A DNA stretch of 24,957 bases from IMG/VR virus record IMGVR_UViG_3300021440_000113, positions 1 to 24,957 of that record. One strand, given 5' to 3'. A program made the translations under genes and the position numbers. Positions 1 through 24,957 of the stretch are shown piece by piece; within the stretch, counting starts at the first letter, position 1, and each line of letters starts with the position of its first letter. The DNA comes from a virus. The notes beneath the pieces are model-generated. The model was not told the origin of the DNA, did no database searches, and saw only the letters and a program-made list of their open reading frames with translations.

Positions 1-1
1 G

Positions 2-1009
2 TCTCGTATTCAAGAGCTTAGAAAAGCCGGCTGGAGATTTTGGTCCCCCTTGGTGGCACACCCATCTTGGGGTACCAAGGAACTGCTGGTTGCACACACA
101 AGCTCCGGCGATCACACACTAGACGAGGATTCTGCCTACTTGCTCGGCGCCGTAGTCGGAGACGGGTCCGTAAACAAACTAGACGAACCCGGGCATACTG
201 TAAGCTTTGCGAATGTAGACCCGGACTGCCTCGGGCGAGTTGGCCGTGCGGCCGGGGCGCTTGGATGTTTTTTTACTAGCTATGGCGGGTGCAACTACGC
301 TATCACCCCAAAACAGACGATTGCTCCCTTCCTACTGTGGGCCGGTCTAAAGTCCACGGCCTACTACAAGCGCATTCCGGACTGCATCTTCGCCTCTCCG
401 AAATACGTAGCGGCAGCTTTTCTGCGCGGGCTGTTTGATACGGACGGGTGTGCGTGCAAACGCGGTTGGGTAAGCTACGCCACGACCAGCGAACATCTCG
501 GCCGGGATATCCAAAGGCTTTTGTCGGCTTTTGGAATCCTTGCCACCCGGTCCAAGGGCTTATACTTGTATGCTAGCCCGCGACCCATTTGGAATCTCCA
601 TATCCGCGGAGCCCACGCCGAAAAGTTTAGAGACGAAATCGGATTTGAAATCGAGCGGAAACAAAAGCGGTTATTTGCTCCCAAATCTAAGCGGCGCGTT
701 GGCAAGAAGTTCAGCTACCCACCTAGCGTAGTCCTAGCCAAAAGTAAGCAGTGGGATAAATATCCTAGGCCGCAGACGCGAGCTTTTTACGCCGCCAACG
801 AAAGCATCTACCGCAGCAACGGCATACCAGATGCCAAACACCTTGATCGGTTTATCCAATTTGCCGGCTCTTCGGAAGAACTAGAGCTTTACCGGAAAGG
901 GTTTGCGTGGGTAGAAGTCCTAGACTGTGCCGAAACTATCTCTCCGCTGCTAGATATAACCGTCCCGTCCACCAGCTCCTACTTGGCCGACGGGCTAATC
1001 CATCACAAC
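2..1009 (+). mobile_element. Intein with LAGLIDADG homing endonuclease, inserted in the terminase Walker A loop
   Basis: An in-frame protein intron that excises itself after translation. Two LAGLIDADG/DOD motifs are visible: YLLGAVVGDGSV (nt 137-172) and FLRGLFDTDGCA (nt 419-454), each with the acidic residue expected of the endonuclease active site. The C-terminal splicing region reads LLDITVPSTSSYLADGLIHHN, with the penultimate His and terminal Asn at 1004-1009. The next residue is Ser (TCT, 1010), the usual +1 nucleophile. The first splicing block (initial Cys/Ser) lies left of the window. The junction falls inside GxxxxGK[ST], a conserved site that limits loss by deletion. Both endonuclease motifs are intact, so the element may still be mobile. 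This is inferred from motifs only. Confidence 0.93.
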
Positions 1010-2398
1010 TCTGGAAAGACGCAGGGCGCGTTGCACAAGCTAGTAAAGCACTGCGTTAACAATATCAACGCGCTGGCGATCATTATCGTTGGGGTTCGTC
1101 GCCAAGCCATCGAGGGCGGTGCCGCGTTCAAGCTCACTAACGAAGTCCTTCCGGAGTGGAAAGCTGGTTGCGGAATTGAATTTACAGACTGGAAAAGCAA
1201 CACGGCAAAAGACGACTATATTTTTATCAGCAACAAATACGGCGGCTGGTCGCGCGTTCTTTTGCTGTCCATGCCCGTCGAAAGCTTCGTCCGCGACCGT
1301 ATTCGCGGTATGGAACCTAGCCTAGTACTTTTGGACGAGGCAGCTACTTTGGAATCAGATACTTATTTTTCATCTGTAGTACAGCAACTTGGGCGGCGGC
1401 CCCATATTTCCGACCCCCAACAGTACATCGCAACGTGCAATCCAGAGGGCCCTAGCAACTGGGTCTATCAGCGGTTCTTTGTTAAGTCATTGGATGAAAA
1501 CGGGCTAGTAAAGGATGATTACGCGGTACACCACGTTCCGATCTCAGACAACGAGCACAACCTCCCTCCGGGATACTACGATCGGATCAAGGAAGCCCTA
1601 GCCGACGATGAGGTCGAGTATCGCCGGATGGTCTTAGGAGAGTGGATCGAACGCCCCTCCGGTACCAGTATTTTCGGCCAATACTTCAACGATACCCTCC
1701 ACGTCAGAGGTGACCCGGCAGGCAAGACTCGCCTTCTCCCCGTCAAGAACTGGCCCATCCAAGTCGGATACGACTTGGGTACCGCCAACTCAGCCGTCGT
1801 CTTCATGCAGAACGTCCCGACCAAAGAGAAGGACGTCTGGCTGATCTTCGACGAAATGATTTACACCGATGCCTACGTGCCGTACACCGAACTCGTACCT
1901 GCCATCATGCGCAGGATGAAGTTCTGGAACGACCGTATGGGCTACAACTACCAATATGAACACATCAGCGACTCCTCCGCTTTCAATCAATTTCGCGCGA
2001 CCTCCGGAACTTACGACGTCCTTGAGGTGGAGCGCCTCTCCCGCGACGTCTCATCGGCGTTCGGCGACGTCACACCTATCCAGCTGGTCGAATGTCCCAA
2101 GCCTCCAAATTCAGTACAGGCCCGCGTCAAAGTCCTCATTCGGGCGCTCCAACAAGAACGCCTGTTCCTGTCATCTTCGTGCACCAAGCTCCGTGACATG
2201 TTCCTGCAGCTCGAATCGGAAAAGCTAAAGGATGACAAGTACAGCCCGGACCTACCCTTCAAACCGAGGCGGTCCAAACACATCCACGGCTTCGACGCTT
2301 TGACCTACCCGATGTTCTTCTACGAGCTTGACACCGCCCGGGATTTCCTGCGTACTGGTCGGGCAAAACCTGAAATCATCCCGATCGGGACTAACTAA
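2..2398 (+). CDS. terL: Terminase large subunit (DNA-packaging ATPase/nuclease), interrupted by an intein; 5' end outside window
   Basis: This is the motor that pumps phage DNA into the prohead and cuts the concatemer. The frame is open to the left edge, so the N-terminus is missing and the ATG at 50 lies inside the intein, not at a true start. The first ~1 kb is intein. The host protein resumes at nt 1010 with SGKTQ, the end of the Walker A motif. Walker B reads PSLVLLDEAA (Asp codon 1334, Glu codon 1337). The coupling motif ATCNPEG is at about 1430-1450. The RNase H-like nuclease follows, with likely metal-binding Asp at 1772 (VGYDLGTANS), 1970 (HISDSS) and 2294 (HGFDALTY). Motif order and spacing fit TerL of tailed phages. 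The stop is TAA at 2396 and a small gene begins 8 bases later. Splicing is required to rebuild the ATPase loop. Identification is firm; the missing N-terminus cannot be judged. Confidence 0.95.
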   Translation, partial: SRIQELRKAGWRFWSPLVAHPSWGTKELLVAHTSSGDHTLDEDSAYLLGAVVGDGSVNKLDEPGHTVSFANVDPDCLGRVGRAAGALGCFFTSYGGCNYAITPKQTIAPFLLWAGLKSTAYYKRIPDCIFASPKYVAAAFLRGLFDTDGCACKRGWVSYATTSEHLGRDIQRLLSAFGILATRSKGLYLYASPRPIWNLHIRGAHAEKFRDEIGFEIERKQKRLFAPKSKRRVGKKFSYPPSVVLAKSKQWDKYPRPQTRAFYAANESIYRSNGIPDAKHLDRFIQFAGSSEELELYRKGFAWVEVLDCAETISPLLDITVPSTSSYLADGLIHHNSGKTQGALHKLVKHCVNNINALAIIIVGVRRQAIEGGAAFKLTNEVLPEWKAGCGIEFTDWKSNTAKDDYIFISNKYGGWSRVLLLSMPVESFVRDRIRGMEPSLVLLDEAATLESDTYFSSVVQQLGRRPHISDPQQYIATCNPEGPSNWVYQRFFVKSLDENGLVKDDYAVHHVPISDNEHNLPPGYYDRIKEALADDEVEYRRMVLGEWIERPSGTSIFGQYFNDTLHVRGDPAGKTRLLPVKNWPIQVGYDLGTANSAVVFMQNVPTKEKDVWLIFDEMIYTDAYVPYTELVPAIMRRMKFWNDRMGYNYQYEHISDSSAFNQFRATSGTYDVLEVERLSRDVSSAFGDVTPIQLVECPKPPNSVQARVKVLIRALQQERLFLSSSCTKLRDMFLQLESEKLKDDKYSPDLPFKPRRSKHIHGFDALTYPMFFYELDTARDFLRTGRAKPEIIPIGTN

Positions 2399-2406
2399 TA
2401 CGACAT

Positions 2407-2715
2407 ATGGCCGACTCACAGAATTCCTCCAAGTCCACGATCGAGCTGGACTACGCTGATAACGACTCGCTCAAGGAGGCCCTTGGGGTCTTGAAGCCGG
2501 GCGACACTGTAAAGATTATGGTTGAGCTGGTCGCCACCGAAGTGGACGACACCAAGCTCGCCGGAAGTATCACCAACGTCGAGGTATGCGAATGCGACGA
2601 CTCGGAAGAGGAGGGCGATTCAGAGTCCGAGGATATGGTCAGCCCGACCGCGGCCTCCCCCGTGATGATCCTCATGGCTTCAAAGAAGGATGCCAGTAAA
2701 GGCGCCAAGTATTGA
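2407..2715 (+). CDS. Small acidic protein of unknown function
   Basis: A 102-residue product that I do not recognise. The middle (LKPGDTVKIMVELVATEVDD) looks like a short beta-rich segment. It is followed by a strongly acidic Glu/Asp/Ser run (about residues 60-78) and a basic end (ASKKDASKGAKY). There is no signal peptide or membrane segment. It begins 8 bases after the terminase stop and overlaps the next gene by 26 bases, so it belongs to the packaging/head operon. The position between terminase and portal would suit a small packaging or head-assembly accessory, but the sequence does not show this. No Shine-Dalgarno sequence precedes the ATG. Confidence 0.6.
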   Translation: MADSQNSSKSTIELDYADNDSLKEALGVLKPGDTVKIMVELVATEVDDTKLAGSITNVEVCECDDSEEEGDSESEDMVSPTAASPVMILMASKKDASKGAKY

Positions 2716-3007
2716 AGACACGCCGCTTCGCGCGGCGCTTCGTGCGTTTTACAAAGACCACGACTCCGTTAGCGGTCCTTGGACTGCTTCCAGAATCCGA
2801 GCCCTTTGTGAAATGCTACGAATGAACGAGGATGAACTAGCTGCGTTCATCCGAGTATCCCCTCACCAAGTCAAAGACTGGATTAGAAAAGACAAAGCCC
2901 CCGCCCACGCTCGTCTCTTGCTCTGCCTGATTGAGGGGTGGCTGCTCCGGACTCGGGTGGGTGATTCAGAGACCAAGATTTTCCCGACCCACCTTCTGCT
3001 GCAATGA
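2690..3007 (+). CDS. Small helix-turn-helix-like protein
   Basis: A 105-residue protein. Residues about 38-70 (LCEMLRMNEDELAAFIRVSP, then HQVKDWIRKDKAPAHARLLL) have the spacing of a Cro/CI-like helix-turn-helix: an ELAAFIRVS turn followed by a recognition-helix-like QVKDWIRKD. It could bind DNA as a regulator or as a small packaging factor; the sequence does not decide. The start overlaps the previous gene by 26 bases. The stop TGA (3005-3007) overlaps the portal ATG (3004) as ATGA, so translation is probably coupled to the portal. Starts further in would cut into the predicted helices, so 2690 is preferred. Confidence 0.7.
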   Translation: MPVKAPSIEDTPLRAALRAFYKDHDSVSGPWTASRIRALCEMLRMNEDELAAFIRVSPHQVKDWIRKDKAPAHARLLLCLIEGWLLRTRVGDSETKIFPTHLLLQ

Positions 3008-5373
3008 TCGACTTCGACATTCTCCGCAAGTACGGCTCCACCAAGGAGCGAATCAAAGAGGTGTTCACTTGTGTGGACCCGACCAACACCTCTGCGTACG
3101 AAGCGCGGAAGGATTTCGAAGAGCGCATCTCGTCTCGCATCGATGACGGCCAGCGCCGAAACCTAGCGGCCTACCAGCTCTATGCCGCAGCCGATTTGGC
3201 GTGGGACTCGGCCCCGATTCTGAAGGAGAACGTGCCGCTGATGCTGTACGCCCAGAAGAAGATCAAGCTGGACAGTTGTGCCAGCCAGCTGGAGTCTCTC
3301 GGTTGTGCGGATAAGTTCGTGGTCAAGGACGAGGCAGGGACAATCAAGGATATCAATCTCCCCCGGCTATACGAAGTCTCGGTCAATCTGGTTCGTTCGT
3401 ATCTCACTCGGCGCGTGGCCGCTCAGGCCACCCGCTTCACGAATCTCTACCCGCAGTTCAAGTACGAACCCCGGTCGACCTCGCTCGTCGGTAAACTTCG
3501 TGGCGATGCGCTGAGCCAGCGTATCGAGATGATCGTTGACCAGTACGGATACCGCCATTTGCAGACGCAGGCGATCCGTGACATGTTCCTCTACTCCCGG
3601 GCCATTCTGTTCCCGGCCTGCTCGTGGGAAACTCAAAAGCAGTTTGTCTGCCGTGAGGTCGAACCCGGTCTTGAAGGAGACGAGGTGCTCGTTGAATCAA
3701 AGATTACCAAGGAGGGTGTTCCCTACGTTCTGCCCCACCAGTCTCGCGTCTTCTGGGACACCGCCTATCCGATGTCCTCGTTGAACACGGACACCGGCGC
3801 TACCTACTGCGGCTTCTGGGATGTCCGCAAGTTCCGAGACATTGCCTACGACCCGGCTTATTTTAATCGCAAGGCCATTAGCTTCTCGGATCGTGGAGCC
3901 GGGCTGTACAATAACTACGCAGCGTATTTCGGCATCTACTACGCAGACGTCGCCATTAAGTTCCCGAATATTCCGCCTCCGGATGACGGCGCTTTTGGAT
4001 TGGCCGAGCAGAACGATCGTAAGTCAATGTCCGGGCTTTACTCTGAGAACGAGTCGGACTCTTCTGTACTGGTTACGGAGTACTTCGAGAAAGTTATTCC
4101 GAAGGACGCTGGGCTCGGAAGTTACCCCTACGAGGTATGGCTACGGCTGGTCGTCGCGTCGGATAAGACGGTTATCTACGGCGAGTTTCTTCCGTCCATC
4201 CCTGCGGTTTACTTTGGGTACAACGAGAACGACTCCCGCCAGAATAACATCTCGCTCGCCCACGAGCTGATGCCGTTCCAAGACCAGATCAGTAATCTCC
4301 TCAGCCAGATGCTGATGACGGCCAAGACCGACTTGCTCAAGCTGGTCATGCTTGACATCGACATGCTGGATGACAAGCACCGGGCGGCGTTGGAGAAGAC
4401 CTTGGCTTCCAAGGACTACTACGTCCATCCGATCCTTGTCGAGTACTCCGGTACCAAGGCCCGTAACATGGGTCAGGCGCCGAATCCGATTTCTATCCAG
4501 TCGATTAAGACGGAGTCGACGATTACCGAACACTTCCGGGCCATCTCCAACCTGCTCTCTATCGTCGAGCGCATGATGGTCCTGTCTCCTCAGGAGCTTG
4601 GGCAACCGGCCCCGCGCGAGATTAGCGCCACCGAAGTAACCGAGATCGCGGCGTCGACCAACACGGTCTACTCCTTTATCGCTGACGCCATTGATGAAGG
4701 TCGGGCCGCGTGGAAGAAACAACTTTATGAGAGCTTGATCGCGCTCGGCGGCGAGACGATCCAAGTCCCGGTCATCAACCGATATACAGAAGAGACGATT
4801 AAGGCTGCCAAGTTTGAACTTGTCACTGAGCAAGGCGCCGAGGATGCGGACCCGATTCCGAAGGAACTTGAAGTTCGCGGAACTAAGAAGGCCCTGATCC
4901 ACGAGTACATCTTCTCCAGCCGAGATGGAGCCGAACGCTCCAGCAACCAGCAAGCCGCGCAGACCCTTACGCAGTTGGTTGGCCAACTCTTCTCGATGCC
5001 GGAACTCGTTCAGGCCATCGGAAAGAAGCGCATCTATGAGATGCTCAATGAAATCTTCCGACTCTCCGGCTCGGGTTACGATCTCAAGTTGGAGTTGGAA
5101 GACGGCGAAGATACCCAGATTGGCCCGTCGCCCGATCAGATTCAACAACTTGCGCAAGCCGTTCAACAGATGGCGCAGCAAGTTAACCAACAAGGCCAGC
5201 AGCTTGAGCAAGTGATCCAAGTCACGCAAGCGATGCTGAACCCCTCGGTCCGCCCCGGAGCTTCACAGCCAACGCCGGCCACGATCGAGCCGCCGGCTCC
5301 GGCAGGAGCCCCGTTGGCTCCCCCTCCCCCTCCCGAACTAGCTTTCACACAAGTACCGTCAGCACTTGTATAA
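3004..5373 (+). CDS. Portal protein
   Basis: A 789-residue protein at the classic portal position, after terminase and before scaffold and capsid. The portal is the dodecameric ring at one capsid vertex through which DNA enters and to which the tail attaches. The core is a long mixed alpha/beta sequence without membrane segments. The segment about 440-590 (EYSGTKARNMGQAPNPISIQ, then a region rich in helix formers: SATEVTEIAASTNTVYSFIA) resembles the clip/stem and wing helices of podovirus-like portals. Residues about 700-745 form a Gln-rich coil (QQLAQAVQQMAQQVNQQGQQ). A Pro/Ala-rich tail (about 750-785) ends the protein. The ATG overlaps the upstream stop. The assignment rests on size, gene order and general character, not on a single diagnostic motif. 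Confidence 0.85.
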   Translation: MIDFDILRKYGSTKERIKEVFTCVDPTNTSAYEARKDFEERISSRIDDGQRRNLAAYQLYAAADLAWDSAPILKENVPLMLYAQKKIKLDSCASQLESLGCADKFVVKDEAGTIKDINLPRLYEVSVNLVRSYLTRRVAAQATRFTNLYPQFKYEPRSTSLVGKLRGDALSQRIEMIVDQYGYRHLQTQAIRDMFLYSRAILFPACSWETQKQFVCREVEPGLEGDEVLVESKITKEGVPYVLPHQSRVFWDTAYPMSSLNTDTGATYCGFWDVRKFRDIAYDPAYFNRKAISFSDRGAGLYNNYAAYFGIYYADVAIKFPNIPPPDDGAFGLAEQNDRKSMSGLYSENESDSSVLVTEYFEKVIPKDAGLGSYPYEVWLRLVVASDKTVIYGEFLPSIPAVYFGYNENDSRQNNISLAHELMPFQDQISNLLSQMLMTAKTDLLKLVMLDIDMLDDKHRAALEKTLASKDYYVHPILVEYSGTKARNMGQAPNPISIQSIKTESTITEHFRAISNLLSIVERMMVLSPQELGQPAPREISATEVTEIAASTNTVYSFIADAIDEGRAAWKKQLYESLIALGGETIQVPVINRYTEETIKAAKFELVTEQGAEDADPIPKELEVRGTKKALIHEYIFSSRDGAERSSNQQAAQTLTQLVGQLFSMPELVQAIGKKRIYEMLNEIFRLSGSGYDLKLELEDGEDTQIGPSPDQIQQLAQAVQQMAQQVNQQGQQLEQVIQVTQAMLNPSVRPGASQPTPATIEPPAPAGAPLAPPPPPELAFTQVPSALV

Positions 5374-5384
5374 ACAAATAGCCT

Positions 5385-6911
5385 ATGCCTACGCCTGAAA
5401 CACCGACTGCTCCAGTCCCCGAGAAAGACCCCGTTAAGGAAGCGCTTTTCTCGTCTCTTAAACTAACCCTCGCCAAAGCCGAGGCTCCTGAATCGGAGCC
5501 CGAAGCCCCGGTTCCTAACATCCTTCTCGACAAAGAAGATTCCGATCGAATCTTCGGTGAGAAGGATTCGCCCACGCTAACGGAGGCACTGGATGCCGCC
5601 CGTAGTGAGGCGGCTAAGGCCCCCGCCAAGGAAGAGCCGAAGTCCGAAGAGACGACGCCCCCTGCTGAAACTACCCCGCCGGTCACTGAGCCAGTAGCGC
5701 CCGTCGCGGAGACCGCCCCGGTCGCCGAAGAGAAGCCGAAGCCCGAGGAGAAGCCCAAGGCCCCCAAGAAGGGAGATAAGGCCAAGGAAGACAAGCCGAA
5801 GGCCGAGGAGATGCTTAAGTTCAAGGCTCCTGAACTGGCCAAGTCAGACTCCGTCGTATCCAAGGACGACGACGAAGAGTTCAAGCCTGTCATTCCGGCC
5901 AACCTTGATCTTCTACCCGAAGAGATCGAAGAGCTTGAGCTGGCTCAGTACGCTGCCACCAAGGACAAGTCCTACGCAGATCAGGCGAAGAAGCTAGAGA
6001 AGTTCTTCAAGGACCATAACGAATATCTTCTCAACCGAAAGCGGGAAGACCCGCACTGGACTCCCGACCCCCGGGAGGACGAGAAGTATGGTAAGTGGCT
6101 TCAGGAGAACCGAGTCGGCTTTAAGCCCGGCGACCGGCGTAAGTTCGAAAAGACCAAGCTGATCGAGGACGCCAAACGGGAAGCCCGTAAGGAAACCGAC
6201 GAGAAGCTGAAGAAGGTTGAGCGCAAGGTTTGGGAATCCGAGATTCGCCCGGAGATCGACAAGGCTGCCAAGGAGTTCCGTACTGGTCTCTACAAGACCC
6301 TGCCCGAAGAGATCGCCAAGGTCTCCGAGGATAAGCTGGACGACGAGGTTCCGTTCGAAGCTCCGGTTGTTAAGAAGTATCTCAACGGTGCAACCGACGC
6401 GGCCAAGGAGTTCTTGAATCTGAGCAACGGACTATCGGAATACGACCACCGTAATCCGATGCACAAGTGGCTGTTCAACTTCATCGACGAGCAGGGACGT
6501 ATCTTCGCTAACTCCGGTCGCAAGGACTTGCTCGAACAGAACGGTCGTACGTTTATGCCACGAGCCGAGTATAATCTTGCGAAGCCGGCCGAACGCGAGG
6601 GTCGATTCACCTTCACCGACGGGGACATCCTTTCCCTCTTGGCGTACAACGCTAAGCTGAGCGCCGAGGCGGAGATCAAGCAGGGTCGAGAGTTGCTGGA
6701 GAAGTCCGGCTACGTTCGCAAGTCTGCGGCCCCGGTTGTTGTCGCCTCGCCCATTGCCCCGGTGGTCGCAGCGACCCCTCCTAAAGAAGAGCCCGCCCCA
6801 AGTCCCAAGGCCAAGCCCGGAATCACAACCGGAGTGACTCTTGACTCCCCCAAGAGTAATCGAGATGCTTTCTTGCGCTCGATTATCGGAAATAGCCAGA
6901 CTACTAAGTAA
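5385..6911 (+). CDS. Probable capsid scaffolding protein
   Basis: A 508-residue, highly charged protein between the portal and major capsid genes, the usual place for the scaffold that shapes the prohead and is then lost. The first ~165 residues are Pro/Glu/Lys/Ala-rich and low in complexity (for example EEKPKPEEKPKAPKKGDKAK) and are likely disordered. Residues about 195-330 are rich in Lys, Glu and Asp and look helical, consistent with coiled-coil rods. A more ordered region (about 330-440) follows, then another Pro/Ala-rich linker. The extreme C-terminus (SNRDAFLRSIIGNSQTTK) is short and basic, like scaffold ends that contact the capsid protein. A protease role was considered, but I see no catalytic motif. 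A strong terminator lies about 50 bases after the stop. Confidence 0.75.
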   Translation: MPTPETPTAPVPEKDPVKEALFSSLKLTLAKAEAPESEPEAPVPNILLDKEDSDRIFGEKDSPTLTEALDAARSEAAKAPAKEEPKSEETTPPAETTPPVTEPVAPVAETAPVAEEKPKPEEKPKAPKKGDKAKEDKPKAEEMLKFKAPELAKSDSVVSKDDDEEFKPVIPANLDLLPEEIEELELAQYAATKDKSYADQAKKLEKFFKDHNEYLLNRKREDPHWTPDPREDEKYGKWLQENRVGFKPGDRRKFEKTKLIEDAKREARKETDEKLKKVERKVWESEIRPEIDKAAKEFRTGLYKTLPEEIAKVSEDKLDDEVPFEAPVVKKYLNGATDAAKEFLNLSNGLSEYDHRNPMHKWLFNFIDEQGRIFANSGRKDLLEQNGRTFMPRAEYNLAKPAEREGRFTFTDGDILSLLAYNAKLSAEAEIKQGRELLEKSGYVRKSAAPVVVASPIAPVVAATPPKEEPAPSPKAKPGITTGVTLDSPKSNRDAFLRSIIGNSQTTK

Positions 6912-6916
6912 AGTAA

Positions 6917-6932
6917 TACGCCCAATGGCGTA
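6917..6932 (+). other. Small hairpin just after the scaffold gene
   Basis: A perfect 6-bp stem, TACGCC/GGCGTA, with a CAAT loop lies 6 bases after the scaffold stop and upstream of the main terminator. It has no T-tract, so it is not itself a terminator. It could protect the 3' end of the scaffold transcript or be incidental. Confidence 0.4.
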
Positions 6933-6961
6933 GTTTAAAGTTAGTCCAGACAGTTTTCGAG

Positions 6962-6995
6962 CCCTCGATCAAGTTATATTGATCGAGGGTTTTTT
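6962..6995 (+). terminator. Rho-independent terminator after the scaffold gene
   Basis: A perfect 11-bp stem, CCCTCGATCAA (6962-6972) with TTGATCGAGGG (6979-6989), has a 6-base loop GTTATA and is followed directly by a run of T (6990-6995). This is a textbook intrinsic terminator. It separates the terminase-portal-scaffold transcript from the capsid gene. Confidence 0.95.
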
Positions 6996-6997
6996 CT

Positions 6998-7024
6998 TTG
7001 ATTTCCAAAAAGCTGTGTTAAAGT
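6998..7024 (+). promoter_or_regulatory. Possible promoter for the major capsid gene
   Basis: After the terminator, TTGATT (6998-7003) is followed 15 bases later by TGT-TAAAGT (7016-7024), an extended -10-like element matching 4 of 6 consensus positions. The spacing is short and the boxes are weak. The case rests partly on need: the capsid gene sits behind a strong terminator and should have its own start. The predicted transcript would begin near 7031, about 20 bases before the ATG. Confidence 0.35.
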
Positions 7025-7044
7025 AGGTTCCGTAACTAACCTAC
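7023..7044 (+). repeat. Inverted repeat in the capsid gene leader
   Basis: GTAGGTT (7023-7029) and AACCTAC (7038-7044) form a 7-bp perfect inverted repeat with an 8-base loop, ending 6 bases before the capsid ATG. It could be an operator half-site pair overlapping the transcription start, or an mRNA hairpin taking the place of a ribosome binding site. No Shine-Dalgarno sequence is present here. Confidence 0.6.
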
Positions 7045-7050
7045 ACAACT

Positions 7051-8742
7051 ATGGCTGTTTGGAATCAATGTTCTCCCCGAATTGTCTCCGTCACGGAAAG
7101 CTGCGGCTGCACCCTGACGCGGGCCTCTATCGCGGGAATTACCCCCGCAGAGTTCGAGGCGCTTGGCACGAAGGAGATTGATTATCACAATCTCATTTCC
7201 CAAGCGGCCGAAGCGAAGATGATCGGCGTGCAAGAGCGTCCCCTCCGGGACCTCCTGATGTCGAATGTCACTTCGATCAAGGGCGCTGTGGCTAAGGTGC
7301 CGGTGCAGAATCAGTCCGTGATTCTCCCGTACATCTATCGCCAGCAACGCGCGAACGTCAACTCGAACTACTTTAGCATCGAGGCTGGCGCTGCCACCAC
7401 GGGTGCGGGTACCGGCGGCATCCCCGCTCACGCGTGGGACATCACGGTTAACACCGGCCCCTCGCCGTTCAAGAGCCCGCTCTCGAACATCGAGAAGTAC
7501 TTCCTCCCGGGCCAGACGGTTTTCGTCCTGACCCTCACTGATCCGTCGGGCGCCAAGACTGCCCGTACACTTCAGTTTGACATCTACGCTGCGGTCAATG
7601 CGGATTCGGGCGGCGTCGCCAAGGCTAAGGTCACTGTGGTTCCGAACTACACTGCCTCCGGTTTTGCGGCCCTCACCAATCCTCAGAAGGCCGTCTATCA
7701 GCCGACCTTCGGTACCGTGCTCGTCGGCGCCAACAGCGTCAGCGACTACGAATCGTGGTGCCACAACGAAGCTTCGGATAATAGCCGCAAGCTTCTGACG
7801 TACTGGATTCAAACCAGCCGCGAGACTTCGTGCTATAACGACGAGTACCTGAAGGCCCTCGAAGCCTCGTACACGTCCGGATACTTCAAGAAGTTCCGTG
7901 AGCTTCCGCTCGCTGAGCAGAACCGCCAGCAACGTGCGCAGTTCGAGAAGAAATGGCTCAACTCGGTCTTCTACGGCCAGCGCATCAACGAGAACCAAAG
8001 CCCGAATACCTACACCAGCCTTCCGCAAGTTGTCGACCCGGTCGACGCGGGTTGCGTGTACGAGTATAAGGCCAACGCTCTCGGTGTTCGTACCCAACTT
8101 GGTGACTGCTCGCGCATCACCGACCTTGCCGGTGCGGCCCTGAATCTGGACTTCATCTTCGCGATGCTCTATGAGCTGAAGCGGAATCGTGAAGCGACCG
8201 GTGGCAGCATCGACACGATCGACCTTATGACGGACCGCCTCACCGCGGACCTCATTCGTCAGGTCATGAGCGGCTACTACAAGTCGAAGTACGGCGTCGA
8301 CACGATGCGGTACTACACCCCGGGCCAACAGCTCAAGTTCGAGAACCAAGTTCTCTTCAACTACGATCTGTACCAAGTTCCGGAAGTCGGCGTTCACCTC
8401 GCGGTGTTCCACGATCCGTACTTCAACGATCACCTCGCTGCGTTCACGACCGGCGCTGGTGGCTCGACCAACATCCAAAGCCGTGGCCGCAAGCTGTGGA
8501 TTCTGGACTGGTCGGACATCAAGATCGGTATCGCCGGTACGTCCTCGGTCAATCGTCATACTCCTGACGCCGAGACCAGCCCGCTGTACAGCTGCGTGAT
8601 CCAGCCGAACGTCAAGCACTACCAACTCCGCTCGACGAAGTGGACGGTCATCATCGAAGACCCGAATCGTCACGCGATTGTTGAGAACTTCAGCGGTGCG
8701 TGCCCGACTGTCTCCGACACCGGTTGCGCGTCGTACTCGTAA
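7051..8742 (+). CDS. Major capsid protein
   Basis: A 563-residue protein directly after the scaffold gene, the standard place for the main shell subunit. It has the mixed alpha/beta character of large HK97-type capsid proteins: an N-terminal helical arm, a beta-rich insertion (about residues 110-230, with Gly/Thr-rich stretches), then a long helix region (about 265-320) and a beta-rich end. It contains ten Cys, including Cys7, Cys18 and Cys20 near the start and two near the C-terminus, which is many for a capsid protein. The gene is bracketed by terminators, as suits a highly expressed monocistronic message, and its codons are strongly biased to C/G endings, unlike the fibre genes. The fold family is inferred; position makes the role likely. 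Confidence 0.85.
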   Translation: MAVWNQCSPRIVSVTESCGCTLTRASIAGITPAEFEALGTKEIDYHNLISQAAEAKMIGVQERPLRDLLMSNVTSIKGAVAKVPVQNQSVILPYIYRQQRANVNSNYFSIEAGAATTGAGTGGIPAHAWDITVNTGPSPFKSPLSNIEKYFLPGQTVFVLTLTDPSGAKTARTLQFDIYAAVNADSGGVAKAKVTVVPNYTASGFAALTNPQKAVYQPTFGTVLVGANSVSDYESWCHNEASDNSRKLLTYWIQTSRETSCYNDEYLKALEASYTSGYFKKFRELPLAEQNRQQRAQFEKKWLNSVFYGQRINENQSPNTYTSLPQVVDPVDAGCVYEYKANALGVRTQLGDCSRITDLAGAALNLDFIFAMLYELKRNREATGGSIDTIDLMTDRLTADLIRQVMSGYYKSKYGVDTMRYYTPGQQLKFENQVLFNYDLYQVPEVGVHLAVFHDPYFNDHLAAFTTGAGGSTNIQSRGRKLWILDWSDIKIGIAGTSSVNRHTPDAETSPLYSCVIQPNVKHYQLRSTKWTVIIEDPNRHAIVENFSGACPTVSDTGCASYS

Positions 8743-8765
8743 GCTAGGCTGACAAGCTAGTTCCT

Positions 8766-8803
8766 GAACCCCGCGCTTGACAAAGGCGCGGGGTTCTTCT
8801 TTT
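8766..8803 (+). terminator. Rho-independent terminator after the capsid gene
   Basis: GAACCCCGCGC (8766-8776) pairs perfectly with GCGCGGGGTTC (8786-8796) over 11 bp, with a 9-base loop and a TTCTTTT tail. It lies 24 bases after the capsid stop and just before the first tRNA. Partial read-through could still feed the tRNA cluster. Confidence 0.93.
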
Positions 8804-8816
8804 GTGGGCCTCGTCC

Positions 8817-8891
8817 AGCAGGATAGAGTAACGGTAACTCAAGACTCTCATAAGGTCTGGCTTCGGGTTCGATTCCCGATCCTGCTTCCAA
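8817..8891 (+). tRNA. tRNA with CAT anticodon (elongator Met, or Ile2 if lysidine-modified)
   Basis: A full cloverleaf can be drawn. The acceptor AGCAGGA/TCCTGCT is followed by T and an encoded CCA. The D stem is GAGT/ACTC with GG in the loop. The anticodon stem is AGACT/GGTCT with loop CTCATAA, and the T arm is TCGGG-TTCGATT-CCCGA. The A1-T72 pair argues against an initiator tRNA. CAT could also be tRNA-Ile2 after lysidine modification; sequence alone does not settle this. Confidence 0.93.
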
Positions 8892-8908
8892 TTTCTGTTC
8901 TTTCTACG

Positions 8909-8995
8909 GGTAGTTACTCAAGCGGCCAACGAGGGTTGACTGTAAATCAACCGAGCGTCAGCTCTTCGGTGGTTCAAATCCATCACTGCCCACCA
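8909..8995 (+). tRNA. tRNA-Tyr (GTA)
   Basis: The acceptor GGGTAGT/ACTGCCC carries one G-T pair, discriminator A and encoded CCA. The anticodon arm is GTTGA-CTGTAAA-TCAAC, giving GTA. A long variable arm follows, as expected for bacterial class II tRNA-Tyr. The T arm is GGTGG-TTCAAAT-CCATC. Length is 87 bases. Confidence 0.96.
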
Positions 8996-9005
8996 TTTGT
9001 CAGAA

Positions 9006-9130
9006 GCGTGCAAGCTCACGCCCGAGGTATCGCCGCTCGCTGTGTCGTCCAAACTTATTAAACAAAGCCCGATCACAACAAGCGCAGCGATACACGGTCA
9101 GGCCCATCCCGGAGTCGCGCCCGGGCTGAC
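9006..9130 (+). ncRNA. Unidentified non-coding stretch with strong predicted stems inside the tRNA cluster
   Basis: No cloverleaf or credible gene fits here, but consecutive helices do. Stem 1 is GCGTG/CACGC (9006-9010, 9017-9021). Stem 2 is GTATCGC (9027-9033) with GCGATAC (9087-9093), continuing inward as CGCT (9034-9037) with AGCG (9081-9084) past a 2-base CA bulge, and further as TGTG (9041-9044) with CACA (9074-9077). Stem 3 is GTCAG (9097-9101) with CTGAC (9126-9130), and after a 6-base bulge CCCGG (9108-9112) with CCGGG (9121-9125) closing an 8-base loop. Such dense pairing suggests a structured RNA. It may be a free-standing ncRNA, a processing element or part of a larger RNA continuing past tRNA-Thr. 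I do not recognise the family. Confidence 0.5.
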
Positions 9131-9137
9131 ATCAATT

Positions 9138-9213
9138 CAGGAGGTCGCCCAGAGGGATGGGCTACGGGTCGCGCCCGAATACACCGAGGTTTATCTCTCG
9201 GTCCTCCTGTCCA
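9138..9213 (+). tRNA. Aberrant tRNA or tRNA-like element (possible CGC anticodon)
   Basis: A 76-base element with a perfect acceptor CAGGAGG/CCTCCTG, then T and encoded CCA. A D-like arm GCCC-AGAGGGAT-GGGC follows the acceptor. The T position carries an unusual ACCGAG/CTCGGT stem with an 8-base loop (GTTTATCT) instead of the normal 5-bp stem and TTCRANN loop. The anticodon hairpin folds best as CGGG-TCGCG-CCCG; forcing a 7-base loop gives CGC (Ala) with an A-A mismatch in the stem. The G3-T70 pair needed by AlaRS is absent. It could be a decayed tRNA, a tRNA mimic or part of the neighbouring structured RNA. Overall length and ends are convincing; identity is not. Confidence 0.45.
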
Positions 9214-9218
9214 TTTAA

Positions 9219-9294
9219 GCTGCTGTAGCTCAGTTGGAAGAGCGGCTGTTTTGTAAACAGCTGGTCGTAGGTTCAACCCCTACCAGTAGCTCCA
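9219..9294 (+). tRNA. tRNA-Thr (TGT)
   Basis: The acceptor is GCTGCTG/CAGTAGC with discriminator T and encoded CCA. The D arm is GCTC-AGTTGGAA-GAGC. The anticodon arm is GCTGT-TTTGTAA-ACAGC, giving TGT. The T arm is GTAGG-TTCAACC-CCTAC. It is a canonical 76-base tRNA starting 5 bases after the tRNA-like element. Confidence 0.96.
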
Positions 9295-9302
9295 ATTCGG
9301 TT

Positions 9303-9455
9303 GCTAGTACGACCCGTGAAAACTAGCTATACCCGATCCGAGTTTTAGATTCGGCGGTCGCTCAGTGAGCGCCCGAGCCCAAGAAAGCATCGGGACTATT
9401 TAAGGAACCGGGACGACACTAAACCAAGTTGATGGGCGAGTTAACGCGCCGTCGT
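9303..9455 (+). ncRNA. Second hairpin-rich non-coding stretch between tRNA-Thr and tRNA-Gln
   Basis: The 194 bases between these tRNAs contain no credible gene or cloverleaf. Successive helices can be drawn: GCTAG/CTAGC (9303-9307, 9323-9327); CCGAG/TTCGG with a 7-base loop (9338-9342, 9350-9354); CGCTC/GAGCG with a 3-base loop (9359-9363, 9367-9371); CCCGA/TCGGG (9372-9376, 9390-9394); ACGAC/GTCGT (9413-9417, 9451-9455) enclosing GGCG/CGCC (9435-9438, 9447-9450). Individual stems are short, so chance pairing is possible. The cluster, beside the element at 9006-9130, suggests a folded RNA. From 9456 to 9488 I see nothing specific. Confidence 0.35.
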
Positions 9456-9488
9456 AAACATACTTGATCGAGCCCGATTCTTTACTTC

Positions 9489-9565
9489 TGCGGGATCGTC
9501 TAACTTTGGTAGGACAGCGGACTTTGAATCCGTGAATGGTTGTTCGACCCAACCTCCCGCAGCCA
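9489..9565 (+). tRNA. tRNA-Gln (TTG)
   Basis: The acceptor is TGCGGGA/TCCCGCA with discriminator G and encoded CCA. The D stem is GTCT/GGAC with a 10-base loop. The anticodon arm is GCGGA-CTTTGAA-TCCGT, giving TTG. The T arm is GGTTG-TTCGACC-CAACC. A T-A first pair is usual for tRNA-Gln. Confidence 0.95.
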
Positions 9566-9566
9566 A

Positions 9567-9643
9567 GCGCTCATGGTGTTTAACAGTTAGCACGCGAGTT
9601 TTCCACACTTGTCGTGAGGGTGCAACTCCCTCTGAGCGCTCCA
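9567..9643 (+). tRNA. tRNA-Gly (TCC)
   Basis: The acceptor is GCGCTCA/TGAGCGC with discriminator T and encoded CCA. The D stem is GTGT/GCAC. The anticodon arm is CGAGT-TTTCCAC-ACTTG, giving TCC. The T stem is GAGGG/CCCTC. The T loop is TGCAACT, with G in place of the near-universal T55. Only one base separates it from tRNA-Gln, so the pair is cotranscribed and processed together. Confidence 0.93.
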
Positions 9644-9646
9644 CTT

Positions 9647-9704
9647 TGCTTGTTCCGTCTGAGCTGCATCCGCCGTGTACCGGGAGCAGACGGAACAAGC
9701 ACCA
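9647..9704 (+). repeat. Long hairpin ending in ACCA at the 3' end of the tRNA cluster
   Basis: TGCTTGTTCCGTCTG (9647-9661) and CAGACGGAACAAGCA (9687-9701) form a perfect 15-bp stem with a 25-base loop. The last A with the next three bases gives ACCA (9701-9704), so the 3' end looks like a tRNA acceptor: GCTTGTT/AACAAGC plus A and CCA. There is no D, anticodon or T arm. No strong T-tract follows (AATTTAATT), so it is a poor intrinsic terminator. It may be a transcript-end stabiliser or a CCA-ended minihelix. Confidence 0.8.
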
Positions 9705-9710
9705 ATTTAA

Positions 9711-9740
9711 TTGACACCGACCCGCAGACTAGGCTAGCTT
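9711..9740 (+). promoter_or_regulatory. Candidate sigma70-type promoter upstream of the 154-aa gene
   Basis: A perfect TTGACA (9711-9716) is followed 18 bases later by TAGCTT (9735-9740), which matches 3 of 6 bases of a -10 box. Transcription would then begin near 9747, only a few bases before the ATG at 9751, so the message would be almost leaderless. It lies just after the tRNA cluster, where a new transcription unit is expected. Confidence 0.5.
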
Positions 9741-9750
9741 TTCATCGCAC

Positions 9751-10215
9751 ATGAAACGCTTCTTTCTGGCGGACAACGCGATTCGATCCATCAAGTTCGG
9801 TGACTTCGTTACCGTCTTCGACGTGATCGACCAGATTGGCGGCGCGTGGTACGGAGTGTATGCGACGGACGACGAAGCTCTCCTCGCGGCCATCGAAAAA
9901 GATGGTCCTCGTCTCGGGGTCAGTGAGATCACCGAGGACGAGTACAACGCGCAGCTTAAAAAAAAAGTAAACTCTTCGAGCAATACTTTTCGCTCGGAGG
10001 TCCTGAGAATCCCCTTGCCGTCCCAAAACCAAAGAAATGTGGTAGTTGCGGGAAAAGCGTCGGGGGCAGTCTTGTCAACAAAGGGTACTTCTGAACCCCT
10101 CCCCTCGGTAGCGGATAGGCCTACGGTGGAAGCGGTCGTCACCGTTGGAGAAGCAGATTACATCGAGCCGCTTGACATTGCCAAGCCTGTCTCCAAGAAA
10201 GCCAAGCGCAAATGA
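9751..10215 (+). CDS. Virion-region protein of unknown function (154 aa), with predicted -1 frameshift site
   Basis: I do not recognise this protein. Residues 1-72 form a compact-looking alpha/beta domain (FGDFVTVFDVIDQIGGAWYG, then TDDEALLAAIEKDG and SEITEDEYNAQLKKK). Residues 73-115 are Ser/Gln/Arg/Val-rich, low in order and use otherwise rare AGA and AGG codons. The end (VSKKAKRK) is basic. Its TGA (10213-10215) overlaps the next gene's ATG as ATGA, which supports the in-frame C-terminus as real. The stretch that looks poorly coded is exactly where the -1 frame looks well coded (see 9958-10000 and 9966-10094). The place between capsid and connector-like genes suggests a head accessory or head-tail joining part, but this is inference. 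Confidence 0.75.
   Translation: MKRFFLADNAIRSIKFGDFVTVFDVIDQIGGAWYGVYATDDEALLAAIEKDGPRLGVSEITEDEYNAQLKKKVNSSSNTFRSEVLRIPLPSQNQRNVVVAGKASGAVLSTKGTSEPLPSVADRPTVEAVVTVGEADYIEPLDIAKPVSKKAKRK
9958..10000 (+). promoter_or_regulatory. Predicted -1 programmed ribosomal frameshift signal
   Basis: In-frame codons AAA AAA AAA form a run of nine A (9958-9966), containing the slippery pattern A-AAA-AAA. After a 6-base spacer (GTAAAC, 9967-9972) a 9-bp stem-loop can form: T9973-C9981 with G9992-G10000, core CTTCGAGC/GCTCGGAG with two G-T pairs in the full stem and a 10-base loop. Slippery run, spacer of 5-9 bases and downstream stem is the standard -1 frameshift layout, as in bacterial dnaX. Transcriptional slippage on the A run could give the same product. 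Not tested. Confidence 0.6.
9966..10094 (+). CDS. -1 frame extension giving an alternative 114-aa product with a CxxC motif
   Basis: If ribosomes slip back one base on the A run, residues 1-72 of the upstream gene are joined to 42 new residues ending at TGA 10092-10094. The new tail reads SKLFEQYFSLGGPENPLAVP followed by KPKKCGSCGKSVGG and a short end. It has a CxxC knuckle flanked by Lys and Gly, as in half of a zinc ribbon. Codon choice in this frame over 9967-10091 looks more like neighbouring genes than the zero frame does. The alternative explanation is a one-base error in the homopolymer, which would make this the only true product. The ATGA overlap at the end of the zero frame argues that both ends are used. 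Confidence 0.45.
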   Translation, partial: SKLFEQYFSLGGPENPLAVPKPKKCGSCGKSVGGSLVNKGYF

Positions 10216-11342
10216 CCTATCTCGAATTCAAGCAGGAGGTTCGAAAGCTCCTCTCCGACGTAACCCCGGACGAATCCCTCGCGGCTTCGTGCGTAGCTGA
10301 TTACGTTAAGGCCAAGATTGTCCGTGAAGTTGACAAGGACCTGACCCTTTCGTCCTCGTACTGGTCCAGCTTTCTCAGCCTGAAGCGCCGCCTAGCTGGA
10401 TTCGACGTACTCACTCTTCCGGAAACCTTCGAGCAGGACGTCAAAGACCTCCTGACCGTGGATGCCAATCGCCGTGGCATCGAGACTTTCATCTCGCGGC
10501 AGATCATCAACGGTCGAACGGAGATCGAGAGCCTGAACACCGCTGCCGAGAAGTGGATGCGACAGGCGGTCATCGACTTACAGTCCCACATCCCGGGCTA
10601 TCGGATTGGCCAGCAAAGCTGCTATTGGTCTACGGATGGTAGCCGCTTCGGCCAGTGCCTCCGAGCCCGCCTGCCCGACGGGGCTGCGTTGAAGGATATC
10701 TATTACGTTCGTGCTGTGCCAGACCTTGAGGAAGGCGTGGCCTATTCGGCGAATGAGTACGTGCTGTCCAATAATCGAATCTATAAGGTCGTGGTTGGCG
10801 GTACCCTGCTTCCGGGCGAACTTGGAGACGGACTCCAAACGGATACTTGTTCTGATCCAGCACTTTGCGCCACTTGCCCTTCGGTCATTGCGCCAGAAAC
10901 ACTGGGTAGCCTGAGCTTCAACTACGCCGGGGAAGAGATTGCTGCCCGGTCCAAGGTTCAGGTTATTTCGTGGACCCGTCGCAACGAGATCGCCTCGGCT
11001 CCTAATAAGAGTTGTGGTACCGATCCACTGATCAACATCAACGCTCCGGCCACCGTGGCCATTGACCCCGAGTCCTACTCGGCCTACTTCTGGCCCCACC
11101 CGGACGGGAATCATTACTTCCTCGTGACGTGGAACGGGATCAACTTTGACTTTGAAGACGGCGATGAAATCCCGTTGGACGAGGGGGCGCAAGCTGCCGT
11201 TGCTGAGTACGTCCGAGCCCACCTAGACCGGGAATCCGACGACCGCCAGCGCAGCAGAGAATTTCTTACCGCTTACATTGGGCTACGCGCTCGCCTGTTC
11301 GTGGACTTCAAAGAACGTAAGAGTGTTAAGTTTAACCGATGA
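10212..11342 (+). CDS. Probable head-tail connector or virion structural protein (376 aa)
   Basis: The start ATG overlaps the previous stop and the stop TGA overlaps the next ATG at 11339, so three genes are coupled. The N-terminal ~110 residues and the last ~60 are helical. They look alike: one has AASCVADYVKAKIVREVDKD then SFLSLKRRL, the other AAVAEYVRAHLDRESDDRQR then IGLRARL, which suggests an internal repeat. Between them lies a beta-rich region with seven Cys in the whole protein, including the cluster CSDPALCATCP (about residues 215-225). Helical bundles joined by a beta insertion occur in adaptor or gatekeeper proteins of the neck, and the position downstream of capsid fits. No family-specific motif was found, so the role is inferred from context. 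Confidence 0.65.
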   Translation: MTYLEFKQEVRKLLSDVTPDESLAASCVADYVKAKIVREVDKDLTLSSSYWSSFLSLKRRLAGFDVLTLPETFEQDVKDLLTVDANRRGIETFISRQIINGRTEIESLNTAAEKWMRQAVIDLQSHIPGYRIGQQSCYWSTDGSRFGQCLRARLPDGAALKDIYYVRAVPDLEEGVAYSANEYVLSNNRIYKVVVGGTLLPGELGDGLQTDTCSDPALCATCPSVIAPETLGSLSFNYAGEEIAARSKVQVISWTRRNEIASAPNKSCGTDPLININAPATVAIDPESYSAYFWPHPDGNHYFLVTWNGINFDFEDGDEIPLDEGAQAAVAEYVRAHLDRESDDRQRSREFLTAYIGLRARLFVDFKERKSVKFNR

Positions 11343-11872
11343 ACGCGGACAACATTGAGTTTCGATACTCCATCCCGGGGGCCGGGCAGGGCGACCTGCT
11401 TGGTCAGGGCGACCCCAACGATTCTCTCGGAGGCTACATGGCGGTAACCGAGCTTCCTTCCAACGTAGTTCATGCCTTGTTCGACGCAGTGACGCCATCC
11501 GAGAACAACGCCCACAAGGTAGAATATCGCTGCTTGTTCGTGACCAATACCCACCCTACGGACACGTGGTATAGCGCCAAGCTTTGGCTATCAAATGAAG
11601 TTGTTGGAGGGGCGGACCTATTTGTCGGGCTAGACGCGGCTGGAATTGTACAAGGAGACGCTGTTACGGCCCAAGCCTTCGAGGCCACCAACGAAGAGGA
11701 CGTCCCGGTAGGCGTGGTCTTCACCCAGCCCACAACTAGTTCTAGGCTCTCTGTTGGCTCAATCGGAGCCGGCGAGGCTGTCGCTATCTGGCTACGGCGC
11801 GAGGCTCTAGGCGGAGCCCCGAAACACCTTGACGGAGCCACCATTCAATTCTCCGGCGAAATCAGCGGTTGA
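11339..11872 (+). CDS. Virion structural protein with predicted beta-sandwich domain (177 aa)
   Basis: The sequence opens with NIEFRYSIPGAGQGDLLGQG and continues DPNDSLGGYM. It then has alternating strands: EYRCLFVTNTHPTDTW, KLWLSNEVVGGADLFVGLDA, and near the end GSIGAGEAVAIWLRREA. This pattern (FR.S.G....dP..SLGG, then EYRC.fV.NTH, then an IGAGE.vaIWLRR ending) recurs in small structural proteins of other tailed phages, from memory; I cannot give a defined function. A decoration, neck or fibre-base role is plausible. It begins by ATGA overlap with the upstream gene and is followed by a 37-base gap before the first large fibre gene, in which I see no clear promoter. Confidence 0.65.
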   Translation: MNADNIEFRYSIPGAGQGDLLGQGDPNDSLGGYMAVTELPSNVVHALFDAVTPSENNAHKVEYRCLFVTNTHPTDTWYSAKLWLSNEVVGGADLFVGLDAAGIVQGDAVTAQAFEATNEEDVPVGVVFTQPTTSSRLSVGSIGAGEAVAIWLRREALGGAPKHLDGATIQFSGEISG

Positions 11873-11909
11873 CTTAGTATCCCATTTTAACACCCTACAT
11901 AAGTAGAGC

Positions 11910-14900
11910 ATGAGCAACAATTACAAGGATTTCTCCGAGTCGGCCTTAGCCTCCGGCATCACTTCTGGAGCCACGTCTCTTTCGGTCACTACGGGGCACG
12001 GCATTAAGTTCCCTTCGCCGCCGTTTAAGGCTGTAATCTGGAACAAGACGGACTATGCCCGCCCGTCACTCGATCCTTCGGTCGAGAAAATCCTTGTCAC
12101 TTCCCGCACCGGCGACGTCTTTAGCTCGATCACTCGCGGAATCGACGGCTCGTCGGCTGCGGCTCATAACGCTACCGGAAAGATTTACGGTATCCTCCAT
12201 ACGATCCTTTCCGCTGATCTTCAGGATGCCCTAGCCACGCGCACGTTTAGCGGGGCCGGGGTCCCCGGAGTCGGAGTTGGTACCAACGGTGATTTCTACA
12301 TCAACGAGACCAACGGAGATCACTACAAGAAGAACGGTGGCGCTTGGTCTCTGATCGGAAACATTCGTGGTCCGGCAGGTCCGGCCGGAGCTGGATATTA
12401 CGCCACAGCTTCGGATACTTTTGCGATGCCTCCCCTCGGCGGAAGCGTCTCGGTTACCACTCAAACGGGGCTAGCATACACGGTTGGTTCCCGAGTCCGT
12501 TTTGCAGACAGCACCTATCCGGAACTCTATTTCTTCGAAGGCACTGTAAACACTTACGTTTCCGGAACCGGAGTTCTGGGATTGGAAGTTGACTTGGTTA
12601 GTGATTCGGGTCCCGCGCTTCGGGGGCCGTGGACTATCAATCTAGCCGGGGCTCAGGGTTCGGGGTATCGTACAGTTAGTAACACCAACACCATCGTCTC
12701 TACGGGAACGAAGGTCTTCTCGGTTTTTCGCGGACTCGCTTATCTTCCGGGAGCGCGCGTTCGGGTGTCTCGTTCTAGTACCCCTTCTACCTACCTCGAA
12801 GGCGTTGTTACTGATTACACGGGTGGAACCCTGACAGTCGATGTCGATGTTGTTTCTGGTAGCGGAGTATACGGTTCTTGGAACATCAATGTTGCCGGTG
12901 AGCCGGGTACTGGAACCGGCGGCAGCGGAGCGATCAAGGTTGATTCGATCAACGACCTTGAGATTTTGAACGTTGCTGGTATCGACGATTTTTCTATCGT
13001 CGAGGTTCTTGGATACTGGGAGCCGGGAGATGGGGGTGGCGGAAGTTTCTTCTATAACTCTTCTGATACCCGGCCAGCAAACGGTGTTACTATCTATTCT
13101 GCCACCGGTGGTGGCGGTCGCTGGACCCGTCGAATGGATGGGGATATCCTTAACGTTAAGTGGGCCGGGGCCATCGGAGATAACGTAACCAACCCGATCG
13201 GCTCTACTAGAGCTGCAAAGTTTAACTCGTACGCGTCGGCCAACGGATGGTACGCGTCGATGTTCACCGGTACTGACGAGAATGACTATGCTGCCATTCA
13301 GCTAGTCTCTTGGCTAGCTGGGATCAACCGGTACACTGCCACGGACGGTGGTCGTAATCAATGCCGAGTATACATTCCGGTCGGTCGATACATGATCAAT
13401 CGAGAAATCTGGGCTACTCCGCAGGACGCATCCGGAGTCTCGATTCAGCAGTTCAGCGCTCCGTATTTCCAAGGAGACGGTTGGAACGGTACAATTCTTC
13501 GGGCCACGTCTGCCATGTTCAACAAGGCGATGTTTCGCCTAGACGGACATTATCAGACGCACTTCAAAGACATTCAGCTTGAGGGCCCCGGGCGAGTTAA
13601 TTACCACGCGGTTCAAAACAGCCTCGGTCATACACCCTTCGAAACGTTGGAGGTGTCTGACGCGTACAACGCTCAGAACACAGTCGGTATTAACCATCCC
13701 TCCGGTAATAGCGGACTCCAACTCGAAAACGTAACTGTTCAATCGTTCTTCGTCGGACTCGACCTCGGTCGTCCTCAGCTAAACTTTAATGGAAGTTTTG
13801 TTACGTGGGGCGGGAATGGGGACGATGTCGCATTTGACCACACCCTAATTATTGGATGCCATATTGGTGTCCGCGGTCGTGAGCCGAACGTCCTTATCAC
13901 ATCCGCCAAGGACAGTGCTATCTGGGGCCACACGATTGCTGGTTTCTACAGCCAGAGTTCTCCGTCGGTCAATACGACCATGTCGTGGAACCTGAGTAAT
14001 TTTTACTTCGGGACCTCGATTCAGCCCAGCGTACAGCAGACCGGCGTAGTTACCGGGGTTTCTGGAAATAATATAACGGTATCTCTAAATGACCGTACCG
14101 TAAACACTTACCTCGGTATTACGGGTAGTGCTCGAAAGATGCAGCCTGTGTTTGACATGGACTGCATCATCGAGGGAAACGGGTCGTATGGCCTTTCGGG
14201 AGGAAGTTTCCAGACTCCGTTTTCTACCCCGCTAACAAAGGTTCTAACGGGTACGACCATCTCTGGAGGTAGCACGACCATCACGGTACAGGATTTCAAT
14301 ACTGTAACGGTTGGTGCGAAAGTCGTCTTCGGATGGTTTGGAGCCGGTCTTCGATACACCCGGTTCAATGCGAGCATGTGCCGGTGGGAAGCGAATCCTC
14401 AAAGTTTCTTCGAGGCTAATTCACCCGATATCGCAATTGCGGCTATCTGCAGCGGTAACGCGGAACACCTCGTTTCCAACGGGCAGATTACGCATAACAT
14501 GCAGCCTGTTCGCGGTACCTTTACCTCGGATAATTGGTGGTTGAAAAACATCCCCGTATGGGTTCTCCCCTCCGGCGGCAGCTGGCAGGCCTCGCTGACG
14601 TCTACGGAGACGCTATATCAATGTGTAACTCCGATCATTCAGGCCAACGGTGGAAGTCAGATTTGGTTTAAGTCAAACAACGATCGCTACTTTGCCGATC
14701 CGCTTATTCGATCTGGATACGGCGGCCCTACCGGGGGGTTTCATACTTCTTGCGTAATCGAAAACTCTACGGTTAATAACGTGTTCGGGTTCCGCTTGGA
14801 CGAGTTCGGACAATCTATTCCGGGTCAGGTGCTTCGGCGTCCATATCGAGTTTCGTATTCCGATCTAGGTCCGACATGGGAACAGCCAGTCTTTAGTCAC

Positions 14901-16160
14901 AATACACCGACAGCGGTGTACGGTGGCGGAATCTGGATTCCCGGATATTTTGGAGGAGCCACCGACTACCTGCGGCAGAATAATCCGATGGACGGAAACT
15001 GGGCGCGCATCGAAGGCGCTCTGTATATGTCGGGTACTACGATCCCGTTTACCGCTGCCGGAAACTCGGGCAGTAATAAGATTCGGTTTACCTTTGATAA
15101 TACAACGAACGGTGGAGAGCTTGGGTTTACGCTTTATTCAGCCCTTAAAATTGCTGGGGCTGGAAGCGGCGGGTCCGACCTCTACGCTGTTGTCATTGCG
15201 CTCGAAATCATCAGCAAGACCGGATCAAATTTCGTGGTCGACGCGTGGCTCGGTCGTAATCTTGGAACCACGGTCACCGGAGCAGCCATCACGCATGTCG
15301 CTCCCAACTGGGGGTACCGTCAATTCAACGGACAGTATACGATTTCTGGTGGCGCTCCGACTTTTAATGCAGAGTTCGTCGGGCAAGAAGCGATGGATGT
15401 TTGGACGAGTCCATATACACCGTACAAGGCGGTCAAAGTTGGTACGGGGGCCGGAGATTGGCAGAGAGTCGGTAGCAGCACTACCCCGCTACTTAATGAC
15501 AGTGGGTCCGGAGTCAGCCTAGTAGCCACACCCTCTACTAGCCAAGTAAAGAAACTACTCGCAGGTACCAACGTGTCTATCACCGACGCGGGGGATCATC
15601 TAACACTCGCTTCTACGGGGGGAGATTTTACCGGGGCAAGCTCGAATTCGGAAGACGGAAACGTTGTAAAGTTCAGCGGAACTACCGGAAAGATCGGTAA
15701 GGACACCGGTGTTGCAAAGATTCAGTCCGTGGCGGCGGGTGGAGTTCGTCAGGCTGCGCTGATTAACAGCGAGGACGCCAATAAGTACATGTTACTTGGC
15801 GCAGTCACGGGGGATAATCCTGCTATTTGGGCGCGCGGAGCTGCCTCTAGTCCATCGGATAGCAACTACGCTATCCAACTGGGAAGCGCGGACGTTTTTG
15901 TTAACGCCTCCTCCTCGGTTAACTTGCGTGTCGGAAACGATACCATGCTTCGTGTGGTCAACGGTTCCGTTAATACTCCAACGAATAAGAACTTCTCCGT
16001 GGGTGGCGATGGCAGCTTCGGGGGCGGGGCCGGGGTGTTCTTCTTGACTGCGGCTGGTACCGTTCCAACTTCGAATCCTACCGGTGGAGTAATTCTCTGG
16101 TGGGACGGAACAAACTTGAAAGCCCGCAAGCCCGACGGTAGCGTAGTTACGATCTTCTAA
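11910..16160 (+). CDS. Very large tail fibre/tailspike protein (1416 aa)
   Basis: A receptor-contacting fibre. Residues 1-110 form a virion-attachment-like head (SALASGITSGATSLSVTTGH, later DVFSSITRGIDGSSAAAHNA). A NGDFYINETNGDHYKKNG strand leads to a short collagen-like GPAGPAGAG (154-162). Two tandem beta domains follow (about 162-247 and 253-330). A long right-handed beta-helix-like region (about 410-900) includes YIPVGRYMINREIWA and many short Gly/Asn-rich turns, as in tailspikes that bind or cut surface glycans. A beta-rich part and a terminal fibre module end the protein, finishing WWDGTNLKARKPDGSVVTIF, an ending common in phage fibres. I cannot locate catalytic residues. The next gene starts two bases after the stop. 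Fibre assignment is firm; enzymatic activity is not shown. Confidence 0.9.
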   Translation: MSNNYKDFSESALASGITSGATSLSVTTGHGIKFPSPPFKAVIWNKTDYARPSLDPSVEKILVTSRTGDVFSSITRGIDGSSAAAHNATGKIYGILHTILSADLQDALATRTFSGAGVPGVGVGTNGDFYINETNGDHYKKNGGAWSLIGNIRGPAGPAGAGYYATASDTFAMPPLGGSVSVTTQTGLAYTVGSRVRFADSTYPELYFFEGTVNTYVSGTGVLGLEVDLVSDSGPALRGPWTINLAGAQGSGYRTVSNTNTIVSTGTKVFSVFRGLAYLPGARVRVSRSSTPSTYLEGVVTDYTGGTLTVDVDVVSGSGVYGSWNINVAGEPGTGTGGSGAIKVDSINDLEILNVAGIDDFSIVEVLGYWEPGDGGGGSFFYNSSDTRPANGVTIYSATGGGGRWTRRMDGDILNVKWAGAIGDNVTNPIGSTRAAKFNSYASANGWYASMFTGTDENDYAAIQLVSWLAGINRYTATDGGRNQCRVYIPVGRYMINREIWATPQDASGVSIQQFSAPYFQGDGWNGTILRATSAMFNKAMFRLDGHYQTHFKDIQLEGPGRVNYHAVQNSLGHTPFETLEVSDAYNAQNTVGINHPSGNSGLQLENVTVQSFFVGLDLGRPQLNFNGSFVTWGGNGDDVAFDHTLIIGCHIGVRGREPNVLITSAKDSAIWGHTIAGFYSQSSPSVNTTMSWNLSNFYFGTSIQPSVQQTGVVTGVSGNNITVSLNDRTVNTYLGITGSARKMQPVFDMDCIIEGNGSYGLSGGSFQTPFSTPLTKVLTGTTISGGSTTITVQDFNTVTVGAKVVFGWFGAGLRYTRFNASMCRWEANPQSFFEANSPDIAIAAICSGNAEHLVSNGQITHNMQPVRGTFTSDNWWLKNIPVWVLPSGGSWQASLTSTETLYQCVTPIIQANGGSQIWFKSNNDRYFADPLIRSGYGGPTGGFHTSCVIENSTVNNVFGFRLDEFGQSIPGQVLRRPYRVSYSDLGPTWEQPVFSHNTPTAVYGGGIWIPGYFGGATDYLRQNNPMDGNWARIEGALYMSGTTIPFTAAGNSGSNKIRFTFDNTTNGGELGFTLYSALKIAGAGSGGSDLYAVVIALEIISKTGSNFVVDAWLGRNLGTTVTGAAITHVAPNWGYRQFNGQYTISGGAPTFNAEFVGQEAMDVWTSPYTPYKAVKVGTGAGDWQRVGSSTTPLLNDSGSGVSLVATPSTSQVKKLLAGTNVSITDAGDHLTLASTGGDFTGASSNSEDGNVVKFSGTTGKIGKDTGVAKIQSVAAGGVRQAALINSEDANKYMLLGAVTGDNPAIWARGAASSPSDSNYAIQLGSADVFVNASSSVNLRVGNDTMLRVVNGSVNTPTNKNFSVGGDGSFGGGAGVFFLTAAGTVPTSNPTGGVILWWDGTNLKARKPDGSVVTIF
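12393..12899 (+). repeat. Tandem repeat of a ~80-residue beta domain in the large fibre
   Basis: Two adjacent segments of the 1416-aa fibre match. Unit 1 (nt about 12393-12650) has YTVGSRVRFADS, then FFEGTVNTY, LEVDLVSDSG and GPWTINLAG. Unit 2 (nt about 12666-12899) has YLPGARVRVSRS, YLEGVVTDY, VDVDVVSGSG and YGSWNINVAG. The similarity is at protein level and DNA identity looks modest, so the duplication is old. Each ends in a flexible Gly-rich linker. Confidence 0.8.
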
Positions 16161-16162
16161 TC

Positions 16163-18052
16163 ATGGCCAACGAAACACTTCTTCGTCGTAACGATTCTAC
16201 CGGGGCTATTGCTCCGACCGGTGACGTCTCTATCACCGGGCGCGTATACACCTCGGAAACGATCAACGCCATGAACGGCTTCGGCCTCGTGGCCGACGGC
16301 GTTACTGAAAACTTCGTGGCCTTTGGAGACTTCTGGCGATCGGTTCAGCCGAGCGGAGGAATCACGTCTATCATTGTCGCGGCTCCGGGAACAGGCTACG
16401 ATGGTAACGGTGGGGGAGCCGGAGCTTTTGGTGCTTTGGACATCACTTTCTCGGGCGGCTCCGGAGCGGGGGCTGCGGGCAAGGCGGTCATTAGCGATAA
16501 CGGACGCGTCGCGTTTGCCACGATTACTAATCCGGGTTCCGGGTATAAGATCGTGGCCCGCGAAGTAGGAGCCACGGGAATCGTCAGCGGGTCCCCGGTT
16601 ATCACAATCAACGCGGGAACTACAACTGACATCTCAGCCGGGATGTCCGTTACCTCGGATTATTTTTCAGCTGGTACTACGGTTCTTAGTAAGACCTCTA
16701 ACACGGTCACGGTTAGTACCAACGCTACAGGGAGCGCTGGGTATCAGTGGGTTAGCTTCGGTATACCGCAGCTGTCGTTTAGCGGTGGCGGTAGCGGAGC
16801 AGTTCTCAAAGCCGTGGTTGGAACTCGTAAACACATCGTGATTCCTCCGGGTAACTACGTCTGCGCGGGTACCTACATTCACTGTCTGCACAACGCGTAT
16901 GTCGAAGCGACGGGAGTTACTCTTATTCAGACAAGCAAGACCAGCAACGGACTTTATCTCGGACCCGAGTGTTGCGAAGTCGTTATCGACGGATTACGGG
17001 ATCAAAACTACGACACCACCTCCGTGGACCCTACGGCTCGCGGTACTGGAATTGGTTTCAAGCTTTCCGGGTACAACGTCGAACTTCATAACACGGGTAC
17101 CCGAAATATCCCGAACTGGGGAGTTGTGATTCAAGGTGAAGGAGCAACGTACAACCGGGGGCTCAAGGTCATCAACCACTCGCACTTCGGCTCCGGTGGA
17201 GACGGTATCCACGTAGCCGACAAAGTTGATGGGGTCCACATCGTAAGCCCGAATATTTATGATGCCGGGGATGATGGTATCGCCGTATACGGGACGGATG
17301 ATTCTAGCTTCCCTCCGCTCAATATTTCGGTAGACAACTTTACCATCGTCAACAACGGCTGGCGTGGACTCATGGTTGGGGCTAACGCGAGCCGAGTCAG
17401 CTTTGGCAACGGAGTAATTCGTGGCTGCGGTAACTACGCAATCGAGTGCTTTCCGGGTGACGGCCCGGGCTCTACTGGTCCAAGCGACATCACATTTGGA
17501 AACATTGTAATCTCTGGCGTTGGTCGTTCGGCGGACGGATACCGTGCCACTTATAGTAATCGCTACCCGATCAAGATTAACAAATGCACTCGGGTTTACG
17601 GAGGTGTGTTTACCTTTTCGGATATCCAAGAGACGACGCTGGTTAATATCGTTGACTCCACGGACATTCATTTCGAACTTGGACAAATCGGCTCTAAGAC
17701 TGCAATGGTCACGAGCGGATCGAACTCCAACTGCTCGGTTAACTTCTTGAAAGGAAGCAAGCAAACAGTAATGACTGGTACCGCGGCTATCGGCCTGCTT
17801 GTGGACGGCCTCGCGGAAGGCGGCCAGATGAAGGTCGAACCTAGCGGCGGCCTTCAGTTCGAAGTTGGGACTAGCTTCAAGGATATCGAGTTTTTTGAGG
17901 GTAGCGTGGGTAACAGTATCTTGAAGCTCAATTACAACGGAGTCCTTCAGTACGGAGTCGCCGCTTCTACAGCCTCTTCGGTTCCGTCCACGCATAAGAT
18001 CGCGGTCAAAGACAATACTGGTACAGTTTACTACCTACTGGCCACGACCTAA
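16163..18052 (+). CDS. Tailspike with right-handed beta-helix, GH28/pectate-lyase-like (629 aa)
   Basis: A probable receptor-binding and possibly glycan-cleaving spike. The N-terminus includes NGFGLVADGVTENFVAFGDF, a variant of the GDGVTDD..A pattern that opens phage pectate-lyase-like helices. Residues about 73-220 insert a Gly-rich module with repeated VAAPGTGY and TNPGSGYK motifs. IPPGNYVCAGTYIH then leads into the main beta helix (about 230-500). DAGDDGIAVYG (about residues 366-376) resembles the GDD-type acidic motif of glycoside hydrolase family 28, which suggests but does not prove catalysis. The end, VPSTHKIAVKDNTGTVYYLL, is a common terminal module of capsule-targeting spikes. It begins two bases after the previous stop. 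Substrate cannot be told from sequence. Confidence 0.88.
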   Translation: MANETLLRRNDSTGAIAPTGDVSITGRVYTSETINAMNGFGLVADGVTENFVAFGDFWRSVQPSGGITSIIVAAPGTGYDGNGGGAGAFGALDITFSGGSGAGAAGKAVISDNGRVAFATITNPGSGYKIVAREVGATGIVSGSPVITINAGTTTDISAGMSVTSDYFSAGTTVLSKTSNTVTVSTNATGSAGYQWVSFGIPQLSFSGGGSGAVLKAVVGTRKHIVIPPGNYVCAGTYIHCLHNAYVEATGVTLIQTSKTSNGLYLGPECCEVVIDGLRDQNYDTTSVDPTARGTGIGFKLSGYNVELHNTGTRNIPNWGVVIQGEGATYNRGLKVINHSHFGSGGDGIHVADKVDGVHIVSPNIYDAGDDGIAVYGTDDSSFPPLNISVDNFTIVNNGWRGLMVGANASRVSFGNGVIRGCGNYAIECFPGDGPGSTGPSDITFGNIVISGVGRSADGYRATYSNRYPIKINKCTRVYGGVFTFSDIQETTLVNIVDSTDIHFELGQIGSKTAMVTSGSNSNCSVNFLKGSKQTVMTGTAAIGLLVDGLAEGGQMKVEPSGGLQFEVGTSFKDIEFFEGSVGNSILKLNYNGVLQYGVAASTASSVPSTHKIAVKDNTGTVYYLLATT

Positions 18053-18060
18053 CGCAGTCA

Positions 18061-18549
18061 ATGCTTCTCGCCGACCTTCCTCTGGGTGACGCGCCTACGG
18101 GCGATCTGGCTCCTACGCTTACGCTTCCGACAAGCTTGGTGTTAGTCTGGGACGTTCGCGCTCCGCTGGATAAATCACTGCGGGTACTATGGTCTACGAA
18201 GAAAGCCAAGCAGGTTCGGACCTGCGAGGATAGCTGTCCTCCGCCTCCGGTATCGGCTTGTGACCTTGAGGACTTGGTCGAAATGTCCGGAAACCGTTGC
18301 CGTACCCGGGGCTTCTGGAACGTTAAGATCGAAGCGGTGTCCCGCTGCTCCAGCGATAGTTCACTGGACGTTCATGTCGTGGTCCCGGCTGGCTCTTGCT
18401 GGTCGGATATCTCGCAGGACAACGCCAACGCTACGGCCCGGCAAGACGCCTTGAATCAAATTGCGGCCTACCGAGCCGCCAACCCCTGCCCAGATTCGGA
18501 TATGGTTGACTTCCTACCCGAAGACTTCTCTGATACTGATTTCTCCTGA
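18061..18549 (+). CDS. Cysteine-rich protein of unknown function (162 aa)
   Basis: Not recognised. It lies between two tailspike genes with gaps of only 8 bases on each side, so it belongs to the same transcript and is probably a virion part. The N-terminal ~50 residues are hydrophobic and Pro/Leu-rich. Seven Cys follow, including CEDSCPPPPVSAC, then RCSSD, GSCWSD and NPCPDSD. There is no clear signal peptide. A short helix (QDNANATARQDALNQIAAYR) precedes an acidic end. Even Cys spacing without His argues for disulfides rather than a zinc site. A fibre adaptor or spike-attachment protein is possible, from context only. Confidence 0.65.
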   Translation: MLLADLPLGDAPTGDLAPTLTLPTSLVLVWDVRAPLDKSLRVLWSTKKAKQVRTCEDSCPPPPVSACDLEDLVEMSGNRCRTRGFWNVKIEAVSRCSSDSSLDVHVVVPAGSCWSDISQDNANATARQDALNQIAAYRAANPCPDSDMVDFLPEDFSDTDFS

Positions 18550-18557
18550 CCCAACAC

Positions 18558-21545
18558 ATGAGCGCCAAGACTAGAGCCGAACTTCTTTCCGACATCTCCT
18601 CGACTCTTGAGTCAGGGGCACGCAACACTGCCGCCGAAGTCCGGACGGTGCTCAACGATGTGGTGGACAGTGCCACTATCCCTCTGACCGACGGCGCTCC
18701 TAGCGCCGTATGGGGTGGAGTCACCGGAACGCTGAGCGATCAGGCCGATTTGAATTCGGCGTTGGTATCCTTGGATACCCGGCTAGATCGAAAAGAATTC
18801 GATGTTAAAGACTTTGGAGCGATTGGTGACGGGGTAGCCAATGATACTTCGGCGGTTCAAGCTGGGATCGCTCAGGCTCAGTCGAGCAATGGGAAACTCT
18901 TGATCCCGGCCGGAACATTTTTGGTAGACGAACTGGTTGTGTCCGGAGGCAGATTCTCGATCCGAGGTTCTGGCGTGGGCAGAACGATTATTAAAAGTCG
19001 CTCAGGCCAGAGCATCATAAAGCTCGGTGGCACGATTGATAATCTCAGCTTGTCTGGGATCACCTTTGAAGGCCATGCCACCATTGGAACGGGACACGGT
19101 GTTTATACTGATCCGGCTATCGACTGGTTCTTTAATAGTACCATCGAAGATTGCGAATTCGTTTCACTAAAGGGGCACGGGCTTTACCTAAAATCAGAGG
19201 GGGCGTTTTCGTTCCGGGTACAAAACTGCATGGCCACGCTGTGTGGTTTGGATGGGTTCCGTTGCTTCGGCGGCCCCGGAGTATTGTTCGATTCATGCAC
19301 GGTGAAGACCGTTTCTACGGGGCGGGCCGGATTCCGAGTTCTTACCTACGCACAGTTTATCAACTGCAATGGAATTTGGGACGGGCTAGGAGTCTGGGGC
19401 CGATTCGGAGGGGTTTCTGCTTCTTCCGAGAGTGACCTGACCGAGGCCTACCCGACCGTCGGGTTCTTGAATTGCAACTTTGAGAACTGCGCGGATACTA
19501 CTCTAGACTTTATCAACGGAGTAAACGGTACGTCCTTTAGTCAGTGCTATTTCCTGCCGCGGGCTGGGATTACAAATCAGCGAGCGATCCGCGTATACGG
19601 AGGGCGTACGAACGCTGCGGGGCTTACTTTCTCTGGAACGGAATTTCGAAAAGACCCGACCTCTTCTTGGGACCACGGAGTACCCGTGTACTCTGACTTC
19701 GGTATCTGGGCTTCCAGCAACGATGGGCAGGGTCCGTCTATCTATAACGGCAACGCAGGCCTAGTGTACGCGCCGTTCGCGATGACTCTTGATGGGGTGG
19801 ATAACGCTAAGACCTACGGCATGACCCCGCACACAGTCGGTCCGGTATGCCTTAAAAATCTTCTCGGAGCCAAGGTCGGTAACGATGTTGGTGACCAATC
19901 CAGTAACTGGACTTACCGCGGTGGGATGCCGACCAGCGGTACTTTTACAGCCGGGGATAAAGTGTGGGCTACTGGGGCGCAGCCAGAGCAGGGATTCAAC
20001 GTTAGCAAGTATGTTTTGATCGGCTGGCACCGACTCACAACCGGAAGCAATCACGTCCTTGGGACCGATTGGGTCGAGATGCGAATGGGGTCCTCCGCCC
20101 TCAAGGATGACGGACGACTCGACGTAAAAGCCTTTGGAGCTGTCGGCGACGGGGTGGCTAACGATACGGGTCCGATCGCAGCAGCGTTTTCCCTCTCTGC
20201 GTCCACTAAGAAGTCCGTCTGGTTCCCCTACGGCTCGTACCTAACGGACAAGATCGTTACCAATTCGGATACCGTCCTCGTATACGGAGAGCGTTCCCGA
20301 ATCACAAGCCGGCTCGGTGATACTGTGATGGAGATCGGAGGTACCGACGTTACCCGGCTCCATATTTCTGGACTCTCGTTTGTCGGAACTTCCAGTGGAA
20401 GCGGTGACGGTTTAGCTACCTCCGCCACGCTCAACTCGCTGTACAATGGGCGCATCGAGAACTGCGAGTTCGTCTATAATGGCCGCCACGGATTGAATTT
20501 CAAGTGCCCGGGTGCTTTTGGCTTTGTAGTTTCGGATTGCGTGGCCGACCAGAATCTCGGCGATCAATTCCGGCTGAGCGGAGGCCCCGGAGTGGAACTT
20601 GACGGCTGCTTGTGCGGAACTGTACCGACAGGAAAGGCTGGGTATCGAATCTTGGGGGACGCTACCCTCAACAACTGCAACGGTTTGACAGGTGGTAACG
20701 GAGTTTGGGGTCGCTTTGGCGGAGATGGAACCAGCGAAAGCGACAGCCGCACTGTATATCCGCTGATCTCGATGAACAACTGCAACGTCGAGGACTACTA
20801 CCAGATCGGTTTAGAGTGGGTGCAACAGGCACGTATCACGAAGATTTCTCAGTGCACGTTCTTGTGTCGCAACGCGTCGACCGGAGTTAAGCCAATCCGA
20901 TTTCTGCTGGGTGCGTACGACGACACCAGCCCGATCTGCGTTGATACTCTACGATTCGATCTGGGTTCGGGCGCTAGCTACTCGGTCTCCGGTCAGACTA
21001 TTTATAATGAGTCGGCCGGAATGCGGCTATTCTCTACGTCCCCGAACATCACGAGCTATCGAGATAACGGGGCGGGGCTTAACTATCCAGCAATCGGTCC
21101 TACGCTAGACTGGAATGGTAATATCTCTGCGTATGGGTTTCCGCACGTTGGGTACAATGTTCCCTACCTAGCAAATCTTATTGCCATGAAGACTGGCAAT
21201 GCGATTAACGATGGAAACAATAGCACCTTCTTCTTCCAGCGCGCTCGCCCGACGACGGGTACGTGGGCTGCCGGAGACATCGTTGTTCGCACTGGAGATA
21301 CTCAAGAAGACCCGAGTGGATTCGGAAAGACTACGCTCTTTGGCTGGCGTCGCCTAACCGCAGGAAGTGGTAATACACTCGGTACGGACTGGGTTGAGAT
21401 GCGCTTCTACTCGCAGTTCAATAACACTGTTCCTACATTTGCTGGGGATACTGGAACGGCTGGAGCGCTTGCATGGGACGCGAACTATATGTATGTTTGC
21501 GTTGCCACGAACACGTGGAAACGTGTCGCAATCGCTACTTGGTAA
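18558..21545 (+). CDS. Tailspike with two tandem pectate-lyase-like beta-helix domains (995 aa)
   Basis: Residues 1-75 are a helical N-terminus (KTRAELLSDISSTLESGARN) typical of fibre attachment. Two complete beta-helix modules follow. The first opens at about residue 83 with VKDFGAIGDGVANDTSAVQA; the second opens at about 523 with VKAFGAVGDGVANDTGPIAA. Both are the classic opening of the Pectate_lyase_3 family. Both contain IE(D/N)CEFV, then GGPGV, WGRFGG and a CN-rich turn, and both close with a GTDWVEMR segment. Most phage spikes have one such helix per chain, so a double helix is unusual. Catalytic acidic residues cannot be placed confidently, so enzyme or binding-only roles both remain possible. 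The next gene starts 3 bases after the stop. Confidence 0.9.
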   Translation: MSAKTRAELLSDISSTLESGARNTAAEVRTVLNDVVDSATIPLTDGAPSAVWGGVTGTLSDQADLNSALVSLDTRLDRKEFDVKDFGAIGDGVANDTSAVQAGIAQAQSSNGKLLIPAGTFLVDELVVSGGRFSIRGSGVGRTIIKSRSGQSIIKLGGTIDNLSLSGITFEGHATIGTGHGVYTDPAIDWFFNSTIEDCEFVSLKGHGLYLKSEGAFSFRVQNCMATLCGLDGFRCFGGPGVLFDSCTVKTVSTGRAGFRVLTYAQFINCNGIWDGLGVWGRFGGVSASSESDLTEAYPTVGFLNCNFENCADTTLDFINGVNGTSFSQCYFLPRAGITNQRAIRVYGGRTNAAGLTFSGTEFRKDPTSSWDHGVPVYSDFGIWASSNDGQGPSIYNGNAGLVYAPFAMTLDGVDNAKTYGMTPHTVGPVCLKNLLGAKVGNDVGDQSSNWTYRGGMPTSGTFTAGDKVWATGAQPEQGFNVSKYVLIGWHRLTTGSNHVLGTDWVEMRMGSSALKDDGRLDVKAFGAVGDGVANDTGPIAAAFSLSASTKKSVWFPYGSYLTDKIVTNSDTVLVYGERSRITSRLGDTVMEIGGTDVTRLHISGLSFVGTSSGSGDGLATSATLNSLYNGRIENCEFVYNGRHGLNFKCPGAFGFVVSDCVADQNLGDQFRLSGGPGVELDGCLCGTVPTGKAGYRILGDATLNNCNGLTGGNGVWGRFGGDGTSESDSRTVYPLISMNNCNVEDYYQIGLEWVQQARITKISQCTFLCRNASTGVKPIRFLLGAYDDTSPICVDTLRFDLGSGASYSVSGQTIYNESAGMRLFSTSPNITSYRDNGAGLNYPAIGPTLDWNGNISAYGFPHVGYNVPYLANLIAMKTGNAINDGNNSTFFFQRARPTTGTWAAGDIVVRTGDTQEDPSGFGKTTLFGWRRLTAGSGNTLGTDWVEMRFYSQFNNTVPTFAGDTGTAGALAWDANYMYVCVATNTWKRVAIATW
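18804..21404 (+). repeat. Gene-internal tandem duplication of a ~1.28-kb beta-helix module
   Basis: Unit 1 (18804-20084) and unit 2 (20124-21404) begin with near-identical GDGVANDT coding sequence and end with the same GTDWVEMR block, exactly 1320 bases apart at both ends. Inside, the offset drifts (for example 1311 at the IE(D/N)CEFV block), so small insertions and deletions balance out. Conservation is highest at the two ends and lower in the middle, as expected if the helix surfaces diverged. Confidence 0.85.
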
Positions 21546-21548
21546 CAA

Positions 21549-23444
21549 ATGCCCTACCGATTCCAGTCCAAAACCACCAAGCCCGCCAATGGCGGAGCCT
21601 TGATGTCCGTTCTATCCTCCGAGGTTCCGTCGTGGAATAACTATACGGAGAAGGTTAACTGGCGTCGTGAGCTGGACCAAGAGGTAGCTCGTGAGGGCTG
21701 GGATTACTTTCAGCCCAAGGAGGGAGATCGTGGGAATCAGCCGTTGTTCGCCGGTTCCGCGGTAACGCTACTCCACATGGTCAAGCGGCCTAATGGGCGG
21801 ACCGCTATTATCGCGGCGGCTGGAGATAAGCTATATCGTTTCTACGCGCTAGAGGACCCGCGCTACGCTGTTGACGGCTACTTCGAAGACCAGTTCGACT
21901 ACATCCAATACTTCTATGCGGACTGGATCGAGATCGGTTCCGGATTTAGCATTGGCCACCGGTGGGAAGCTATCTCGCTGAACGGATATGTCATCCTTAA
22001 CAACGGCGTTGATCTTCCGGTTACCTATCGGCTCGAAGACCTGACAGTAAAGCCGATCTACGAGCTTCGGGAGCAGGGTATTTCTTCCGTCGGAACTATT
22101 GCCGAAATCAACGGGTTCCTGATGTGCGCGGATATCGAGGAGTTCGATGCAGATCAAGCGACCCTAGTGCTCGATGGTTCTAATCCGTGGGGAGTTGTTG
22201 GAGACGAAGTGACTAAGAATCGTATTCGTTACCGCATCATTTGGTGCGCTCAGCCGGGCGAGCCCCGCAACTGGGCTTCGAACGGGGAGGGTTCCGCTAC
22301 AATCAATACGACGCTGGTTACACTTACTCGTCCACTTTCGTGGGCGGAAACTGGCGTGGAGATTTTGATCGAAGGCGCAGGAGCGTCGGGCGGGAATCTC
22401 TCTGCCACCGTGGTTACGGCTAGCGGTAACCAGCTCGTCATTGATACCCCGATTCTAACGTCAGTCACCAACGCATTCGTTACCCGTAACGAGACTCCGC
22501 TGGCTGGCCGGTTCGATCTTCAGGATGACGGTAGCCAGATTCTGCGGATGGTTCCGTTGAAGAGCCGGTTGATTGTTTACCGCAACACGTCGATCTTTCA
22601 AGCGTACTATACCGGGTCTGTCGGTAATCCGTTTGCATTCGAGAAGTTGTACAACGGTGGCAAGACTCTGTACTATCGGTATGCAATCTCCGAGGTTAAC
22701 GGAGACTACCACGTCTACGCAGGAGCTAGTAGCTTCTACCGATTCGATCTAACTTCCAGACAGCCCGTCGAACTCCAGACTCTGGAAGTGTGCAAAAACA
22801 AGTTCTACGACACGGCTACGCTGGAACAGGAGTCGAACATCTTCGCCTTGGACAACCCTCTGACTAAGGAGATTTGGTTCGTTCAGGCCGGTACTGTTCT
22901 GGCGTTTGACTACTTCCAGAATACGGTATCCGAGATCGACGCTGGATTCACCGCCGCCGCTTTCGTAGAGAAGCCGAGTTCTGACATCGCCGTTCGAGCT
23001 ACAGAAAACTGGTTCGTGCTAGGTGACGGAGCCGGTCGTGTTCTTAAGTACGGTCGTACTAACGAGGGCTATCGGTACTACTTGCGCCTCGGGGTTCCCT
23101 ACGAGGCTACGCTGGAAAGCGGGCTGTCTGCCTTCAGCGATGAGTTCGCTGATACCGACATTCGGTCGTTCCTTCCGCGCTACAGCACCCAGTCTCCCGA
23201 GCTGGCTATGAAGGTCCGATTGTTTCGGTCCTTCAATCCGCAAGAAATTCCGGAAACCGTTGTTATTCACGACCTTCCCGATCCTAAGACTAGAAACCTA
23301 ATCCCGGTGTTCTTCCGGGGTGTCTATTTTAAGGACCGGATCACGGCTACTATCGAGAGTTCCGATGTCCGGTTGATTTCCAAGACGTGGGAAGCTGCGG
23401 CTGTGGATAGCCGGGCAATCTCCAACAGCACGCCCAACTCATGA
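21549..23444 (+). CDS. Tail structural protein, possible nozzle/beta-propeller (631 aa)
   Basis: The N-terminus has EVPSWNNYTEKVNWRRELDQ then WDYFQP. After it come repeated blade-like units: TAIIAAAGDKLYRF, WEAISLNGYVILNN, GTIAEINGFLMCAD, KSRLIVYRNTSIFQ, YHVYAGASSFYRFD, TENWFVLGDGAGRV. Each is a pair of strands with a GDKLYRF- or NGYVILNN-like turn, which suggests a beta-propeller. Short-tailed phages often use a propeller-like protein as the tail nozzle or DNA-stabilising plug, and the position after the fibres fits. I see no enzyme motif. The stop overlaps the next start as ATGA. Structural role is likely; the nozzle label is inference. Confidence 0.7.
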   Translation: MPYRFQSKTTKPANGGALMSVLSSEVPSWNNYTEKVNWRRELDQEVAREGWDYFQPKEGDRGNQPLFAGSAVTLLHMVKRPNGRTAIIAAAGDKLYRFYALEDPRYAVDGYFEDQFDYIQYFYADWIEIGSGFSIGHRWEAISLNGYVILNNGVDLPVTYRLEDLTVKPIYELREQGISSVGTIAEINGFLMCADIEEFDADQATLVLDGSNPWGVVGDEVTKNRIRYRIIWCAQPGEPRNWASNGEGSATINTTLVTLTRPLSWAETGVEILIEGAGASGGNLSATVVTASGNQLVIDTPILTSVTNAFVTRNETPLAGRFDLQDDGSQILRMVPLKSRLIVYRNTSIFQAYYTGSVGNPFAFEKLYNGGKTLYYRYAISEVNGDYHVYAGASSFYRFDLTSRQPVELQTLEVCKNKFYDTATLEQESNIFALDNPLTKEIWFVQAGTVLAFDYFQNTVSEIDAGFTAAAFVEKPSSDIAVRATENWFVLGDGAGRVLKYGRTNEGYRYYLRLGVPYEATLESGLSAFSDEFADTDIRSFLPRYSTQSPELAMKVRLFRSFNPQEIPETVVIHDLPDPKTRNLIPVFFRGVYFKDRITATIESSDVRLISKTWEAAAVDSRAISNSTPNS

Positions 23445-23632
23445 GCCTCCCCGATAAAGGCACTGCTGCCATCCGTAAACTCTTGATCGAGTTTCAGGAC
23501 CTACCGCCCGCCCCCGAAGAGCTGATTAGCACGCCCTCCGGCAAGGCATACTACGCTGCCCTTGATCTATGGTGGAAGCAGACCAAGACTGACCTACGCC
23601 GCCTTACGGACGCAGTTGACGCGCTAAGCTAA
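23441..23632 (+). CDS. Small protein of unknown function (63 aa)
   Basis: Starts by ATGA overlap with the nozzle-like gene and ends 19 bases before the next. The sequence is helical and mixed in charge (TAAIRKLLIEFQDLPPAPEE, then KAYYAALDLWWKQTKTDLRR). It has no membrane segment or known motif. Tight coupling suggests a small partner of the upstream tail protein. Its codon usage matches its neighbours, which supports it as real. Confidence 0.65.
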   Translation: MSLPDKGTAAIRKLLIEFQDLPPAPEELISTPSGKAYYAALDLWWKQTKTDLRRLTDAVDALS

Positions 23633-23651
23633 ACCGTATACATCTTCGACC

Positions 23652-24365
23652 ATGCCTGTTTCTGTCACCACCCGCACCGCCAACGGCGCTCCTCTGACCA
23701 CGGTTCAGATGGATACCAATTGGACGAATCTTAAAACGGCCATTGATACCGTAGAGGCTGCGCAAGCTGCCCCCGCGGTAGCTATTGCCGACGGAACGGT
23801 TAGCACCGCAGCCAAGCTTGGGGCCGGAGTCGTTACTACTCCCGCCATTCTTGATGCCAACGTGACGATGAACAAGCTGGCGCAGGAGGTTAAGGACGCG
23901 ATTACCGCGGCCGGCTCCTTCTCTAGCCGCAAGTTCTTCGCGGCCGACACCACCGTCTCTCAAAACTATTCGGCCGGTAGCACGCAGGTCAAAGTAAACT
24001 TCACGCATGAAGTTGCGGATACCGACGACCGGTTCGATGCGGCCAACGGTAAGTTCTTGGTAGATGCGTCTGGTTGGTACCAGATGGTGGTTCAGCTTCG
24101 GATCGACACGCTATCTTTCACGGGTACCCCGGTGCTATCTCACCAAGTTAAAGTCCTAGCCAACGGCTCCGAGCTTCGGGCTCAGAGTGAGACAAATGGC
24201 GCAGAACTTATCGGCTCTACTTACGCCTTGTTCCAAGCGGTGCAAGCCGATGCCGGAGATTACCTTGAAGTATTCTACGAGTGTACGGTTACCGGCGGAA
24301 CGGCTGAACTCCAGATCACTTCGGACGCGGACAAGACCGTCTTTCAGGGCTACCGCGTCGGATGA
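23652..24365 (+). CDS. Fibre-like protein with a C-terminal C1q/TNF-like jelly-roll domain (237 aa)
   Basis: Residues 1-90 are Ala/Thr-rich with an attachment-like start (TTRTANGAPLTTVQMDTNWT) and a short helix. Residues about 95-236 look like a C1q-type trimeric jelly roll. They show FDAANGKFLVDASGWYQMVV (the Y.vP.aG.Y.f pattern), then VLANGSELRAQS, VQADAGDYLEVFYECTV and the closing FQGYRV. C1q-like heads occur at the tips of phage fibres and bind surface ligands. The stop overlaps the next ATG as ATGA. The domain call rests on pattern; the ligand is unknown. Confidence 0.8.
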   Translation: MPVSVTTRTANGAPLTTVQMDTNWTNLKTAIDTVEAAQAAPAVAIADGTVSTAAKLGAGVVTTPAILDANVTMNKLAQEVKDAITAAGSFSSRKFFAADTTVSQNYSAGSTQVKVNFTHEVADTDDRFDAANGKFLVDASGWYQMVVQLRIDTLSFTGTPVLSHQVKVLANGSELRAQSETNGAELIGSTYALFQAVQADAGDYLEVFYECTVTGGTAELQITSDADKTVFQGYRVG

Positions 24366-24916
24366 GTACCCTTCGGCTTCAGACTGCGCTCTGGCCCGAA
24401 CCGACACCAGAAGCGCAGGAACTACTGGATGCCGTATTGGCAGCCCATCGTCAGTCTTGTCTGGACAACCAGAACCTGAGTGCCGAGGTGGCCAAGGCGG
24501 TTTGGCAAGGCTCGGGAGACGTACCGAAAGCTATAGCGGCAGCGTTCTTGAGCACGGGTCTAGCTCATGCGCCGGTAGCGGAAGCTCGTCAACTCTGGGT
24601 AAACGCTACGCCCGAGCAACTTACCAAAGCTGTCAAAGACGGAGTCAAGATTCCCGGGTGGGGTAACTCCTTTTTTCGTGGCCGTATGGACCCGGCGTGG
24701 GAGCCGGTCATGGAAGTACTTGTTCGTAACTACCATACGGAAGCCAACCGGCTTGTTGACCTAACAAGGGGGGTATGGGCTGGGGGTAAGAAGCTCTACC
24801 CCAACGCGGCTATCCTCACGGGGATTACTTGCGAGATTCTCGGGGTCCAACCCGGACGAGAGATCGGGTTATTCATGATCTCTAGGATGTCGGCTATCCT
24901 AGAACAGCTAGCGTAA
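24362..24916 (+). CDS. Short citrate-synthase-like protein with altered active site (184 aa)
   Basis: Three blocks line up with citrate synthase. GLAHAPVAEA (66-75) matches GPAHGGANEA around the first catalytic His (E. coli His264), and His69 is kept. IPGWGNSFFRGRMDP (97-111) matches the GFGHRVYKNYDP block, but the second catalytic His (His305) is Asn102. LYPNAAILTGITCEILG (145-161), then LFMISR, matches the PNVDFYSG...FAMAR block, but the catalytic Asp (Asp362) is Ala150. At 184 residues it is under half the usual ~430, with the N-terminal part missing. It should not make citrate. Coupling to the C1q fibre gene by ATGA suggests a virion or host-interaction role. The relationship is inferred from motif order and spacing. 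Confidence 0.7.
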   Translation: MSTLRLQTALWPEPTPEAQELLDAVLAAHRQSCLDNQNLSAEVAKAVWQGSGDVPKAIAAAFLSTGLAHAPVAEARQLWVNATPEQLTKAVKDGVKIPGWGNSFFRGRMDPAWEPVMEVLVRNYHTEANRLVDLTRGVWAGGKKLYPNAAILTGITCEILGVQPGREIGLFMISRMSAILEQLA

Positions 24917-24920
24917 GGCC

Positions 24921-24957
24921 ATGAACAATCGCTTCTTTCACATCCTTGGAACTCCGC
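24921..24957 (+). CDS. Start of a further gene, cut by the window edge
   Basis: ATG at 24921, four bases after the previous stop, opens a frame reading MNNRFFHILGTP to the edge. Spacing matches the other closely packed genes. Only 12 codons are visible, so nothing can be said of function. Confidence 0.5.
   Translation, partial: MNNRFFHILGTP

Follow-up and report, generated by a model that had tools for sequence, protein, structure and literature searches.

A conserved run of nine adenines in a head-module gene of uncultured phages probably gives one small protein two alternative tails

In phage lambda, a −1 frameshift in a morphogenesis gene yields gpG and gpGT, a common protein with alternative C-termini (Xu et al. 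2004, cited in PMC7230728). A −1 shift also gives phage T7 an alternative C-terminus in its head region, in this case in the capsid protein itself (10A/10B); we know of no conserved A9 run or cysteine pair there. Homopolymers offer another route to a second frame. Baranov et al. 2005 (PMC1088944) regard a 9A run as very likely to serve purposeful transcriptional slippage when homologues keep its length, and in Thermus dnaX nine A's slip efficiently (PMC1088944; review PMC5009743). The locus described here carries such a run within a small gene of a phage head module, followed by a −1 frame that ends in a pair of cysteines.

The window, that is, the whole stretch of DNA analysed, is a linear IMG/VR virus record of 24,957 bases. 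Its late module contains, in this order, a terminase gene with a LAGLIDADG insertion, a portal gene, a scaffold-like gene, the inferred capsid gene, five tRNA genes (Met, Tyr, Thr, Gln and Gly; 8817–9643), the small gene and an SU10-adaptor-like gene (Table 1). In the terminase large subunit ORF (50–2398) the LAGLIDADG homing-endonuclease domains precede the ATPase part, an arrangement like that of an intein or an inserted homing endonuclease. Three large ORFs of 1416, 629 and 995 aa (11910–21545) appear tailspike-like by eye, with sequence of the beta-helix type, and an ORF at the contig end (24362–24916) matches the C-terminal domain of citrate synthase (PF00285, E 2e-7), which is unexpected for a phage late module. 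The capsid protein found no match in PHROG or Pfam; its relatives, from IMG/VR and GTDB contigs, share 25–54% identity, and two of its cysteines (residues 237 and 515) are conserved in 43 of 45 members. In one relative (L007, 7745–9268), the gene after the A-run gene ends in a calcineurin-like phosphoesterase domain (PF00149, E 3e-16), an apparent fusion with the inferred adaptor within that lineage; a similar C-terminal domain was recognized by eye in another (L005, 7655–9238).

Table 1. Features of the small gene and its neighbours (window coordinates)
Feature	Position	Strand	Remarks
Inferred major capsid protein gene	7051–8742	+	Role inferred from position
Small gene ORF	9751–10215	+	154 aa
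Shared N-terminal domain, residues 1–69	9751–9957	+	Directly followed by the run; common to both predicted products
Run of nine A, candidate slippage site	9958–9966	+	In frame as AAA AAA AAA; A9 or A10 in 91/91 homologues
−1 frame tail and stop	9960–10094	+	TGA 10092–10094; read if the run gains one A or the frame shifts by −1
Zero-frame tail and stop	9967–10215	+	Disordered, cysteine-free, basic end (KKAKRK), ATGA shared with the following gene
Predicted stem-loop after the run	9971–10001	+	8 bp at 9974–9981/9992–9999, 2 more pairs past a bulge; window-specific
Cysteine pair CGSC, −1 frame	10038–10049	+	TGT 10038–10040, TGC 10047–10049
Next gene, SU10-adaptor-like head-tail connector	10212–11342	+	PF24175, E 2e-5, 25.5 bits, just below the cut-off of 27

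A first-pass annotation of the window had described an in-frame run of nine A, a −1 frame open to the TGA at 10092 with a CGSCGK motif, and a zero-frame end joined to the next gene by ATGA. All three are present in the DNA. Up to its stop, the −1 frame of the window translates as KKSKLFEQYFSLGGPENPLAVPKPKKCGSCGKSVGGSLVNKGYF, and one extra A in the run would give KKK-SKLFEQYFSLGGPENPLAVPKPKKCGSCGKSVGGSLVNKGYF with the same stop; the ATGA (10212–10215) is shared by the zero-frame end and the ATG of the next gene, and an overlap of this type with the next ORF start is seen in 27 of the 91 homologues collected below. The 9-bp stem after a 6-base spacer that had also been claimed is close to the structure predicted here (Table 1), which has a spacer of 4–7 nt and an MFE of −12.1 kcal/mol (z −2.25; −3.9 over 30 nt). 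Codon usage, scored against that of the window, is −0.04 for the zero frame and −0.06 for the −1 frame in the overlap, with 0.30 for the N-terminal domain and 0.18–0.28 for other genes; the low and nearly equal scores of the two frames are as would be expected for a compromised dual-coding stretch.

Direct searches with the small protein yielded no relatives in IMG/VR or INPHARED, the sequences being too diverged, and the capsid protein was therefore used as a handle. Its search gave 57 IMG/VR and 5 GTDB loci, a first set in which nearly all contigs long enough for the small gene had a single long A run there. A wider capsid alignment matched 270 IMG/VR stretches, 80 of which were taken; in these, a profile of the N-terminal domain served to find the gene irrespective of the run, and all 75 profile matches contained a run of 9 or 10 A. 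The final set comprises 91 non-redundant homologues, the window included, from contigs of many independent metagenomes, and the small proteins are 14–30% identical to the window copy (42 aligned members). It includes L025 and also L139, which was not picked up by the profile and fits the same pattern; L021, L051, L068, L151, L112, L004 and L083 are left out, the small gene of the last two being cut off by the contig end. No relative was found among the cultured phages of INPHARED with eight query proteins (the small protein and seven capsid/connector proteins) or with the N-domain consensus. One match to a fusion of the N-terminal domain with the −1 tail, a ribonucleotide reductase (L002), was discarded as chance similarity over EITEDEYN.

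The run is nine A long in 84 of the 91 homologues and ten in the other 7, and it occurs in all three codon phases: phase 0 (codon position 1) in 39, phase 1 (position 3) in 45 and phase 2 (position 2) in 7. The A10 runs of this set are confined to one codon phase, where the frame arrangement is kept. AAA makes up only 28% of the lysine codons in the capsid genes, and only three other runs of nine or more A were found, on either strand, in 452 kb of loci of this type. Without exception the −1 frame is open, for 28–64 codons, and its tail holds exactly two cysteines (CxxC in 77, CC in 9 and CxC in 5) placed 0–16 residues before the stop; the zero-frame tails are cysteine-free in 90/91. When the zero frames were redrawn synonymously, 17.3 open −1 frames were expected against the 91 observed, and two-cysteine tails were expected in 1.5 (an earlier redraw test on 40 loci gave 1.4–3.3). 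Conservation of the A run and of the −1 cysteine frame, which the first-pass annotation had suggested as a check, is thus complete within the set, and since the homologues keep both, chance is excluded as the origin of the arrangement.

Members outside the set, or with a different gene order, are informative as well. Three relatives (L021, L025 and L051) carry additional genes behind the capsid gene, and their displaced small gene keeps A9 and the cysteine-pair −1 tail; the pair is CGFC in L025, and CC in L149 and L150, which also have insertions there. L112 has A9, but near the contig end its sequence no longer follows that of its relatives. In L151 the run and the −1 cysteine frame have been lost jointly, which means that the cysteine-tailed isoform would be dispensable in at least one lineage.

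Divergence at the three zero-frame codon positions was measured in 21 independent close pairs. The values for positions 1, 2 and 3 are 0.17, 0.10 and 0.43 in the N-terminal domain, 0.14, 0.19 and 0.26 in the overlap, and 0.19, 0.13 and 0.41 in the part used by the zero frame only. The zero-frame wobble is therefore suppressed in the overlap relative to the downstream part (Fisher p 5e-9) and to the upstream domain; the first-pass annotation had suggested a check for such suppression of synonymous variation. Position 2, where the −1 frame has its wobble, diverges more than position 1 does (p 6e-4 versus the zero-only part). Together, these two shifts indicate that both frames are constrained. 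On this comparison of homologues, the run, the −1 frame and the cysteine pair are conserved, and both frames are under selection as judged from their substitution patterns.

AlphaFold2, run on the zero-frame alignment of 42 homologues, predicts residues 1–70 with a pLDDT of 94–98 and residues 71–154 with about 54–70 and no structure. As the frame switch sits at the domain end, the products would share one domain and differ in the tail that follows it. In the zero frame this tail is 54–121 residues long and often has a basic end (39% K+R in the last 12 residues). In two relatives (L013, 7422–8006; L025, 8562–9125) the zero-frame tail runs on into a C-terminal segment that is similar in the two (about LAEFTGESEDKLKDLAKEEG and LADTLGISLPKLRDLAKQEG, respectively), resembles a helix-turn-helix and has no Pfam match. 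The N-terminal domain itself has no match in Pfam or, by sequence and fold, in the PDB; PHROG gave a weak match for only 1 of 42 members, and there was one borderline match among viral folds (A0A516MLW0, E 1.8e-3). The position of the gene suggests that the protein is a head or head-tail component. The −1 motif had been read as zinc-knuckle-like, and with exactly two cysteines per −1 tail, a single chain does not hold the full set of cysteine ligands of a zinc knuckle or zinc ribbon, so that the motif is not supported as a complete knuckle. A metal site might instead be shared between chains: the fixed occurrence of the predicted pair suggests such a site, or else a disulfide or another link with a partner, for which cysteines 237 and 515 of the capsid protein are possible candidates. 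Loss of translational coupling in the shifted product could possibly regulate the downstream adaptor gene, although this would leave the cysteine pair unexplained.

Taken as a whole, the account that we consider probable is that of a small two-tailed protein made by transcriptional slippage on the A9 run. Transcripts with nine A would be translated into a folded domain of ~70 residues with a long disordered tail and a basic end. The RNA polymerase would slip on the run and leave one extra A in a fraction of the transcripts, which would be translated into the −1 frame to give the same domain followed by a linker of ~25–60 residues ending in the cysteine pair. Slippage would thereby fix the ratio of the two isoforms for the phage, and the cysteine-tailed one would most likely be present in small amounts as a structural or assembly component, its pair binding either a metal ion or a cysteine of a partner. 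We infer the polymerase rather than the ribosome as the slipping machine, and likewise the isoform ratio and the role of the pair. Of the hallmarks of purposeful transcriptional slippage (Baranov et al.), which would also include heterogeneous transcripts with extra A's, two are found: the run is one of nine A/T with conserved length (84/91 A9 and 7/91 A10, in three codon phases), and the shifted frame has a conserved product, with the cysteine-pair tail in 91/91 and a dual-coding pattern. The +1 frame, which is also within reach of slippage, stops early, after a median of 9 codons versus 17 expected (p 0.008). A search for a T7-type RNA polymerase gave no match, but its control failed as well, so that this negative carries no information.

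The same two products would be obtained by a programmed −1 ribosomal frameshift on A_AAA_AAA or A_AAA_AAG, aided by the stem in the window. Such a shift needs an in-frame heptamer, usually together with a stimulator. This explanation can draw on an in-frame heptamer in every member, on an AAG after the run in many phase-1 members, which creates the efficient A_AAA_AAG type, on the short distance between the run and the stem of the window, and on Shine–Dalgarno (SD)-like motifs upstream of the run in 32/75 members. Such motifs are, however, absent in 43/75, and the stem, strong in the window, does not recur: across 75 diverged members the mean z downstream of the run is −0.13 to −0.29, and neither downstream nor upstream is there a family-wide conserved stem. 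The length of the run also exceeds what the ribosome would need, since an in-frame A_AAA_AAA takes nine A in phase 0 and seven or eight in the other phases; the run is longer than that in 52/91, and none has 7 or 8 A. That the run length itself is kept therefore fits polymerase slippage, which requires it, and the combination of A9 in three phases with no family-wide stem makes transcriptional slippage the better explanation of the conserved element. It is clearly preferred over ribosomal frameshifting, which we regard as unlikely. Of the frame switch proposed by the first-pass annotation, the conserved switch at the A run, the selected −1 frame, the CxxC-tailed isoform and the use of the zero frame are supported; a stem-stimulated ribosomal −1 shift as the general mechanism is not.

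The tract might also vary at the DNA level, replication slippage altering its length so that virions differ in the encoded tail. Homopolymers are typical contingency tracts, and L068 (run at 7938) has A10 with the cysteine tail in the assembled zero frame, the only such member; nine A would restore the usual arrangement there, and its tenth A could be a natural, DNA-level variant or an assembly error. A contingency tract should nevertheless vary in length and frame, and in the 91 homologues (L068 lies outside this set) the frame arrangement is always the same, A9 predominates and A10 leaves the arrangement intact, which makes phase variation very improbable. Fainter still is the case for a chance overlap or a sequencing artefact with a functionless −1 frame, a reading already refuted by the comparative data, namely by the excess of two-cysteine tails over expectation, the dual-coding substitution pattern and the origin of the contigs from many independent metagenomes.

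The predicted cysteine-tailed isoform will escape gene callers in every member. A more specific proposal, which we put forward tentatively and hold to be somewhat less probable than its negation, is that throughout this lineage of uncultured phages a slipping polymerase yields, from a gene of the head module, a minor isoform that is linked through its two cysteines, by metal or covalently, at a unique site of the particle, e.g., the portal vertex; errors of transcription would then determine how much of a virion part is made. Whatever its function, so constant a tail is an unusually tight constraint and makes direct tests possible. For other families, the A9 pattern in three phases provides a simple computational discriminator between transcriptional slippage and ribosomal frameshifting. 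In the literature searched, most subscription papers being outside reach, no earlier account was found of a phage head-module gene that is recoded at a conserved homopolymer and has two selected tails; the first-pass annotation, too, had known of no frameshift described between capsid and connector.

In gene order, the closest likeness is to the Gordonclarkvirinae podoviruses (phiEco32, SU10), which share the succession of terminase, portal, scaffold, capsid, small gene and next structural gene; their genomes of ~77 kb are as large as those of the longest relatives here, and the weak SU10_adaptor match points in the same direction. Their small gene is annotated as an Ig-like protein, in contrast, and tblastn showed no relation of that gene or of their capsid protein to the present family. 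The lambda gpG/gpGT pair differs in that it relies on a ribosomal heptamer, lies in the tail module and carries the long T extension, and it is not known to have a homopolymer conserved across phases or a cysteine tail; the gene described here lies between the inferred capsid and adaptor genes, not between the tail tube and tape-measure genes where tail-assembly chaperones are found. Thermus thermophilus dnaX (tau/gamma) is alike in its nine A in the coding strand and its two products with a common N-terminal part in a set ratio (PMC1088944), whereas its shifted frames stop near the run and here a phage gene has a conserved cysteine-pair tail. In bacterial IS elements and in Shigella spa13/mxiE, homopolymer slippage likewise opens a second frame with a functional C-terminal extension (PMC1088944, PMC5009743); those are other genes, and in the present family the shorter product is the shifted one, and both tails are conserved. 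Alternative C-termini made by slippage are thus already known, and what is new here is the location and the distinctive conserved tail.
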